Below are positions 1 through 64,000 of a DNA stretch of 64,000 nucleotides, in pieces. A program made the translations under genes and the position numbers. This stretch comes from Dyella terrae (GTDB taxonomy: Bacteria; Pseudomonadota; Gammaproteobacteria; Xanthomonadales; Rhodanobacteraceae): positions 372,001-436,000 of the forward strand of contig NZ_SIZZ01000003.1 in assembly GCF_004322705.1 (NCBI RefSeq), in the 5' to 3' direction. Each line of letters starts with the position of its first letter. Position 1 is the stretch's first letter. Below the pieces are notes generated by a model. It ran no database searches. It saw only the letters and a program-made list of their open reading frames with translations, and was not told the origin of the DNA.

Positions 1-495
1 GCTGACGACGACGCTCGCGCCGGCCAGCGCTGCCAGTGCGTAGATGTCGGCGCGCAGGACCGTGGGGATGCCCGATACCAGCACGTCGCGCAGGATGCCG
101 CCGCCAATGCCGGTAAGCATGCCCAGCAGCGCAGCCATCATCGGATGGATGCCATGGGCCAGCGCCTTTTCGGCGCCGGCTACCGCGAAAAACGACAGGC
201 CGATGGCGTCGAACCACAACACCTCGCGGCCAAAGCGATTGGTGATCGGGTACCAGAGGAATGTGATCAAACCCGCAACCACGGAAACCACCACGTAGCG
301 CCAGTCGGCGATGGCGGCCGGTGGCACGGCACCGATCAGCAGGTCGCGCGTGATGCCGCCGGCGTTGCCTGCGGCGAAAGACAGCACCAGCACGCCGAAG
401 ACGTCGAGCCGGCGCCGGATGCCTACCATCGCGCCGCTGATGGCGAAGACGAAGGTGCCGCCGAGATCAAGCAGGAGTACCAGGTAATGCACCAT
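1..495 (-). CDS. TRIC/UPF0126 family membrane protein (3' end cut by window)
   Basis: Polytopic inner-membrane protein of the trimeric intracellular cation channel (UPF0126, YadS/YicG) family; bacterial members conduct monovalent cations, but the substrate of this one is not shown by sequence. 165 codons are visible and the C-terminus lies outside the window. The family hallmark is present twice: GGITRD at residues 46-51 and GGGILRD at 131-137, one in each of the two repeated three-helix halves, with hydrophobic helices around both. It starts 28 nt downstream of the M20 amidohydrolase stop on the same strand, so the two are probably co-transcribed. A GGAG lies about 12 nt before the ATG. Confidence 0.85.
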   Translation of the reverse strand, partial: MVHYLVLLLDLGGTFVFAISGAMVGIRRRLDVFGVLVLSFAAGNAGGITRDLLIGAVPPAAIADWRYVVVSVVAGLITFLWYPITNRFGREVLWFDAIGLSFFAVAGAEKALAHGIHPMMAALLGMLTGIGGGILRDVLVSGIPTVLRADIYALAALAGASVVVS

Positions 496-523
496 CGGTT
501 TGCGCGCTCCGGTTGTCGGTCGA

Positions 524-1777
524 TCAGGCCGGTGCCAGCCATGCGCGTGCGGCCACCAGCAGGGTTTCCACGCCGGTTTGCAGCGTAGGGTGCAGAACCG
601 GCAGGAAGCGTGGATTGTGGTTGGTCGGGATCTCGTTGAGTCGGTTGGCGGCTTTGGCCCTGGCGTACGCATCGGGATCGGTGCCGCCCACGAACCAGAA
701 CACCGAGGGTACGCCCCACGCGGCACCGAAGGAACCGAAGTCCTCGCTGGCCGAGGTCGGCCCGGTCTGCCGCACGCGTTCGGCCGGGAAATGCGCGAGG
801 AACGCCTGGTGCACGCGTGCCGTGGCGTCGGCATCGTTGGTGACCAGGTCGTAGCGATCCAGGGGCGTGATCTCGGGCAGCTTCGGCGCGCCCGAGGCCA
901 TCGCTTCGGCGTTGACGATGCGCGTGATGGCCGCGAGCACCCGCTGTCGCACGCTTTCATCAAAGGTGCGCACGTTGAGCTTGATGATCGCTTCGTCGGG
1001 AATGACGTTTTCCTTGGTGCCGGCCTGCAGTGCCCCCACGGTAAGCACCGCCGCTTCGGTGGGCGCCAGTTCCCGCGCGACGATGGTTTGCAGGCGCAGC
1101 ACCGTGGCCGCGGCCATGATCACCGGATCAATGCTCGCCTGTGGCATGGAGCCATGCGCGCCACGCCCAAACAGCCGAATCTGCAGGCTGTCGGCCGCCG
1201 AGGTGATCACGCCTGTGCGGCCGGCCACCGCCCCGGCCGGACCGACCATGACATGCTGCCCGAGGACGACATCCGGTTTGGGGAAGCGCTCGAACAGTCC
1301 ATCCGCGATCATCGCCCTGGCACCTTCGGCGGTTTCTTCGGCGGGCTGAAAGACCGCCATCACGGTGCCGCGCCAGCTGTCTCGCGCCTGCACCAGCACG
1401 GTGGTGGCGCCAACCAGCCACGTGACATGCATGTCGTGGCCGCAGGCGTGCATGACGGGCACGGTCTTGCCCTCGCGATCGACGGCGGTGACCTTGCTTG
1501 CATACGCCACGCCAGTCGCTTCCTCGACGGGGAGGGCGTCCATGTCGGCGCGCAGCATCACCGTCGGTCCGTCGCCGTTGCGCAGCAGGCCGACGACGCC
1601 GGTCGTGCCTATCCCCGTGGTGACCTCGTAACCGGCAGCGCGCAGGTGGTCGGCGGCACGTGCCGCCGTGCGATGCTCCTGCATGGACAGCTCGGGGTGC
1701 GCGTGGATGTCCGTATACAGCGTCTCCAGGCGTGGAAGCAGGGCCGTGAGCGCGGAGTCGGAAGGCGTGCCGGTCAT
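524..1777 (-). CDS. M20D-family metallo-amidohydrolase
   Basis: Zinc-type amidohydrolase/carboxypeptidase of the M20D group (hippurate hydrolase, AbgB and IAA-amino acid hydrolase relatives), which removes N-acyl or aromatic-acyl groups from amino acids. 417 aa, normal for the family. Visible motifs are RADMDAL at 76-82, HACGHDMH at 110-117 (metal-binding Cys and His) and PAEET at 145-149 (catalytic and metal-binding Glu pair). The reading frame stays open 59 codons further upstream, but I place the start at 1777 because a GGAGGA lies 9-14 nt before this ATG and the upstream part is arginine/proline-rich with no family similarity. No signal peptide is seen, so it is likely cytoplasmic. The true substrate is unknown. 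Confidence 0.9.
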   Translation of the reverse strand: MTGTPSDSALTALLPRLETLYTDIHAHPELSMQEHRTAARAADHLRAAGYEVTTGIGTTGVVGLLRNGDGPTVMLRADMDALPVEEATGVAYASKVTAVDREGKTVPVMHACGHDMHVTWLVGATTVLVQARDSWRGTVMAVFQPAEETAEGARAMIADGLFERFPKPDVVLGQHVMVGPAGAVAGRTGVITSAADSLQIRLFGRGAHGSMPQASIDPVIMAAATVLRLQTIVARELAPTEAAVLTVGALQAGTKENVIPDEAIIKLNVRTFDESVRQRVLAAITRIVNAEAMASGAPKLPEITPLDRYDLVTNDADATARVHQAFLAHFPAERVRQTGPTSASEDFGSFGAAWGVPSVFWFVGGTDPDAYARAKAANRLNEIPTNHNPRFLPVLHPTLQTGVETLLVAARAWLAPA

Positions 1778-1954
1778 GATCGTGGATCCTCCGATGATGC
1801 GTGCATCGAGCATGCGCAGTGGCGCGGGGAGCCATGGCCCTCCACGCCCTGGGAACCACTTCGGATCATAGGCACCGGCCGATAACGCGGGGTGAAAGGC
1901 GGTGCGGTGTGGGCCCCTCGCAGGATGCTTCGCATGCGCGATGGGCGGGGTCAC

Positions 1955-2380
1955 TCACTCGCGCGGCGGGAACCACGCATGCAGGATCTTGCCGTTACGC
2001 ACTTCGTACACCGCAAGCGCTCTCGGCTTGCCCTTGTCCGCCGGCAAGCCCAGCACCTGTTCCTGGTCGACGACGACCGGGCCGTTGACGACACGCTGGA
2101 CGATGTCCACGTGGAAAGCCTTCGGCATCGTCGCGAGAAAGGCGTAGGCCTTCTTCAGCGCCTCCGTTCCCGTGACGACAGGGCGCTTGCCACTGAGGTC
2201 AGTGATCGTCACATCCGGGGCGTAACACGACGCAAACGTGTCGATGTCGTGGGCGTTGTACGCCTCGACCTGGGCCTGCACGACGGCTGCGGGATCGTCG
2301 GTCTTGTTATCGCAGGCGATCGCAGCGAAAGGCAGCAGCGCCGGCATGGCCATCAGGCATCGCGTGATGAGAGCGGGCAT
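1955..2380 (-). CDS. Exported SnoaL/NTF2-like protein, possible lipoprotein
   Basis: 141-aa protein with an N-terminal export signal ending ..FAAIAC, followed by one NTF2/SnoaL-like fold domain (pattern VQAQVEAYNAHDIDTFASCY, then ITDLSGKRPVVTG). Such steroid-delta-isomerase-like proteins occur in many contexts and no specific reaction can be assigned. The cysteine at about residue 24 could be a lipidation site, but the residue at -3 is Ala, so the lipobox is weak. The start at 2380 is chosen because CGGAGGAAAAG precedes it; the frame is open further upstream without an SD. The gene is separated from the downstream M20 gene by 177 nt. Confidence 0.75.
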   Translation of the reverse strand: MPALITRCLMAMPALLPFAAIACDNKTDDPAAVVQAQVEAYNAHDIDTFASCYAPDVTITDLSGKRPVVTGTEALKKAYAFLATMPKAFHVDIVQRVVNGPVVVDQEQVLGLPADKGKPRALAVYEVRNGKILHAWFPPRE

Positions 2381-2553
2381 CTTTTCCTCCGGTGAATGGG
2401 GATGCACTATGGGTGGGCCCGGGAGGCGTGAACCATGCGTCGTCACGCAAGGGGCGATGGCGACATTGGCCATCCTGGCGGAAACGCGCAAGTCCCACAC
2501 GATCACCCGCGATCGTGCCGGGTAAAACCTGTTGGCCAACGCAAGGACGTAAC

Positions 2554-4077
2554 GTGCATTCGACCGGTGCTTCAGTCCGTCATGCCATGCCTGACCCGCG
2601 TGGCAGCGTCATCCCGATCGTGGTGATCGCCACGCTCTTTGGTATCGCCCACATGCTCACCAACGGGCAATACGGTTTCCATCGCGACGAGTGGCAGTTC
2701 CTGAGCGATGCGCAGGACCTGGACTGGGGCTTCGTGCCTTATCCACCGCTGACAGCTGCGCTGGAGCTGCTGGGACTGAAGATGTTCGGCCTGTCGCTCA
2801 TCGGGCTGCGGATGTTTTCCGTGATCGCGCAGTCGCTGGTGATCCTGGCCAGCGGCCTGATGGCGCGCGACCTGGGCGGCGGTCGGACGGCGCAAATCTT
2901 CGCCGCGCTTGCCGTCGGTCTGTCGCCGGTGCCGATGTTCGAAGCGACGGAGTTTCAGTACTCGTCCTTTGACATGCTTTGGTGGGTGCTGATCGCGTGG
3001 TGCGTGATCCGCATGCTGCGCGATGAGGAGCCGCGCTGGTGGCTGGCCATCGGCGTGCTCGCCGGGCTGGGCATGCAGACGAAATACTCGATGGCGTTTT
3101 TCCTGGTGGGTGTATTCGTCGGCGTCATTGCCACGGATGCGCGCCGCCACGTGGCCAGTCGCTGGTTCTGGATCGGTGGTGTCGTCGCGTTCCTTATCTT
3201 CTTGCCCAATCTTGTCTGGCTCATACGACACGACTTCATTTCCTACCATTTCCTCCAGGGCATTCATGCGCGTGACGTGGGGCAGGGGCGTGCGCATGGT
3301 TTCCTGCGCGATCAGTTCCTGTTGAACGTCAATCTGTTTGCCGCGCCGGTATGGCTGGCGGGCTTGTATGCCTATGCCAGGGATGCGCGCTATCGCATGC
3401 TGGCCTGGATGTATGGCGTGCCGTTGCTCTTCATGGTGCTGGCCCAGGGGCGCTTCTATTACATCTGCGGTGTCTACCCGATGTTGCTGTCGATGGGCGC
3501 GGTGGTGTGCGAGCGATGGCTGCGCGGCCAGCGTGCGGTATCGCGGAAGGTCATCACGTCCGTGGGTTTTGCCGGTGTCATCGCCATCGGCATCTTCGCA
3601 GCGCTGCGTATCGTGCCGATAGCCACGAGCGGCCCGCTGCGCGATTACGCGCTCAAGAACAACACCGACTTGCGCGAAGAGATCGGCTGGGAAGAGTTGG
3701 TAACCACCGTGGCGGCGATTCGCGATGCGTTGCCTGTCGATCAGCAGGCCCATCTTGGCATCGTCGTTGGCAACTATGGCGAATACGGTTCGATCGCTCT
3801 GCTCGGCCCGCGCTACCGCTTGCCGATGCCGTTCACCGCCGTCAATACCGCGTGGATTCGCGGCTATCCAACGCCATCGCCGACAACGAACATTGTCCTT
3901 GGCAGTTCGCGCGAACGTGCCGAAGAGCTCTTCGAAGGCTGCCGCCTGGCGGGCCATACCGCTAATGCCTGGGGCGTGATGAACGAGGAATCGCTCGACC
4001 ATCCGGACATTTTCGTGTGTGGTCCGGCGCGCAGGCCCTGGAGCGAGTTGTGGGGGCACGGCCCGGAGTTCGGTTAG
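2554..4077 (+). CDS. GT39/PMT-family integral membrane glycosyltransferase
   Basis: Roughly 507-aa polytopic membrane protein of the dolichyl-phosphate-mannose protein mannosyltransferase/ArnT superfamily (GT39, PMT_2). These enzymes transfer a sugar from a polyprenyl-phosphate donor to a lipid or protein on the periplasmic side. The family Asp-Glu pair of the first periplasmic loop is visible (HRDEWQFL, D45-E46), followed by about ten hydrophobic helices and a soluble C-terminal part. I prefer the GTG at 2554 because AAGGA lies 7 nt upstream; an ATG at 2587 is the alternative and has no SD. Acceptor unknown; it sits alone between a regulator and a lipoprotein gene. Confidence 0.8.
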   Translation: MHSTGASVRHAMPDPRGSVIPIVVIATLFGIAHMLTNGQYGFHRDEWQFLSDAQDLDWGFVPYPPLTAALELLGLKMFGLSLIGLRMFSVIAQSLVILASGLMARDLGGGRTAQIFAALAVGLSPVPMFEATEFQYSSFDMLWWVLIAWCVIRMLRDEEPRWWLAIGVLAGLGMQTKYSMAFFLVGVFVGVIATDARRHVASRWFWIGGVVAFLIFLPNLVWLIRHDFISYHFLQGIHARDVGQGRAHGFLRDQFLLNVNLFAAPVWLAGLYAYARDARYRMLAWMYGVPLLFMVLAQGRFYYICGVYPMLLSMGAVVCERWLRGQRAVSRKVITSVGFAGVIAIGIFAALRIVPIATSGPLRDYALKNNTDLREEIGWEELVTTVAAIRDALPVDQQAHLGIVVGNYGEYGSIALLGPRYRLPMPFTAVNTAWIRGYPTPSPTTNIVLGSSRERAEELFEGCRLAGHTANAWGVMNEESLDHPDIFVCGPARRPWSELWGHGPEFG

Positions 4078-4102
4078 CGGATCCGGTTGAACCGCTCGCC
4101 GA

Positions 4103-4885
4103 CTACTTGCCGCCCTTACCTCGAAGCCGCTGCGGCAGCAAAGAAATATCGGCACTGCGCTGGCGCAGCACGTCCAGGTAGTTGTAGATCGTAAAGCGCG
4201 TGACACCCAGCGCACTGGCGGCGCGTTCGACGCCGCCTTTTACGATGAACAGTCCGCGCTGCATCATGGATTCGACGGCATGGATCTTTTCGTCCTTGTC
4301 CATCGCGGATACCGGCTTGCCGAAACGGTGTACGGCCTCGGCGATGATTTCCTTCATCAATGCATCGATGCCGGGCGCTGCCTCGCGCGAAGCTTCCGTC
4401 TCCTTCGGGCGTGCCAGCATGCTTTGCAGCAGTGCGTGCGCCTGCACTACCACGGCCATGTCGGCATTGACGCAAAGGCTGGCGAAGTTGGTGCCGCCGC
4501 TGTCGCGGAAGATCACGGTGGAGGATTGAAGCTCCTTTCCGCTGCGGGTGAAGGTCTGGTAATCGGCGACCACCGAATGGGCATCCGTGTCGCCCTCCTG
4601 CAAGGAGCGCAGCAATTCGACGAAACCCTTGTCGCCATCGGGTCCGCTGAGAATCGATTCGCCCACCGAGCGGCCGGAGACGTGGCCGTTGAGAATCTTG
4701 ACGATCGAGCTCTCCGGGCGCGTAAGGTCGTGCAGCACGATTTCCACGTTCTCGCCGACAAAACTGCCGACGACATCGACGATCGGGAACAGCGCGGCGA
4801 ACATTGCCTCGCGCTCGGCTCGCAGGCTGGCCGTCACCTCCATGCGGGGCGGGACGGCGCGGGAGCGGGAGGACTTGGCTGCCAT
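4103..4885 (-). CDS. YheO/DauR-like transcriptional regulator (PAS_6 + HTH_22)
   Basis: 260-aa regulator with the YheO-type PAS-like domain in the N-terminal half (VDVVGSFVGENVEIVLHDL then SSIVKILNGHVSGR) and a C-terminal HTH_22 domain (MQRGLFIVKGGVERAASALGV, then TRFTIYNYLDVLR). Family members include DauR, the repressor of the D-arginine catabolic operon of Pseudomonas aeruginosa, so a small-molecule-responsive repressor of amino-acid-type catabolism is the natural expectation. It is divergent from the RidA gene, and the tandem palindromes at 5014-5048 lie between them. Start 4885 follows GAAGGA at a rather long 12-nt distance; the frame is open back to 5059 but those codons would cover the operator and look non-coding. 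Confidence 0.88.
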   Translation of the reverse strand: MAAKSSRSRAVPPRMEVTASLRAEREAMFAALFPIVDVVGSFVGENVEIVLHDLTRPESSIVKILNGHVSGRSVGESILSGPDGDKGFVELLRSLQEGDTDAHSVVADYQTFTRSGKELQSSTVIFRDSGGTNFASLCVNADMAVVVQAHALLQSMLARPKETEASREAAPGIDALMKEIIAEAVHRFGKPVSAMDKDEKIHAVESMMQRGLFIVKGGVERAASALGVTRFTIYNYLDVLRQRSADISLLPQRLRGKGGK

Positions 4886-5013
4886 ACGTCTTGGGATTCC
4901 TTCGGGGTCTGTCGCGCCGCGGCGCAGGGGCACATTACGTGGTGGGCGGGCGTTCGACCAGACGGGTGACCCTGCCGACGGTTTGCTTGACACCCCACCC
5001 CGGTCACTGATAT

Positions 5014-5048
5014 TCAACAAACCGTTGATCAAATCAACAAACAGTTGA
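5014..5048. promoter_or_regulatory. Tandem operator: two 15-bp palindromes 20 bp apart
   Basis: TCAACAAACCGTTGA at 5014-5028 and TCAACAAACAGTTGA at 5034-5048 differ in one central base and are separated by TCAAA, giving exactly 20 bp start to start, about two helical turns. Each half-site pair is TCAAC/GTTGA. The array sits 56 nt upstream of the RidA start and 129 nt upstream of the regulator start, in an AT-rich patch of an otherwise GC-rich region. Inference: binding site of the adjacent YheO/DauR-like regulator, controlling both directions. Confidence 0.8.
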
Positions 5049-5103
5049 ATTGTAGCCATGAACCGCGCGCCAAGGCGCGCGGGGGTCTGAACGGGGAACG
5101 GGA

Positions 5104-5592
5104 ATGGGTGAGATCGAACGGCGACTTGCGGATCAGGGCCTGGCGCTGCCGCCGGCCATGCCGACGCCGGAGGGTGTGCGCTTGCCGTTTGCGCTGGTGC
5201 AGCGACATGGCACCCGCCTGCTGTTTTCCGGCCACGGACCGCAATCGGCCGATGGCGGCATCCACCCGATGCGTGGGAAGCTCGGCGATGCTTTGAGCGT
5301 CGCCGATGGCTACGAAGCGGCGCGTCAGGTGGCGTTGTCGGTGCTGGGCAGCATCCAGCGTGAAGTGGGCAGCCTCGATCGCATCGGGCGCTGGGTGAAG
5401 GTGCTGGGCATGGTCAACTCGGCGCCGACGTTTTGCGAGCAGCCGGCAGTGATCAACGGTTTTTCCGACCTGATTCTTTCGCTTTGGGGCCCCGAGCGCG
5501 GCGCACATGTGCGATCGGCCGTGGGCATGGCGCAGCTTCCCTTCAACATCCCGGTGGAAGTGGAAGGCGAGCTCGAGCTTTTGAGTGACTGA
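5104..5592 (+). CDS. RidA family protein (YjgF/YER057c/UK114)
   Basis: 162-aa protein of the long RidA subgroup (YjgF_endoribonc type). RidA proteins hydrolyse reactive enamine/imine intermediates released by PLP enzymes to keto acids and ammonia. Family pattern is seen from LLFSGHGPQSADGG (about 39-52) through the C-terminal LPFNIPVEVEGELEL. The usual C-terminal arginine of archetypal RidA (as in R-x-C-V-E) is not present, as is common in this subgroup, so deaminase activity is uncertain. It is the first gene of the unit controlled by the tandem operator and lies 12 nt before a PLP enzyme gene, which supports a metabolic partnership. No signal peptide, so cytoplasmic. Confidence 0.88.
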   Translation: MGEIERRLADQGLALPPAMPTPEGVRLPFALVQRHGTRLLFSGHGPQSADGGIHPMRGKLGDALSVADGYEAARQVALSVLGSIQREVGSLDRIGRWVKVLGMVNSAPTFCEQPAVINGFSDLILSLWGPERGAHVRSAVGMAQLPFNIPVEVEGELELLSD

Positions 5593-5604
5593 CGAGATAC
5601 CGAC

Positions 5605-6846
5605 GTGACGATTTCCCGCCGACAACTGCTGAAAGGGCTCGCGCTGGCGCCTGCGCTGACGCTGGCGGGGCCGTTGCTGGCGTCGTCGAAACGGCCCGGC
5701 TTCGCGCCCGCCGATCTGGCTGGTGATTTCGAAGTCGTCCGCCACGAAACCTGCCTGAACAATGCGCGCTGGCATCCGTTGAGCCGCGGCGCGCGGGCAC
5801 AGGTGGACGCCTATATGGCGTACAAGGAACGTGGCGTATGGCAGCCCCCGGACCTGATCGATCATTTGCAGACGTCGGTACGCGCGAACTTCGCCAAGCT
5901 GATCAACGCTGACGTGCGAGAGATCGCCTACGTCAACAGCACCACCGCAGGCGAGACCATGCTCGTGGGCAGCCTGGGCCTGCCGGAAAAGGGCGGCAAC
6001 ATCGTCACCGATGCGCTGCACTTCGAGGGCTCGCTCTACATGTATGGCGCGCTGCAGAAGCAGGGCATGGAAGTGCGCTGCGTGAGGCCGACCGCCGACT
6101 GGCGCATCGACCTGAAGGACATGGCGCGCGCCATCGACGACAAGACGCGCCTGGTGGCGGTGTCGCTGGTGTCGTTCGTCAATGGCTTCCAGCATGACAT
6201 CAAGGCGCTATGCGACGTGGCCCATGCGCATGGCGCGGTGGTGTACGTCGACGCGGTGCAGGCCGTGGGCACGATGCCGGTCGACGTGCGTTCGCTCGGC
6301 GTCGATGCCATGGGAAGCGCGAGCTACAAGTGGCTGATGGGCGACTTCGGGCTCGGCTTCCTGTACGTCAGCCAGCGCCTGATTCCGCGCCTGCGTCGCA
6401 TCGTCTACGGCTACCGGCAGCTCGACAGCTTCGACTACCACGCGTTCCCCGGTGATGCGCCAGGTGAATACCCCGCGTCATGGTCGCAGCACGAGGATGC
6501 CGCCGGCTACTTCGAGATCGGCACGTATTCCAATGCCACGCTGGCAGCGTTGTCGTACTCGCTGCCGCAGATCATCAACCTCGGCCCGGATCGCATCCAG
6601 CAACACGCGCAGACGCTGGTTGCGAAGCTGCAGCGCGAGCTGCCGCGCCTGGGATATGCCTCGATGACGCCAGCCGACGCGAAGTCATCGATCGCAACGT
6701 TCATCACCAAGGATCCTGCGGATACGTCGGCGCGGCTGAACAAGGCGCGCGTCGATGTATCGGTGCAAGGTGGGCGCATGCGTGTGTCGCCCTCGATTTA
6801 CAACACGCAAGGCGATGTGGAGAAGCTGCTCGAAGCGCTGAGCTGA
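5605..6846 (+). CDS. Tat-exported class V aminotransferase-fold PLP enzyme
   Basis: 413-aa PLP-dependent enzyme of the class V aminotransferase / isopenicillin-N-epimerase-like / cysteine-desulfurase superfamily. The N-terminus carries SRRQLLKG, an excellent twin-arginine signal, then a hydrophobic stretch and ..PLLASS, so the folded holoenzyme is predicted to be exported to the periplasm. Landmarks: NSTTAGETML (phosphate-binding region), VYVDAVQAVG (Asp that pairs with the pyridine nitrogen) and SASYKWLMG with K242 as the Schiff-base lysine. GTG start at 5605, 12 nt after the RidA gene. The reaction may be epimerisation, beta-elimination or transamination; sequence alone does not decide. Exported class V enzymes are uncommon, and this one sits with a TonB receptor and a peptidase. 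Confidence 0.88.
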   Translation: MTISRRQLLKGLALAPALTLAGPLLASSKRPGFAPADLAGDFEVVRHETCLNNARWHPLSRGARAQVDAYMAYKERGVWQPPDLIDHLQTSVRANFAKLINADVREIAYVNSTTAGETMLVGSLGLPEKGGNIVTDALHFEGSLYMYGALQKQGMEVRCVRPTADWRIDLKDMARAIDDKTRLVAVSLVSFVNGFQHDIKALCDVAHAHGAVVYVDAVQAVGTMPVDVRSLGVDAMGSASYKWLMGDFGLGFLYVSQRLIPRLRRIVYGYRQLDSFDYHAFPGDAPGEYPASWSQHEDAAGYFEIGTYSNATLAALSYSLPQIINLGPDRIQQHAQTLVAKLQRELPRLGYASMTPADAKSSIATFITKDPADTSARLNKARVDVSVQGGRMRVSPSIYNTQGDVEKLLEALS

Positions 6847-6994
6847 CCTTCCGCCAGCAGTGACGACACGCCACCGATTGAAAACGCGGTATCCGGGCCC
6901 GTACCGGATGGGGAACTGCTGTCGCTCGAAAACAAGAAGCCACCGGAATGACCGGCGGCCCAGTCCAACCCAATTGTGCTCGTGGGGGAGAACC

Positions 6995-9259
6995 ATGATG
7001 AAGCGAATCAACCATCAACCGAAGGCGACGCCGCTCAGTCGCGCGATGCATAAGGCACTGGCCGGTACCGCCGCGCTGGCACTGCTGGCGCTGGCGCAGC
7101 CCGTCTTCGCGCAGGATGCCACGCCGGCCGATGCCAGCACGCAGAAGGCCAAGACCTTGCAGGGCGTGACGGTCACCGCCGAGAAGAAGTCGGAATCGGA
7201 GCTCAACGTGCCGATCTCCATGACGGTGGTGGAGGCGGCGACCATGCTCAATACCGGCATGTCGCAGCTCAACGATTATTACGCCAAAGTCCCTGGCCTG
7301 AGCGTCAACGATCGTGGCTCCGGCCGCACCACGCTGGTGCTTCGCGGCATCACCGCCGGTAGCGAAAACAATCCGACGGTGGGTGTCTCCATCGACGATG
7401 CGCCGTTTGGCTCCTCCACCAACGATTACTCGATTTCCGATATCGATCCGTTTGACATCGATCACATCGAAGTGCTGCGCGGCCCCCAGGGCACGCTCTA
7501 CGGCGCCAGTAGCATGGGTGGCCTGATCAAGTTCGTCATGGCCCAGCCCGATCCGGACAGCTTCCACGGCCACGTGCAGGCGGACGTGTCGAGCACCGAG
7601 CACGGCGACATGGGCCATGCGGTGCGTGCGTCGATCAATATCCCGCTGCGCGCCGACATGGCCGTGCGCGTCAGTGCGTTCGATCGTCAGGACGCCGGCT
7701 ATGTCGACGATCCGATGCAGCACAAGCACAACGTCAACTCGGGTGACGGCAAGGGCGGCCGCATCTCCTATCTGTGGAACGTGACGGATGCTTTCAGCAT
7801 CCGCGCGTCGGCGCTGGCGCAGAACTCGCACACTGACAGCAGCGCGCGCGTGGACATGCAGCAGAACAGCTACACGCCCGTGTTCGGCCCGTACGACCAT
7901 GTGCGCCTGCCCGGCACCGACATGTCGAACACCAAGGTCCGCATGTACACCGTGGAAATGGACGGCAAGCTCGGCTGGGCTGACCTGACCTCGGTGAGCA
8001 GCTACAACCAGTACTCGCTGGTGGGGCCGCAGGATGTGTCCGGCACGTTTGGCGGTATCGCCGGCATGATTTATGGCATCCCGGGCCTCGGCGTGAAGAT
8101 CGTCAACAACAGCGACACCGGCAAGTTCTCGCAGGAACTGCGCCTGGCGTCGCCGGATGACGGGCGCGCGCTCAGCTGGCTGGCCGGCGGCTTTTTCACG
8201 CGTGAGCACACGACGGGCTTCCAGCAGGTGCTGGCGGTCAACGGCGTCACCGGCGCGGATGAAGGCCTGGGTTCGATGTACGACGGCACGTCGCCGTCCA
8301 CGTTCAAGGAAATGGCCGCCTTCGGCAACGTGACCTACCGCTTTACCGACGCCTTCGACGTCCAGCTGGGTGGCCGCTTCAGTTCGGTGAAACAGCATTT
8401 CTCCAGTGCATTCTCCGGCCCGCTCAATGGCGGTGATTCCAGCGACAGCGAAAGTGCCAGCGACAAGGTCTGGACCTACAGTTTCAGCCCGCGCTATCAC
8501 ATCAGCAACGACGTGATGACGTACTTCCGCGTGGCCACCGGCTACCGTGCCGGCGGTGCCAACGCGCTGCTGCTCGACGACCAGGGCAAGTTCCCGAGCC
8601 AGTACAAATCCGACTCGCTGACCAGTTACGAGTGGGGCCTGAAGGGCGATTTCGCCGATCACACGCTCACGCTGACCGGCTCGCTGTTCTACATCGACTG
8701 GACCGACATCCAGCTCAGCGAGGTGTCGCAGGACTCGGGCAATACCTATTTCGTGAACGCTGGCAGCGCGAAGAGCCAGGGCGCGGAACTGGCCCTGAGC
8801 TGGCGCCCGGTGCGTGGCCTCACCCTTGCCGCGAACACGGCCTATACCGAAGCCGTGCTCACCAAGGACACGCCGGATGGCACCTACGGCAAATCCGGTG
8901 ATCGCCTGCCGTATTCGCCCAAGTGGTCGGGCAACCTCACGGCCGATTACGTGTTCCCGCTGGTGAATGGCCTGGACGGCAACGTCGGCGGTGGCGTGAC
9001 GTACGTGGGCGAGCGCGAAAGCAACTTCACCTCGTCCGCGGCGGCCCAGCGCTTCGCACTGCGTTCGTATACGACGGGCGAGATCCACGCCGGCGTGCAG
9101 TCCGATGCCTGGAACGTCAGCCTGTACGTCAAGAACCTCACCGATGCACGCGGTTACCTCAGCGCCACGCCGCAGAACAACACCACCGGTGTGAGTTCGT
9201 ACGGCCTGCTGCTGATCCAGCCGCGGACGGTCGGCGTCTCGGCTACCTATAACTTCTGA
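6995..9259 (+). CDS. TonB-dependent outer-membrane receptor
   Basis: 754-aa outer-membrane transporter. A signal peptide ends at about ..QPVFAQ, followed by a TonB-box-like LQGVTVTAEK, a plug domain (VLRGITAGSENNPTVGV, then IDHIEVLRGPQGTLYG) and a 22-strand-type beta-barrel ending in the C-terminal aromatic residue (..ATYNF). The subgroup resembles receptors seen beside carbohydrate or peptide catabolic genes rather than classical siderophore receptors, but the ligand cannot be read from sequence. MM start at 6995 follows GGGGGAG. It lies 148 nt after the PLP enzyme gene and 80 nt before the M61 gene on the same strand, so it probably belongs to the same regulated unit. Confidence 0.93.
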   Translation: MMKRINHQPKATPLSRAMHKALAGTAALALLALAQPVFAQDATPADASTQKAKTLQGVTVTAEKKSESELNVPISMTVVEAATMLNTGMSQLNDYYAKVPGLSVNDRGSGRTTLVLRGITAGSENNPTVGVSIDDAPFGSSTNDYSISDIDPFDIDHIEVLRGPQGTLYGASSMGGLIKFVMAQPDPDSFHGHVQADVSSTEHGDMGHAVRASINIPLRADMAVRVSAFDRQDAGYVDDPMQHKHNVNSGDGKGGRISYLWNVTDAFSIRASALAQNSHTDSSARVDMQQNSYTPVFGPYDHVRLPGTDMSNTKVRMYTVEMDGKLGWADLTSVSSYNQYSLVGPQDVSGTFGGIAGMIYGIPGLGVKIVNNSDTGKFSQELRLASPDDGRALSWLAGGFFTREHTTGFQQVLAVNGVTGADEGLGSMYDGTSPSTFKEMAAFGNVTYRFTDAFDVQLGGRFSSVKQHFSSAFSGPLNGGDSSDSESASDKVWTYSFSPRYHISNDVMTYFRVATGYRAGGANALLLDDQGKFPSQYKSDSLTSYEWGLKGDFADHTLTLTGSLFYIDWTDIQLSEVSQDSGNTYFVNAGSAKSQGAELALSWRPVRGLTLAANTAYTEAVLTKDTPDGTYGKSGDRLPYSPKWSGNLTADYVFPLVNGLDGNVGGGVTYVGERESNFTSSAAAQRFALRSYTTGEIHAGVQSDAWNVSLYVKNLTDARGYLSATPQNNTTGVSSYGLLLIQPRTVGVSATYNF

Positions 9260-9339
9260 TCGCGTACGCTTTACCCCACGCCCTGGCATCGGCCGTGAAC
9301 CTCCGGTGTCGGGGCAACTTTTTTTAAGGAAGGATGCGA

Positions 9340-11067
9340 ATGAGCATGGCGAAGCGCGGAGTCAAATCCGGTGGCCTGAAGCTTGGACTTACGGCGTTGG
9401 TGATGGCTTTGTCGATGATGGTGGCGAGCCATGCGGAAGCAGCCGAGCGCGCCATCGCCGTAACCCTTCGGCCCGGCGGCGTGGACGCAGCCAAGAACAT
9501 TTCCTTCGTCGACGTCACGCTGATCACGACGCAGGAAGAAGGCAGGCGCGGCCTGCTGAGACTTCCACTCGTCATCAACAATGTGAAGACCAGCGCCATG
9601 TCGGTGGAGAATCTCCGCGCCAGAGACGCCGATGGCGATCTGGCGTTGACCGCCGGTTACAACCCGGATGGCGTGAAGAAATACCGCTATTGGCGGGCAT
9701 CGCGCCCGGTCCACGGGCCTGTCACGGTCACCTATCGCATTCCCATCACCAATGCGCTCAATCCTCTCGGCGCGGCGCCGCCCCTTGAGCTACGCAGCGA
9801 GTCCGGAGGCTTTTCTGGCCTGGTGGGTACTTACGTCATGTTGCCTGACTCGGACGAGCCCTACCGGCTGCGGCTGAACTGGGATTTCACGGCGCTCGGT
9901 GGCGATGCGCTCGGCCTGTCTACGCTGGGCGTCGGCACGCAGACCAGTACGGCGAAAACGCCGGATGAGCTGGAATCCACCTTCACGATGGGCGGCCACG
10001 TGGGCCACGAACCGGGCCAACCTGCCACCGACGGCTTCTTTTCCGCCTGGCAGGGCACGCCGCCTTTCGATGCGCGCGCGCTCATGCAGTGGACGCATCG
10101 GCTCTACGGTTCCTACCTGACGTTCTTTGCCAGCCCGGGCGCCACGTACAACGTTTTCCTTCGCCGCAACAAGATCAATCCCGGCGGCGGTGTTGAGATC
10201 GGCAACTCCTTCGTCGGCACGTTCGACGACGGTACGCCAGTCGAGGAGTTCAAGCTCACGCTGGCGCACGAGATGGTTCACACCTTCGTCGGTGGCCTGG
10301 ACGAGAAGGATGAGCTGGCTGCGTCGTGGTTCTCCGAAGGGCTGGCGGTGTATTACCAGCGCCTGCTGCCGCTGCGTGCGGGAGAGATCACCCGCGAGGC
10401 GTATCTCGACGATCTGAACATCACCGCCGCGCGCTATTACACCGATCTTCTCAACACGACGCCGAATGACCAGATTCCCGCGCGCTTCTGGGCGGATACG
10501 CGCGTTCGCGTGCTGCCCTATGACCGTGGCGCACTCTATTTCGCGCAGCTCAATGCCGAGATCGTCAAGGCGTCGCATGGCAAGCGCTCACTTGATGACC
10601 TGGTGTTGCCCTTCCTCAAGCGCAGGACGGCAGGCGAAAAACTGACGCAGGCGGCGTGGGTCGAGGTTGTCACGCGCGAGCTGGGCGACAAGGGCAAACA
10701 GCAGTTCGACGACATGATGGCCGGCAAGGTCATCGCGCTGGATTCAGATGCGTTTGGCGTGTGCTTCCAGCGCACGCAAAAGCCGCTGCGCCGTTATGTG
10801 CTTGGCTTCGATCCGACCGTGTTGGTGCAGCCTCGCCGCATCATCCGCGGGCTGGTGCCCGGCTCCGCCGCGGCGAAGGCCGGGCTCAAGGACGGCGATG
10901 AAATCCTCAAGCCCGTGCCGCAGGACGGTATCCAGGCCGATCAGAACGCGAAGATGAAACTGCTGGTTCGCCGCGGCGGCAAGGTATGGGATGTGTCGTA
11001 TCTGCCACGTGGGGAAGTGGTGCCGACGTGGCAGTGGATGGCTGTCGATACGCCGGGCTGTCGGTAA
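9340..11067 (+). CDS. Exported M61-family metallopeptidase with C-terminal PDZ
   Basis: 575-aa zinc peptidase of the M61 (glycyl aminopeptidase) family. It has a signal peptide (..ASHAEAAER), a beta-rich N-terminal domain, the zinc site HEMVH at 310-314 with the third ligand in WFSEG (E333), and a C-terminal PDZ domain (about 485-560, PRRIIRGLVPGSAAAKAG). M61 enzymes cleave N-terminal Gly/Ala from peptides. The ATG at 9340 is chosen over the one at 9334 because AAGGAAGG directly abuts 9334 but lies 6 nt before 9340. As last gene after the receptor, it would process imported peptides in the periplasm; this is inference from context. Confidence 0.9.
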   Translation: MSMAKRGVKSGGLKLGLTALVMALSMMVASHAEAAERAIAVTLRPGGVDAAKNISFVDVTLITTQEEGRRGLLRLPLVINNVKTSAMSVENLRARDADGDLALTAGYNPDGVKKYRYWRASRPVHGPVTVTYRIPITNALNPLGAAPPLELRSESGGFSGLVGTYVMLPDSDEPYRLRLNWDFTALGGDALGLSTLGVGTQTSTAKTPDELESTFTMGGHVGHEPGQPATDGFFSAWQGTPPFDARALMQWTHRLYGSYLTFFASPGATYNVFLRRNKINPGGGVEIGNSFVGTFDDGTPVEEFKLTLAHEMVHTFVGGLDEKDELAASWFSEGLAVYYQRLLPLRAGEITREAYLDDLNITAARYYTDLLNTTPNDQIPARFWADTRVRVLPYDRGALYFAQLNAEIVKASHGKRSLDDLVLPFLKRRTAGEKLTQAAWVEVVTRELGDKGKQQFDDMMAGKVIALDSDAFGVCFQRTQKPLRRYVLGFDPTVLVQPRRIIRGLVPGSAAAKAGLKDGDEILKPVPQDGIQADQNAKMKLLVRRGGKVWDVSYLPRGEVVPTWQWMAVDTPGCR

Positions 11068-11109
11068 TGGCGCACGGCTTGATTCAGCGCGAAAGGCTCT
11101 CCGGATGCA

Positions 11110-11682
11110 TCAGGGTTTTGGCGGATCGAGGAACACCACGACCGTATACACCGTAGCTCCGTGGAAGACCGCCTTATTGAAGCTCGCGTAGACGAATTTG
11201 TCGGACGGTTGCTTCAACGGTGCCATCCGGGCCCTGCCAAACACTTCGACCCTGCTTCTGGCCGCCGCATTGAGGAGGACGGGAAGGCGCTTTTCACGTG
11301 GCCATCCTTCGAAGTGCATTTTGGGAAGATCGATGTCTCCGTACCTGGCATCCAGCATCTCGTACGCCTTTACCCAGGTATCCGCCGCGGCATCGAGGCT
11401 GTCGCCTTCGTAGAGAAGGATGCCGATCCGGGCGAGCTTGCCGTCCTCAAAAAAGAACTGCACATTTTCCTTGCGCCCTTCGTACAGACCTGCATGAGTT
11501 TCAAGGTCGCCGTTGCTGAAGGATTCATAGGGTCCGAATTCCGCGAAGGACCTGACGTCATCCTTAGTCATCTCGAAACGCCATGGTGGCAACCCACCTC
11601 CGGACAGTGCGTCGGCGGCGGAAAGGGACGCCGTGCATGCGACTGCGAGGATCAGGCACTGCCAAACGTTGATCCGATGCAT
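11110..11682 (-). CDS. Exported protein of unknown function
   Basis: 190-aa protein with a clear signal peptide (MHRINVWQCLILAVACTASL, then SAADA) and a mature part containing MTKDDVRSFAEFGPYESF and a beta-rich C-terminal half (VQFFFEDGKLARIGILLYEG). This pattern recalls small periplasmic proteins that read like DUF-type beta-sandwich domains, but I do not recognise the family. The ATG at 11682 is chosen because AGAGGTG lies 6-7 nt upstream; a GTG three codons earlier is possible. It is convergent with the M61 gene and is the last gene of a minus-strand cluster of exported proteins. Confidence 0.7.
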   Translation of the reverse strand: MHRINVWQCLILAVACTASLSAADALSGGGLPPWRFEMTKDDVRSFAEFGPYESFSNGDLETHAGLYEGRKENVQFFFEDGKLARIGILLYEGDSLDAAADTWVKAYEMLDARYGDIDLPKMHFEGWPREKRLPVLLNAAARSRVEVFGRARMAPLKQPSDKFVYASFNKAVFHGATVYTVVVFLDPPKP

Positions 11683-11742
11683 GGGTGTCACCTCTGACCT
11701 TCCGGTTGATGCAGGCGAACGTGACTACTTCCGGGCAGAGAG

Positions 11743-12225
11743 CTATTCACTGGTCGATCTCGGCTGGCCGAGCGGACCCCAGGCCGTTTTCTTTCCTGGC
11801 GGATTGATCAGCGTCGCGGGCATGGGCTCCTTCATGCGCCACTGGTTCTTCGGATCCATCATGACCGGGATGCGCGCGTAACCCTTGGCCGCTACGCCCT
11901 GACGGATACCTGGTTCGAAATGCCAGCGACGTACGCCTTCGATGGCTGCCATGTCCAGCAGGGGATAGCCGGAGGTCGCTTCGACCTTCACCGTTTCCAC
12001 ATTGCCCTGGGCATTGATGAGCACGATGAGGACGGTCTCGCCTGCCAGCAAGGATCCGTCATTGCCCCGTGGCCAGGGAATTGAATAGGGCGAATTGTAT
12101 CCTTGCGCCACGTGTCCTTCGCCTGGCGGACTGAACGTGAGCATGGGTCCGCTCGTGCGCATCGGCGCGTCCATGGCGCATCCCGACACAAGGGCAAGCA
12201 TCACGGCCACGGCTATCGATCGCAT
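11743..12225 (-). CDS. TonB C-terminal-domain-like lipoprotein
   Basis: 160-aa protein starting with a lipoprotein signal (MRSIAVAVMLALVSGCAMD; lipobox VSGC, C16). The mature part has the TonB/TolA C-terminal pattern: GETVLIVLINAQGNVETVKVEATSG, then LLDMAAIEGVRRWHFEPG. Free-standing TonB-C domains like this occur as stand-alone lipoproteins in Xanthomonadales, and their partners are unknown; without a transmembrane anchor and proline-rich stalk it cannot itself act as a classical energy transducer. Start 12225 follows GGAGA. The gene begins 37 nt after the stop of the upstream S41 gene on the same strand. Confidence 0.8.
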   Translation of the reverse strand: MRSIAVAVMLALVSGCAMDAPMRTSGPMLTFSPPGEGHVAQGYNSPYSIPWPRGNDGSLLAGETVLIVLINAQGNVETVKVEATSGYPLLDMAAIEGVRRWHFEPGIRQGVAAKGYARIPVMMDPKNQWRMKEPMPATLINPPGKKTAWGPLGQPRSTSE

Positions 12226-12262
12226 GCATTTCTCCGGCAATGGGTGTTCCTGGACGGGCTGC

Positions 12263-14173
12263 TCACCAATGCAGCTCGCGCTTCGCGTCGATGACGATGG
12301 CGGCGACGTGATTGAGCAGTTCACTATCGTCCGGCTGTGCGGCTTCATCGTCCGCCTCGGCGTAGGTTGTCGATGCATTGAGGTCGATCGGCCACGCGGC
12401 CAGCAAGGCATCGCTGTCGATCGGAACCGTGCGCGCTGTCCTGCTGGCCGTGCGCTCAATCTCTTTGCGCTGAAGCGCCGGTAGAGCCTTCGACAGATCA
12501 TTGGCCTGCGTCACTTTCATCGCCTCGATGGAATCGAATGACACCAGCGGTGGTCCCTGTCTGAGCGCGTGCTGGATGGGCATCGCCAGATCGATATCCG
12601 GGACAACGCCATGGCCGGTAATGTTCTCGCCATTTGCGCGGTATACGGTACCGAGGGTCAGCGCCAGATCGCCCTGCGCGGACCCAAGCCGCCGCAGGGA
12701 AATGAGGTTTGCCGTATTGCCCGCGCCAGCCGAAGGCTTGCCCACGATCAATCCTTGTCGATGATCCTGGATGGCCGCTGCGAAGAATTCGGGAGCCTCG
12801 GCGCTCGCTCCGTTGACGATCACCGCCAGCGGGCCAGTCCAGACGGCCTTGCGTTCGGTCGTGACGATCTGCGTGCCGTCCTTTTCCGTATTGTTGCGCC
12901 AGAGCGGCTGATCCCCCAGAAACAGCCCAGCGACGTCGGCGACTTCCGTGGCCGACCCACCTGCGTTGCCGCGCAGGTCGACAATGACGCCAGCCGCTCC
13001 TTCCTTCCGGGCACGAATCAGCAATTGTTCGACGTCCCGCGCCGCACTTTGGTAATTGGCATCGCCGCCCTGCCTGGCCCGGAAGTCCTGATAGAACGTA
13101 CTCAGGCCAATCACAGCCACGCTGGACGCCGGCTTCCCGGCCCGCACCATGCGGAACGACGCCACGTCCTGGGGGACCTCCTTGACCGGTGCCAGCGTCG
13201 CCTCCCGCAGCGGGCCACCTGCGCCGACGCCGTAGCGCCGCAGCTGGACATGCACGGATGTTCCTTCCGGCAACGTCGCGAGGTCATGGCTTTGCCATCC
13301 GTCCAGATAAATCATGTCTCCCTGGTCGACGGACAGGGCCACGATGCGGTCGCCTTGTCGAATCGCATGGCGGGTGTCGGATCCGACCGCCATGACATGC
13401 CTGACCACCGGCCCGCCAGCATCGGCGACGACAGTCAGGCCGAGTTTCGGCAGCAGTCCGGTGACCAGGTTGCGGGGAGACATATAGCGGCTTCCCAGGC
13501 CGCCAGCCATGGCGTAGGCGCTGATGAATCGCTGCACAGCATCTTCGCTGTCGGTGGTAGAAACATGGACACCGAACTGGCGATAGCGCTGGGTGAGCAG
13601 CCTGCGAATGTCATCGTCCTGTTTCCCGGCGGAGCGCAGCTGCAACCAATCGCTCTTGACGATCTTGCGCCAGCGTTCGTCCAGTTCTTGCGACGAAAGG
13701 AACGGGGCGTCATACGACTCGCGCACGTCCAGGGTTTCCGCCGCCGCGTCGTCAACACCATGCTCGAGCAGGCCGATCGCCCGTTCCAGGCGCTGCATCG
13801 CCAGTTCCGCGTGACGTGCCGCTATGTTCTTCGGCATGGCCAGCTCATTGGAGGCCAGCAACTGGCTGCTTTGCGCTTCTAAGTCGGCAACGTCCTCACG
13901 GCTGAAGAACAGTCGCTGCGGGTCCAGTTGTCGAAGATAGACCTGTAGCACCTTTGCCGCGTAGGCCTCGTCGGCAGGCTGCTTGACGTACTGGAAGCGA
14001 GAGAGGAAACCCAGGACCAGCCGGAACGACTGATCGTCGACAGCGGTCGGGCCAGCAGACCCCTGACCCAATGGGTAGGCTGACTTGCCCGCGTATTGGG
14101 CTGACGCCGAAGAAGCGACACACAACATGCCGGCCAGGGCGATGCGCCTTGCCGAAATCGTCCATTGATGCAC
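12263..14173 (-). CDS. Prc/Tsp-like S41A peptidase homologue lacking the catalytic Lys
   Basis: 636-aa exported protein with the layout of tail-specific protease Prc: signal peptide (..CVASSASAQ), helical N-terminal domain (to about 235), PDZ-like domain (about 238-330), and S41 domain with VIVDLRGNAGGSATE and the nucleophile region VIVNGASAEAPEFFAAAIQD (S457). In Prc the general-base lysine sits in the FGKG motif about 25 residues on; here the matching segment reads PSAGAGN with Ala484, and the nearest Lys is 479. It may be a degenerate protease or use another base. A GTG start at 14173 is preferred because AGGGGG lies about 8 nt upstream and the signal peptide begins right there. Confidence 0.8.
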   Translation of the reverse strand: MHQWTISARRIALAGMLCVASSASAQYAGKSAYPLGQGSAGPTAVDDQSFRLVLGFLSRFQYVKQPADEAYAAKVLQVYLRQLDPQRLFFSREDVADLEAQSSQLLASNELAMPKNIAARHAELAMQRLERAIGLLEHGVDDAAAETLDVRESYDAPFLSSQELDERWRKIVKSDWLQLRSAGKQDDDIRRLLTQRYRQFGVHVSTTDSEDAVQRFISAYAMAGGLGSRYMSPRNLVTGLLPKLGLTVVADAGGPVVRHVMAVGSDTRHAIRQGDRIVALSVDQGDMIYLDGWQSHDLATLPEGTSVHVQLRRYGVGAGGPLREATLAPVKEVPQDVASFRMVRAGKPASSVAVIGLSTFYQDFRARQGGDANYQSAARDVEQLLIRARKEGAAGVIVDLRGNAGGSATEVADVAGLFLGDQPLWRNNTEKDGTQIVTTERKAVWTGPLAVIVNGASAEAPEFFAAAIQDHRQGLIVGKPSAGAGNTANLISLRRLGSAQGDLALTLGTVYRANGENITGHGVVPDIDLAMPIQHALRQGPPLVSFDSIEAMKVTQANDLSKALPALQRKEIERTASRTARTVPIDSDALLAAWPIDLNASTTYAEADDEAAQPDDSELLNHVAAIVIDAKRELHW

Positions 14174-14340
14174 GTTCACAGCCCCCTGTGGATCTTGCGG
14201 CGGGGACTCTAGCACAGGCAAGAATGGGGTCCGGGGTGCTGCTGGAGCTGGCCGCTGCGAAACCCCTGGAGTTTTCACTCAGCCGATGGGGAGATGCCCG
14301 TGCCGCGTTCCAGCACAGCGCCGACCTGCCAGACCGTCCA

Positions 14341-15789
14341 TCAAGGCGCTACGGCTTGGCGCAACCACGCGGCTGCCGCGTCGATTGCGGCATCGTGCTC
14401 CGGCGATTCCGATGGCGTGACCGTGACGTCTGGCGCAAGAGGGCCGTCGTATTGCACCTTGGCGCGATCGAGTTCGACAGTCGTGGTCAGTGCAATGCTT
14501 GCACCGTCGGGGAGGACGAAGGTGCCGTTGCCGGTTGGCAGGCCAGCGGTCGGGGCACCGAAAAAGCGTGTGTGCGGACGCCCCTTCAGTGCAATCACCA
14601 CCGCTTCGCCTGCGCTGGCAGTGTGAGGACCGGTGATCACGGCAAGCGGCGCATCACTCAGATCGATGTCCTGCGCTGCCGGGTGCATCTTGTCGAGTTG
14701 TGACTTCCAGGAAGGGGACAGTTCCCTGCCGTTGCGGAAATAACCGAGCGGGCTGTTGCCGAGAAAAGGTCGAAGGGCCGCCAGCATGGGCCACATATTT
14801 CCACCGCCATCCTTTCGGAGATCGAGGATCCAGCCGTGCTTGGCGTCGCCGGCGATGCGTGTGATGCCGTCAGTGCCACCGTTGACGAAAGCCCCGATGT
14901 GACCCGGATCCTGGCTGCTGAACCCGGGCACGGTGATATAGCCGACGCCTTCGGGGCGTTGCTCGACCGTGGGCACTATCACGTTGCCCTCGGGCGAACG
15001 TCTGGCGCGCGTCATCTCGGCTGATACCATGTGGCTGTGATGGTCGCCCAGCGTCGCGAGCAATCGGATGATGATCGGATAGGCATCCTGGGACCAGGCG
15101 TCCGCGCCGACTTGCGAGCGTAGTTGCGGGACCATCGTGTCCCAGTCGATGGATGAGGCATGCAAGGCATGTTCGCGCACGATGCTGATCGCGGCATCGA
15201 GTTCGGTCTTGCCTGAAACGATATCCGCGGGCTTGAGCGCTTCGCCGCGAACCAGCGAAAGATGATCGACGACGGCACTGCCATCGCCGAACAGCAGCGT
15301 TCCGAAGAATATCCGGGTGGCCGAAGGCGGCACGATGATGACGATCTCGCGTCGTTCCGGCGTCACGCCGGTCACCGGTGATTCCTGGGTATTGGCGAAG
15401 GTCAGCCTGCCTTGCGGACCGTCGGCGCGCAGCCAGAGGCCGGCGCCGCCCGGGGCGTTTGCTGCGTTGATGGCACCGCTGAGTTTGATGGTGTGCCCGC
15501 GATAGGGCGTGGCCTCGACAGAGGCCATCGAGCCTCCGGTGGGCGCGGTGTGACCGGGCGTCGCCGTGAGTTCGACGCGGGCACCCTCACGATCCAGCGC
15601 GCTGCCGTGGGCGTGCAGGACGTAGTCGCCCCGCCCAAGCGTCACGGCCCAGTTCGCATCCGTTGGAGCGTCCCCATGGGCGGTCGTGACGATAGCGACG
15701 CTGAGCAGTGCCATCGCAAACATATTCACCGTGCGCCGCCGACTGCGACGGTGCGCGTGATGGCGGATCGTGGATGTCGCGCAATCCAT
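14341..15789 (-). CDS. Exported S41-family peptidase
   Basis: 482-aa protein with a long positively charged n-region (HHAHRRSRRR) before a hydrophobic signal (FAMALLSVAIVTTAHG), then an N-terminal beta-rich domain (CBM-like; residues about 45-190) and a C-terminal S41 domain: HGWILDLRKDGGGNMWPM and ITGPHTASAGEAVVIALKG with S392 as the likely nucleophile. The second part resembles S41B (C-terminal processing/IRBP-like) enzymes often annotated as S41 peptidases of unknown target. GGGAG lies 10 nt before the ATG at 15789. It is 167 nt upstream of the Prc-like gene on the same strand. Confidence 0.82.
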   Translation of the reverse strand: MDCATSTIRHHAHRRSRRRTVNMFAMALLSVAIVTTAHGDAPTDANWAVTLGRGDYVLHAHGSALDREGARVELTATPGHTAPTGGSMASVEATPYRGHTIKLSGAINAANAPGGAGLWLRADGPQGRLTFANTQESPVTGVTPERREIVIIVPPSATRIFFGTLLFGDGSAVVDHLSLVRGEALKPADIVSGKTELDAAISIVREHALHASSIDWDTMVPQLRSQVGADAWSQDAYPIIIRLLATLGDHHSHMVSAEMTRARRSPEGNVIVPTVEQRPEGVGYITVPGFSSQDPGHIGAFVNGGTDGITRIAGDAKHGWILDLRKDGGGNMWPMLAALRPFLGNSPLGYFRNGRELSPSWKSQLDKMHPAAQDIDLSDAPLAVITGPHTASAGEAVVIALKGRPHTRFFGAPTAGLPTGNGTFVLPDGASIALTTTVELDRAKVQYDGPLAPDVTVTPSESPEHDAAIDAAAAWLRQAVAP

Positions 15790-15887
15790 CGTCGTTGCAC
15801 TCCCTGTGGAGAAGATGGAGGCCTTCAGCGGCGCGCTTACGCTACACACATCCCATCCCCGGGAGGCAGTGCCATGGGCACAAAAAA

Positions 15888-15909
15888 GGCCCTGACTTGT
15901 GGCAGGGCC
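15888..15909 (-). terminator. Terminator after transaldolase gene
   Basis: Stem GGCCCTG (15888-15894) / CAGGGCC (15903-15909) with an 8-nt loop. On the minus strand it is followed by a run of six T, as expected of an intrinsic terminator for tal; on the plus strand four T follow. Confidence 0.8.
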
Positions 15910-15924
15910 TTTTGGGGCTGGAAC

Positions 15925-15947
15925 GGTCCCGCAAAAAAAGCGGGACC
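15925..15947. repeat. Hairpin with a 7-nt homopolymer loop just after the tal stop
   Basis: GGTCCCGC (15925-15932) and GCGGGACC (15940-15947) form a perfect 8-bp stem around AAAAAAA (T7 on the minus strand). It begins 6 nt after the tal stop codon and precedes the terminator. The T tract is in the loop, so this is not itself a standard terminator; it may protect the 3' end of the transcript. Confidence 0.6.
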
Positions 15948-15953
15948 GCAGGC

Positions 15954-16916
15954 TCAACCGAGCTTCGCACCCAGCATCGTCTCCAGCTTGCGCTGATCAA
16001 CGGCGAACTTGCGGATGCCATCGGCGAGCTTGTCGGTGGCCATCGCGTCTTCGTTGTGGCCCCAGCGGAAGGCCGCTTCGGTCAGACGTGCGACCTTGGC
16101 CTGGCGCGTGCCCTTGTCTTCCAGCGCGCGCGGTACCGCGTCGGTGCTCGCTTCGAGCTTTTCGAGCAGGTCCGGGCTGATGGTGAGGCGATCACAGCCG
16201 GCGAGGGCGAGGATCTGTCCGGTGTTGCGGAAGCTGGCGCCCATGACGACGGTTTCGAAGCCGTGCAGCTTGTACCAGTCGTAGATGCGGCGCACCGACT
16301 GCACGCCCGGATCGTCTTCCGGCGCAAAGCTCTTGGTCGAAGTGTTGGCGACGTACCAGTCCATGATGCGGCCGACGAAGGGCGAGATCAGGAATACGCC
16401 GGCTTCGGCGCAGGCCACGGCCTGTTCGAACGAGAACAGCAGCGTGAGGTTGCACTGGATGCCCCGGCGCTCGAGCTGTTCGGCGGCGCGGATGCCTTCC
16501 CAGGTCGAGGCGACCTTGATCAGGATGCGGTTGCGCGGGATGCCGGCGTCTTCGTACAGGCTGACAAGGCGCTCGGCCTTGGCGATGGTCGCGTCCGTGT
16601 CGAAGGACAGGCGAGCGTCCACTTCCGTCGACACGCGGCCGGGCACGAGCTCGATGATCTTGCGACCGACAGCCACGGCGAGGTGATCGCCAGCGTCGAT
16701 GATCTGCTGGTCGCGCGAATTCGACGCCTGCATTGCCCACTCGACCGACTCTTCGATCAGCGGCGCGTAGGCCGGGTGCTCGACGGCCTTCAGCAGCAGC
16801 GACGGGTTGGTGGTGGCATCCACCGGGCGATAGCGGGCGATGGCTTCGATGTCACCGGTATCGGCGACGACGGTGGTGTACTGGCGCAGTTGTTCGAGTT
16901 GAGTGGACACAGTCAT
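15954..16916 (-). CDS. tal: Transaldolase
   Basis: 320-aa classical transaldolase (TalB type) of the non-oxidative pentose phosphate pathway; it moves a dihydroxyacetone unit between sedoheptulose-7-phosphate and glyceraldehyde-3-phosphate. Signatures [13 protein letters not shown] (32-44) and [16 protein letters not shown], with the Schiff-base lysine K134 (E. coli TalB K132). Length equals the family norm. The SD is weak (GGAA directly before the ATG, GAAGGG farther up). It starts 28 nt after the NDH-2 stop on the same strand. Confidence 0.97.
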
Positions 16917-16943
16917 TTCCAGCGAGGTGAACCCTTCAATTCT

Positions 16944-18242
16944 TCATCCTGAAGCGTCTTCGGGCAAGGTGGGGTTTCCTATCTTCACATCCTCGCCTGT
17001 AACGATTCGTGCATGACGCTGGTACGTCCAGTAGGCCCAGGCCCAGTCCAGCAACACCACGAGACGGTTTCGGAAGCCGATCAGGAAATAGACGTGGGCG
17101 ATCAGCCAGACCCACCAGGCCAGTACGCCGGACAGCTTGAGCTTGCCGAACTGGGCCACGGCGGCCATGCGGCCGATGGTGGCGAGCGAGCCGTCGTCGC
17201 GATAGCGGAAAGGGGCCTTGCCGGTCTCGCCGCGGAGCAGGGCGCGAATGCGGGTGGCGGCGTGGCGTCCCATCTGCTTGGCGGCCGGCGCGACGCCCGG
17301 CACCGGCTTGCCGTCGGCCTGCACCAGGCTGGCGAGGTCGCCGACCACGAAGACTTCCGGATGAGCCGGCAAACTGAGGTCCGGTTCCACGCGGACGCGA
17401 CCGGCGCGATCCAGTCCGGCATCGAGGGTGCGGCCCAGCGACGAGGCGGAGACGCCTGCGGCCCACAACACCGTGCGCGCCTGCATGGGTTCCTCGCCGA
17501 GCAGGACACCGCCGCCATCAATGGCCGTCACCGCCGTGCCGGTACGTACCTGCACGCCGAGTTTTTCCAGTTGCCTTCGTGCCTTCGCCGAAAGAGCGTC
17601 GGCGAAGGCGGGGAGCAGGCGCGGGCCAGCTTCGACCAGCACGACATTGGCTCGTCGCGGATCGGCGCGACGGAACTCGCGGGGCAGCGTGTGACGCGCA
17701 ATTTCGGCCAGCGTGCCGGCCAGTTCCACGCCGGTGGCGCCGCCGCCGACCACGACGAAGTTGAGCCAGGCTTGCCGTTTGGCAGGATCGTCTTCGCGTT
17801 CGGCGCGCTCGAAGGCGGTCAGCACGCGGCGGCGAATCGTGAAGGCGTCATCGAGGGTCTTGAGGCCGGGCGCATCGGCGGCCCAGTCATCGTGGCCGAA
17901 ATAGGCGTGCGTGGCGCCGGTGGCGACGACCAGGTAGTCGTAATCGATGGGCCCTTGCCGCAATTGCACGCGTCGATGCGCCAGGTCGATATCCATGGCC
18001 TCGTCCATCAGCACCGTGGCATTGGCCTGCTTGCGCAGGATCTGGCGTAGCGGCGCGGCGATGGACGGTGCGGACAAACCCGCCGTGGCCACCTGGTAAA
18101 GCAACGGCTGGAACAGGTGATGATTGCGACGATCGATCAGCGTGACGCGCATCGACGGATCGTCCAGTTCGCGTGCGGCGGCCAGTCCGCCAAAGCCGCC
18201 GCCGAGAATCACGATATGCGGTCGGTTGTCCGTGTCGCTCAT
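16944..18242 (-). CDS. ndh: Type II NADH dehydrogenase (NDH-2)
   Basis: 432-aa flavoprotein that oxidises NADH and reduces quinone at the inner face of the membrane without pumping protons. FAD-binding GGGFGGLAA begins near residue 14, the NADH-binding motif VVVGGGATGVELAG lies near 165-180, and the C-terminal WLIAHVYFLIGFRNRL with LLDWAWAYWTYQR is the membrane-anchoring region typical of NDH-2. GAGGCAGGC precedes the ATG. Only 19 nt separate it from the unknown gene upstream, and the tal gene follows closely. Confidence 0.93.
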   Translation of the reverse strand: MSDTDNRPHIVILGGGFGGLAAARELDDPSMRVTLIDRRNHHLFQPLLYQVATAGLSAPSIAAPLRQILRKQANATVLMDEAMDIDLAHRRVQLRQGPIDYDYLVVATGATHAYFGHDDWAADAPGLKTLDDAFTIRRRVLTAFERAEREDDPAKRQAWLNFVVVGGGATGVELAGTLAEIARHTLPREFRRADPRRANVVLVEAGPRLLPAFADALSAKARRQLEKLGVQVRTGTAVTAIDGGGVLLGEEPMQARTVLWAAGVSASSLGRTLDAGLDRAGRVRVEPDLSLPAHPEVFVVGDLASLVQADGKPVPGVAPAAKQMGRHAATRIRALLRGETGKAPFRYRDDGSLATIGRMAAVAQFGKLKLSGVLAWWVWLIAHVYFLIGFRNRLVVLLDWAWAYWTYQRHARIVTGEDVKIGNPTLPEDASG

Positions 18243-18261
18243 GCCTGCCTCGTATCGAAGT

Positions 18262-18699
18262 TCAGCGTGTCTCGAAATAGCGTTGCCGCCAGGTCATCCG
18301 CTGGAACGCCTTGTGCGCGCCGTCGTACGGCTGGCGCAGGATCACCGGTGGCACGAAGGTGAAGGGCGAAGCCCAGATGGCATGCATGATGTGCACGAGG
18401 TGTTCGGGCGACTGGCTGTCCACGGTTACCAGCCGTCCAAACGCGGAAACGTGCACGGTGGCGATCTTGTCCAGGCTGTCGCGGCTGAGCAGGGCGATGC
18501 GCGTGAAGAGAGGGCCCAGGCTGCGTGAGCCCTGGTCCTCGATCAGGGTCTGGTCTTGCGTGGCTTCGCCCAGCTTTGCCGCGAAAGCGATGACGCGCGC
18601 GCGTTCGTCGCCGGGGTCGAAGCCAGGCGGCACGTTCTGATCGGAAACGTCGTGGTGCAGCAGGAGTGCGTGCAGCTCGGCAACGGTCAAGGAGTTCAT
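18262..18699 (-). CDS. Conserved-looking protein of unknown function
   Basis: 145-aa soluble protein starting MNSLTVAELHALLLHHDVSD; no signal peptide, no membrane segment, no motif I recognise. The middle is mixed helix/strand (LFTRIALLSRDSLDKIATVHVSAFGRLVTVDS). GAGGTG lies 8 nt before the ATG at 18699. Position between priA and ndh on the same strand, 19 nt before ndh, suggests co-transcription with ndh. Third codon positions are strongly G/C, like neighbouring real genes. Confidence 0.65.
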   Translation of the reverse strand: MNSLTVAELHALLLHHDVSDQNVPPGFDPGDERARVIAFAAKLGEATQDQTLIEDQGSRSLGPLFTRIALLSRDSLDKIATVHVSAFGRLVTVDSQSPEHLVHIMHAIWASPFTFVPPVILRQPYDGAHKAFQRMTWRQRYFETR

Positions 18700-18770
18700 C
18701 CGTGGGCACCTCGCGACCATTGGGACATGGCGTGCATCGATGAGGGGTGAAGAGTAGCCGAAGGCGCTGC

Positions 18771-20936
18771 TCAGTACAGGTCGACCGGATCCACGTCGAG
18801 CGACCAGCGTACGCGCCTCGCCGAAGGCATCGACGCCAGCGATCGCTGCCAGGGCAACAAGGACGCGTGCAGGGCGGCGCGGCTGTCCGATTCGATCAGC
18901 AACTGGCCGCGATGGCGTCCGGCGCGCAGCGGCATCGGTGCGGGCATCGGGCCGAGCAGGGTGAGGCCGGTGTGGGCGAGCGCGGCCTGGGCTTCCTGCA
19001 GGAAGGCGTCCACGAATTCGCGCTGGTGCGAGTCGGCGCGCAACAGCACCTGGTGGTGATACGGCGGCAACTGCACGCTGCGGCGTTCGATCAGCAATTC
19101 CCTGGCGGCCGCGCCGTAGCCTTGCGCGAGGAGTTGTCGCAGGAGCGGGTGTTCGGGATGGTGTGTCTGCAGCAGCACGCGGCCTGGTTTGCTCGCGCGT
19201 CCGGCGCGACCGGCGACTTGGACCACCAACTGCGCCAGGCGCTCGCTGGCGCGAAAATCCACGCTGTGCAGTCCTTCGTCGACGCCGACGATGGCGACCA
19301 GCGTGAGGTTCGGCAGGTCGTGTCCCTTTGCCAGCATCTGCGTGCCAACGAGGATCGCCGGCGCGCCTTCGTGCAACTGGCCAAGCAGCTCTTCGAAGGC
19401 ATCGCGTCGTCGTGTCGTTTCCCGATCGATGCGCAAGACAGGGACGTCGGGGAAACGCGCAGTGAGTGCTTCTTCGAGACGTTCCGTGCCCTGGCCCTGG
19501 GGTTTGAGATCCGTCGCGCCGCAGGCCGGACAGGCTTCCGGTACACGCGCGTGCAAGTCGCAGTGATGGCAGATCAGCTGGCGGCGACCCGCATGGAGCG
19601 TCATCGGATGCTCGCAGCGCGGGCACTCCGCATGCCAGCCGCACTGATGGCACAACAGCACCGGCGCATAGCCGCGGCGATTGCGGAACACCAGCACCTG
19701 TTCGCCGCGTGCGATGGTGTCGGCGACAGCACCGAGCAACGCAGGCGAAAGGCCGTGATCAAGGCGTTGCATGCGCATGTCGACGATCTGCACCATCGGC
19801 GCACGAATCGAGCCAGGACGCGCGCGCAGATGCAGCGAGCGATAGCGGCCCGCGTCGACATTCGCCAGCGATTCGAGTGACGGCGTGGCCGACCCCAGCA
19901 AGACCGGCACGCCAAGTCGGCGCGCGCGCAACAGGGCCAGGTCGCGCGCGTGATAGCGAAAGCCTTCCTGTTGCTTGTAGGCGCTGTCGTGTTCTTCGTC
20001 GACGATGACGATGCCCGCGTGCGGCAGCGGGGTGAACACTGCCGAGCGGGTGCCCAGCACCACGCGGGCTTCGCCGTTGCGCGCGCGCAGCCATGCGCGT
20101 GCGCGCTCGCCTTCGGCAAGGTTCGAATGCAGTACTTCCACGGCAACGCCCAGGCGATCACGCAGGCGGCGCACGGTCTGGGGCGCGAGGCCGATTTCCG
20201 GCACCAGCAACAGAGCCTGTTTGCCCTGGGCGAGGACGCGCTCGATCAGCGCCAAATAGACCTCGGTCTTGCCGCTGCCCGTGACGCCGTCGAGCAGGAA
20301 CGGCTGGTAGGCGCCCAGCGACTTGCTGATTTCCTCAACCGCATGCACCTGTTCTTCGCTCAGTGCGGGCGGTTGCCCGGCGGGTGCGCGCATGGCTTCG
20401 AGCGCCACGCGTTCGATCAGGCCGGCGCTTGCCAGGCGACGCCCGGCATCGCGCCACTCGGGCAGCCGGTCGTGCAGTTCGTTGGCGCCCAACGGCCCGG
20501 CAGCCAGCGCTTCAAGCAGGCGAAGGCTGCCACCTTTGCGGCTGCGCGCATCGAGCGCGCTCTGGCCGGCAGGCGTGAGGCCCCAGGCTTCGTCGCGCGT
20601 ATCGGGCAGCGGTTTGTCTTCGCGCAGCGCAAGCGGCAGGGCGTTGGCGTAGGCCTCGCCCGGCGCGCCGAGCCAGTAGTCGGCTGCCCAGGCAAGGGTG
20701 GCCATCAGCTCGGCATCGAGCAACGGGCCATCGTCCATCACGCGCGCCACGCGCTTGAGCTTGTTGGCTCCCACGGAGGACTCGACACCCGTTTCCACCA
20801 CGATGCCCACCGCCTTGCCCCGGCCGAACGGCACCAGCACGCGACTGCCCGGTGCCGCCGAGCCCTCGGCGGGCGGCAGGTAGTCGAACAGCGTGGGCAA
20901 GGGGACGGGTAGGGCGACGCGGTAGGCGACTGTCAT
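18771..20936 (-). CDS. priA: Primosomal replication restart helicase PriA
   Basis: 721-aa 3'-to-5' superfamily 2 helicase that recognises stalled forks and reloads the replisome. N-terminal fork-binding domain (about 1-190), Walker A GVTGSGKT (217-224), DEEH box (313-316), eight zinc-ligand cysteines at 429, 432, 438, 441, 456, 459, 469 and 472, and motif V-VI region VVQVAGRAGRASKPG. Full length. Start at 20936 follows GAGGT by 5 nt; the upstream in-frame ATG at 20954 lacks an SD. The upstream region carries a palindromic pair of DnaA-box sequences (21114-21136). Confidence 0.97.
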   Translation of the reverse strand: MTVAYRVALPVPLPTLFDYLPPAEGSAAPGSRVLVPFGRGKAVGIVVETGVESSVGANKLKRVARVMDDGPLLDAELMATLAWAADYWLGAPGEAYANALPLALREDKPLPDTRDEAWGLTPAGQSALDARSRKGGSLRLLEALAAGPLGANELHDRLPEWRDAGRRLASAGLIERVALEAMRAPAGQPPALSEEQVHAVEEISKSLGAYQPFLLDGVTGSGKTEVYLALIERVLAQGKQALLLVPEIGLAPQTVRRLRDRLGVAVEVLHSNLAEGERARAWLRARNGEARVVLGTRSAVFTPLPHAGIVIVDEEHDSAYKQQEGFRYHARDLALLRARRLGVPVLLGSATPSLESLANVDAGRYRSLHLRARPGSIRAPMVQIVDMRMQRLDHGLSPALLGAVADTIARGEQVLVFRNRRGYAPVLLCHQCGWHAECPRCEHPMTLHAGRRQLICHHCDLHARVPEACPACGATDLKPQGQGTERLEEALTARFPDVPVLRIDRETTRRRDAFEELLGQLHEGAPAILVGTQMLAKGHDLPNLTLVAIVGVDEGLHSVDFRASERLAQLVVQVAGRAGRASKPGRVLLQTHHPEHPLLRQLLAQGYGAAARELLIERRSVQLPPYHHQVLLRADSHQREFVDAFLQEAQAALAHTGLTLLGPMPAPMPLRAGRHRGQLLIESDSRAALHASLLPWQRSLASMPSARRVRWSLDVDPVDLY

Positions 20937-21405
20937 GCGGACCTCATGGGTCAAGGAGTGTAGCTGCGGTCCGGTCTTCAGGCGGACGTGAAGTGGTGAC
21001 CCGCAGGCCGCATGACAGACCCGATACCCCGTCGCCCGGGCCGCTTGCCGGCGGTTGGTGAACCGGCGGCGAGAAGTGAGGGGTAAGTGGTTATCGGGAG
21101 GGGAAAATTGTGGTTATCCACAGAACCTGTGGATAAGTCTGTGGATGTACCGGGGAGGGAGGCCCTTCAGGCCCGCCATAACGGCTTTCCTGACGCGCTG
21201 TTCAAGTTTTAGCCAGCAAATATTGCAGCGATAAATCAATCACTTAGATAGCTCATGCGGCGAGTGTTCATCTTAGTGCCACATTCGGATACCAGTGCTT
21301 GACAGCTTTTTGATGCTGTGCAAAACCCACCGTACGGTGCCGTTGAAACCGCTTTGAAACAGGCTGGTTACGCGATTTCGGTGTGACGACCATCACAAAA
21401 TGGCG
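20937..21405. other. Gene-free region upstream of priA
   Basis: About 470 bp between priA and the DUF3667 gene, both on the minus strand. The half near priA is GC-rich and contains the DnaA-box palindrome (21114-21148); the part from about 21180 to 21300 is distinctly more AT-rich than the surroundings. No open frame with an SD, no RNA gene and no mobile element could be supported. Confidence 0.6.
21114..21148. promoter_or_regulatory. DnaA-box pair in inverted orientation upstream of priA
   Basis: TTATCCACA at 21114-21122 and TGTGGATAA at 21128-21136 are both perfect matches to the DnaA-box consensus, facing each other with 5 nt between; a third, two-mismatch copy TGTGGATGT is at 21140-21148. 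The first two also form a 10-bp palindrome TTATCCACAG/CTGTGGATAA with a 3-nt spacer. It lies about 180 nt upstream of the priA start, so regulation of priA by DnaA is possible but unproven. Confidence 0.55.
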
Positions 21406-22518
21406 TCAATGCGCGATCGCCATGAGAGAGGCGGCGGTCAGGGCGAACGTGAGCAGCCAGATGTACATCCAGCCCACGAAAAGGTACTTCATCGTGGTCA
21501 TGAACCAGCCCTGGCGGTAGACCCGCTTCTGCATGATCAGCAGGTAGGCCGGCGCCCAGGTGCACAGGGCGAACTGGATGATGCCGAAGATCCAGCCGGT
21601 CCAGGCCGCGTGGGGCTTGAGCCAGGTGCTGAGCATGCCGGTGAGCGCCACCAGCAGGAGGGTGGCGAACAGGAAGGCGTGGCTGTGCAGTGCCACGATC
21701 AGGTGTTCCATGTAGAGCCGGCGCTTGAAGATGTAAACGATCTTCAGCAGCAGGGCGAACAGCGGGATCATCACGAACATGGTCTGGGGCAGCGCGCTGA
21801 AGGCGCCCGCGACCATGCGCTCGCGCGCCTGCTGTGCCGCTTCGCCATCGGACATGGCGGCCGACATGTTGGCGGCGGCATGGCGGGCCGTGCGGGTCAG
21901 GCTGTTGTTGATCGCATCGGGCAGCCACGAGATGTGGACCGGTTCGACGTAGAAGGACTCCTCGTCGCTCTTTTTGCCTTCCAGCGACGGCGCGCCCAGC
22001 TCCGTGAGGCGCTTGTTGGCCTGCGCGCGCTGCGACTTGATCAGCTTGCGCGCGGCCTTGCTGCCGATGTCACTGTCCGCCGACGCGTCGGTCAGGCCGG
22101 TTTCGAGCTGGCTCATGCGCGCTCGCACGGCGTCGGGCGTGGTGTCCTTGGCGAATTCGCCGGTGGTCACCTCGGCCGCGGTCTCCATGCGGTCCGTGAT
22201 GCGGTTGACCGCGATATGCAGCGTGAAGAACGCCAGCAGGCAGATCACGAACATCAGGCGGAACGGCGCGACATAGCGCTGACGGCGGCCCGAAAAGTAT
22301 TCCAGGGTAAGGAAGCCCGGCTTGGTCATCAGCGGGGGCAGGGTGTGCACCACGCGACCATCGACATGCAGGAACATGTCCATGGTGTCTTCCATCATGT
22401 GATGCATGGGGCGCAGCACGGTATGGATCGACTGCCCGCAGTGATGGCAGAACTCACCCTGCATCGGCGCGCTGCAATTGGCGCAGTGCACGCCCTCGAA
22501 TGCGACCACTTCCTTCAT
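21406..22518 (-). CDS. DUF3667-type zinc-ribbon membrane protein
   Basis: 370-aa protein with an N-terminal zinc ribbon (C12-x2-C15 and C24-x2-C27, CANC and CHHC), a DUF3667-like segment (DTMDMFLHVDGRVVHTLPPL, then MTKPGFLTLEYFSGRRQRY) and about five transmembrane helices, with a soluble insertion after the first helix. Family function is unknown; it is common in Xanthomonadales and Bacteroidetes. GGAGGGG lies 6 nt before the ATG at 22518. It is divergent from the MATE gene. Confidence 0.82.
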   Translation of the reverse strand: MKEVVAFEGVHCANCSAPMQGEFCHHCGQSIHTVLRPMHHMMEDTMDMFLHVDGRVVHTLPPLMTKPGFLTLEYFSGRRQRYVAPFRLMFVICLLAFFTLHIAVNRITDRMETAAEVTTGEFAKDTTPDAVRARMSQLETGLTDASADSDIGSKAARKLIKSQRAQANKRLTELGAPSLEGKKSDEESFYVEPVHISWLPDAINNSLTRTARHAAANMSAAMSDGEAAQQARERMVAGAFSALPQTMFVMIPLFALLLKIVYIFKRRLYMEHLIVALHSHAFLFATLLLVALTGMLSTWLKPHAAWTGWIFGIIQFALCTWAPAYLLIMQKRVYRQGWFMTTMKYLFVGWMYIWLLTFALTAASLMAIAH

Positions 22519-22688
22519 CGCTACCCCTCCCCGTGAAGGGGGGGATTCTAAGCGGCCAGGGTGACGGGTGAGTAGTGCGATTCACCGGGGAAATATCCTC
22601 CGGCGCTTACCACCGCGCCGGGCACGACCCCTGTCGTCACAAGCGCCGCACCGAGGCAAGCGCTACAATGGCGACCAGGAGTCCCTCT

Positions 22689-24083
22689 ATGTCCCCCTTC
22701 CGTCCCGATCGCGCCCGCGTGGCGCACGAGATCGGCGCGACCGTCCGTCTCGCGCTTCCCCTCATCGCTGCCCAGCTCGCCGCCGTGGGCACCAACATGG
22801 TCGACGCCATGCTTGCCGGCCATTACAGCGCCCATGTCCTGGGAGCCGTCGCCGTGGGCGCGAGCATCTGGGCGCTGGCCATTGTGTCGGGCATCGGCAT
22901 GATGATGGCCGTGCCGCCGTCGGTGTCGCAGCTCGATGGCGCGGGCCGTCGTGCCGAAGTGGGCGCGGTATTCCGCCAGGCCATGTGGCTGGCCATCGGC
23001 ATGGGCATCCTGCTGTGGTTTGGCGTACGTCACGCCGGGTCGCTGATCGATTTGATCGGCGTGTCGCCGGGCCTGCGTCATGACGTGGATGAATTCCTCT
23101 TCTCGATCAGCTGGGGCGCGCCGGCACTGACCTGCTACTTCGCGCTGCGTGGCCTGTCCGAGGGCCTGTCCCGGACCTGGCCGTCGATGTGTTTCAGCTT
23201 CGGCGGCCTCGTGGTGCTGGCGCCGCTGGGCTACATCTTCATGTTCGGCAAGCTGGGGCTCGCGCCCCAGGGTGCACGCGGCGTGGGCACGGCTACCGCG
23301 ATCGTGCTGTGGCTGGAAATGCTGGGTTTCGCCCTGTTCATCGCAAAACATCACTACTACCGCGGGCTCAATCTGGGCGAACGCTTCGACTGGCCGCAGT
23401 GGCGCCGCATCGGCGAGCTGCTGTGGATCGGCCTGCCGATGGCCGTGACCCTCCTGGCCGAAGGCGGCTTGTTCGTGGCCGTCGCGCTGGCGCTGGGTAC
23501 GCTGGGCGAAGACGTGGTGGCCAGCCACCAGGTGGCGCTCAACATCGCCTCGTTCTTCTTCATGATCCCGCTGGGCCTGGCCATGGCGATCACCGTGCGC
23601 GTGGGCAACGCCGTGGGTCGCGGGGACGCCCAAGGCGTCCGCTACGCCGGCTTCTGCGGCATCGTGCTGACTCTCATCACCCAGGCGGTGTCGGCAGGCA
23701 TCATGCTGAGCTTTCCGCACTTCATCGCTACCCTTTACACCCGCGATGCGGCGGTGATCGCGCTGGCCTCGCAGCTGATCATCCTCGCGGGCGTGTTCCA
23801 GTTCCCCGACGGCATACAGGTGGCGTCGAACGGTGCTTTGCGCGGGCTCAAGGACACGCGGGTGCCGATGGCACTCACGCTGTTCGCCTACTGGATCGTC
23901 GGCATGCCGGTGGGCTCGTGGCTGGCCTTCCACCAGGGCTATGGCGCCCGGGGCATGTGGATGGGACTGGTCGCCGGCCTCAGCGTGTCGGCCGTGTTGC
24001 TGTTCGCCCGCTTCTGGCGCAGCTCCCGCAGCGAGCGCTGGCGCGAGGCCAAGGGCGACACCCGGGTGACGGCCCTCCATTGA
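22689..24083 (+). CDS. MATE-family efflux transporter (NorM-like)
   Basis: 464-aa inner-membrane multidrug/toxic-compound exporter of the MATE family, NorM branch: 12 hydrophobic helices in two homologous halves, opening IGATVRLALPLIAAQLAAVG and with the VDAMLAGHYS motif in helix 2. Cation-driven (Na+ or H+) export of cationic drugs is the family role; the substrate is unknown. The start at 22689 has AGGAG 7 nt upstream; an in-frame ATG at 22668 would overlap that SD. Confidence 0.92.
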   Translation: MSPFRPDRARVAHEIGATVRLALPLIAAQLAAVGTNMVDAMLAGHYSAHVLGAVAVGASIWALAIVSGIGMMMAVPPSVSQLDGAGRRAEVGAVFRQAMWLAIGMGILLWFGVRHAGSLIDLIGVSPGLRHDVDEFLFSISWGAPALTCYFALRGLSEGLSRTWPSMCFSFGGLVVLAPLGYIFMFGKLGLAPQGARGVGTATAIVLWLEMLGFALFIAKHHYYRGLNLGERFDWPQWRRIGELLWIGLPMAVTLLAEGGLFVAVALALGTLGEDVVASHQVALNIASFFFMIPLGLAMAITVRVGNAVGRGDAQGVRYAGFCGIVLTLITQAVSAGIMLSFPHFIATLYTRDAAVIALASQLIILAGVFQFPDGIQVASNGALRGLKDTRVPMALTLFAYWIVGMPVGSWLAFHQGYGARGMWMGLVAGLSVSAVLLFARFWRSSRSERWREAKGDTRVTALH

Positions 24084-24246
24084 TATCGGCCGGGCCCTGC
24101 GCCCAGCCTGATCCATCTCCGTGACCGTGCAACGGCAAACGGCTACGCTAGGCGCTCTTCCGGGCATGCTGCCCGGATAGTCCTGGATTCCCGGGTGTGC
24201 GCCGCATACAGGGGACGGTGATCACAGGCTCTGAGGAAAAGATTGC

Positions 24247-26106
24247 ATGACGCAGCAGCGCCAAAACGGTTTCTGGGCCTTTCTTTGTGCTTTTGGCCGA
24301 GGCATCAATGTCGTTCGGTTGATCATCATCAACCTGGTTTTCTTCACCTTGCTCTTGTTCATCCTGCTGATCTGGGCAGGTTTCTCGATGGGCAGCCACG
24401 CCGCGCGCATCGTGCAGAGCGACAGCGTGCTGGTGATCCGCCCGCAGGGCGAGCTCGTCGAGCAGTTCAGCATCGAGCCGCTGCAGCGCGCGCTGGCTGG
24501 CTTGTCCGGTGAGCAACCGCGTCAGGTGCAGTTGCGCGACCTGGTGGGCGCCATCGACATGGCCGCCAAGGACACACGCATCACGCGCATCCTGCTCGAC
24601 CCGAGCAACATGCAGGGCGGTGGCTTTGCCGCGTTGCGCGAAGTGGGTGGCGCGCTCGATCGTTTCCGTGCGGCGGGCAAGCCGGTCATCGTGTGGGCGC
24701 CAAGCATGGACCAGGGCCAGTACTACCTGGCCGCACATGCCGATCGCGTGCTGATCGATCCCAAGGGCGGCGTGATGCTCACCGGCCTGGCGAGCTATCG
24801 ACTGTTCTACAAGGACTTGCTCGACAAGCTCGGCGTCGACGTGCATCTGTTCCGCGTCGGCCAGTTCAAGAGCGCCGCCGAGCCTTACATCCTCGATCAC
24901 GCTTCGCCGGAATCCAAGGAAGCGGACGGTTTCTGGATGGGCGGGCTGTGGGACAACTACATCAATGAAGTGGCCAAGCTGCGCAAGCTCGATCCGGCGA
25001 AGTTCCGCGCCGACATCGACGGCTTGCCGGAAGCGGTCGTGACCGCCAAGGGTGACCTCGCGCAGCTGGCGCTCGAACAGCATCTCGTCGATGGCCTGGC
25101 CACGCGCGATGAGATGGAAACGATGATGCGCAAGGAAGGCGTGCCCGCTGGCAAGGAAGGCGAAGGCTTCCGCCAGGTCGCATTCCAGCGTTACAGCGCA
25201 GGCGTTGGCGAAGAAATCTCCAGCGCCAACGGTGTCGCGGTGGTGGTCGCCGAAGGTGAAATCGTCGGTGGCAAGCAGCCACAGGGCTCGGTGGGTGGTG
25301 AGTCCACCGCCGCGCTGATTCGGGCGGCCCGCGAGGACGACCACACCAAGGCACTCGTGCTGCGCGTGAACTCCCCGGGTGGCGAGGTGTACGCCGCCGA
25401 GCAGATCCGCCGCGAAGTCGAGCTCACGCGCAATGCGGGCATCCCGGTCGTCGTGTCGATGGGTAACGTCGCGGCGAGCGGTGGTTACTGGATCTCGATG
25501 AATGCCGATCACATCTACGCCGAACCGAACACCATCACCGGTTCCATCGGCATCTTCGGCATGTATTTCACCGTGCCGGGTGCGCTGGACAAGCTGGGCG
25601 TGAAGGCCGACGGCGTGGGCACCAGCCCGCTGGCCGGCGCCTTCAACATCACCCGTCCGCTGGATCCGAAGGTGGGCACGCTGATCCAGTCGATCATCGA
25701 CAAGGGTTATCGCGATTTCGTCGGCAGCGTGGCCAAGGCGCGCAACAAGAACTACGACCAGATCGACACCGTGGCCCAGGGCCGCGTGTGGACCGGCCAG
25801 CAGGCGCTCGAGCGTGGCCTGGTCGATGAATTGGGTGGTCTGGGCGACGCAATCGCCGATGCGGCGCGTCGTGCCAAGCTCGGCAAGAATGCACCGGTGC
25901 GTTACGTCGAAGCCCCGATGGGCGGATTCGAGCAGTTCCTGGTCGGGCTCAACGACAGCTCGGCCATGATGTCGCTGCAGGCGCACGGCGTGCGCTTGCC
26001 CAGCTGGGTGGCCCAGTTGCCGTCGATGGCGCCGGAACTGAAGTTGTTGCGTACGGCGAAGTCGAGTACGCCCAATATCTACGCCTACTGCTTCTGCCAG
26101 CCGTAA
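24247..26106 (+). CDS. sppA: Signal peptide peptidase SppA (67K type)
   Basis: 619-aa inner-membrane serine protease that degrades cleaved signal peptides. One N-terminal transmembrane helix (about 22-47) followed by two tandem S49 domains. The catalytic dyad is split between them as in E. coli SppA: K208 in GQFKSAAEPY and S411 in NVAASGGYW, with RVNSPGGEVYAAEQIRRE preceding. Start 24247 has GAGGAAAAG upstream. The C-terminal 40 residues (KLLRTAKSSTPNIYAYCFCQ) match the usual length. Confidence 0.95.
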   Translation: MTQQRQNGFWAFLCAFGRGINVVRLIIINLVFFTLLLFILLIWAGFSMGSHAARIVQSDSVLVIRPQGELVEQFSIEPLQRALAGLSGEQPRQVQLRDLVGAIDMAAKDTRITRILLDPSNMQGGGFAALREVGGALDRFRAAGKPVIVWAPSMDQGQYYLAAHADRVLIDPKGGVMLTGLASYRLFYKDLLDKLGVDVHLFRVGQFKSAAEPYILDHASPESKEADGFWMGGLWDNYINEVAKLRKLDPAKFRADIDGLPEAVVTAKGDLAQLALEQHLVDGLATRDEMETMMRKEGVPAGKEGEGFRQVAFQRYSAGVGEEISSANGVAVVVAEGEIVGGKQPQGSVGGESTAALIRAAREDDHTKALVLRVNSPGGEVYAAEQIRREVELTRNAGIPVVVSMGNVAASGGYWISMNADHIYAEPNTITGSIGIFGMYFTVPGALDKLGVKADGVGTSPLAGAFNITRPLDPKVGTLIQSIIDKGYRDFVGSVAKARNKNYDQIDTVAQGRVWTGQQALERGLVDELGGLGDAIADAARRAKLGKNAPVRYVEAPMGGFEQFLVGLNDSSAMMSLQAHGVRLPSWVAQLPSMAPELKLLRTAKSSTPNIYAYCFCQP

Positions 26107-26116
26107 TCGGCGGTAC

Positions 26117-26142
26117 CTCCCTCTCCCTGTCGGGAGAGGGAG
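26117..26142. terminator. Hairpin between convergent sppA and ABC gene
   Basis: Perfect 11-bp stem CTCCCTCTCCC (26117-26127) / GGGAGAGGGAG (26132-26142) with loop TGTC, placed between two converging genes. There is no T run, so termination is plausible but not certain. Confidence 0.5.
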
Positions 26143-26145
26143 CGC

Positions 26146-26967
26146 TTACAGCGGCGCGGCGTCGAAGAACTCGCCGCGCTGGCGCACTTCAAGCGGCATG
26201 TCGAATGCTTCGCTCATCACGCCGCTGCTGAGCACGTCGGCTTTCGTGCCGCGCCGCATGACCTTGCCATCGCGCAGCAACACCACGTGATCGATTTCGG
26301 GAATGATCTCGTCGATGTGGTGGGTGACGAGTAACAACGTCGTGCCATGTTGAGCGAGATGACGAAGCGTTTCGAGGAAGCGACGTCGCGTGGCGATATC
26401 CAGGCCCGCCGTCGGTTCGTCCAGCAGCAAGGCGCGGGGACGATGCACCAGCGCACGCGCGATCAGCACGCGTCGTGCCTCGCCGGTCGACAGGCTCGCC
26501 ATGCTGCGTCCGATCAGGCGGCCGGCGCCCATGAGTTCCAGGGCTTCATGCGCTCGCTCGCGCATGGCATGGGTGACCTGGTGGTCGAGGCCAAGGCCCC
26601 GCGCGGCAAAGAACCCCGACACCACGGCATCGAAGACTTCCAGCGGCGTATCCGTCGTGTAGTCGAGTTGCGTCGCCGGTGACACCATGCCGAGCAGGGA
26701 ACGTAGTTGCGACACGTGCCAGCGCGCCCGGCCGAAGACACGCACGCTGTTGGCGCCATCGTCGCGAGCCAGCGGATAAAGCTGACGGGCGACCAGTTTC
26801 ACCAGCGTCGACTTGCCGGAGCCATTGGCACCGAGGATGGCCGTGTGCTGGCCTTCCTCGATGCGCAGGCTGACGTGATCCAGGATCAGCCGGCCTTCGC
26901 CGGCGACGCAGGCCTGGTCGAGCTCCAGCACCGGGGCAGGGACCGCATAAGGTTCGGTGGCCTGCAT
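26146..26967 (-). CDS. Stand-alone ABC transporter ATP-binding protein
   Basis: 273-aa ABC ATPase: Walker A GANGSGKS (46-53), signature LSTGE (159-163), Walker B ALLLDEP (179-185) and H-loop THHIDEI. The signature and overall style resemble ModF/iron-complex-type single ATPases. No permease or binding protein gene is nearby, so its partner is encoded elsewhere or it acts alone. It starts 3 nt after the stop of the upstream small lipoprotein gene on the same strand, so the two form an operon. Confidence 0.9.
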   Translation of the reverse strand: MQATEPYAVPAPVLELDQACVAGEGRLILDHVSLRIEEGQHTAILGANGSGKSTLVKLVARQLYPLARDDGANSVRVFGRARWHVSQLRSLLGMVSPATQLDYTTDTPLEVFDAVVSGFFAARGLGLDHQVTHAMRERAHEALELMGAGRLIGRSMASLSTGEARRVLIARALVHRPRALLLDEPTAGLDIATRRRFLETLRHLAQHGTTLLLVTHHIDEIIPEIDHVVLLRDGKVMRRGTKADVLSSGVMSEAFDMPLEVRQRGEFFDAAPL

Positions 26968-26970
26968 GGC

Positions 26971-27180
26971 TTACTGCTCCGCCGCGTCGACCTGCTTGCG
27001 CTGTTCGGCAGCCTGGTCGTCAATGGTCTTCTGTACGTCCCTGGCCTTCTGCTCGTCCTTCTTGAGCTGGTCCAGCGGCGTGGCGACGCGTGGGGTTGCC
27101 TGGGCGGCCTGGGGGGCGGGTGGTTTGCCGGAGCAGGCGACGAGAGCCAGCGTGCACAGCGGAAGCGTCAGCCATTTCAT
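26971..27180 (-). CDS. Small lipoprotein with coiled-coil-like tail
   Basis: 69-aa lipoprotein: signal MKWLTLPLCTLALVAC with lipobox LVAC (C16), a short Pro/Ala linker, then a charged helical segment (LDQLKKDEQKARDVQKTIDD). GGAAGGAA lies 8 nt before the ATG. Resembles the many small Lpp-like or entericidin-like lipoproteins only in build; no family recognised. It is the promoter-proximal gene of the pair with the ABC ATPase (3-nt gap). Confidence 0.75.
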   Translation of the reverse strand: MKWLTLPLCTLALVACSGKPPAPQAAQATPRVATPLDQLKKDEQKARDVQKTIDDQAAEQRKQVDAAEQ

Positions 27181-27283
27181 GGGCGGGTTCCTTCCACGGA
27201 GGTTGGGTCCGAGTGTCCTGCCTGGAGGCGGTGGGGGCAAGAGCTTGGTAACCTCCGCGTGCCTCACTCGTCAGAGATGAACC

Positions 27284-28066
27284 ATGAACAACCGCATCGA
27301 TGCCTGGCAGCTGCAAGGCCATACCGCTCTGGTGACGGGCGCCAGCAAGGGCATTGGCTACGCGGCGGCACGTGAACTGGCCGGACTTGGCGCCGATCTG
27401 CTGCTGGTAGCGCGGGACGAGGATTACCTGGAGCAGATCCGCGTCGAGCTGAGCGACGACTTCGAAGGCATCGAAGTGCTTGCCTTCGGCGCCGACCTTG
27501 CTGATCAGGAAGACCGCCTGGCCGTGTTCGACTGGGTAGCCGACCTTGGTGCACCGCTCTCGCTGCTGGTCAACAACGCCGGCGGCAACCAGCCGGCACC
27601 GACGCTGGACTACAGCGAGGACGCGTACCGGAACATCTTCGAGCTGAACCTGTTCTCGGCGTTCGAAATGAGTCGCCTCGCGCATCCGCATCTCGTGCAA
27701 CACGCCAACGCCGCCATCGTCAACGTCGGCTCCGTCTCCGGCATCACGCACGTGCGCACTGGATCTCCTTACGGAATGACCAAGGCCGCCCTGCATCAGC
27801 TCACGCGTAACCTCGCGGCGGAGTGGGCCACCGACGGCATTCGCGTCAACGCCGTGGCCCCCTGGTACATCCGCACGCAGCGCACGGATCCGGCGCTGGC
27901 CAACGATGACTATCTCGACGAAGTGCTCGATCGCACGCCTCTGCGGCGCATTGGTGAGCCAGAAGAAGTGGCGGCCGCGATTGCGTTTCTGTGCCTGCCC
28001 GCAGCCAGCTACATCACGGGCCAGGTGCTGGCGGTGGATGGTGGCTTCCTCAACTACGGGTTCTGA
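27284..28066 (+). CDS. Short-chain dehydrogenase/reductase, tropinone-reductase-like
   Basis: 260-aa classical SDR. NAD(P)-binding TGASKGIG (18-25), NNAGGN (about 93-98), catalytic Ser in NVGSVSG and YGMTK as the Y-x3-K motif; C-terminal PEEVAAAIAFLCLPAASYITG and VDGGF are typical. The overall pattern (MNNRIDAWQLQGHTALVTGA) resembles tropinone-reductase-like SDRs of bacteria; the substrate is unknown. It is divergent from the lipoprotein/ABC pair and its 3' end borders the tandem DnaA-box repeats. Confidence 0.9.
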   Translation: MNNRIDAWQLQGHTALVTGASKGIGYAAARELAGLGADLLLVARDEDYLEQIRVELSDDFEGIEVLAFGADLADQEDRLAVFDWVADLGAPLSLLVNNAGGNQPAPTLDYSEDAYRNIFELNLFSAFEMSRLAHPHLVQHANAAIVNVGSVSGITHVRTGSPYGMTKAALHQLTRNLAAEWATDGIRVNAVAPWYIRTQRTDPALANDDYLDEVLDRTPLRRIGEPEEVAAAIAFLCLPAASYITGQVLAVDGGFLNYGF

Positions 28067-28072
28067 TCCGCT

Positions 28073-28430
28073 TTATCCACACGCGATGTGGAACACCTGT
28101 TCGCAAGCCTGTGGATAGTCGGGAAAACACCCGTGGTACCGGTGTCTTGCATCGTATTGCGCACTTTTTGACCAACGCCGCATGGCACGCGCGAGCTTAT
28201 CCACACGCGATGTGGAACAGCTGTTCGCAAGCCTGTGGATAGCTTCGAAAACTTCAGGCGTGCCGGTGGCTTGTATCTCGTTGCGCAGTTTTTGCGCACG
28301 CAGGGCGCCGACGTGGTTATCCACACCGGATGTGGAACACCTGTCCAAAAGCCTGTGGATAGTCGCGAAAACGACAAGCGTGGCGATGACTTGTATCGCC
28401 TTGCGCAAAAAGTGCGCAGCGCGTCTAACA
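28073..28430. repeat. Three tandem ~120-bp units carrying DnaA-box sequences
   Basis: Three units begin at 28073, 28197 and 28317 (periods 124 and 120). Each starts with a perfect DnaA box TTATCCACA, then GATGTGGAACA, then AAGCCTGTGGATAG exactly 37 nt after the first box (28110, 28234, 28354), followed by a GAAAAC, a CTTG.AT and a TTGCGCA segment. The units are similar but not identical, with the box segments best conserved. They fill the spacer between two convergent genes; there is no dnaA, dnaN or other origin-linked gene nearby. Confidence 0.85.
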
Positions 28431-29063
28431 GCCCGCCAGTTGCCCTTGCAGTTCTTTCTCCCGCCGCTCAAGGGGCGGGCGATCGCTCTTGAAGGCGCGG
28501 CGTAACTTCCGTGCGTTGTCGTCGAACTCGTCGCGCAGCGCGCGGCAGGTTTCTTCGTACGAGAGCGGCCGGCACTGGTCCTGCACCCAGACATAGCGGC
28601 TGGCGATCAGCCCCGGCGTGATCTTGCCGCGGTTGGCTTCCGGGGCCGAGATGCCGGCGCCGCCGCTGGGTCCATAGGCCTGCGCCAGTGGCATCTGCAC
28701 GGCACCGAGCATGCCCCAGGGTGCCATGTACGGTTCGTGGTAGCCGCTGTTGCTCAGGTACACCTTGCCGTCAGTGGCGCGGACGCAGGCGAACATCTGC
28801 GGAGGCGGCGGTGGCCGTTCGACGGGCGGCGGAGGAGCCTCCTCGACCGGCGCCACCGTGGCGGCCGGTGCCGGTGCGCGCGGCGGTGGCATCGCCGGGC
28901 CGGGCGGAGGCATGTCCATCACTTGCTGGCGCTGCGTCCCGGTGCAGGGCTTGTCCTGGTAGATGACGCTGCCGTTGGATGCCGTGCATTTGTACACGGC
29001 GTCGTCCGCCAGTGCGGCGGTGCTCAGCAACAACAGCAGGAGCGACAGGCGGGAGGGGCGCAT
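28425..29063 (-). CDS. Exported DUF4124-domain protein
   Basis: 212-aa secreted protein. Signal peptide (MRPSRLSLLLLLLSTAALA), a DUF4124 domain (AVYKCTASNGSVIYQDKPC, about 21-40), a proline-rich linker rich in PPPP runs (about 50-95), and a C-terminal part with four cysteines ending ..LQGQLAGC. DUF4124 proteins are frequent in Xanthomonadales and are envelope proteins of unknown role. The ATG at 29063 follows GGCGCTA..; the open frame extends upstream into the DegV gene but without a credible start. Its stop lies at the edge of the third tandem repeat. Confidence 0.8.
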   Translation of the reverse strand: MRPSRLSLLLLLLSTAALADDAVYKCTASNGSVIYQDKPCTGTQRQQVMDMPPPGPAMPPPRAPAPAATVAPVEEAPPPPVERPPPPPQMFACVRATDGKVYLSNSGYHEPYMAPWGMLGAVQMPLAQAYGPSGGAGISAPEANRGKITPGLIASRYVWVQDQCRPLSYEETCRALRDEFDDNARKLRRAFKSDRPPLERREKELQGQLAGC

Positions 29064-29091
29064 GGGCGGATCATAGCGCCGCCCGGGTTCG

Positions 29092-30036
29092 TCAGAAGTC
29101 GGCCACGTGCTCCTCGGCGGCAAAACCGAGCGTGATGGCGCCTTCGCCCACGTTGACCATGCCGGTGATGCTCATGGGCGACTCCAGCAGGGCCACCCCA
29201 GCCTCCTCGCAGGCGGCGCGCAGTTTGTCGTAGCCGGGCATCTTGGCCACTTCACTCAATTCGCCGCCGTAGCTGATGCACACGGCCGGAACCAGCAGGC
29301 CGGCTTGCACGCGTTCGGCGGCATAGTTGAACAGGGTTTCCGCGCCATGTTCGAAACCACGCACCTTGCCAACCGGCCCGGTTTCGCCACGGTAGCCGCG
29401 CAGCAGCGGTTTGATGTCCAGCGCCGAGCCGAGTACTGCACTGAACAGGCCCACGCTGCGGTCGCCCTTTTTCTTGGCACGGGCACGCAGGTAGTACAGG
29501 TCGCGCGGCAGCATGTAGCCGTAGCTGTTGTTGGCAATGTGGGTCAGGCGTTCGCGGATGGCGGCCGGGGCTTCGCCGGCGGCGATCAGGCGCGTGGCTT
29601 CCACGATGGTCGGGGCCGCGCCGGCGAAGAGATTGCGGGTATCGATCACGCGCATCAGGAAGGGGCCGGTGAGGCCATTCTTCTCGCGCACGCCGCGGTA
29701 GTTCTTCAGGACGGCGAAGCTGGCCTTGATCACGTGGTCGTTGATCGGGCTGCGCGTGGCGGTGATGGTCAGGCAGAAGACGCAGTCCTGCTCCAGTACC
29801 AGTTTGTCGAGGAACAGGCGCTGGACGTCTTCGACCGTGCACGGCTCGGTTTCGGCTGAGTGGCTGCGGTCGCCGAGCTTGCGGTCGAGGAAGCGATGGA
29901 TTTCGACCTGGCTGCGGTCGTCGAGGAAGACCTCGTCGTCGACCCGGACCGTAATGGGCATCACTGCAATGTTGTGTTCCTGCAGGAACGTCTGCGGCAA
30001 ATCGCAGGACGCGTCGATGGCCAGGCCCATGCGCAT
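29092..30036 (-). CDS. DegV family fatty-acid-binding protein
   Basis: 314-aa DegV protein. In Gram-positive bacteria these (FakB) present fatty acids to a kinase; in Proteobacteria the role is unclear. Typical features: MGLAIDASCDLPQ at the N-terminus, DRSQVEIHRFL, a central TRNLFAG and the C-terminal SPMSITGMVNVGEGAITLGF ligand-binding segment. No fakA-like gene is in the window. Start 30036 follows GGGGAG by 8 nt; another ATG two codons in is possible. It ends 28 nt before the DUF4124 gene on the same strand. Confidence 0.88.
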   Translation of the reverse strand: MRMGLAIDASCDLPQTFLQEHNIAVMPITVRVDDEVFLDDRSQVEIHRFLDRKLGDRSHSAETEPCTVEDVQRLFLDKLVLEQDCVFCLTITATRSPINDHVIKASFAVLKNYRGVREKNGLTGPFLMRVIDTRNLFAGAAPTIVEATRLIAAGEAPAAIRERLTHIANNSYGYMLPRDLYYLRARAKKKGDRSVGLFSAVLGSALDIKPLLRGYRGETGPVGKVRGFEHGAETLFNYAAERVQAGLLVPAVCISYGGELSEVAKMPGYDKLRAACEEAGVALLESPMSITGMVNVGEGAITLGFAAEEHVADF

Positions 30037-30340
30037 CAGGTCACTCCCCTTGTGATCGGCGGGCGCAACATATCACGCGGCGCGAGCGCTGCGGACCGGG
30101 TCACAAGTTGGGGTCGCGTGTTTGGAAAAATTCTTAGATGCCGCGGAAAACAGGCGTTTCCCGAATGCTGCGTCGCCGCAGCCCCGAAAGCCTGCACCCA
30201 TGGCCTCCTGGCTGACTGGCCATACAGGAATGTTGCGACGCATCCAGGTAGAATAGTCCGAATAACTGGCATATCGCCGGCGTGGCGTCGCCGGTAACGC
30301 GAGCGGAACGGTAACCGCGCGCCTGGCCTCAAGGGGTCAT
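30037..30340. other. Gene-free region between DegV and AMP nucleosidase genes
   Basis: 304 bp between two divergent genes, expected to hold both promoters. A TAGAAT at 30249-30254 is -10-like for the plus strand but has no convincing -35. No ORF with an SD, RNA gene or repeat was recognised. Confidence 0.4.
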
Positions 30341-31144
30341 ATGAAAGACAAGCAAGAGATCGTCTCCAACTGGCTGCCGCGCTACACGGGCACTGCGCTG
30401 GAGGAGTTTGGCGAGCACATCCTGCTCACCAATTTTGGCCACTACGTTGATTTGTTCGCACAGTGGCATGGCGTCGAAGTGAAGGGCCGGGACAAGCCCA
30501 TGCCCAACGCGACGGCCGATGGCATCACCCTGATCAACTTCGGCATGGGCAGCCCCAACGCCGCCACGGTGATGGACCTGCTCAGCGCCATTTCGCCCAA
30601 GGCCGCGCTGTTCCTGGGCAAGTGCGGTGGCGTCAAGAAGAAGAACGCCATCGGTGACCTGGTCCTGCCGATTGCCGCCATTCGTGGCGAAGGCACGTCG
30701 AACGACTATCTGCCTCCGGAAGTCCCGGCATTGCCGGCGTTCCAGTTGCAGCGCGGCGTGTCGACCATGATCCGTGACCTCGGCTACGACTACTGGACCG
30801 GCACGGTGTACACCACCAACCGCCGCGTCTGGGAACACGACGAGGCATTCAAGGAATACCTGCGTCGCACCCGCTGCATGGCGGTCGACATGGAGACGGC
30901 CACCATCTTCGCGGCGGGCTTCGCCAACAAGATCCCCTGCGGCGCGCTGCTGCTGGTGTCCGATCAGCCGATGATTCCCGAAGGCGTGAAGACCGAAGCG
31001 AGCGATCGCAGCGTCACCGCCCAGTACGTCGAGCGTCATATCCGCATCGGCATCGAGGCGCTGAAGCTGGTTCGCCGCAATGGCCGCAGCGTGAAGCACC
31101 TTCGCTTCGAAGATGAGAGCGATCGCTCGGACATCGAACTGTAG
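30341..31144 (+). CDS. amn: AMP nucleosidase, compact form
   Basis: 267-aa nucleoside phosphorylase-fold enzyme; it hydrolyses AMP to adenine and ribose-5-phosphate. Features: LLTNFGHYVDLFA, GITLINFGMGSPNAATVMDLL, FLGKCGGVKKKNAIGDLVLP and the C-terminal MAVDMETATIFAAGF with the conserved ME-x-A pattern of this superfamily. It is much shorter than E. coli Amn (about 480 aa), lacking the N-terminal regulatory domain; this compact form occurs in Bacteroidetes and Xanthomonadales. AAGGGG lies 5 nt before the ATG, and a strong terminator follows. Confidence 0.9.
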   Translation: MKDKQEIVSNWLPRYTGTALEEFGEHILLTNFGHYVDLFAQWHGVEVKGRDKPMPNATADGITLINFGMGSPNAATVMDLLSAISPKAALFLGKCGGVKKKNAIGDLVLPIAAIRGEGTSNDYLPPEVPALPAFQLQRGVSTMIRDLGYDYWTGTVYTTNRRVWEHDEAFKEYLRRTRCMAVDMETATIFAAGFANKIPCGALLLVSDQPMIPEGVKTEASDRSVTAQYVERHIRIGIEALKLVRRNGRSVKHLRFEDESDRSDIEL

Positions 31145-31160
31145 CCTGCACGCATGAAAA

Positions 31161-31186
31161 AGCCCGGGAGAGCGATCTCCCGGGCT
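31161..31186. terminator. Strong bidirectional terminator
   Basis: Stem AGCCCGGGAGA (31161-31171) / TCTCCCGGGCT (31176-31186), loop GCGA, flanked by AAAA on the left and TTTTTT on the right. It serves the convergent amn gene and the small exported protein gene. Confidence 0.9.
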
Positions 31187-31207
31187 TTTTTCTTGCCTGC
31201 CAGCCGA

Positions 31208-31480
31208 TTACTGGGCGCCGACAGCGGCGTCCGTCTTGACGTCGGCCTTGGCCGGAGCGGCTTCGGCGCCGGCTTCCGTCTTGGCAGCCGCCTTGTGGCT
31301 GCTGTGCTTGGCCTTGTGAGCCTTGTGCGTGGTGGTCTGGGTGGCGTCCTTGGCCGGCGCGGCAGCGGCGCTGGTTTCGGTCGCGGTCTTGGCGGAGGCA
31401 CCCGCTGCATCCTGAGCGAACAGCGGAGCGGACAGCAGGCTGGCAGAAGCGATCAGGGCGGCGAGGACAGTCTTGCGCAT
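31208..31480 (-). CDS. Small Ala/Lys/His-rich exported protein, acid-shock-protein-like
   Basis: 90-aa protein: signal peptide (MRKTVLAALIASASLLSAPL, then FAQ), then a low-complexity mature part rich in Ala, Thr, Lys and His (THKAHKAKHSSHKAAAKTE). Composition resembles the enterobacterial acid-shock protein Asr (signal peptide plus HKK-rich tail), but low complexity makes homology impossible to judge by eye. GGAGG lies about 9 nt before the ATG. Alternative: a generic envelope filler protein. Confidence 0.7.
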   Translation of the reverse strand: MRKTVLAALIASASLLSAPLFAQDAAGASAKTATETSAAAAPAKDATQTTTHKAHKAKHSSHKAAAKTEAGAEAAPAKADVKTDAAVGAQ

Positions 31481-31678
31481 GGGTACAACCTCCGGGAGGA
31501 ATCCGTGGCGAAAGTGCCGCGGTGAGGTGGACGCTATTCCCGCTTTCCCTGCTGGATGCTGAATTTTCCCAAGCGCATTCAACCGGCGGTTAGCTGACTG
31601 AATCGCGGTTATTTGGACGTCTATTCGGGTGATCGCGCCCACTTGTTTTTCGTCGCGTGCAAGGCGCCACGCGGGTTG

Positions 31679-33574
31679 TTACTGGCGAGCACCGGCGTTG
31701 ACCGAGGCATCGGGACGGGTTTCCCCGGCCAGTCCGCGCGTGCCGCCATCGGCGACAGGAAACAGGCGATCGAGCTTGCCCTTCATGCGAAGCAGGGCGA
31801 CGCTCGCCATCGCGTCGTCGGTACGCTTTTCGTTCGCGTCCTCGATGTTCGGCTCGGCGCCGGGTGCGCGCGTCAGTGCAGCGAGTTGCGGCGCGAGCAC
31901 CTGCGTCAGCGCGAAGTAAGCGTCGTCGTGGATGCCGGCGCGTTCCAGCAGGCGGCCGGGCAGCATCCATGAGGCAAGGCTTTCCTGAGTGGCGCGCGCG
32001 CCATTGCGCGGATCGACCAGTAGCCACGTGCCCGACTGGCTCAGCATGTCCTTGCCGTCAACGAAGCCAAGCGTTTCGTAAGCGCCGCCGAGCGCGGGCA
32101 GGTGATCCCCGTAAAACAGCAGCAACGTGGGGCGGTCGCGCTGCGCCAGCAGTTCGGCGAGGCGACCCAGTTCCTGGTCGGCGTGTTGCATGTGATAGAG
32201 GTAGTTCTTCAGTTCGAGCGCGTCGCTGTCGCTCAATCCGGCTGGTACCGGGATCGCATCGCGCGCCGCCGCGTCCGCCGGCGCCACGTCGTAGGGGCCA
32301 TGCGCCTCGATACTGATCGCGAACAGGAACTGCGGCGGACCTGCGTCCTTCAGCTGCGACATGATTTCGTCGGTCATGGCGCTGTCGGCCATGAACTGGC
32401 CGTCCATGGCAGCGCCGTGCGGGAAGGCGGGTTCCGAGACGAAACGGTCGAAGCCGATCGCCTTGAAGGCCGTGTTGCGGTTCCAGAAGGCGGCGTTGTT
32501 GCCGTGGATGGCGACCGTTTCGTAGCCATGGGTGCGCAAGGTGCGCACCAGGCCTGGCACGACCTTGCTGTTCATTTGCAGGTACGGAAACTGCAGGTCG
32601 TCGAAGTAGCGCAGCGACAGTCCGGTGAGCACTTCGAATTCTGTTCGGATGGTGCCGCCGCCGAAGGTCGGTACGTGCAGCGCGCCGCTGGCGCCCTGGG
32701 TTGCGAGGCGGCGCAGGTTGGGCGTCAAGTCGCTGTCTTCGTAACCCTTGAGGATGCGCGGATCGAAGAACGACTCACTCTGTACGACCACGATATCCGG
32801 CGCGCCGGTATTGTTTTCGTCCGGCGGCAACTGCATCCGTTCGCGCAGGGCCTGGCCGGAATCGCCGATCAACTGCAGCGCGGCGGCCGGGTCGGCCTTG
32901 CGACGCTGCTGGCTGTAGTGCAGGTGGAACATCAGCAGCGAGCTGACCAGCCCAGAGTGTTGCGCGGTGGACGTTGCCGACCACGGCTCCATCCACAGGG
33001 TTTCTCCGTCGTACACCCTGGCCCAGGCGGGCATGCCGCCGAGCAGCGAGCCCAGCGTCAGGGCAAGCGCCGTGCCCGCGAGCAGTCGTTTGCCATGGGT
33101 GCGGCGCGGGAACAGCGTCGGCTCCTTGCGCCACGCGATCACCACGGCGACCACGGCCGCGGCCATGATCAGGTAAGGCAGGGGCGACGCGGGCAGGTAA
33201 CTGGCGAGCAGATGCCAGCCGCCCTTGCGGAGCTGACCGACCATGCGGAAGTCAGCCGGCATCAGCGGCGTGCTCAGTTGCCGTACCTTCAGCGCATTGA
33301 TGCCGTAGATCAGGCCCTGGCTCAGAAAGGCCAGGCCGAAGGAAAGCCAGACCCGGCGGGTGAGTACCAGCAACAGCCCCGCCAGCAAGAGGCCAGGCAG
33401 GGCGTTGGCGAGCAGGTAGAGGGGCTGGGAGAACAGCTGGCCCGGGGAAACCCCTTCACCACCGTCGATAACCCCGGTCATCAGCAGGAAGACCAGGGTG
33501 AGGGCGACCGGAATACCCACGCGAATCAAGCGGGTGCGGTGGCTGGGGACGGTTTGGGGCTGCATCTCGGTCAT
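31679..33574 (-). CDS. LtaS/OpgB-like sulfatase-fold membrane enzyme
   Basis: 631-aa protein with five N-terminal transmembrane helices (to about residue 185) and a periplasmic alkaline-phosphatase/sulfatase-fold domain. LtaS/OpgB motifs are present: VVVQSESFFDP (metal-binding E267), GGGTIRTEFEVLTGL with T308 as the likely nucleophile, HGNNAAFWNR and FYGDHLPAL. Family members transfer phosphoglycerol from phosphatidylglycerol to glucans or lipids. In this organism osmoregulated glucan modification is a reasonable guess. Start 33574 has GCGGAA about 7 nt upstream. Divergent from glnE. Confidence 0.85.
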   Translation of the reverse strand: MTEMQPQTVPSHRTRLIRVGIPVALTLVFLLMTGVIDGGEGVSPGQLFSQPLYLLANALPGLLLAGLLLVLTRRVWLSFGLAFLSQGLIYGINALKVRQLSTPLMPADFRMVGQLRKGGWHLLASYLPASPLPYLIMAAAVVAVVIAWRKEPTLFPRRTHGKRLLAGTALALTLGSLLGGMPAWARVYDGETLWMEPWSATSTAQHSGLVSSLLMFHLHYSQQRRKADPAAALQLIGDSGQALRERMQLPPDENNTGAPDIVVVQSESFFDPRILKGYEDSDLTPNLRRLATQGASGALHVPTFGGGTIRTEFEVLTGLSLRYFDDLQFPYLQMNSKVVPGLVRTLRTHGYETVAIHGNNAAFWNRNTAFKAIGFDRFVSEPAFPHGAAMDGQFMADSAMTDEIMSQLKDAGPPQFLFAISIEAHGPYDVAPADAAARDAIPVPAGLSDSDALELKNYLYHMQHADQELGRLAELLAQRDRPTLLLFYGDHLPALGGAYETLGFVDGKDMLSQSGTWLLVDPRNGARATQESLASWMLPGRLLERAGIHDDAYFALTQVLAPQLAALTRAPGAEPNIEDANEKRTDDAMASVALLRMKGKLDRLFPVADGGTRGLAGETRPDASVNAGARQ

Positions 33575-33780
33575 GGCAGTTCCGCTAGCGCTGTCATGGC
33601 TTGGACACCGGACTGTAATGATCCGGGTCTGAACCAATTGTTGGATAGATCGCTGTTCGAGCTGGGAAACGCCCCGGTAGAAACGGGTGAGAGGCCTCTG
33701 GGGTGTACCGGGAAAGTGCGGCCGGAACGTGGCGGCGGTCATCCCCCGGTCATGGATGCAGTCCGCAGGTGAAGCCCGGC

Positions 33781-36636
33781 ATGCGGCACAATGGACCGAT
33801 GCCCAAGGAATCCCCGGCGCTTCGCGCCCTGATCGACGACCGCTACGCTGAACTGATCGCCCGCTGTCGCCAGGCGGGGGTCCCGCTTCACGACGACGCC
33901 GGCGTCGCCGAGCGGATTCGTCGCACTTTGCTGGCGAGTGATTTCGCCTTCGATACCTGGTCACGCCAGCCGCAGCTGCTCAGTCCCCAGGGACTGGAGC
34001 GCCTGCGTGCCGCCAGCGACGCCAGCGCGCGCATCGATGCGCTGAAGCTCGATGACGACGAAGCGTCCACGATGACGGCGCTGCGTCGCTTCCGGCATGC
34101 CGAAGCCTTGCGGCTGGTCTTCCGCGACGTGAATGGCCTCGATACCTTGCCCGATACCTTGTCGGCCACCAGCGTGCTTTACGAAGTGCTGCTTGGTGCG
34201 TCGCTGGCCTGGTCGGAGCACGCTCTCGTCGCCCGTTACGGGCATAGCCGCGGCCACGATGGCGAGCGCCAGCGCATGGTGGTCGTCGGCTTCGGCAAGC
34301 TCGGTGGCAGCGAGCTGAATTTCTCGTCCGACATCGATCTCGTGCTCGCCTATCCCAGTGGCGGCGAGAGCGATGGCGCCCGCTCGCTCGATAACAGCGA
34401 ATACTTTGTTCGCATGGGCCGGCAACTGGTGCGCCTGCTCAACGAGCCCACTGTCGACGGGATCTGCGCGCGCGTGGACCTGCGCCTGCGTCCCTTTGGC
34501 AATGCCGGCAGGCTCGCTCTGCCATTCAGCGCCATGGAGCAGTACTACCAGAGCGAAGGTCGCGACTGGGAACGTTACGCGTGGATCAAGGCGCGGCCGG
34601 TCGCGGGTGATCGCCACGCCGGCAAGCAGTTGCAGGACTTGTTGCGCCCCTTCGTGTATCGCAAGTACCTCGACTACACCGCGTTTGCCGGCCTGCGCGA
34701 AATGAAGGCGCTGATCGATGCGGAAGTCGCGCGCAAGGACCTGGCCGACAACCTGAAGCTGGGTCCTGGCGGCATTCGCGAAATCGAGTTCGTGGTGCAG
34801 CTGACGCAGCTCATTCGCGGCGGGCGCGAACCGAGTCTGCGCGTGCGTGGCTTATTGCCCGCACTCACGGCGTGCGAAGCGCGCGGCCATATTCCTGCGG
34901 CGCGCGCGAAGTCACTGCGCGAAGCCTATGTGTTCCTGCGCCGGGTCGAAAATCGTGTGCAGATGCTGCGCGATGCGCAGACCCATGACATCCCCGATGA
35001 CGCGCTGAGCCGTGAACGCATTGCGGTCGGGCTGGACCTTGATTCGTGGGATGCACTGGAAGCAGAGCTGGCGCGGCATCGCGCCGTGGTCAGCGAAGAG
35101 TTCGGCGAAGTGCTGATGCCGCAAGGCGGGCGCGCCGCGAGTGCGCCCGTGGAAGACGTGGCGTTGTGGCAGCGAGTGTGCGCCGAATCGCTCGACGCCG
35201 CTGCGATGGAAGCATCGGGATTCGTGCCGGGCGAAGAGGCCGCCGATGCCCTGCAGAAATTGCCGCAGGCGGCAGCCGTCCGCGCGATGTCGTCGCGATC
35301 ACGCGAGCAGCTTGATCGCCTGATGCCGCAGCTGCTGGCGCTGGCGCGCGCAAGCGTGGCGCCGACGCCGTGCCTGCTGCGGCTGTGTCGCCTGATCCAG
35401 AACGTGGCGCGACGCTCGTCTTATCTCGCCCTGCTGGAAGAGCAGCCGGCAGCACGCAGACGGCTGGCGCAACTGTTCGCCTCCAGCGCCTTCCTGGCCG
35501 AACGCGTCATTTCCCAGCCACTGTTGCTTGACGATGTGCTCGATCCGCGCATCGATCAATTGCCGTTGAAGCGGGCCGACATCAGCAGCGAGATCGCGCG
35601 CGTGCTGTCGACGCTCGACGAGCGTGAAGCGGAGGCGGAGCTCGAGCGCATCAACGAGTTCAAGGCCAGCACGGCTTTCCGTCTGGGCATGGCATTCAAC
35701 GATGGCCGCGCCGATGCCGTCGCGACGGCGCGCCGCCTGGCGGCTTTGGCCGAGTCGGTCGTGCTGGCCGTGACCACCATGGCTGAGCGCGAGCTGGTGG
35801 CGCAGCATGGTCGCCTGCCGGGCGAAGGTTCGGGGTTTGCCGTGATGGGTTACGGCAGTCTGGGCGGGGAGGAGCTGGGTTTCGCCTCGGATCTCGACCT
35901 GGTGTTCGTCTACGACACGCGCCGCGCGCATGCCATGAGCGACGGCCCCCGACCCATCGAAGGTTCGCGCTGGTATCAGCGACTCGCGCAGCGCGTGATG
36001 AACTGGCTGACCGTCCTGACGCGCGCGGGGCGACTGTACGAAGTCGACACGCGCTTGCGTCCCGATGGCTCCAAGGGCTTGCTGGTGAGCAGCCTGCAGT
36101 CGTTCACCGAATACCAGAAGAGCCGCGCCTGGACCTGGGAGCATCAGGCTTTGCTGCGCGCACGACCCGTGGCCGGCGATGCGGTGCTGAATGCCGAGCT
36201 TGCCGCTGTGCGCCGCGAGGTGTTGTCGGTGCCGCGCGACCGCGAGAACGTGCTGAAGGAAGTCAGCAGCATGCGGCAACGCTGGCGTGCGGAGCGTGAC
36301 CGGTCTGATGAGCGGCAGATGGATCTGAAGCAGGGCGTGGGTGGTCTGCTCGATATCGAGTTTGCGCTGCAAGGCCTGGTGCTGGCGCACGGTTCCCAAG
36401 CACCGCTGCTGCTCGACAGCACGGCCAATGCGGCGCTGATCGGAAGCTGTCGCGATGTGGGTTTGCTGAGCGACGCACAGGCGGAAGTGCTGGCACGGGC
36501 GCATGGGGAGATGCTGAGGCGGGCGCTGGCGTGCACCTTGGATTTGCGGTCGCGCATTGCGCCCAGGGACGCGGGCCTGGATGCCTTGAGCGCCGAGGTC
36601 TCGCAGGTTACGCAGGCGTTGGGGTTTGTGTTCTAG
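33781..36636 (+). CDS. glnE: Bifunctional glutamine synthetase adenylyltransferase/deadenylase
   Basis: About 951 aa, the full length of the family. GlnE adds or phosphorolytically removes AMP on a tyrosine of glutamine synthetase under control of PII proteins. Two nucleotidyltransferase domains are visible: GFGKLGGSELNFSSDIDL (from G170; deadenylylating half) and GYGSLGGEELGFASDLDL (from G690; adenylylating half), each with the D-x-D pair. The start is uncertain: 33781 has AGGTGA 8 nt upstream; 33799 is an alternative without an SD. Confidence 0.95.
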   Translation: MRHNGPMPKESPALRALIDDRYAELIARCRQAGVPLHDDAGVAERIRRTLLASDFAFDTWSRQPQLLSPQGLERLRAASDASARIDALKLDDDEASTMTALRRFRHAEALRLVFRDVNGLDTLPDTLSATSVLYEVLLGASLAWSEHALVARYGHSRGHDGERQRMVVVGFGKLGGSELNFSSDIDLVLAYPSGGESDGARSLDNSEYFVRMGRQLVRLLNEPTVDGICARVDLRLRPFGNAGRLALPFSAMEQYYQSEGRDWERYAWIKARPVAGDRHAGKQLQDLLRPFVYRKYLDYTAFAGLREMKALIDAEVARKDLADNLKLGPGGIREIEFVVQLTQLIRGGREPSLRVRGLLPALTACEARGHIPAARAKSLREAYVFLRRVENRVQMLRDAQTHDIPDDALSRERIAVGLDLDSWDALEAELARHRAVVSEEFGEVLMPQGGRAASAPVEDVALWQRVCAESLDAAAMEASGFVPGEEAADALQKLPQAAAVRAMSSRSREQLDRLMPQLLALARASVAPTPCLLRLCRLIQNVARRSSYLALLEEQPAARRRLAQLFASSAFLAERVISQPLLLDDVLDPRIDQLPLKRADISSEIARVLSTLDEREAEAELERINEFKASTAFRLGMAFNDGRADAVATARRLAALAESVVLAVTTMAERELVAQHGRLPGEGSGFAVMGYGSLGGEELGFASDLDLVFVYDTRRAHAMSDGPRPIEGSRWYQRLAQRVMNWLTVLTRAGRLYEVDTRLRPDGSKGLLVSSLQSFTEYQKSRAWTWEHQALLRARPVAGDAVLNAELAAVRREVLSVPRDRENVLKEVSSMRQRWRAERDRSDERQMDLKQGVGGLLDIEFALQGLVLAHGSQAPLLLDSTANAALIGSCRDVGLLSDAQAEVLARAHGEMLRRALACTLDLRSRIAPRDAGLDALSAEVSQVTQALGFVF

Positions 36637-37929
36637 CCATCGCAGGCGTGCGCGCGACGTTTTCCATACCCAACCTCAGGCTCGATGATCGTCATGGCCG
36701 CCATGCCTGCGAAGGCAGGCACCCAGTGGCGACCACGCACGGTTATCGCCCCACACTCTCGCGTCGTCATGCCGGCGAAAGCCGGCATCCAGGGGCGATC
36801 ACGCTCATCTGTGCGATACCGCGACCGGGCCGCTTACGCAGCGGGCGTTTCGACCTGGCTGCCGCCGGCCGAGACCCAAAATAAAAGTAACCCAAAGAAA
36901 ATGGCCTAAGAGCGGGGTGCGCGCTTACGTTAGATACGTGTCTCACGGGACGCGCAGGCTCAAGTCATCACCCTCGATGCCAACTAGCGTCCGACTGCTG
37001 GCTATCCGCCCCACCGCTGAAAGCGCGACGGAGAATGGCCGGGCGTCGACTCTTAAAGGGTGAGCGCGGCGAATAATCCATGTGCGACCAGGCGTAGTTG
37101 TCGCCACCTTCCCCCAAGGTCGTCATGGCGGCGAAAGCCGCCATCCACACGCGACCACGTCGGGTTTTAACCGCACGCCCCAAGCACACCGTCATGCCTG
37201 CGCAGGCAGACACCCAGTGGCGACCACACACGGTTGTCGCCCCACCCTCTCACGTCGTCATGCCGGCGAAAGCCGGCATCCAGGGGCGATCAGGCTCATC
37301 TGTGCGATATCGCGACCGGGCCGCTTACGCAGCGGGCGTTTCGACCGACTGCCGTCGGCCGAGTCACTTTTCTTTTGCTGGCCCAAAATAAAAGTAACCC
37401 AAAGAAAATGGCCTGAGAGCGGGGTGCGCGCTCACGTTAGAGACGTGTCTCACGGGACACGCAGGCTCAAGTCATCACCGGTGAGGCCAACTAACGTCCG
37501 ACCGTTGGCTATCCGCCCCACCGCTGAAAGCGGGGCGCAGAACGATCGGCGGTCGGCCCGGAAGAGGTGGGCGCAGCGAATAGTCCATCCGAGACAACGT
37601 CCGGTTTTCATCGCGCTCTCTCAACCACACCGTCATGCCTGCGAAGGCAGGCACCCAGTGGCGATCACACTCGATGACCGTCGCGCCCCCTTAACCCTGC
37701 CGTCATGCCGGCGAAGGCCGGCATCCAGTGGCCGCGACGCTTATCGGTGCGCGACCTAACCTGACCTCCTCCCCAACCACACCGTCATGCCTGCGAAGGC
37801 AGGCACCCAGTGGCGATCACACTCGATGACCGTCGCGCCCCCTCCACTCTGCCGTCATGCCGGCGAAGGCCGGCATCCAGTGGCCGCGAGGCTTATCGGT
37901 GCGTTACCTGACCTTCCGCTGCGGGGATG
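36637..37929. repeat. 1.3-kb repeat island without genes
   Basis: Non-coding island between glnE and the ELM1-family gene. It holds nine REP-like palindromes and two tandem duplications: a long unit (about 36691-37090 and 37182-37595, offset 491-507) and a short unit (about 37624-37775 and 37776-37926, period 152). The long unit includes a TTTTCTTTTG/CCCAAAATAAAAGTAACC-like segment that looks like a widespread dispersed repeat. Frames through it are broken and lack SD sequences; I support no gene here. Confidence 0.85.
36701..37883. repeat. Array of nine REP-like palindromes with covarying stems
   Basis: Elements at 36701-36729, 36765-36793, 37121-37150, 37190-37220, 37256-37284, 37631-37661, 37701-37731, 37783-37813 and 37853-37883. 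The core reads CGTCATG, then a stem of GCCTGC/GCAGGC, GCCGGC/GCCGGC or GGCGGC/GCCGCC around GAAA or GAAG, then CACCCAG or CATCCAG. Stem bases change in pairs. CCTGC-type and CCGGC-type elements alternate. Spacing is irregular, unlike a CRISPR. Confidence 0.85.
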
Positions 37930-38925
37930 TCACCCCACGCCACCGCGCTTCCACTGATGCTCATCGATCCTCCCGCGCAACACCTCCACCACGGGGGCAA
38001 GTTCCCGTAGTGGTACCTGCCGTTTCGGCAGGTCGTCGTCGGCCAGGTCGTACAGCAAACCGGCTTCCCGCAGCGCTCGATGGAACCGGAAAATCTTGTC
38101 CGGTAGCGGCTGCGGCGCGAACGTCTGCACCGGGCATCCCACGGCGCACGCTTCTGAAAGCATGTTCACCGAATCGGGTGTCACGACCAGTCGATCAGAC
38201 CATCCGAGCACGCCGGGATAGGGATTGATGCCTTCGTGATCGTCGCCGCCCCACACCATGCCAGGCACACCGGCCAGTCGCTCGCGCAGCACGGCCAGTA
38301 CCTGGGGCGGTGTACGGCGCGACGTCACCAGCATCACGCTACCTCCCTCGCGTTGGATGTCGTCCCGCAGGCGGTCGGCCAGTTGCGTAGCGTAATCAGC
38401 GTCGAGCGGAATGCCCTTGCGCGGGCCGCCCACCAGCACACCGATCCGGGGCTGTGGGTACTCGGCGAACTCGGGACACACCTCGCGGCCCTCCTGGAGC
38501 CATGCGTCGTCGACCAGATTCAGCGAGCCGACGGTCTGCAATACGTTCTGGCCCTGGCAGCGATCGTGGCGCGGCGCGATCACGGTGTCCCATGCGGACG
38601 GGTTCATGCGCGGATCCAGGATCTGGATCGTGTAGGTGCTGTGCTCCGACAGGTCGCGCAACATCCGGGTGTACAGGGCGGACAGGCGGCCGCAGCCGAT
38701 GGCGACGGCCGGCCACGGCGGCTCCAGGGAACCCTGGCGCTCGGCGGCGGGGAGGGCGAGGCGACCGCCAAAGATCAGGCGGGGCGACAACCAGGACCAG
38801 GGAGGCCGGGCACTCAACACCATATGGCGAAACGGCAGGCCCAGCGACTCGGCCAGGGCCAGTGCCTGGCGGTCGTTTCCCGCGTTGCCATCGGTGATGA
38901 CCCAGGCATTGCCGTGGAGCTTCAT
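37930..38925 (-). CDS. Mitochondrial-fission-ELM1 family protein (DUF1022)
   Basis: 331-aa cytoplasmic protein of the ELM1/DUF1022 family, with a GT-B-like Rossmann layout: VITDGNAGNDRQALALAESLG at the N-terminus, PPWPAVAIGCGRLSALYTR, VLVGGPRKGIPL, and VVTPDSVNMLSEACAVGCPV near the C-terminus, which resembles the donor-binding region of glycosyltransferases. The bacterial role is not established; a sugar-nucleotide-related or envelope function is suggested by such genes' contexts. The stop at 37930 abuts the repeat island. GAGGG lies about 11 nt before the ATG. Confidence 0.82.
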   Translation of the reverse strand: MKLHGNAWVITDGNAGNDRQALALAESLGLPFRHMVLSARPPWSWLSPRLIFGGRLALPAAERQGSLEPPWPAVAIGCGRLSALYTRMLRDLSEHSTYTIQILDPRMNPSAWDTVIAPRHDRCQGQNVLQTVGSLNLVDDAWLQEGREVCPEFAEYPQPRIGVLVGGPRKGIPLDADYATQLADRLRDDIQREGGSVMLVTSRRTPPQVLAVLRERLAGVPGMVWGGDDHEGINPYPGVLGWSDRLVVTPDSVNMLSEACAVGCPVQTFAPQPLPDKIFRFHRALREAGLLYDLADDDLPKRQVPLRELAPVVEVLRGRIDEHQWKRGGVG

Positions 38926-39060
38926 GGCCGACCCGCCCTCATGATTGTTTCCCTAGACAACACAGTACGTTCCATTCCCCGGGGTCCTGCGGCGCGGCGT
39001 GCGGTTTACACTGTCCCGCTGCGGCGCCACGCGAGGCGCGTCTTTTCTTGAAGGATAACC

Positions 39061-39654
39061 ATGAGCGACAAGCTTTCCGATACCGCCCTGGACCAGATCT
39101 TCCGCAACGCCCGCACGTTCAATGCGTGGCTGCCGCGCGAAGTCAGCGACGAACAGCTGCATCAGCTGTACGACCTGGCCAAGTTCGGTCCGACCAGCGC
39201 AAATTCGTCGCCGATGCGTATCGTGTTCGTGAAGTCGCAGGAGGCCAAGGAAAAGCTCTCGCCCTTCATGTCCGAAGGCAACCGGGCCAAAACCCTGGCC
39301 GCCCCGGTCACGGCCATCATCGGCATGGACCACGCCTTCCACGACCAGTTGCCCAAGCTGTTCCCGCACACGGACGCGCGCAGCTGGTTCGCCGGCAACC
39401 AGCCGCTGATTGAAACCACCGCCTTCCGCAACGCCACCTTGCAGGGCGCTTACGTGATCATCGCCGCGCGTGCGCTGGGCCTGGATTGCGGCCCGATGTC
39501 GGGTTTCGACAATGCCGGCGTGGATGCCACGTTCTTTGCCGGTACCCAGATCAAGAGCAACTTCCTGATCAACATCGGTTACGGCGATGCCAGCCGCGAC
39601 CTGTTCCCGCGCAGCCCGCGCCTGTCGTTCGACGAGGCCGCGCGCATCGCCTGA
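39061..39654 (+). CDS. rutE: RutE-like malonic semialdehyde reductase/nitroreductase
   Basis: 197-aa FMN-dependent nitroreductase-fold protein close in pattern to RutE, which reduces malonic semialdehyde to 3-hydroxypropionate in the Rut pyrimidine pathway. Visible: [36 protein letters not shown], and C-terminal [10 protein letters not shown]. No other rut genes are in the window, so it may serve in general aldehyde or nitro-compound reduction. AAGGA precedes the ATG by 6 nt. Specific assignment is from family resemblance only. Confidence 0.85.
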
Positions 39655-39759
39655 ACTTCTCTGGCGGGCGCCGGTCTTGTGCTGGCACCCGCTTCACGCC
39701 GTCCCCATTCCACGAGGGCGTACGCTCTCACCCCTGACTCGATTTATTGGAGGAATTCC

Positions 39760-40344
39760 ATGCGTGCACTTCGTTATGTCGTTCTCGCCGGCCTGCTCGG
39801 CGCTGCCGTGGGTGTCCATGCCGATCCGGTGACCTACAAGCTCGACCCGGGTCATACCAACGTGCTGTTCACCTGGAACCACTTCGGCTACTCCAACCCG
39901 ACTGCCAACCTCGGCATCAGCGAAGGCACGCTGGTGTTCGACGAGAAGAACCCGGCCAAGTCCTCGGTGGAAGTGACCCTGCCGCTGTCGAATCTCGACA
40001 CCCACGTCACCAAGCTCGATGAGCACCTGAAGAAAGCCGACTTCTTCGATGCCGAGAAATTCCCGACCGTCACCTTCAAGAGCACCAAGGTGGAAGCCGC
40101 CGGCAATGGCAAGTTCAAGGTGACCGGTGACCTGACCGTGCACGGCGTGACCAAGCCGGTCGTGCTCGACGCCACGCTCAACAAGGTCGGCCCGCATCCG
40201 ATGATGAAGGTGCAGGCGATCGGCTTTGATGCCACGACCACCATCAAGCGCTCGGATTTCGGCGTCGCCATGTACGTGCCGAACGTCAGCGACGAGATCA
40301 AGATCCACATCACGACCGAAGCGGCCGTGCCCAGCGCCAAGTAA
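39760..40344 (+). CDS. Periplasmic YceI-family protein
   Basis: 194-aa exported protein with a signal peptide (cleavage after ..GVHA, about residue 21) and the YceI lipocalin-like barrel: YKLDPGHTNVLFTWNHFGYS, NLDTHVTKLDEHLKKADFFD, and FKVTGDLTVHGVTKPVVLD. YceI proteins bind polyisoprenoids such as quinone-like lipids. GGAGGAA stands 5 nt before the ATG. Followed by a strong terminator. Confidence 0.92.
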   Translation: MRALRYVVLAGLLGAAVGVHADPVTYKLDPGHTNVLFTWNHFGYSNPTANLGISEGTLVFDEKNPAKSSVEVTLPLSNLDTHVTKLDEHLKKADFFDAEKFPTVTFKSTKVEAAGNGKFKVTGDLTVHGVTKPVVLDATLNKVGPHPMMKVQAIGFDATTTIKRSDFGVAMYVPNVSDEIKIHITTEAAVPSAK

Positions 40345-40378
40345 GGGATCCGGCGCATCCGCGCCCGCCCACGAAAAA

Positions 40379-40398
40379 GGCCGCCATCGCTGGCGGCC
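40379..40398. terminator. Strong terminator after the YceI gene
   Basis: Perfect stem GGCCGCCA (40379-40386) / TGGCGGCC (40391-40398), loop TCGC, followed by nine T (40399-40407) and preceded by five A, so it works for both converging genes. Confidence 0.92.
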
Positions 40399-40422
40399 TT
40401 TTTTTTTGCATCAGTGCAAGGG

Positions 40423-41667
40423 TTACTGATTCTTGACCCCGGCATCCTTGAGGCTTTCCAGCTTGGACAGGTCCACAGTGCCGACCGCTTCCTTCAGCTG
40501 ATCCACGCTGTCCACCTGGCCGCTGGCCTTGACCGTGAAGCGCTTGCCGACGACCACGCTGAAGGTGCCGTCGTTGCTCTGCTTGTCCCAGGATTCCTGC
40601 ACCAGGCGACCGTTCTGGCTGTATGTCTTTTCGTAGCCGTGCTCGGTGCTTTGTTCCTGTTCCGGCGCCATGGCGCTGGCCATTTCCATCATGCCCTTCA
40701 TGCTGCCGGTGTCGACGACTTCCAGTTCGATGCTGTGGTTGCCGTCGGTGTACTGGGCGCGGGCCGTGGTGACCTGCATGCCCATGGCGGCATTGCGTTC
40801 GGCGCTGAGATTCTCGCGCTTCCAGCCCAGCACGCTATCGGGCAGGAAGCCGCGCATCTGGTCGGCCGACAGCGACTGCACGTTGCCGTCGTTGCCCATG
40901 GCGGCGCCCATCACCTTGCTCATGGCCGCGTTCTGCGCTGCCGTGTCGCCGGATTTCTGGGCCGCTTCGAGTTCCTTGTTGGCCGCTTCGGCGCGTTCGC
41001 CCATGGCGGCCAGCTTGCCCATGGCGCTGTCCTTGTCGAAGGTGACGTGGCCGGTCTGGTTGGGCAGGTTCATGCCGCCCATCACGGCGGACGCGAAGAT
41101 GCCGCCAACGATGGCGCCCACGGCCAGCGACAGCAGGATGCCGATGATCACCGAAACGGCCGTATAGCCGGCCGACTTCTCGACCGGGCTGCGCATGGTG
41201 TGCGGCAGGCCCAGGTACATCAGGTAGATGGCGTAGACCAGGCCGGCGATCGACACCAGCCAGCCGATCCAGGGGATGAGCACCGCGACGCTGGCGACCC
41301 AGTAGGCAGTCCACGAATAAGCGATGACCTTCAGCGCCTGCACGCTGCTCTTCTGGCCGCCGAAACTCGGCGCCAGGGCGCTGACGATCAGGGCCAGCAC
41401 GTACAGCACGGCCAGGCTCAGGGCGTAGCTGACGATCAGCATGCCGATGCCGGCGCCGACCGGCACGCGGAAGGACATGCCCAGGGCGCTGGTGCCCAGC
41501 AGGCTGTCCTTGATGAAGCGGGCCACCAGGGGCAGGGCAGCGAGCCACAGGATGTAACCCGTATACAGGCCCTGGATGGTGGCCGGTTCGGCGCCGATCT
41601 TTGGCCACTCGGTCTGCGGCGTGGTCAGGACGGCTTTGGCGCGTGCAATGATTTTTCCGAAATCCAT
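40423..41667 (-). CDS. Yip1-family inner-membrane protein
   Basis: 414-aa protein: N-terminal Yip1 domain (about 1-210) with five to six transmembrane helices, opening MDFGKIIARAKAVLTTPQTEW, which is typical of bacterial Yip1 proteins; then a soluble part with a charged helix (GERAEAANKELEAAQKSGDT) and a beta-rich C-terminal domain (VTTARAQYTDGNHSIELEVV). The function is unknown. GGGGAG lies 5 nt before the ATG at 41667; the frame is open 5 codons upstream without reason to use them. Confidence 0.82.
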   Translation of the reverse strand: MDFGKIIARAKAVLTTPQTEWPKIGAEPATIQGLYTGYILWLAALPLVARFIKDSLLGTSALGMSFRVPVGAGIGMLIVSYALSLAVLYVLALIVSALAPSFGGQKSSVQALKVIAYSWTAYWVASVAVLIPWIGWLVSIAGLVYAIYLMYLGLPHTMRSPVEKSAGYTAVSVIIGILLSLAVGAIVGGIFASAVMGGMNLPNQTGHVTFDKDSAMGKLAAMGERAEAANKELEAAQKSGDTAAQNAAMSKVMGAAMGNDGNVQSLSADQMRGFLPDSVLGWKRENLSAERNAAMGMQVTTARAQYTDGNHSIELEVVDTGSMKGMMEMASAMAPEQEQSTEHGYEKTYSQNGRLVQESWDKQSNDGTFSVVVGKRFTVKASGQVDSVDQLKEAVGTVDLSKLESLKDAGVKNQ

Positions 41668-41891
41668 GGTGCTCCCCATCAATGGCGTGTTTGCATCCGG
41701 CGCATTCTGGGCGCCGCGCGTGACAAATCGAACTGGCTGCCGGGCTTAGGCTCTTTGGCAGGTGCGACGGGGTCGTTCGATGGCCGCCCCGCCCCCGTTC
41801 GCCGACGGCGCGTACGCCCGCGCTCTGGCAGCGTTACCGGGCCGCAGCCTGCTACCATTGTCGACCCGATGTCCAGTCTGGAGTTTGTCCC

Positions 41892-42098
41892 ATGTCGCGT
41901 TCCCCTGCGGCGGCAGAGCTGATCCCGGCCAATGCCGAAAATCGTTATGAAGTGACGCGCAAGGACCTGCCGCTGTCCTGCCCGATGCCCGGCATGGCCC
42001 TGTGGAACTCCCACCCGAAGGTCTACCTGCCGGTGGTCGAAGATGGCGGTGAATCGACCTGTCCCTACTGTGGCGCCCATTACGTGCTGCGCGACTGA
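41892..42098 (+). CDS. zf-CHCC zinc-finger domain protein
   Basis: 68-aa protein of the zf-CHCC family, whose eukaryotic relative is complex I subunit NDUFS6. Ligands C30, H42, C57 and C60 (SCPMPG, NSHPKVYLPV, STCPYCGAHYVL). In Xanthomonadales it is commonly found beside LPS core genes; the function is unknown. It opens the polysaccharide block, 73 nt before the GT4 gene. Confidence 0.85.
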   Translation: MSRSPAAAELIPANAENRYEVTRKDLPLSCPMPGMALWNSHPKVYLPVVEDGGESTCPYCGAHYVLRD

Positions 42099-42171
42099 CC
42101 GGCCACCGGGTCCATGACCCGGAAATGTTACAGAATGTGAATTTGGGCATGATTTCTGCTTGTCTCCAGGG

Positions 42172-43320
42172 ATGAAGGCATTTATTGAACCGATCATGTC
42201 CGCCGTCGCCGCACCAACCCGGTCCCTGACCGTCGTCCAGCTGATCCCGGCCCTCGAGTCCGGCGGGGCGGAGCGGTCTGCGCTGGAGGTGGCACGGGCA
42301 TTGGTTCAGGCCGGCCATCGTTCGGTGGTCGTCTCGGCCGGCGGTCGCCTGGTCGAGCAGCTCAAGGCCGAGGGCAGCGAGCACATCACGCTCGATATCG
42401 GTACCAAGTCGCTGCGCACGCTGACCCGCGTGGGTGCCTTGCGGCGCGCGCTGGCCGAGATCCGGCCCGACATCGTCCACGCACGCTCGAGGCTTCCGGC
42501 CTGGCTGGGCTGGTGGGCGCTGAAGGGTCTGCCGCAGCGCGCGCATTTCGTGACCACGGTGCACGGGCTGAACTCGCCCGGTCGTTACAGCGCCATCCTG
42601 CTGCGCGGCGAGCGGGTTATCGCGGTCTCGCAGACCATGCGTGACTACGTGCTCAGCCATTACCCCTGGCTGGAGCCGTCCAAGGTGCGAGTCATCCCGC
42701 GCGGCATCGACCCGCAGGCCTTTCCGTATGGCCACCGCCCGGACGATGCCTGGCGCAAGGCATTCTTCGAAGAATTCCCGGCTCTCACGGGCGCACCGCT
42801 GCTGACCCTGCCGGGTCGCGGCACGCGTCTGAAGGGTCATCACGATGCCATTGAGCTGGTGTCGGAACTCAAGCGCCGCGGCATCGATGCGCGCCTGCTC
42901 CTGCTGGGCGTGATCGAGGCCGGTCGCGAGCATTACGTGGCCGAGCTGCGTGAGCTGATTCGTGCGCGTGGCGTGGAATCGCAGGTGGTTCTGACGCCGC
43001 CGCGTGGCGACGTGCGCGATGTGTACGCCGTTTCGTCGCTGATCCTCCAGTTGTCGAACAAGCCAGAATCCTTCGGCCGCACCGTCGTCGAAGCGCTGTC
43101 GTTGTGCCGTCCGGTGCTGGGCTATGCACATGGCGGCGTCGGCGAGCTGCTGGCCGAGTTGTATCCCGCTGGCCGCGTGCCCGTGGGTGACCGCGAGCGC
43201 CTGGTCGAGCGCGCGGCCGAGCTGCTTCGCGTCGCACCCCCCATCCCGATGCTGCAGAGCTATCGCCTGTCCGACATGCAGCAGGCCACCTTGTCCTTGT
43301 ACGACGAAGTCGTCGCCTGA
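42172..43320 (+). CDS. Family 4 glycosyltransferase
   Basis: About 382-aa GT-B retaining glycosyltransferase (GT4) of the cell-surface polysaccharide/LPS core type. N-terminal Rossmann half starts TVVQLIPALESGGAERSALE; donor-binding half has RVIPRGIDPQAF and KPESFGRTVVEALSL with E299 and E307 as the E-x7-E pair. Start choice is unsure: ATG 42172 has AGGG too close, ATG 42196 is an alternative. The following genes (O-antigen ligase, GT2) point to LPS core or O-chain synthesis. Confidence 0.9.
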   Translation: MKAFIEPIMSAVAAPTRSLTVVQLIPALESGGAERSALEVARALVQAGHRSVVVSAGGRLVEQLKAEGSEHITLDIGTKSLRTLTRVGALRRALAEIRPDIVHARSRLPAWLGWWALKGLPQRAHFVTTVHGLNSPGRYSAILLRGERVIAVSQTMRDYVLSHYPWLEPSKVRVIPRGIDPQAFPYGHRPDDAWRKAFFEEFPALTGAPLLTLPGRGTRLKGHHDAIELVSELKRRGIDARLLLLGVIEAGREHYVAELRELIRARGVESQVVLTPPRGDVRDVYAVSSLILQLSNKPESFGRTVVEALSLCRPVLGYAHGGVGELLAELYPAGRVPVGDRERLVERAAELLRVAPPIPMLQSYRLSDMQQATLSLYDEVVA

Positions 43321-43406
43321 GCCTTTCGGCGGCGCCACGTGCCGCCAGCTGCGCGTTGAAAGGTGGTGCAGCGCCTACAATGGGGCAGCCCATGCCAAGG
43401 ACTTCC

Positions 43407-44672
43407 ATGCGCGCCCTAGCGTCCGCCCTTCGTTCGCCCCTGTTGCCCTTCTGGCTGGTCATCGCCTTGCTGCCGATCGGTCGCAGCTCCGAGCTGGGCA
43501 CGTTCCTGTGCTTGCTGGGCACCATCCTCTTGTTTGTCCGGCAGCCGCGGGCGCTGAGCGATCACACGGGCGCGCGGGTGCTGCTGTGGATAATGGGCGC
43601 TTACATCGTTGCCGCGCTGGTTTCTTCCATCGACTCGGTGGCTCCCGGGAAAAGCTGGTCGACCGTGGCTTCGCTGTTGCGTTATGTCCCGCTCGGTCTT
43701 TATGCGTGTTTCGCGATTCGTTGGGAGTCGCGCCTGCATGCGCTCTATTACGCCGTGGCCGCGGTGATCGCCTTGTGGGTGGTCGACGCCTGGGTGCAGG
43801 CGTTGACGGGCTGGAGTCTGGGCGGTCATGCGCAGGCTGAGCGCGTCTCCGGAATCTTTGGCGCCGAGCATCTGAAACTCGGTCCCGTGCTGGCCGTCCT
43901 CGCGCCTTTCGCACTCTGGGCCGCGCGGGAGCGTTGGGGCGTGTGGGGCCTGATCGGTGCGTTCCTTATCATGCTCGGTCCCGTGTTGCTTGCCGGGTCG
44001 CGCGCCGCGTGGATCAGCTATGCCGTTGTCGCCGTGGCGTTCGCCTGGCATGAGGCGCGTTCGCCGCGTCGGTTCCTGATCATCTGCATGGCGGGGTTGC
44101 TGGCCGCGCTCGCGGCAGGTGGCATCGCCTGGAAAACGTCCGAGCGCTTCCAGGCGCGCATGGATCGCACGCTGGTTGCCCTGAAGGGTTCCGACCAGGC
44201 GGTTGATGAAGCGCTGACCGGTCGCCTTGCGATCTGGCGCACGAGCGTGCGCATGTTCGAAGCGCATCCCGTCAACGGCGTTGGCGTGCGCGCGTATCGC
44301 TATGCGTATCCGCAGTTCGCCCCGGCCAATGATCACTTCGTCGTCTCTGACGAGGCTTGCGGCGCGGGCGAAGGTGCCTGCCACGCGCATCAGTGGGTAC
44401 TCGAAGTGCTGACCGAAACGGGTGTCCTGGGTCTGCTGCTGTGGCTGAGTGCGCTGGGCCTGGCAATCGCCACCTATGTGCGCGCAGGTGCGCAGGCGCG
44501 ACGCCATGCGTTTGTGCCCACGGTGGCGCTGCTGGCCATGCTGTTTCCCTTGAACACGCATCTGGCCTTCTATTCGTCCTGGTGGGGCTTGCTGTTCGCC
44601 TGGTTGCTGGGCCTGTGGTGTGCGGCGCTGTTCGTCTTTGCCGGCGCCCCGCGAGGGAAAGTGCATGGCTGA
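43407..44672 (+). CDS. waaL: O-antigen ligase family protein (WaaL-like)
   Basis: 421-aa integral membrane protein with 10-12 helices of the Wzy_C/WaaL family, which joins undecaprenyl-linked O-chain to lipid A-core in the periplasm. The typical large periplasmic loop contains RLAIWRTSVRMFEAHPVNGV, then GVRAYRYAYPQF and AHQWVLEVLTETGVLGLLLW. A Wzy polymerase role cannot be excluded. Start at 43407 has AAGGA 5 nt upstream. Its last 8 nt overlap the start of the next gene, so translation is coupled. Confidence 0.85.
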   Translation: MRALASALRSPLLPFWLVIALLPIGRSSELGTFLCLLGTILLFVRQPRALSDHTGARVLLWIMGAYIVAALVSSIDSVAPGKSWSTVASLLRYVPLGLYACFAIRWESRLHALYYAVAAVIALWVVDAWVQALTGWSLGGHAQAERVSGIFGAEHLKLGPVLAVLAPFALWAARERWGVWGLIGAFLIMLGPVLLAGSRAAWISYAVVAVAFAWHEARSPRRFLIICMAGLLAALAAGGIAWKTSERFQARMDRTLVALKGSDQAVDEALTGRLAIWRTSVRMFEAHPVNGVGVRAYRYAYPQFAPANDHFVVSDEACGAGEGACHAHQWVLEVLTETGVLGLLLWLSALGLAIATYVRAGAQARRHAFVPTVALLAMLFPLNTHLAFYSSWWGLLFAWLLGLWCAALFVFAGAPRGKVHG

Positions 44673-45447
44673 GTCGTTGTCCGTCGTCGTCACCACGTAT
44701 AACAGCGCGGCGACGCTCGATGCCTGCCTGGCCAGCGTGCGGTGGGCGGATGACATCGTGGTGCTCGATTCCGGATCGACGGATGCGACGCTGGCCATCG
44801 CGGCGCATTACGGCGCACGCGTAGCCACGCAGCCCTTTGCTGGCTACAGCGCGCAGAAACAGGCGGCCATCGACCTGGCCCTGCATCGCTGGGTGCTGCT
44901 GCTGGATTCGGATGAGGCCGTGCCTGCCGATGCCGGCAAGACGATTCGCCAGGCACTTGTCCATCCGACGGAAGCGGGCTTCCTGATCTGGCGGCGCGAA
45001 TGGATTTTCTGGCAGTGGCAATCGTCGCGCAGCCGCCTCAATCACTACGTACGCCTGTTCGATCGCCAGCGCGCGCGCATGAGCAACCACCAGGTGCACG
45101 AGGAAGTGCAGGTCGACGGGCGTGTCGGCGTGCTGGACGTGGTGCTCGACCACTACGGCGAGCGTGACATCGCCGGGCGCGTCGACAAAGCCAATCGCTA
45201 TTCCACCCTGCAGGTCGCGGACCTGGGGGGCAAGGGCCGGCGCGGCGTGCGGATGCGCATGCTCACCAATGCCACGGCAGCGTTCTTTCGTTACTACCTG
45301 TTGCGCGGCCACTGGCGCTCGGGCTGGGCAGGTTTCATTGCCGCCCGGATCCACGCCTTCTACGCGTTCCTCAAGTACGCCAAGCTTTACGAGGCCACGC
45401 GTGCGAACGCGCGGGAACAGCGCCTGCCCGGCAACGACGCCGACTGA
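44665..45447 (+). CDS. Family 2 glycosyltransferase, WaaE/KdtX-like
   Basis: 260-aa GT2 enzyme: SVVVTTYNSAATLDACL, then VLDSGSTDAT and LLLDSDEAVP (DSD 81-83 as metal/donor motif); the middle FLIWRREWIFWQWQSSRSRL pattern and HYGERDIAGRVDKANRYSTLQ are characteristic of the WaaE/KdtX group that adds glucose or a related hexose to the LPS inner core. GAGGGAAAG precedes the ATG inside the ligase gene; 8-nt overlap with it. Confidence 0.88.
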   Translation: MAESLSVVVTTYNSAATLDACLASVRWADDIVVLDSGSTDATLAIAAHYGARVATQPFAGYSAQKQAAIDLALHRWVLLLDSDEAVPADAGKTIRQALVHPTEAGFLIWRREWIFWQWQSSRSRLNHYVRLFDRQRARMSNHQVHEEVQVDGRVGVLDVVLDHYGERDIAGRVDKANRYSTLQVADLGGKGRRGVRMRMLTNATAAFFRYYLLRGHWRSGWAGFIAARIHAFYAFLKYAKLYEATRANAREQRLPGNDAD

Positions 45448-46362
45448 TCAGGCTGCCTTGACCACCGGCACCGGCTGATGGTGCAGGGCGCCGGCGAGCA
45501 GGGCGCAGGCTTCCTGACGAAGGGCTTCGCGCTTGCGGAACGCGGAGCGGTGCTTGCTTTCCACGTCCATTTCGCTGCGCAAGGCCTCGCGCACGGGCAA
45601 GGCATAAAAGCCATCGGCAAGCGGCTCCCCGAGGCATTCCGTCCAGAAGCTGTCGTAGTCGGCCTTGATCTTGTCCGCCTCGAGCGCGAACGGGTGGGCG
45701 TGGTTGCTCACGCCGCGCACTTGCACGGCCTGGGTCAGCTGGCCAATGGCAAGGACCAGGGAGTAGAGCAGGTTCTTCGGGCGCAGGCCGTGGCATTGCT
45801 TGGTGAGCTCGCGCACCGCATCGCGACCCAGTTCGGCCGCGGCGCCCTGGACGCAGCCGATCATCAGCGTGCGGCCGTTGTCGGCAACCGTAAAGATCAT
45901 CGACGAGAGCACCTGGCCCTGCGTATTGGCCAGGCACAGCGCCATTTCGCCTTCGCGACTGCGTCCGGTGGGACGACGCAATTCGATCAGCAGTTCACTG
46001 CCGTCCTTCAGGCTGACCGCACCCAGCACGGAGCGACCTTGCAGGTAGATCGCATCAACGATAGGGCGCGGAAAGTTCGCGAAGACGTACTGAAAATGTC
46101 CCTGGATAATTTCGATGCGACGGGCACGGCCGAGGCGACGATTGATGTACGCGTGATGCCAGCGTTCAAGAAGGCGCGGGTCGTGCGCAAGCATGGCGCT
46201 GAGTCGATCGGAGCCGTAGATGGTTTTCAGCCATGTCCCCTGGCGGCCGGGCATGCGCAGGCTGCGGCCAAGGTATTTCAGGCCGGATGCAATTCGCTTG
46301 GTCGTTGACCCGCGCCAGTCATGACGACCGTGCAGCGAGCGAAGGAAGAGCCGGATGGACAT
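45448..46362 (-). CDS. VirK/YbjX (DUF535) family protein
   Basis: 304-aa protein of the DUF535 family (VirK of Shigella, YbjX/SomA of Salmonella), linked by earlier work to virulence and envelope resistance but of unknown biochemistry. Features: LHGRHDWRGSTTKRIASGLK at the start region, TWLKTIYGSDRLSAMLAHDP, PIVDAIYLQGRSVLGAVSLKD, and SNHAHPFALEADKIKADYDSFW. No signal peptide. It is convergent with the GT2 gene with the stop codons adjacent (end 45447, start 45448), and it sits inside the LPS block. The start is unsure, as no SD is clear; TTG at 46377 is possible. Confidence 0.82.
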   Translation of the reverse strand: MSIRLFLRSLHGRHDWRGSTTKRIASGLKYLGRSLRMPGRQGTWLKTIYGSDRLSAMLAHDPRLLERWHHAYINRRLGRARRIEIIQGHFQYVFANFPRPIVDAIYLQGRSVLGAVSLKDGSELLIELRRPTGRSREGEMALCLANTQGQVLSSMIFTVADNGRTLMIGCVQGAAAELGRDAVRELTKQCHGLRPKNLLYSLVLAIGQLTQAVQVRGVSNHAHPFALEADKIKADYDSFWTECLGEPLADGFYALPVREALRSEMDVESKHRSAFRKREALRQEACALLAGALHHQPVPVVKAA

Positions 46363-46507
46363 GAAGGTGCGCAACAATTGCAGTGATCCGCGCGCTTTCT
46401 ACGCGAGCAATCTGTCGTTGGCCTGTCATGCGTCGCATGCGTTCAGTTGCGGTCTCACTGACGCGGAATTCCTTGCGACAAAGTGTCGCGAGGCTTGCGC
46501 TCAGTAA
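46361..46507 (+). CDS. Possible 48-aa cysteine-rich small protein
   Basis: A short open frame filling the gap between two minus-strand genes. It starts ATG at 46361 with GAAGGAAGAG about 10 nt upstream, encodes five cysteines (C7, C22, C30, C42 and C46) ending KCREACAQ, and stops at 46507 just inside the lpxL end. Third-position GC is about 65%, clearly lower than in neighbouring genes, so it may be chance. No signal peptide or known motif. Confidence 0.25.
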   Translation: MKVRNNCSDPRAFYASNLSLACHASHAFSCGLTDAEFLATKCREACAQ

Positions 46508-47427
46508 ACGTTGGGCATGCCCGGCGGACGCGTCTTGAAACGCTTGTGCACCCAGAGGTATTGCTCGGGCGCTTCACGCACCATCTGCTCGATGCATGCG
46601 TTGACGCGCGCGGTGTCGTCCAGCGTGTCCTTGCCGGGGAAGTCGTTCAGCGGTGCACCCAGGCGCAGCGCATAGCCCTGGTTGCCGGGCAGGCGGCGAT
46701 GGAAGAAAGGGATCACCACGGCGCCGGACATGCGGGCCAGGTGGTGCGTCGCCGTGATGGTCGCCGCCGGCACGCCGAAGAACGGCACGAACACGTTGTC
46801 CTTGCTGCGCATGTCCTGATCCGGCGCATACCAGAGCGTTCCGCCGTGCTTGAGATATTTCACCGTGCCGCGGATGTCATCCTTGTCGAACATGGCCTCC
46901 GCGTAACCGAGGCGCGCGCGCAACACGGCCCACTCGAACACGTCCGAGTCCATCCGGCGATACATGCCGGAGATGCGGATATGCCGCGAGACCAGGCGTG
47001 CACACAGCTCAAGGTGGGAGAAGTGACCACCGACCAGCAATACGCCCTTGCCTTGCGCGCGTGCCTGTTCAAGATGCTCGACGCCCTCGAAGGTGAGCGG
47101 CACGTTGGCAATGGCGCGATCGGAGCCCATCCAGCCCAGCGCGAACTCCACCATCATCAGGCCGATGTCGCGCAGGTGCGCATCGACGAGTCTGGCCCGT
47201 TCGGCGGCCGACAGTTCCGGAAAGCAAAGGTCAATGTTGACCTCGGCGATGTGTCGGCGCGGCGAGGGAAAGCGCTCGATCAGCCAGCCCAGCCCGCGCC
47301 CGGCGGCCATCAGCCAGGGGCGGGGCAGCGACGCCACCAGCTTGAGCACGCCCACGCCGATCCACGCCGGCCAGTGGGAAGGCCAGAGCAGGCTGCGTTG
47401 GAAGCGGGGTCGAGGGGCACCGGGCAT
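46501..47427 (-). CDS. lpxL: Lipid A lauroyl-type acyltransferase (LpxL/HtrB family)
   Basis: 308-aa late lipid A acyltransferase that adds a secondary acyl chain from acyl-ACP at the inner membrane. N-terminal hydrophobic segment (about 20-45); catalytic H-x4-E motif HFSHLE (H135, E140); also FEGVEHLEQARAQGKGVLLV and LWYAPDQDMRSKDNVFVPFF, family landmarks. Full length. Divergent from waaA with only 74 nt between, so the two lipid A/core genes share a promoter region. The SD is weak. Confidence 0.92.
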   Translation of the reverse strand: MPGAPRPRFQRSLLWPSHWPAWIGVGVLKLVASLPRPWLMAAGRGLGWLIERFPSPRRHIAEVNIDLCFPELSAAERARLVDAHLRDIGLMMVEFALGWMGSDRAIANVPLTFEGVEHLEQARAQGKGVLLVGGHFSHLELCARLVSRHIRISGMYRRMDSDVFEWAVLRARLGYAEAMFDKDDIRGTVKYLKHGGTLWYAPDQDMRSKDNVFVPFFGVPAATITATHHLARMSGAVVIPFFHRRLPGNQGYALRLGAPLNDFPGKDTLDDTARVNACIEQMVREAPEQYLWVHKRFKTRPPGMPNVY

Positions 47428-47501
47428 GAGGCCGGCGATTGTAGCAGCCGGCCTTGATCGGGGGCTGGCTATACTGCTGGCTTCGCTGAAGGGGCTCGAC
47501 G

Positions 47502-48767
47502 TTGCGCTATCTCTACACCCTGGCCATGTACCTGGTGACGCCGATCATCGTGCTGCGTCTGCTGGCGCGTGGCGTTCGCTATCGCGACTACCACCGGCGC
47601 TGGCGCGAACGCTTCGGCTTCTACGATCTGCCGCCCGTGCGCGGCAGCATCTGGGTCCACGCGGTGTCGGTAGGCGAGGTGAATGCTGCCGAGCCGCTGA
47701 TCAAGGCCTTGCGCGAGGAGTACACCAACGCGCCGCTGGTGGTGACCACGGTGACCCCGACGGGGTCCGAGCGTGTGCGCCAGCTCTTTGGCAATAGTGT
47801 CTCTCACGTCTATCTGCCCTACGACTTGCCCTTTGCGGTGTCGCGATTCATGAAGCGCGTGCGTCCGCGCCTGGCGATCATCGTGGAAACCGAGATCTGG
47901 CCGAACCTGTACTTCGCGTGCAAAAAACGCGGCATTCCGCTGATGATCGTCAATGCGCGACTGTCCGAGCGATCGCTGCGCGGTTATCGACCGATGCAGG
48001 GACTGGTGCGTTCGGCGCTGAGCTGCGTGCGCCAGATCGCCGCGCAATCGCGCACGGATGCCGCGCGCTATCGCTCGCTGGGCATGGATCCTTCGCGCAT
48101 CCTGGTCAGCGGCAACCTGAAGTTCGACATGCCGGTGCCGTATGACGCGGTGCCGGCGGGCGACGCGCTGCGTCAGCAATGGGGCAGGCTGCGGCCGGTC
48201 TGGATTGCCGGCAGCACGCACGAAGGCGAGGAGCTGGCGATACTCGAGGCACATCTCGAAGTGCTCAAGCGACTGCCGGACGCCTTGCTGCTCATCGCGC
48301 CGAGGCATCCCGAGCGCTTCAAGATGGTGGAGAACTCCGTTCGCAGCCTTGGGTTTTCCACGGCCACGCGCAGCACCGATCGCGTACCGACGGCCGCGCA
48401 CCAGGTGTTCGTCATCGATGCGATGGGCGAGCTGATGCAGTTCTACGCCGCGGCCGATCTCGCCTTTGTCGGTGGCAGTCTCGTGCCCATCGGTGGCCAC
48501 AACGTGCTCGAGCCGGCGGCGCTGTCCAAGCCGGTGCTGGTGGGGCCGCACACGTTCAATTTCGAGGAAATCACGCTCACCCTGATTCGCGAGGGTGCCG
48601 GTGCCAGGGTCGACAGTAGCGATGCCCTTGGCGGCGATGTGCTCAAACTCCTGTTGGACCAGGGGCGCCGCGCGCAGATGGGCACGCGCGCCAAAGTGGT
48701 GTTCGACAGTGAGCGCGGCGCGGTGAAGCGCGTGATGGAACTGATTGACCGCCAGTTGCAGGAGTAG
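47502..48767 (+). CDS. waaA: 3-deoxy-D-manno-octulosonic acid (Kdo) transferase
   Basis: 421-aa WaaA/KdtA, which attaches Kdo to lipid IVA at the cytoplasmic face of the inner membrane. The catalytic glutamate is in HAVSVGEV (E59). Also IIVETEIWPNLYFACKKRGI, RLSERSLRGYRP, and the Kdo-binding half with GGHNVLEPAALSKPVLVGPH. TTG start at 47502 with AAGGGG 8 nt upstream; the alternative ATG at 47526 would cut the hydrophobic N-terminal anchor. Followed by hairpin repeats. Confidence 0.95.
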   Translation: MRYLYTLAMYLVTPIIVLRLLARGVRYRDYHRRWRERFGFYDLPPVRGSIWVHAVSVGEVNAAEPLIKALREEYTNAPLVVTTVTPTGSERVRQLFGNSVSHVYLPYDLPFAVSRFMKRVRPRLAIIVETEIWPNLYFACKKRGIPLMIVNARLSERSLRGYRPMQGLVRSALSCVRQIAAQSRTDAARYRSLGMDPSRILVSGNLKFDMPVPYDAVPAGDALRQQWGRLRPVWIAGSTHEGEELAILEAHLEVLKRLPDALLLIAPRHPERFKMVENSVRSLGFSTATRSTDRVPTAAHQVFVIDAMGELMQFYAAADLAFVGGSLVPIGGHNVLEPAALSKPVLVGPHTFNFEEITLTLIREGAGARVDSSDALGGDVLKLLLDQGRRAQMGTRAKVVFDSERGAVKRVMELIDRQLQE

Positions 48768-48769
48768 GG

Positions 48770-48786
48770 CGCTCGCTACGCGAGCG
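48770..48786. terminator. Small hairpin after waaA
   Basis: CGCTCGC (48770-48776) / GCGAGCG (48780-48786), loop TAC, three nt after the waaA stop. No T run; a possible partial terminator or 3'-end stabiliser. Confidence 0.4.
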
Positions 48787-48793
48787 GTGAATT

Positions 48794-48892
48794 CGCCCGC
48801 TGAGCGGGCTGTAAACGGTCAACAGGTAAGAGCAGGCAACGCCTTCGCTTCTGCTGTTCACCGTTTACCGTTTACAGCCCGCGCAGCGGGCG
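48794..48892. repeat. Long hairpin repeat, GTAAACGG family, copy 1
   Basis: Outer arms CGCCCGCTGAGCGGGC and GCCCGCGCAGCGGGCG enclose inner arms CTGTAAACGGTCAACAG and a matching CACCGTTTACCGTTTACAG, giving an extended imperfect palindrome of about 99 bp. It shares GGTGAATTCGCCCGCTG and GCGGGCTGTAAACGGT with the copy at 52281-52397. Confidence 0.75.
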
Positions 48893-48899
48893 ATATCAC

Positions 48900-48952
48900 G
48901 GCTCTAAACACACAAAAGCCGGGCTATGCCCGGCCTTTGTGCGTTTAGAGCC
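48900..48952. terminator. Long bidirectional terminator between waaA and tolC
   Basis: An almost perfect 25-bp stem: GGCTCTAAACACACAAAAGC then CGGGC pairs with GCCCGGC, then CTTTGTGCGTTTAGAGCC, around a TAT loop. It lies between two converging genes, 11 nt from the tolC stop; the central GC core with A/T-rich flanks is suitable for termination in both directions. Confidence 0.8.
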
Positions 48953-48962
48953 ATCCAGAGGA

Positions 48963-50324
48963 TTACTGAAGCAGCGTGTTCACGCCTTCCAGATCCTTCA
49001 GGTCGATCGTGCCGGCCGCCTGCTTCAGCTGCAGCTTGTTGAGGATGAACTGGTGGCGGGCCTGCGAGTAGCTGCTCTCGGCCTGGGTCAGCGTCTGAAT
49101 CGCGTTGAGCACGTTCAGCATGGTCTGCGTACCCACGTCGAAGCCGGCACGCGTGGCTTCCAGGGCCTTCTGGCCGGAGTCCACCGACGCCTTGTTCGCC
49201 TGCACCTGGAGGATGCCGGCGCCCACCGAACGGTAGAAGTTCAGGGTGTCACGCGAGACCTGGCGGCGCTGCGATTCCAGGGAGTCCTGGGCCGCGTCAC
49301 GCTCGTAGATCGACTGGCGCACGCGCGACTGCGTGGCGCCACCGGCAAAGATCGGCACGCGCAGCGTCAGGCCGACCGTGGTGCCGCCGCTGACTTCATT
49401 CTGGGCGGCGATAGCGGCCGGGGTACCGTTCTTGTACCAGGTTCCGCTCTTGCCGTAGTTCACCGAGGCATCGATGGTCGGCAGGTGGCCGGAGCGAGCC
49501 TGGTTCACGCTGTGCTCGGCCGCATCGACCGAGTACTGCTGCGACAGGACCAGCGGGTTGTTCTTGAGCGCCTGCTCAACCCACTGGTTCGGATCGGCCG
49601 GGGTCGGCGCGTCCATCGGCAGCTCCTCGCGCAGCTTCTTCAGCTCGCCCGTGGGCTTGCCGGTGATCTGCGTCAGGGCTTCGCGCGAATCGTTGAGCGT
49701 GTTCTGGGCGGAGATCGTCTGCGCCTTAGCCAGCTCGTAGTACGACTTCGCCTGATAGACGTCGGTCACGGCCGACAGGCCGACCTTGAAGCGCTGGTCC
49801 GACTGCTCGTAGGCCTGCTTGTAGGCCTCTTCATTGGCCTGGGCGAAGGTGAGCTGGTCCTGCGCGGTCAGCACGCCGAAGTAGGCGGTGGTGACACGCA
49901 CGTAAAGCGCCTGCAGGGCGGCTTCGTACTGTTCGTCCTGCGCGCTGCGCTGCGACTGGGCGGTCTTCAGGCCAGCCCACAGGCTCATGTCGATCACGCT
50001 CTGCGTGAGCGTGCCGGACAGGTTGCGGGTGCGCGAGTGACCGAGCTTGTCGCTGCCAATGGTGACGATGCCGGTGACCGGATCGGTGTTGACGCTGCGG
50101 CCGCCGGTGGTCTGGCTGATGCCGTACGTGCCGTTGACCTGCGGCAACAGCAGGGCACGCGCCTGGTTCACGCCTTCACCGGTGGCCAGACGCTGGGCGT
50201 CCGACTGCGACAGCACCGGATCGTTGGCGCGTGCTTCTCGGTATGCATCCAGCAAATCCTCGCTGTGGCCGACCAGTGGGAAGGTCGTCAGGGCCAGGGC
50301 AAGGGTCAGAAGCTTCAAACGCAT
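48963..50324 (-). CDS. tolC: TolC family outer-membrane channel protein
   Basis: 453-aa outer-membrane efflux/secretion channel. Signal peptide MRLKLLTLALALTTFPLVG (then HSE), two tandem OEP domains (about 25-215 and 235-430) rich in long helices, each with the EDLLDAYREARANDPVL-type opening. It forms the outer-membrane exit duct for RND pumps and type I secretion. Monocistronic or downstream of pcm: the gap to the PCMT-family gene is 30 nt on the same strand. Confidence 0.93.
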   Translation of the reverse strand: MRLKLLTLALALTTFPLVGHSEDLLDAYREARANDPVLSQSDAQRLATGEGVNQARALLLPQVNGTYGISQTTGGRSVNTDPVTGIVTIGSDKLGHSRTRNLSGTLTQSVIDMSLWAGLKTAQSQRSAQDEQYEAALQALYVRVTTAYFGVLTAQDQLTFAQANEEAYKQAYEQSDQRFKVGLSAVTDVYQAKSYYELAKAQTISAQNTLNDSREALTQITGKPTGELKKLREELPMDAPTPADPNQWVEQALKNNPLVLSQQYSVDAAEHSVNQARSGHLPTIDASVNYGKSGTWYKNGTPAAIAAQNEVSGGTTVGLTLRVPIFAGGATQSRVRQSIYERDAAQDSLESQRRQVSRDTLNFYRSVGAGILQVQANKASVDSGQKALEATRAGFDVGTQTMLNVLNAIQTLTQAESSYSQARHQFILNKLQLKQAAGTIDLKDLEGVNTLLQ

Positions 50325-50354
50325 GGGGTGCCTCTTTCGAAATGGGTAGCGGGG

Positions 50355-51014
50355 TCAGAACACGAAGCGGCGGGGCGGTTCGGCGTGGATCAGGTACGGC
50401 AGGTCCGTCTCCAGAATGCCTTCCTCGCGATACCGGCCTTCGCCTTCGTGGGTGAGCAGTACAACTTGTTGTGCGGGCGACTGGCCGCGCACCGCCAGAA
50501 GGCGGCCGCCCGGCTTGAGCCAGCCCAGGAAACGCGGCGGGATCTCGTGCACGGCACCGGTGATCACCACCGCGTCGAACTGGCCCGCCGGCTGCCAGGC
50601 GTTGACCGCCTCACCGGTGTCCAGCTTCACGTTGGCAATGCCGGCCTGGGCAAGACGCTGGCCCGCGACGGCCGTGAAATCGGCATGGATATCCACGCTG
50701 GTGACATGCGCCGACAGGCTCGCCATGCAGGCGGTGAGGAAGCCCGAACCGGTGCCGATTTCCAGCACGTGGTCGTTCTCGGTGAGTTCCAGCGCCTGCA
50801 GCACGCGGCCTTCGATCACCGGCTTCATCATCACTTCGCCGTGGCCGAGCGGGAGGCTCAGGTCGGCGAAGGCCAGCTTGCGATGCTCCGGGGCGACGAA
50901 GTCTTCGCGACGCAAGCGGCTGAGTACTTCCAGCACGCGGCTGTCCAGTACCTCCCAGGGGCGCACCTGGTTTTCAACCATGTTTTGCCGCGCCTGTTCG
51001 AAGTTCATCGCCAT
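50355..51014 (-). CDS. Protein-L-isoaspartate O-methyltransferase family protein
   Basis: 219-aa SAM-dependent methyltransferase of the PCMT family. SAM motif LEIGTGSGFLTACMA (E85-G91 region), preceded by the PCMT-type RREDFVAPEHRKLAFADLSL and PLGHGEVMMKPVIEGRVLQAL. It is related to repair methyltransferase Pcm but of the group found upstream of tolC, whose substrate is not established. The frame is open far upstream, but MAMNFEQARQNMVENQVRPW is the family N-terminus. Spacing of 30 nt to tolC indicates an operon. Confidence 0.87.
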   Translation of the reverse strand: MAMNFEQARQNMVENQVRPWEVLDSRVLEVLSRLRREDFVAPEHRKLAFADLSLPLGHGEVMMKPVIEGRVLQALELTENDHVLEIGTGSGFLTACMASLSAHVTSVDIHADFTAVAGQRLAQAGIANVKLDTGEAVNAWQPAGQFDAVVITGAVHEIPPRFLGWLKPGGRLLAVRGQSPAQQVVLLTHEGEGRYREEGILETDLPYLIHAEPPRRFVF

Positions 51015-51177
51015 CTGAAGACTACGTCCCGTACAAATAAAAAAGGTCAAAAAGGATAAGCGCTTAGCCTCTTTCCGACAATGTGCAAAGCCTGCGGGGT
51101 GACCCGCGGTACTCGAAGTGCCGGAAGTCACCGGAACGCGTTGACGGAAGTCATGCGCGGCGCGGTGTCCGCGGACA

Positions 51178-51513
51178 CTAGGCGCTGAGACGTCGAGTCT
51201 GCGTCTGTGTTTGGGCAAAGCCCGAAGGCAGTCGCGCCATGGCCTCTTCCATCGCCTGGAGCAGGGTATGGTCCAGGCGCAGGATCCGTCCCTGGGGGGT
51301 CGCCTGCTGGCGGCTCTGCTGAGCCACGGCCAGCCAGGCCAGCCAGCGGGCCAGCTGGTGCCGCTCAGCGGCATTCAGGGCCGCCAGGGCGGCACGGACC
51401 TGGAACAGGCTGCGCCGGGCGGCCGCATGGCCCAGGTCCAGCCAGGCCGCCAGGGCGCGCTGGGCATGGCGGTAGGGGCCACTGAGATGGAGTTCTGCGA
51501 TAGTAGAGGGCAT
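51178..51513 (-). CDS. Small helical protein of unknown function
   Basis: 111-aa protein rich in Ala, Leu, Arg and Gln, predicted mostly helical (RALAAWLDLGHAAARRSLFQ; AALNAAERHQLARWLAWLAV). Its codons are strongly G/C at the third position, like real neighbours, which is the main support. No SD is evident before the ATG at 51513. It lies between the PCMT gene and the divergent TetR gene; no known motif. Confidence 0.55.
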   Translation of the reverse strand: MPSTIAELHLSGPYRHAQRALAAWLDLGHAAARRSLFQVRAALAALNAAERHQLARWLAWLAVAQQSRQQATPQGRILRLDHTLLQAMEEAMARLPSGFAQTQTQTRRLSA

Positions 51514-51554
51514 AGGTCGGCCGTTCAGGACGCCTGTGGAAAATAAGTAAACCG

Positions 51555-51575
51555 GCTCGTATACTAAACCCGAGC
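51555..51575. promoter_or_regulatory. Inverted repeat over a -10 element upstream of TetR gene
   Basis: GCTCG (51555-51559) and CGAGC (51571-51575) enclose 11 nt that include TATACT (51560-51565), a good -10 hexamer for the TetR-family gene 36 nt downstream. No strong -35 is seen. Inference: autoregulatory operator of the adjacent regulator. Confidence 0.45.
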
Positions 51576-51600
51576 TATCTCATTTGTGAAGGTGCTGGCA

Positions 51601-52251
51601 ATGAACTCGATCCCGCAATCCAAGCCCCAGGGTCCCGGTCGCCCGAAGGACATGGAGAAACGTGCGGCGATCCTTGAGGCCGCCAAGGCCCTGTTCGTGC
51701 GCAATGCCTTCGCCGGTACCAGCATGGACGCCGTGGCCGCCGAGGCCGGGGTTTCCAAGCTGACCGTCTACAGCCACTTCGGCGACAAGGACAACCTGTT
51801 CCGCGAGGTGATCCGCGCGCGCATCCAGGACCTCCTGCCCGAGGACATCTATGAGTTCGACCCGAGCCAGGACGTCCGCGAGATCCTCCTGCGGATCGCG
51901 CTGACGCACGCCCATATCGACTGCGACCCGCAGAACGTCGGCACCTTCCGCGCCATCCTCAGCGACTGCCGCCAGGGCAACCCCCGCTACGGCAAGCTGC
52001 TGTGGGAAGAAGGCCCCACCCGCACGCACAAGCTGTTGGAACGCCTGCTGCAGCAGGCGGTTGACCACGGCAAGCTGGAAATCGAAGACGTCCAGCAAGC
52101 CAGCGTGCAGTTTTTCGCCCTCATCAAGGGCGACCTGGTCCTGCGTCGCATGTTCGGCTGCGACGGTTGTCAGGAAGCGTTCGCCACGGAGATGGAGTCC
52201 AACGCCCGCGCGGGTGTCACGACGTTCCTCCGCGCCTACCTGCCGCGGTGA
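51601..52251 (+). CDS. TetR/AcrR-family transcriptional regulator
   Basis: 216-aa regulator. Basic N-terminal tail (KPQGPGRPKDMEKRAAILEA), TetR HTH at about 38-62 (GTSMDAVAAEAGVSKLTVYSHF), and a C-terminal ligand domain resembling the AefR-like group (GCDGCQEAFATEMESNARAG). The ATG at 51601 has AAGGTG 7 nt upstream. It is divergent from the unknown small gene and the pcm-like/tolC pair, so a link to efflux control is likely but not shown. Confidence 0.88.
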   Translation: MNSIPQSKPQGPGRPKDMEKRAAILEAAKALFVRNAFAGTSMDAVAAEAGVSKLTVYSHFGDKDNLFREVIRARIQDLLPEDIYEFDPSQDVREILLRIALTHAHIDCDPQNVGTFRAILSDCRQGNPRYGKLLWEEGPTRTHKLLERLLQQAVDHGKLEIEDVQQASVQFFALIKGDLVLRRMFGCDGCQEAFATEMESNARAGVTTFLRAYLPR

Positions 52252-52254
52252 GTG

Positions 52255-52273
52255 CGGGCCGCTTCGCGGCCCG
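52255..52273. terminator. GC-rich hairpin after TetR gene
   Basis: CGGGCCGC (52255-52262) / GCGGCCCG (52266-52273), loop TTC, four nt after the TetR stop codon. No T run follows, so efficiency is uncertain. Confidence 0.45.
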
Positions 52274-52280
52274 GTGAATT

Positions 52281-52397
52281 CGCCCGCTGCGCGGGCTGTA
52301 AACGGTAAACAGTAAAAGCAACGGCGGGGTCTGCGATGACACCGGGCTCTTGCTCTTACCGTTTACTGTTCACCGTTTACAGGGCGCGCAGCGCCCG
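52281..52397. repeat. Long hairpin repeat, GTAAACGG family, copy 2
   Basis: CGCCCGCTGCGCGGGC, then CTGTAAACGGTAAACAGTAA, a short core, then the complementary arm TACCGTTTACTGTTCACCG with TTTACAGGGCGC. It matches the copy at 48794-48892 in left arm and layout; the core differs. It fills the gap between the TetR gene and the TPP riboswitch. Confidence 0.75.
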
Positions 52398-52460
52398 GCC
52401 CCACCAGCCGGTCGCAAGCACGCGCCACTAACGCCCCATCCCCACTTCGTGCTTCAATCG

Positions 52461-54500
<2,040 letters not shown>

Positions 54501-54525
54501 CTTTCGTAAGAAGTCTCGGAAAAGA

Positions 54526-54552
54526 AGCCGTGCGGGGTCTCCCTGCGCGGCT
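54526..54552 (+). terminator. Terminator after thiC
   Basis: AGCCGTGCGGGG (54526-54537) / CCCTGCGCGGCT (54541-54552), loop TCT, with G-T wobble pairs, followed by TTCTCGTTT. Confidence 0.7.
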
Positions 54553-54658
54553 TTCTCGTTTCCGCCACATGAAGATTGGCTAGCATCGCGGCAACCCGCC
54601 GGTCATCCGCTACAGCCCCCGGTGCGTTGTGCCTGGAACACCGCCGAAGGAGTCGCCG

Positions 54659-55681
54659 ATGTCGTCGAAGGATCCCACCGTCCGCTCGAACCACCTCGTG
54701 TTGCGCCTTGTGCTCGCTGTGCTCGCCGCACTGGTGCTGCTGATCTGCATCGCCATGTGGTGGTGGGATACGGAGCCCGATCCGTTTGATCCGACCGCCG
54801 TGACCCAGAGCGAGCTGATGCTGCTCAAGCGGCCGGGTACCGCCGGTGCCGAAACCACGATCACCCTGATCCACTCCGTCGAGGTGCTGCTCAACAAGCG
54901 CGGCGGCTACCTCAGCAACGACAAGCTGCCGCCCGGCGTGTTGATGGACAACATTCCCAACTGGGAACTGGGTTCGCTCACCGCCGATCGCGACCTGGTG
55001 CGGGCCCTGCGCAACGACTTCAGCCGCTCGCAGACGCAGTCCACCGAGGACAAGGACCTGGCCGAAGCCGACCCGCTGCTGTCCAGTCCCCATGATCGCT
55101 GGCTGATGCCCAGCACCGAGAGCCAGTACCGCGAAGCCGTGCATCATCTGCGCGCCTACCTCGATCGCCTCACGGACGACGATCCGAGCAACGCCCATTT
55201 CTACCCGCGCGCCGACAATCTCGCCGATTACCTGCAAGTGGCATCGACGCGCCTCGGCTCGTTGTCGCAGCGCCTGTCAGCCAGCGTCGGCCAGATTCGC
55301 ATCGACAACGTGCCGTCGTCCGATATTCCGGCAGGTGCCTCCACGGTCGCGGCGCCCGGTGGCGGCCAGTTGGTGAAGACGCCCTGGACGCATGTCGACG
55401 ACAATTTCTACGAAGCGCGCGGCTACACCTGGACTTTGCTGGCGCAACTCAAAGCCTTCCAGCGCGATTTCGGCCCGGTGCTCAAGACGCGCAACGCGGA
55501 CATGAGCCTGCAGCAGGTGATCCGCGAACTCGAAGAGGCGCAGAAGCCCTTCCGCAGCCCCATGGTCATGAACGGCTCGCCGTTCGGCTTGTTCGCCAAC
55601 CACTCGCTGGTGATGGCCAATTACGTCTCGCGCGCCAATGCCGCGCTGATCGACTTGCGTGAGCTGTTGCGCCGCGGTTAG
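54659..55681 (+). CDS. DUF2333 family membrane-anchored protein
   Basis: 340-aa protein with one N-terminal transmembrane helix (about 14-35, LVLRLVLAVLAALVLLICIA) and a large soluble domain matching the DUF2333 pattern: VEVLLNKRGGYLSNDKLPPG, VLMDNIPNWELGSLTADRDL, RALRNDFSRSQTQSTEDKDL, and FGLFANHSLVMANYVSRANA. Function unknown; usually in Gammaproteobacteria. GAAGGAG lies 7 nt before the ATG. Its stop overlaps by 4 nt the end of the convergent LysR gene. Confidence 0.88.
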   Translation: MSSKDPTVRSNHLVLRLVLAVLAALVLLICIAMWWWDTEPDPFDPTAVTQSELMLLKRPGTAGAETTITLIHSVEVLLNKRGGYLSNDKLPPGVLMDNIPNWELGSLTADRDLVRALRNDFSRSQTQSTEDKDLAEADPLLSSPHDRWLMPSTESQYREAVHHLRAYLDRLTDDDPSNAHFYPRADNLADYLQVASTRLGSLSQRLSASVGQIRIDNVPSSDIPAGASTVAAPGGGQLVKTPWTHVDDNFYEARGYTWTLLAQLKAFQRDFGPVLKTRNADMSLQQVIRELEEAQKPFRSPMVMNGSPFGLFANHSLVMANYVSRANAALIDLRELLRRG

Positions 55682-56580
55682 CGCGGAGCGCCGGCCTCGT
55701 CCATCACTTCGGCCACGTAGTCCACGAAACAGCGGATGCGCGACGCCAGCTGCGTATTGCGGTAGTACACCGCGTGGATCGGCTGGCGCACGTCGACCGT
55801 GTCGCGCGTCAGCACGGGAACCAGCGCGCCCGACGACTGATCCTGTGCCGTCATGAAATCCGCCAGGCAGGCGATGCCTTCGCCGGCGATGGCCAGGTGG
55901 CGGATGGTTTCGCCGCTGGAGGCCAGCAGGCTCGGTTTGATGCGCAGGCTGTCGCCCTGGCTATGGCGCAAGGGCCAGTCGTTGAGCGTTTCGGTCTGGC
56001 TGAAGCCCAGCAGGCTGTGCTTGCCCAGTTCGCGCACATGGCGTGGCGTGCCTCGCGCCTTGAGGTACGCAGGGCTGGCCAGCACCCGCAGCCGGCTCAG
56101 TCCCAGCGGGCGGGCATGGAGCGTCGAGTCGCGCAGGCTGCCCATGCGAATCGCCACGTCGGTGCGCTGCTCAAGCAGGTCGATGATCTGGTCGCTGCTG
56201 TTGAGCTCCAGTTCGATCTCGGGAAAGCGCGCACGAAACCCGCCGACCAGCGGCACGATCACATGCAGCATGAAGGGCGACGCCGCGTTGACGCGCAGGC
56301 GTCCGGCGGGCTTCTGGCGTCGCGCGCTCATTTCGTCTTCGGCGTCGTCGACGGCGGCCAGGATCTGGCGCGCGCGCTCCAGGAAGAAGCGCCCCTCTTC
56401 GGTCAGTTCGATGCGGCGCGTTGTCCGACGCAGGAGCGTGGTGTCGAGCTTGTCCTCGAGCCGTCGCAAGGCGCGACTGATGCCGGACACCGTCTGACCC
56501 AGCCGTTCGGCCGCCGCCGTAATGGAGCCGGCATCCACGACGGTGATGAAGGTCTGCAGCTCATCCAGGCTGGTCTTCAT
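55678..56580 (-). CDS. LysR-family regulator, YafC-like
   Basis: 300-aa LysR-type regulator: HTH in the first 60 residues (LDELQTFITVVDAGSITAAA, ERLGQTVSGISRALRRLEDK) and a substrate-binding domain with RLRVNAASPFMLHVIVPLVG. Divergent from the dkgB-like gene, with 104 nt between, the same pairing as yafC-dkgB in E. coli; regulation of the neighbour by this protein is inferred. Confidence 0.9.
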   Translation of the reverse strand: MKTSLDELQTFITVVDAGSITAAAERLGQTVSGISRALRRLEDKLDTTLLRRTTRRIELTEEGRFFLERARQILAAVDDAEDEMSARRQKPAGRLRVNAASPFMLHVIVPLVGGFRARFPEIELELNSSDQIIDLLEQRTDVAIRMGSLRDSTLHARPLGLSRLRVLASPAYLKARGTPRHVRELGKHSLLGFSQTETLNDWPLRHSQGDSLRIKPSLLASSGETIRHLAIAGEGIACLADFMTAQDQSSGALVPVLTRDTVDVRQPIHAVYYRNTQLASRIRCFVDYVAEVMDEAGAPR

Positions 56581-56684
56581 TCTTGACTCCAGGGCAAGAC
56601 TGTTTCGCTGTTTAGCATGTTTTTCTGAAAGAGTCCTGTCCCCAGACTAAGCGCCTGGCACATCCGCCTTACGGAGACGATCCC

Positions 56685-57488
56685 ATGAGCATTCCCGCCT
56701 TTGGCCTGGGCACCTTCCGCCTCAAGGACCAGGCCGTGATCGATTCGGTCACCCAGGCCCTGGACCTGGGCTATCGCGCCGTCGACACGGCCCAGATCTA
56801 TGACAACGAGGCGCCCATCGGTCAGGCCATCGCCGACAGCCAGCTGCCGCGCGCGTCGTTGTTCCTCACCACGAAAATCTGGACGGATCACTTTGGCCGC
56901 GGCCGTCTGATCCCGAGCCTGAAGGACAGCCTGCAGAAGCTGCGCACCGACTACATGGACCTCACCCTGATCCACTGGCCGTCGCCGAAGGACGAGGTGC
57001 CGATGGAGGACTATCTCGGCCAGCTGGCGGAGGCGAAGGCGCAGGGCCTGACACGCCAGATCGGCGTATCGAATTTCACCATTGATCTGTTGCGTCGCGC
57101 GATCGCCATCGTGGGTGCGGACGCCATCGCCACCAACCAGGTGGAGATCAGTCCCTATCTGCAGAACAGCAAGCTTGCCGCGTTCGCGAAGGCACAAGGC
57201 ATCCATCTCACGTCGTACATGACGTTGGCCTACGGCAAGGTGCTGAAGGATGCAGTCATGGAGGAGATCGCCCGCAAGCACGGCGCGTCAACCGCGCAGG
57301 TGGCGCTGGCATGGGCGCTCAAACTCGGTTACTCGGTGATTCCGTCGTCGACGCGCCGCGAAAACCTGCAAAGCAACCTGCTCGCGCAGCAACTTACGCT
57401 GGACGATGAAGACATGGCGCGCATCGCTACGCTCGATCGCAACGAACGTCAGGCCAATCCAGCCGGACTTGCGCCGGCCTGGGACTGA
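56685..57488 (+). CDS. dkgB: Aldo/keto reductase, DkgB type
   Basis: 267-aa NADPH-dependent aldo/keto reductase of the 2,5-didehydrogluconate/methylglyoxal reductase B group. The catalytic tetrad is complete: D34, Y39 (DTAQIYDNE), K64 (TTKIW) and H97 (LIHWPSP). The C-terminal NADPH site [14 protein letters not shown] is also present. Likely reduces methylglyoxal and other aldehydes; sugar specificity cannot be read. ACGGAGA precedes the ATG. Confidence 0.93.
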
Positions 57489-57489
57489 A

Positions 57490-58386
57490 TCAGAGCAGGA
57501 CGAACTTGTCCGGCTGCAGCGGCGGCGGCAGGTCGGTTTCGCCCATGGCCGCGCGCATGTCGCGTTCGACGGTGCGCGCCATGGCATCCAGCGGAAGATC
57601 ATTGGGCTCGACACCGAACGGATCCACCAGTTCGTCGCCGAGCGCATCGAGGCCAAAGAAGGTGTAGCTGATCAGCAGCACTGGCAGCGGCGTCCACCAG
57701 CCCAGCGTGCCCGCGATGGCAAAAGGCAGGGCGAGGCAAAACAGATGCGCCGTCCGGTGCAGCAGCAACGAATAGGCAAACGGCAGCGGCGTGCCGGCGA
57801 TGCGCTCGCACGCGCCCTGCACATGCGCCAGCTCACTGAGTTGCGTTTCCAGGATCGAATAATGGATATCGCTGAGCTTTTTCTGCGCGACGAGACGCTG
57901 GCAGTGCGCGCCGATCTCGCGCAGCACGGCATCGGTCGGATTGGGCAGCGCGCCGGCATCGTCCAGCGTGACCCAGGGCGCCATGCGCGGTGCTTCCGGC
58001 TGGCTGCGAAGGCGTGCGGACAATCCATGCGCGAAAGCACAGAGACCGCGCAGGACCGGCGCGCGCGATGCTTCGTCGAGCGTCGCCGTCTGTCGCGCCA
58101 GCGAGCGGCTGCTGATGATCAGCTGTCCCCACAGCTTGCGGCCTTCCCACCACCGGTCGTAACAGGCGTTGTTGCGGAAGCTCATGAAGATCGACAGGGC
58201 GATGCCGATCAGCGTGAAGGGAATGCCGCTCAGTGGCGACAGCACATCAGGATGCGCGCGGACCAGCCAGACCGCGGCCAGGCTCACCAGGCCGATGACC
58301 GCCAGGCGTGGTGCCACGCGCGGCAGGATCGAGCCACGCAGGGCGAAAAAGATGTCCCGCAGGCCAGGGCGCTCGCGAACGATCAT
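57490..58386 (-). CDS. Bestrophin-family (UPF0187) anion channel protein
   Basis: 298-aa membrane protein of the bacterial bestrophin family (YneE), chloride/anion or cation channels. N-terminus MIVRERPGLRDIFFALRGSI is the typical start, which is why I choose the ATG at 58386 (GAGG 9 nt upstream) over longer open options to 58422. RNNACYDRWWEGRKLWGQLI is the family signature in the second segment; GDELVDPFGVEPNDLPLD near the C-terminus is also typical. Convergent with dkgB, one nt apart. Confidence 0.9.
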   Translation of the reverse strand: MIVRERPGLRDIFFALRGSILPRVAPRLAVIGLVSLAAVWLVRAHPDVLSPLSGIPFTLIGIALSIFMSFRNNACYDRWWEGRKLWGQLIISSRSLARQTATLDEASRAPVLRGLCAFAHGLSARLRSQPEAPRMAPWVTLDDAGALPNPTDAVLREIGAHCQRLVAQKKLSDIHYSILETQLSELAHVQGACERIAGTPLPFAYSLLLHRTAHLFCLALPFAIAGTLGWWTPLPVLLISYTFFGLDALGDELVDPFGVEPNDLPLDAMARTVERDMRAAMGETDLPPPLQPDKFVLL

Positions 58387-58556
58387 GGTCAATGGCCTCA
58401 TGGCAACAACGTCGGCCGGCATTGTAAGGGGGCAGGTGCCGGGGCGGCGTCATCTTCGCCCTGGCGGAAAAGCAGTTGTTCCGCCGCGCCTGTCGTTGAG
58501 ATCGTCCACCGCGCCTAGCATGCACGTTTGAATTTCACCCTTTCCGAGGTATCCCC

Positions 58557-59270
58557 ATGAAGGCCTTCGAACAACAACATGTGCTGATCGTCGGCGGCAG
58601 CTCCGGCATCGGCGAAGCGGCCGCACAGGCCTTTCTTGCGGAAGGCGCCAAGGTCGCGATCGCTTCGCGGTCGAAAGACAAGCTCGATGCGGCCGCAGCG
58701 CGACTTCAAGGTTCGGTCGATGTGGCCGTACTCGATACGGCCGACGTCGACGCCGTGCAGTCGTTCTTCAGCGGTCGCGAGGCGTTCGATCATGTCGTCA
58801 TCTCCGCGGCGCAGACACCCAGCGGTCCGCTGCGCGAACTGCCGCTGGACAAGGCGCGCGCCGCCATGGACAGCAAGTTCTGGGGCGCTTACCACGTGGC
58901 GCGCGCGGCACGCATCGCACCGCATGGGTCGCTGACGTTCGTATCCGGTTACCTCAGCGTGCGGCCGAGCCCCTCCGCCGTACTGCAGGGCGCGATCAAC
59001 GCCGCGCTCGAATCGTTGGCGCGCGGCCTGGCGCTCGAACTGTCGCCCGTACGCGTCAACACCGTGTCGCCGGGCCTGATCGCCACGCCGCTGTGGTCGG
59101 GCATGAGCGATGCCGCGCGCGACGCCATGTTTGCCAACGCCGCTGCCCAGCTGCCGGCCAGGCGCATGGGGCAGCCCGAAGACGTGGCCCACGCCATCCT
59201 CTACCTCGCCGCGACGCCCTTTGCGACAGGATCGACGGTCCTGGTCGATGGTGGCGGCGCCATCGCCTGA
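58557..59270 (+). CDS. SDR-fold protein without the Tyr-x3-Lys catalytic pair
   Basis: 237-aa SDR with a normal cofactor motif GGSSGIG (13-19) and Ser130 in FVSGYL, but positions 143 and 147 where Tyr and Lys are expected are Leu and Ile (segment SPSAVLQGAINAALE). NNAG is replaced by SAAQ. This pattern occurs in a distinct SDR subgroup with a G-A-x-N-A-A-x-E segment; catalysis, if any, is unusual. Part of a two-gene unit: the next SDR gene starts 28 nt downstream. The substrate is unknown. Confidence 0.85.
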   Translation: MKAFEQQHVLIVGGSSGIGEAAAQAFLAEGAKVAIASRSKDKLDAAAARLQGSVDVAVLDTADVDAVQSFFSGREAFDHVVISAAQTPSGPLRELPLDKARAAMDSKFWGAYHVARAARIAPHGSLTFVSGYLSVRPSPSAVLQGAINAALESLARGLALELSPVRVNTVSPGLIATPLWSGMSDAARDAMFANAAAQLPARRMGQPEDVAHAILYLAATPFATGSTVLVDGGGAIA

Positions 59271-59298
59271 CGTATTCGCAACCTCTGAAGGACAACGC

Positions 59299-60090
59299 AT
59301 GAACATCGATCTGTCGGGCAAGAATGCCCTCGTCACGGCCTCGACCGCCGGCATCGGCTGGTCCATCGCCGCAGGCCTGGCCGCCAGTGGCGCCAACGTC
59401 ATCCTCAACGGGCGCAAGCCGGAGGTGGTGCAGGCGGCTGTGGAAAAACTGCGCCGTGAACTGCACGGCGCGAATGTTGAAGGCGTCGCGGCCGATCTTT
59501 CGACGGCGAAGGGCGTGCAGGGCGTGATCGACGCCGTGCCCAGCCTCGACATCCTGGTCAATAACGCCGGCATCTTCGGCCCCGAGCCCTTCTTCGACGT
59601 CGACGATGCGACCTGGGAGCGCTACTTCCAGACCAACGTCATGTCCGGCGTGCGTCTCTCGCGCTATTACATGCAAGGCATGTTGCAGCGGAACTGGGGT
59701 CGCGTGGTGTTCATCTCGTCGGAGTCCGGCCTCAACATTCCGGCCGACATGATCCACTACGGCGTGAGCAAGACCGCGCAGATCGCTTTGGCGAACGGGC
59801 TGGCCAAACTCGCCGCCGGCAGCGGCGTCACCGTCAACAGCGTGTTGCCGGGTCCGACGCTGTCCGACGGATTCCGGGAGATGGTGCGCGAGCAGCACGA
59901 GCGCGAGGGCACGAGCTACGAGGAGATCGGCAACGATTTCGTGCGCAAGGAGCGCGCGACCTCCATCATCCAGCGAATTTCGTCGACCGAGGAAATCGCG
60001 AACATGGTGGTGTACGTGTGTTCGCCCCAGGCGTCCGCCACGACGGGCGTGGCGTTGCGGGTCGACGGTGGGGTGGTTAATACGTGGTAA
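59299..60090 (+). CDS. Classical short-chain dehydrogenase/reductase
   Basis: 263-aa SDR with complete motifs: TASTAGIG (13-20), NNAGIFG (about 91-97), Ser in FISSESG and YGVSK as Y-x3-K. The C-terminal SSTEEIANMVVYVCSPQ and VDGGVVNTW are family-typical. GAAGGAC lies 6-8 nt before the ATG at 59299; longer in-frame options overlap the previous gene. Paired with the atypical SDR upstream; it ends beside a half copy of the GTAAACGG repeat. Confidence 0.9.
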   Translation: MNIDLSGKNALVTASTAGIGWSIAAGLAASGANVILNGRKPEVVQAAVEKLRRELHGANVEGVAADLSTAKGVQGVIDAVPSLDILVNNAGIFGPEPFFDVDDATWERYFQTNVMSGVRLSRYYMQGMLQRNWGRVVFISSESGLNIPADMIHYGVSKTAQIALANGLAKLAAGSGVTVNSVLPGPTLSDGFREMVREQHEREGTSYEEIGNDFVRKERATSIIQRISSTEEIANMVVYVCSPQASATTGVALRVDGGVVNTW

Positions 60091-60092
60091 TG

Positions 60093-60115
60093 GGTGAACG
60101 GTGAACGGTAAACAG
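60093..60115. repeat. Partial copy of the GTAAACGG repeat
   Basis: GGTGAACGGTGAACGGTAAAC then AG right after the SDR stop. It corresponds to one arm of the hairpin repeats at 48794-48892 and 52281-52397 and lacks the GC-rich outer stem. Confidence 0.5.
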
Positions 60116-60167
60116 AGAAAGGCGGATCGTGAAGGGTTTTGAGTTCACTGAAGTCTGCATAGAAAAA

Positions 60168-60186
60168 GGCCCGCTTTTGGCGGGCC
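60168..60186. terminator. Terminator between SDR and ppa genes
   Basis: GGCCCGC (60168-60174) / GCGGGCC (60180-60186) with loop TTTTG, preceded by five A and followed by six T, serving both converging genes. Confidence 0.9.
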
Positions 60187-60193
60187 TTTTTTC

Positions 60194-60733
60194 TTACTTC
60201 TTGGTGTCAGCCTTGTAGCGCGCGATGCCGGCGATGATTTCCGCCTTGGCCTCGTCGGCGCCGACCCAGCCGTCCACCTTCACCCACTTGCCCTTCTCCA
60301 GGTCCTTGTAGTGCTCGAAGAAGTGGCCGATGCGCTCCAGCCAGTGGGCCGAGACTTCCTTGATGTCCTTGATGTGGCCGTAGCCGTTGAAGATCTTGGA
60401 CACCGGCACGACCACCAGCTTCTCGTCGGCACCGGCTTCGTCGGTCATCTTGAGCATGCCCACCGGATGGCAGCGGATCACCGAGCCCGGCACCAGCGGC
60501 AGCGGCAGGATCACCAGTGCGTCCAGCGGGTCGCCGTCGCCGCCCAGGGTGCCCGGCACGTAGCCGTAGTTGCACGGGTAGCGCATGGGCGTGGACAGGA
60601 TGCGGTCGACGAAGATCGCGCCGCTTTCCTTCTCCACCTCGTACTTGACCGGCTCGGAATCCTTGGGGATTTCGATGATGACGTTGATTTCGTTCGGCAC
60701 GTCGCGGCCGGCGGAGACGAGATGCAGACCCAT
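60194..60733 (-). CDS. ppa: Inorganic pyrophosphatase (family I)
   Basis: 179-aa family I soluble pyrophosphatase, hydrolysing PPi to drive biosynthesis. Landmarks: [20 protein letters not shown], the signature [10 protein letters not shown] with its metal-binding aspartates, and [15 protein letters not shown] at the end. AAGGAA lies 6 nt before the ATG at 60733; the frame is open upstream without any family similarity. Full length. Confidence 0.97.
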
Positions 60734-60847
60734 GGTGGTTCCTTGCTGGAATGCGATGAAAAGAATTCGCAAGGATACGCCAAAGCCTGCTGCGTCGCAG
60801 CAGGCGCCGTGAAACGTCTTAAGCGGCAACTCAGCCCGGGGACGGCT

Positions 60848-61681
60848 TCAGCGCTGGTAGGGGCGCTCGCGTAACCACTTGGTCGCAATCCATTTTTCAC
60901 CCTTGATGACGGGCAGGCCCGCGTGCAGCGAAGCCTCCTCGCCCGTCTCATAGGCGAAATAGACGGCCGAACCGGTGATGGCCGTCACCGTCAGGTTGAC
61001 GTTCGGGAAGCCCGTCCCGCCACCTTCCTCGGGAGTATTGAGATACATCACCACCGAGGCGATGCGCTGGCCGCCACGCTCGGTCACTGCCGCGAAACCC
61101 GGCTGGGTGGGATCGAACCAGTCGTAATGCGGCTCGTACTCCTGGCCCGGGAGGTAATGCAGGATCTGCAGGCCTTCACCGTGGTTGACCGGGATATCCA
61201 GCATCTTCGCGATGCGTTCTTCGATGGTTTTCACCAACGGCGTTTCGCCAATGCGGAAGAACATGCCGTTGCTGCTGCGGCGCTCGTCCGTCTGGTGGCG
61301 ACCGCTTTCGTCCACCGTGAGCGAGCGGGCCAGGCGCGGGCGCGCCGTTTCGATCAGCTGGGCGCATTCCTCATCGGACAGGAGGCCTTGCAGCACGCGC
61401 ACGACGGGTGCCTCGACGCACGTGGTGACGTGCACCTGCCGACCGGCAACGTCCATCCGCGGCGCCGTCGGATGCCTCGGGCGCTTCGTGCCCTTGGCTG
61501 GCGCGGCGATCAGCGCTGACATCGGGATATTCAGCACCTCGGAGATGGCACGACGACTCTGGTGTACGTCGTAGCCGGCTTCCTTCATCAACCGCATCAC
61601 GTCCACGGGGGCGTGGCCGGCCCGCGACACGTTGAGGATCCACTCGCGCAGTTCAGGGCGGGTCTTGTGAAAGTGCTTCAT
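60848..61681 (-). CDS. 2OG-Fe(II) prolyl 4-hydroxylase-like dioxygenase
   Basis: 277-aa protein. The C-terminal P4H domain (about 90-275) has the iron ligands H185-x-D187 (EPHYDWF) and H253 (SLHAGLPVIKGEKW), with K263 for 2-oxoglutarate. The N-terminal ~75 residues form a small helical domain (MKHFHKTRPELREWILNVSR) that is common in bacterial P4H proteins. Target protein unknown; in other bacteria such enzymes modify EF-Tu or other proteins. Lies 50 nt downstream of the S9 peptidase gene, same strand. Confidence 0.9.
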   Translation of the reverse strand: MKHFHKTRPELREWILNVSRAGHAPVDVMRLMKEAGYDVHQSRRAISEVLNIPMSALIAAPAKGTKRPRHPTAPRMDVAGRQVHVTTCVEAPVVRVLQGLLSDEECAQLIETARPRLARSLTVDESGRHQTDERRSSNGMFFRIGETPLVKTIEERIAKMLDIPVNHGEGLQILHYLPGQEYEPHYDWFDPTQPGFAAVTERGGQRIASVVMYLNTPEEGGGTGFPNVNLTVTAITGSAVYFAYETGEEASLHAGLPVIKGEKWIATKWLRERPYQR

Positions 61682-61731
61682 GCGTCCGCAAGCGGGGAGG
61701 TGGAAGCCTCCCCGCGCCAGTGAGGGAGCCC

Positions 61732-63840
61732 TTACTTTACGTGTTCCCAGAGGTAGGTGTACTCGAGGGCCTTCATGAACGCCGACTGCTTGTTGTCCGC
61801 CGCGCCACCGTGGCCGCCCTCGATGTTCTCGTAGAAGCTGGTGTCGTAGCCCAGGCCTGCCATCTTGGCGTACATCTTGCGGGCATGGACCGGCCCCACG
61901 CGGTCATCGCGGGTGGAGGTGGTGAACAGCACCGGCGGGTACTTCTGGCCGGCCTTCGCGTTGGTGTACGGCGAGAAGGTCTGGATCCACTTCCACTCTT
62001 CCGGCTTGTCCGGATCGCCGTACTCGGCAATCCACGAGGCACCCGCCGACAAGTGCGTGTAGCGCTGCATGTCGAGCAGGGCCACCTGGCTGACCACGGC
62101 ACCGTAGAGCTGCGGGTAGAGCGTCAGCATGTTGCCCATCAGCAGGCCGCCATTGCTGCCGCCCATGGCACCAAGGTGCGCGGGCGAAGTGACCTTGCGC
62201 TTGATCAGGTCTTCGGACACCGCGGCGAAGTCCTCATAGGCGCGCAGGCGATTGGCCTTGAGCGCGGCGTTGTGCCAGCGCGGGCCGTACTCGCCACCGC
62301 CACGAATGTTGGCGATGACATAGACGCCGCCGCGATCCAACCATGCACGGCCGATGGTGCCGCTATAGGCCGGCTGCAGCGAGATCTCGAAACCGCCGTA
62401 GCCGTACTGCAAGGTGGGGTTCGTGCCGTCGAGCTTGAGGTTCTTCGGCGCGATCTGGAAATACGGCACGCGCGTGCCGTCCTTCGAGGTCACGAAGTGC
62501 TGGCTCACCTCGAACTTCGATGCATCGAAGAAGCTCGGGCTGTGCTTGATCGCTTCCGGCTGGCCCTTGTCAACGCTGCCGTAATACAGCGTGGTCGGCT
62601 GGGTGAAGCCGCTGACGGTGAGCAGGTACTCGTCGCTGTGGTCCGTGTCGAGCGCCGATGCGCTGATGGTCGACAGGGCGGGTGCGCCGCCGAGGCCTTC
62701 ACGCTTCCAGGCGCCTGCCTGCGGCGTGAGCACTTCGAGCTTGTTCACCACGTTGTCCATCACGTTGAGGATCAGGTGGTGGCGCGTCCACGAATAGCCG
62801 TCCAAAGCCGTCGTGTCGCTGGGTTCGAACAGCACGGTGATGTCCCGCTTTCCGGCCATGAAATCGTCGAACTTCGCGGCCAGCAGCGAACCGGCCTTGT
62901 ACTGTTTCCCGCCCACGCTCCAGTCGCTGCGCGGCGTGATCAGCATCCACTCGCGCTCGACATCGGTGTCGGCGTCGTTAGGCACGTCGATCTTCGTCAG
63001 CTTGCCGTCCTTGCCGCGAAAGAAGGTTTCGCTGTTGTAGAAAGCGATCTGGCGATGCACGAAGTCACGCTCGAAGCCCGGCGTGTTGTCGCGATGCGCC
63101 GAGATGCTCATGTCATCGTTCTTGCCTTCGTACACCGTCACGGCCGAGGCAAGCGGCGTGCCGCGCTTCCACTCCTTGACGATGCGCGGGTAGCCGGACG
63201 TGGTCATCGAGCCGGCGCCGAAATCGGTGGCGACATACAGATGATCGGCGTCCTTCCAGGTGACGTTGCTCTTGGCTTCGGGCAACTCAAAGCCGCCTTT
63301 CACGAACTGCCTGGTCACCACGTCGAACTCGCGGACCACGTTCGCATCGGCACCGCCGCGTGACAGGAACACCAGGCACAGGCGCTCTTGCGGACGCAGG
63401 CAACTGCTGCCATGCCATACCCAGTTCTCGTTCTCCGCTTTCGCCAGCGCGTCGAGGTCGATCAGCGTTTCCCAGGCCGGCTGGTTCTTCCGGTATTCGG
63501 CCAGCGTGGTGCGACGCCACAGGCCACGCGGGTGTTCCTTGTCGCGCCAGAAATTCTCCAGCTTGTCGCCCAGCAGCGACACCGCCGGAATGCGGTCGCG
63601 CGAATCCAGCACTTCGAGGATGCTCGCATCGAGCTGCTTGAACTGTGCCGACTGCGCATACTTCTGCACGGTTTCGGCGTTGTGCTGCTTGGCCCAGTCG
63701 AGCTGCTTCGCACCATCGATGTCTTCCAGCCACGCATAGGGATCGGTGGAAGCGTTGTCGGCCTTGGCCGGAGGGGTGGCTGCCTGGGTCATGCCTGCCA
63801 TCGTCATCAAGAAAAGAAAGGCCAGCGGTTGCTTGGTCAC
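61732..63840 (-). CDS. Exported prolyl oligopeptidase (S9A)
   Basis: 702-aa serine peptidase with a signal peptide (MTKQPLAFLFLMTMAGMTQA), a seven-bladed propeller (about 60-420) and a C-terminal alpha/beta-hydrolase domain. The catalytic triad is complete: S562 in GGSNGG, D645 in TRDDRVGPVHA and H677 in EGGHGG. Periplasmic cleavage of proline-containing peptides is expected. GTG start at 63840 with AGAAGGA 8 nt upstream; an upstream in-frame ATG at 63879 would add residues with no SD. Confidence 0.93.
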   Translation of the reverse strand: MTKQPLAFLFLMTMAGMTQAATPPAKADNASTDPYAWLEDIDGAKQLDWAKQHNAETVQKYAQSAQFKQLDASILEVLDSRDRIPAVSLLGDKLENFWRDKEHPRGLWRRTTLAEYRKNQPAWETLIDLDALAKAENENWVWHGSSCLRPQERLCLVFLSRGGADANVVREFDVVTRQFVKGGFELPEAKSNVTWKDADHLYVATDFGAGSMTTSGYPRIVKEWKRGTPLASAVTVYEGKNDDMSISAHRDNTPGFERDFVHRQIAFYNSETFFRGKDGKLTKIDVPNDADTDVEREWMLITPRSDWSVGGKQYKAGSLLAAKFDDFMAGKRDITVLFEPSDTTALDGYSWTRHHLILNVMDNVVNKLEVLTPQAGAWKREGLGGAPALSTISASALDTDHSDEYLLTVSGFTQPTTLYYGSVDKGQPEAIKHSPSFFDASKFEVSQHFVTSKDGTRVPYFQIAPKNLKLDGTNPTLQYGYGGFEISLQPAYSGTIGRAWLDRGGVYVIANIRGGGEYGPRWHNAALKANRLRAYEDFAAVSEDLIKRKVTSPAHLGAMGGSNGGLLMGNMLTLYPQLYGAVVSQVALLDMQRYTHLSAGASWIAEYGDPDKPEEWKWIQTFSPYTNAKAGQKYPPVLFTTSTRDDRVGPVHARKMYAKMAGLGYDTSFYENIEGGHGGAADNKQSAFMKALEYTYLWEHVK

Positions 63841-63929
63841 GTACGAGTCCTTCTGGGGTGTCCCGGTCCGGCCATTCAAGCAGGCCCGGCCCTGTTCGTC
63901 ACCTGCGGGGTTTCTCCGGGCAAAAAAAA

Positions 63930-63949
63930 GCCGCCGGTGGCCCGGCGGC
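63930..63949 (-). terminator. Terminator of a gene outside the right edge
   Basis: GCCGCCGG (63930-63937) / CCGGCGGC (63942-63949), loop TGGC; on the minus strand it is followed by eight T (63922-63929), so it should end transcription of a minus-strand gene lying beyond position 64000. Confidence 0.8.
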
Positions 63950-63964
63950 GTGAATGGGGAGATC

Positions 63965-63999
63965 CGGTCGCCTTGGTACGGGAAGGAACCAGGCGACCG
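63965..63999. repeat. Hairpin at the right edge
   Basis: CGGTCGCCTTGGT (63965-63977) pairs with ACCAGGCGACCG (63988-63999), with one bulged base and a 10-nt loop. It may be a 3'-end structure of the gene beyond the window or part of a repeat. Confidence 0.4.
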
Positions 64000-64000
64000 T

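Follow-up and report, generated by a model that had tools for sequence, protein, structure and literature searches.

A 358-bp gap between two convergent genes of Dyella terrae (28067–28424 of the window, by which we mean the whole stretch of 64,000 nucleotides analysed) is filled by three tandem units, each carrying predicted DnaA boxes in one fixed arrangement and a Fis-consensus palindrome at a set distance from them. The same box I/box II/Fis register is found in a single site about 7 kb away, upstream of priA, with box III displaced by 11 bp, that is, about one helical turn. This speaks for a common origin of the two or for a complex common to both, without proving either. Judging from anatomy and comparison, we consider it somewhat probable that the units are multiplied variants of the single DARS2-like site on the priA side and that they act in cis as DnaA/Fis control modules.

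Anatomy of the array and its genomic setting

All three units have the architecture TTATCCACA-N5-TGTGGAACA-N14-TGTGGATAG and follow each other with periods of 124 and 120 bp (Table 1). Between the outer boxes of each unit TGTGGAACA lies at +14, and CTATCCACA on the minus strand follows box I at a constant 37 nt. Furthermore, each unit contains a palindrome matching the Fis consensus GNNYANNNNNTRNNC, the G of which (28159, 28283 and 28403) is located at exactly +86, counted from the box I start, in 3/3 units. The sequence-only reading had described three tandem units of about 120 bp at a convergent gene end, each with an exact box I, a second motif at a constant 37 nt from it and a third in between; all of this was confirmed, the 3' ends being those of the SDR (+) and DUF4124 (−) genes. 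Absent from that reading were the Fis consensus at +86 of each unit and the three-box DARS-core spacing of the second spot, at 21114. IHF sites, for which it had proposed a search between the boxes, did not turn up: the window array has no IHF consensus WATCARNNNNTTR, even with one mismatch.

Table 1. Positions in the window of the array, of the priA-side site and of the genes beside them
Feature	Position	Strand	Remark
Tandem DnaA/Fis array (predicted sites)	28067..28424	+	three units fill convergent gap
Unit 1 box I, TTATCCACA	28073..28081	+	predicted DnaA box
Unit 1 box II, degenerate TGTTCCACA	28087..28095	-	predicted; 5 bp from box I
Unit 1 box III, CTATCCACA	28110..28118	-	predicted; 14 bp from box II
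Unit 1 Fis-consensus palindrome, TGCGCACTTTTTGACCA	28158..28174	.	consensus match; core 28159-28173
Unit 2 box I, TTATCCACA	28197..28205	+	predicted DnaA box
Unit 2 box II, degenerate	28211..28219	-	predicted
Unit 2 box III, CTATCCACA	28234..28242	-	predicted
Unit 2 Fis-consensus palindrome, TGCGCAGTTTTTGCGCA	28282..28298	.	consensus match
Unit 3 box I, TTATCCACA	28317..28325	+	predicted DnaA box
Unit 3 box II, degenerate	28331..28339	-	predicted
Unit 3 box III, CTATCCACA	28354..28362	-	predicted
Unit 3 Fis-consensus palindrome, TGCGCAAAAAGTGCGCA	28402..28418	.	consensus match
SDR-family oxidoreductase gene	27284..28066	+	context; 3' end at array
DUF4124 protein gene	28425..29066	-	context; 3' end at array
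priA-side DARS-core site	21114..21148	+	predicted; box I 21114-21122 (+), box II 21128-21136 (-), box III 21140-21148 (-)
Fis consensus, GTTCAAGTTTTAGCC	21200..21214	.	consensus match; +86 of priA-side site
IHF consensus, AATCAATCACTTA	21234..21246	+	consensus match; +120 of priA-side site
priA, primosomal helicase	18771..20936	-	context; downstream of 21114 site

A second array, of four units (C1:238239-238758), is found in the same genome where accD and a PAP2 gene converge, and its units carry at +86/87 a Fis-like site that agrees with the consensus at 6 to 8 of the 8 positions. The genome total comes to seven units, three at the SDR locus and four at the accD locus, when counted with a looser pattern (26–33 nt between the outer boxes) whose backward control gives none. 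Since both arrays are placed between convergent 3' ends, which argues against promoter control there, regulation of a promoter by DnaA was rejected for the two arrays of this genome; the same argument fails for some of the dispersed copies and for the priA-side site.

Exact copies of TTATCCACA number six in the window and, as had been pointed out from the sequence, five of them fall in two intergenic spots, the array and the 21114 site. When up to one mismatch is allowed, the window contains 14 DnaA-box matches versus a mean of 3.78, and at most 8, after shuffling. A genome-wide count (4.22 Mb in nine contigs), also proposed in the sequence-only reading, gave 15 exact copies versus 7 for the backward control. 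Six of the 15 are those of the window, and a further six are found around dnaA, on contig C4, within 8 kb. The sixth copy in the window (43585-43593) is isolated and apparently lies within a gene.

Conservation of the unit among relatives

The pattern TCCACA-N5-TGKGGA-N17-TGTGGA, with which relatives were surveyed, is present in 139 of the 233 family genomes, belonging to 19 of 26 genera; for the order, the figure is 165 of 398. The backward pattern gives zero in all 233 and all 398. According to our reading of the order table, positives are confined to the own family (f1) and a sister family (f2), with none in f3–f12. The 94 family genomes in which the unit has no match include all sampled members of seven genera, and copy number per family genome ranges from 0 to 15. 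Thus, the possibility that the boxes are not conserved in relatives, which the sequence-only reading had allowed for, can be set aside on account of this distribution and of the box columns described below, whereas constancy of copy number across strains does not hold.

The units and many of the loci were found with fixed-spacing patterns, so that seeded columns and gap counts are conserved by construction; the rigidity of the spacing rests on free-spacing tests and the conservation of sequence on unseeded columns. With 24–36 nt allowed, 55 of 56 SDR-downstream units have 28 nt between the outer boxes. With 26–33 nt allowed, the same holds for 30 of the 31 genus matches, which come from six genomes with four to seven units each. 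The other five genus genomes have four to six looser-pattern matches each, mostly adjoining accD. Further such matches away from accD occur in G004 and G002, one of those in G002 having a different spacing, and the backward control of the looser pattern matches in two of the six genus genomes, at one place each (G004 and G001).

Redundancy removal reduced the box alignment from 202 rows to 150 units. Among the unseeded columns of box I, T1 is kept in 93%, T2 in 99% and T4 in 100% of these units, and in boxes II and III the A that follows TGTGG is kept in 99%. The conserved unseeded columns also include AAGC before box III, which lies outside any DnaA box. Upstream of the unit, almost every column has only 0–0.2 bits, meaning that this flank is unconserved. 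The three boxes differ in quality: the strict consensus TTWTNCACA is matched by box I in 106/150 units, by box III in 46/150 (139/150 within one mismatch) and by box II in 0/150 (33/150 within one mismatch). A DNA similarity search with the whole array matched only 1 of 60 relatives, at 67% identity, and understated the conservation because it is mainly the boxes and the Fis site that are kept.

The Fis counts are based on 167 units left from 216 rows after redundancy removal, with dinucleotide shuffles as background, and the Fis alignment was made from 166 units, of which the 119 with at least 5/6 Fis positions were kept. In 78/167 units the 70 nt that follow box III contain a perfect Fis consensus, versus 9.6 in the shuffles (sd 2.7, largest 20); the other 89 units lack one, and 72 of 80 Fis matches in the units fall at two adjacent offsets. 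Moreover, the T before and the A after the match, columns that played no part in choosing the alignment, are kept in 115/119 and 109/119 aligned units, respectively. The IHF consensus, present in 3/167 units versus 0.25 after shuffling (largest 2), is rare yet above chance.

Units adjoining accD or the SDR gene are common to several genera. Among relatives, none to six units lie within 700 bp of SDR genes, and arrays of six and seven are located about 1.0 and 1.4 kb beyond the SDR gene in G117 and G102, respectively. Some Dyella, Luteibacter and other genomes carry units at further intergenic sites, the neighbours of which, from the look of their translated ORFs, we take to be purB-fumC, smpB, pgk and miaA. 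D. amyloliquefaciens (G018) has four near-identical dispersed single units (L278, L279, L280 and L281). Two of its units, L278 and L280, correspond to units found at similar-looking gene pairs in D. jiangningensis (L282 and L283). As a separate observation, the unit closest to the DUF4124 gene often has TGGGGAAA instead of the box II TGTGGA (e.g. L030, L036 and L048).

In nine finished relatives, units at or near the SDR gene lie at 0.036–0.188 of the chromosome from dnaA. For 62 positions of other units among the relatives, the median is 0.344 (0.159–0.467). The single-copy DARS-core site has a median distance of 0.099 (0.034–0.24) in the 22 of 29 relatives with a place listed. For G005, the largest contig served as chromosome size. 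The corresponding distances in E. coli are 0.206 for DARS2, 0.329 for DARS1 and 0.101 for datA, with oriC at the position we assume for it. The distance of the SDR-locus units of relatives from dnaA, together with the location of dnaA of D. terrae on another contig (C4), led us to reject oriC as the identity of the array, in agreement with the sequence-only reading.

The priA-side site and the E. coli DARS loci

The site at 21114 reads TTATCCACA, 5 bp, TGTGGATAA, 3 bp, TGTGGATGT and is located 178 bp upstream of the priA start (taken at 20936). Its box orientations recur in the DARS1 and DARS2 cores of E. coli, read from MG1655, which have the 5- and 3-bp spacers as well. The available part of PMC5742627 likewise gives DARS1 and DARS2 equal spacing, with box I opposite to boxes II and III. 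Of the 398 order genomes, 357 contain the corresponding pattern, TTWTCCACA-N5-TGTGGAWAA-N3-TGTG, as do 166 of the 369 genomes in a class sample; the backward control is zero in both. In the order, positives are mostly single-copy; by our reading of the table, about 40 genomes have at least two, all outside f1 and f2. An aligned priA start lies 110–296 bp away in 28 of 60 DARS-core loci read, and among 40 later loci priA is near in 18/20 from the family (127–450 bp) and 5/20 from the class (82–220 bp), so that 51 of 100 loci have any priA match. The sites keep TTATCCACA, with A at position 3 in 88% of 60.

Across 61 DARS-core loci, a Fis consensus is often found at +86/87 and an IHF consensus at +119–122, and a few loci have one or both about 11 bp closer. 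Examples of the closer placement are seen in L253–L255 and L275, with Fis at +74/75 and IHF at +109 in some of these sites. Offsets were predicted beforehand (Fis +84–88 or +73–77, IHF +118–123 or +107–112), and 40 fresh loci were then taken in listed order; after near-identical loci had been dropped, 56 discovery, 20 class and 17 family loci were left. A Fis match at the predicted offsets occurs in 33/56, 6/20 and 8/17 of these, respectively, and an IHF match in 20/56, 5/20 and 2/17. The per-offset enrichment of Fis is 39-fold in the class and 118-fold in the family set, where 8 and 4 Fis matches fall elsewhere, and plus-strand IHF matches outside the predicted offsets number none in the test sets and 9 in the discovery set. 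A perfect Fis match is missing from the predicted offsets in 14/20 class and 9/17 family loci, Fis and IHF occur together in only one locus per test set, and most test loci are without a perfect match. The placement of Fis and IHF consensus sites recurs in fresh loci, more weakly than in the discovery set.

The priA-side site resembles E. coli DARS2 in its 5/3 core geometry and opposed box I and in having both Fis and IHF consensus sites. According to the part of PMC4245941 available, DARS2 needs its IHF and Fis sites, and the position of both matters. The order is different: our reading of that part and a sequence scan give core-IHF-Fis for DARS2, whereas the order here is core-Fis(-IHF). At +86, neither DARS1 nor DARS2 matches the Fis consensus even if one mismatch is tolerated; the perfect Fis match of DARS2 is at +145. 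DARS2 does have a one-mismatch IHF match at +109, which differs by 11 bp, or one turn, from the position on the priA side (+120); together with the closer sites in DARS-core loci this suggests, at the level of sequence, that sites may be shifted by whole turns. DARS1 has the same core of three boxes, with box I opposed and spacers of 5 and 3 bp. At the conserved offsets, however, it matches neither Fis nor IHF even when one mismatch is allowed, and it is a single copy between bioD and uvrB.

The array units are like DARS2 in that three boxes are present with box I opposed to II and III, the I–II spacer is 5 bp and a Fis consensus lies at a set distance, as a sequence match at a position that differs from E. 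coli. They differ in that box III stands at 14 rather than 3 bp, box II is weak where DARS1 and DARS2 of E. coli have a good DnaA box, no IHF consensus is found and the copies are multiple and in tandem. We call them DARS-like rather than filing them as DARS, because the spacing of box III, the quality of box II and IHF do not fit and nucleotide exchange would be assigned by analogy only. Of the two likenesses offered by the sequence-only reading, which had spoken of a datA/DARS-like locus, the DARS-like one stands (opposed box I, 5-bp spacer and fixed Fis consensus). With datA, the array shares being an intergenic DnaA-box cluster located away from oriC. The essential datA boxes, however, point one way and need IHF, as far as the available part of PMC5742627 goes, whereas the array boxes are head-to-head with no IHF consensus, and datA was rejected as the identity of the array on both counts.

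The clusters of DnaA boxes that serve titration or control in Bacillus and Streptomyces consist of several intergenic boxes and are not known to contain a fixed module of three boxes and a Fis site. DARS-like sequences in many proteobacteria are already in print. In a limited literature search, which included the available parts of PMC4245941, PMC4585315, PMC8682772, PMC5742627, PMC10380432 and PMC12371093, no description of tandem DARS-like arrays, of the Fis +86 register or of the priA position was found; such silence is weak evidence of novelty.

Possible functions of the arrays

As variants of the priA-side site, the units would probably work as follows. ADP-DnaA would be held head-to-head on the facing box I (strong) and box II (weak) across 5 bp, and box III, 14 bp further on, would add a protomer in the same helical phase. 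Fis bound at +86/87 could bend or dock this complex during fast growth; ADP would then be released and apo-DnaA would reload with ATP, by analogy with E. coli DARS2. The dosage of the array and the time of its replication would feed back on initiation. What we observe is the anatomy of the units, their fixed spacing, their conservation and the register in common with the priA-side site; from this we infer a common origin with that site, binding of DnaA and Fis, nucleotide exchange and an effect on initiation. A plain DARS reading of the arrays is weakened by the poor quality of box II, the displacement of box III and the absence of an IHF consensus. Against the DARS2-like reading we also count the low share of strict matches in box III, the units and test loci without a perfect Fis match, the family genomes without a unit, the variable copy number, the dispersed near-identical copies and the lack of a Fis site at +86 in DARS1 and DARS2 of E. 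coli.

The main rival explanation for the arrays is passive titration, in which they would be high-capacity sinks for DnaA replicated at set times, with no nucleotide exchange and with Fis only gating access. A variable copy number would suit a dosage buffer, box I is a good DnaA box in most units, and a classical DARS core would seem to call for a stronger box II; titration of DnaA on the E. coli chromosome has also been argued for (PMC12371093, in the part available). A sink, however, needs neither a rigid 5/14-bp geometry nor a Fis site fixed at +86/87, and the four to seven units per genome in the genus add few boxes. We regard titration as a rather unlikely account of the arrays.

The scatter of the unit could alternatively be that of a duplicating, perhaps mobile, non-coding element in which the boxes merely resemble DnaA sites. 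The sequence-only reading had named an ordinary scattered repeat as the case that would speak against a DnaA locus, and part of this picture is indeed found: there are units at further intergenic places, four near-identical copies in D. amyloliquefaciens and 0 to 15 copies per genome. Yet the boxes and the Fis site are kept while the upstream flanks are unconserved, the spacing is rigid, and the accD and SDR array positions are common to several genera. Nor do the arms of the boxes covary, as position 3 of box I is complementary to its box III partner (pair 3-44) in 40/150 units versus 39.0 after shuffling. Of the 15 pairs tested, 10-37, outside the boxes, exceeded all 2000 shuffles, 25-31 stood at 0.05 and the rest were unremarkable; no pair in the arms of the Fis-like palindrome rose above the shuffle maximum, with pair 2-12 raised (57 versus 42.8 of 119). 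A hairpin or RNA element was rejected on these grounds and for want of an Rfam match at the array, and a phage or plasmid origin because the window array has no match in either collection at E 1e-5. An ordinary dispersed repeat seems very improbable to us. The only Rfam match of the window at the gathering threshold is a TPP riboswitch aptamer on the plus strand (52465-52559).

We give equally little credence to the idea that a factor other than DnaA reads the TCCACA repeats, whether in a binding site of different proteins or in a Fis/nucleoid-structuring boundary where gene ends converge: box I is TTTTCCACA in 88/150 and TTGTCCACA in 28/150 units, whereas DARS-core sites keep TTATCCACA, and the conserved AAGC is no part of a DnaA box, but TTTTCCACA is itself a DnaA consensus box (TTWTNCACA) and the register in common with the DARS-core site suggests the same proteins for both.

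The reading of the units as multiplied DARS2-like modules can be extended, more tentatively, to a scheme that we find conceivable though still short of probable. There might be a broad gammaproteobacterial class of DnaA-control sites in which a three-box core is followed by a Fis site at +86 and an IHF site at +120, frequently on the upstream side of priA, and E. coli DARS2 would be a rearranged relative of this class. In the own and one sister family, it would have been copied into intergenic multi-unit sites, giving a dosage-based, several-fold amplified clock of DnaA reactivation.

To our knowledge, most of what is understood about how non-coding DnaA-reactivating sites control initiation comes from E. 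coli. Provided that the layout is functional, the DARS principle could be recognised from sequence, and put to the test, in many lineages, and the displacement of box III, Fis and IHF sites by one turn would yield precise predictions for the geometry of a DnaA-Fis-IHF complex. Likewise, the natural range of unit number, 0–15 per family genome, would then allow a direct test of how site dosage affects the timing of initiation. In D. terrae, the array may help to set the timing of chromosome replication.
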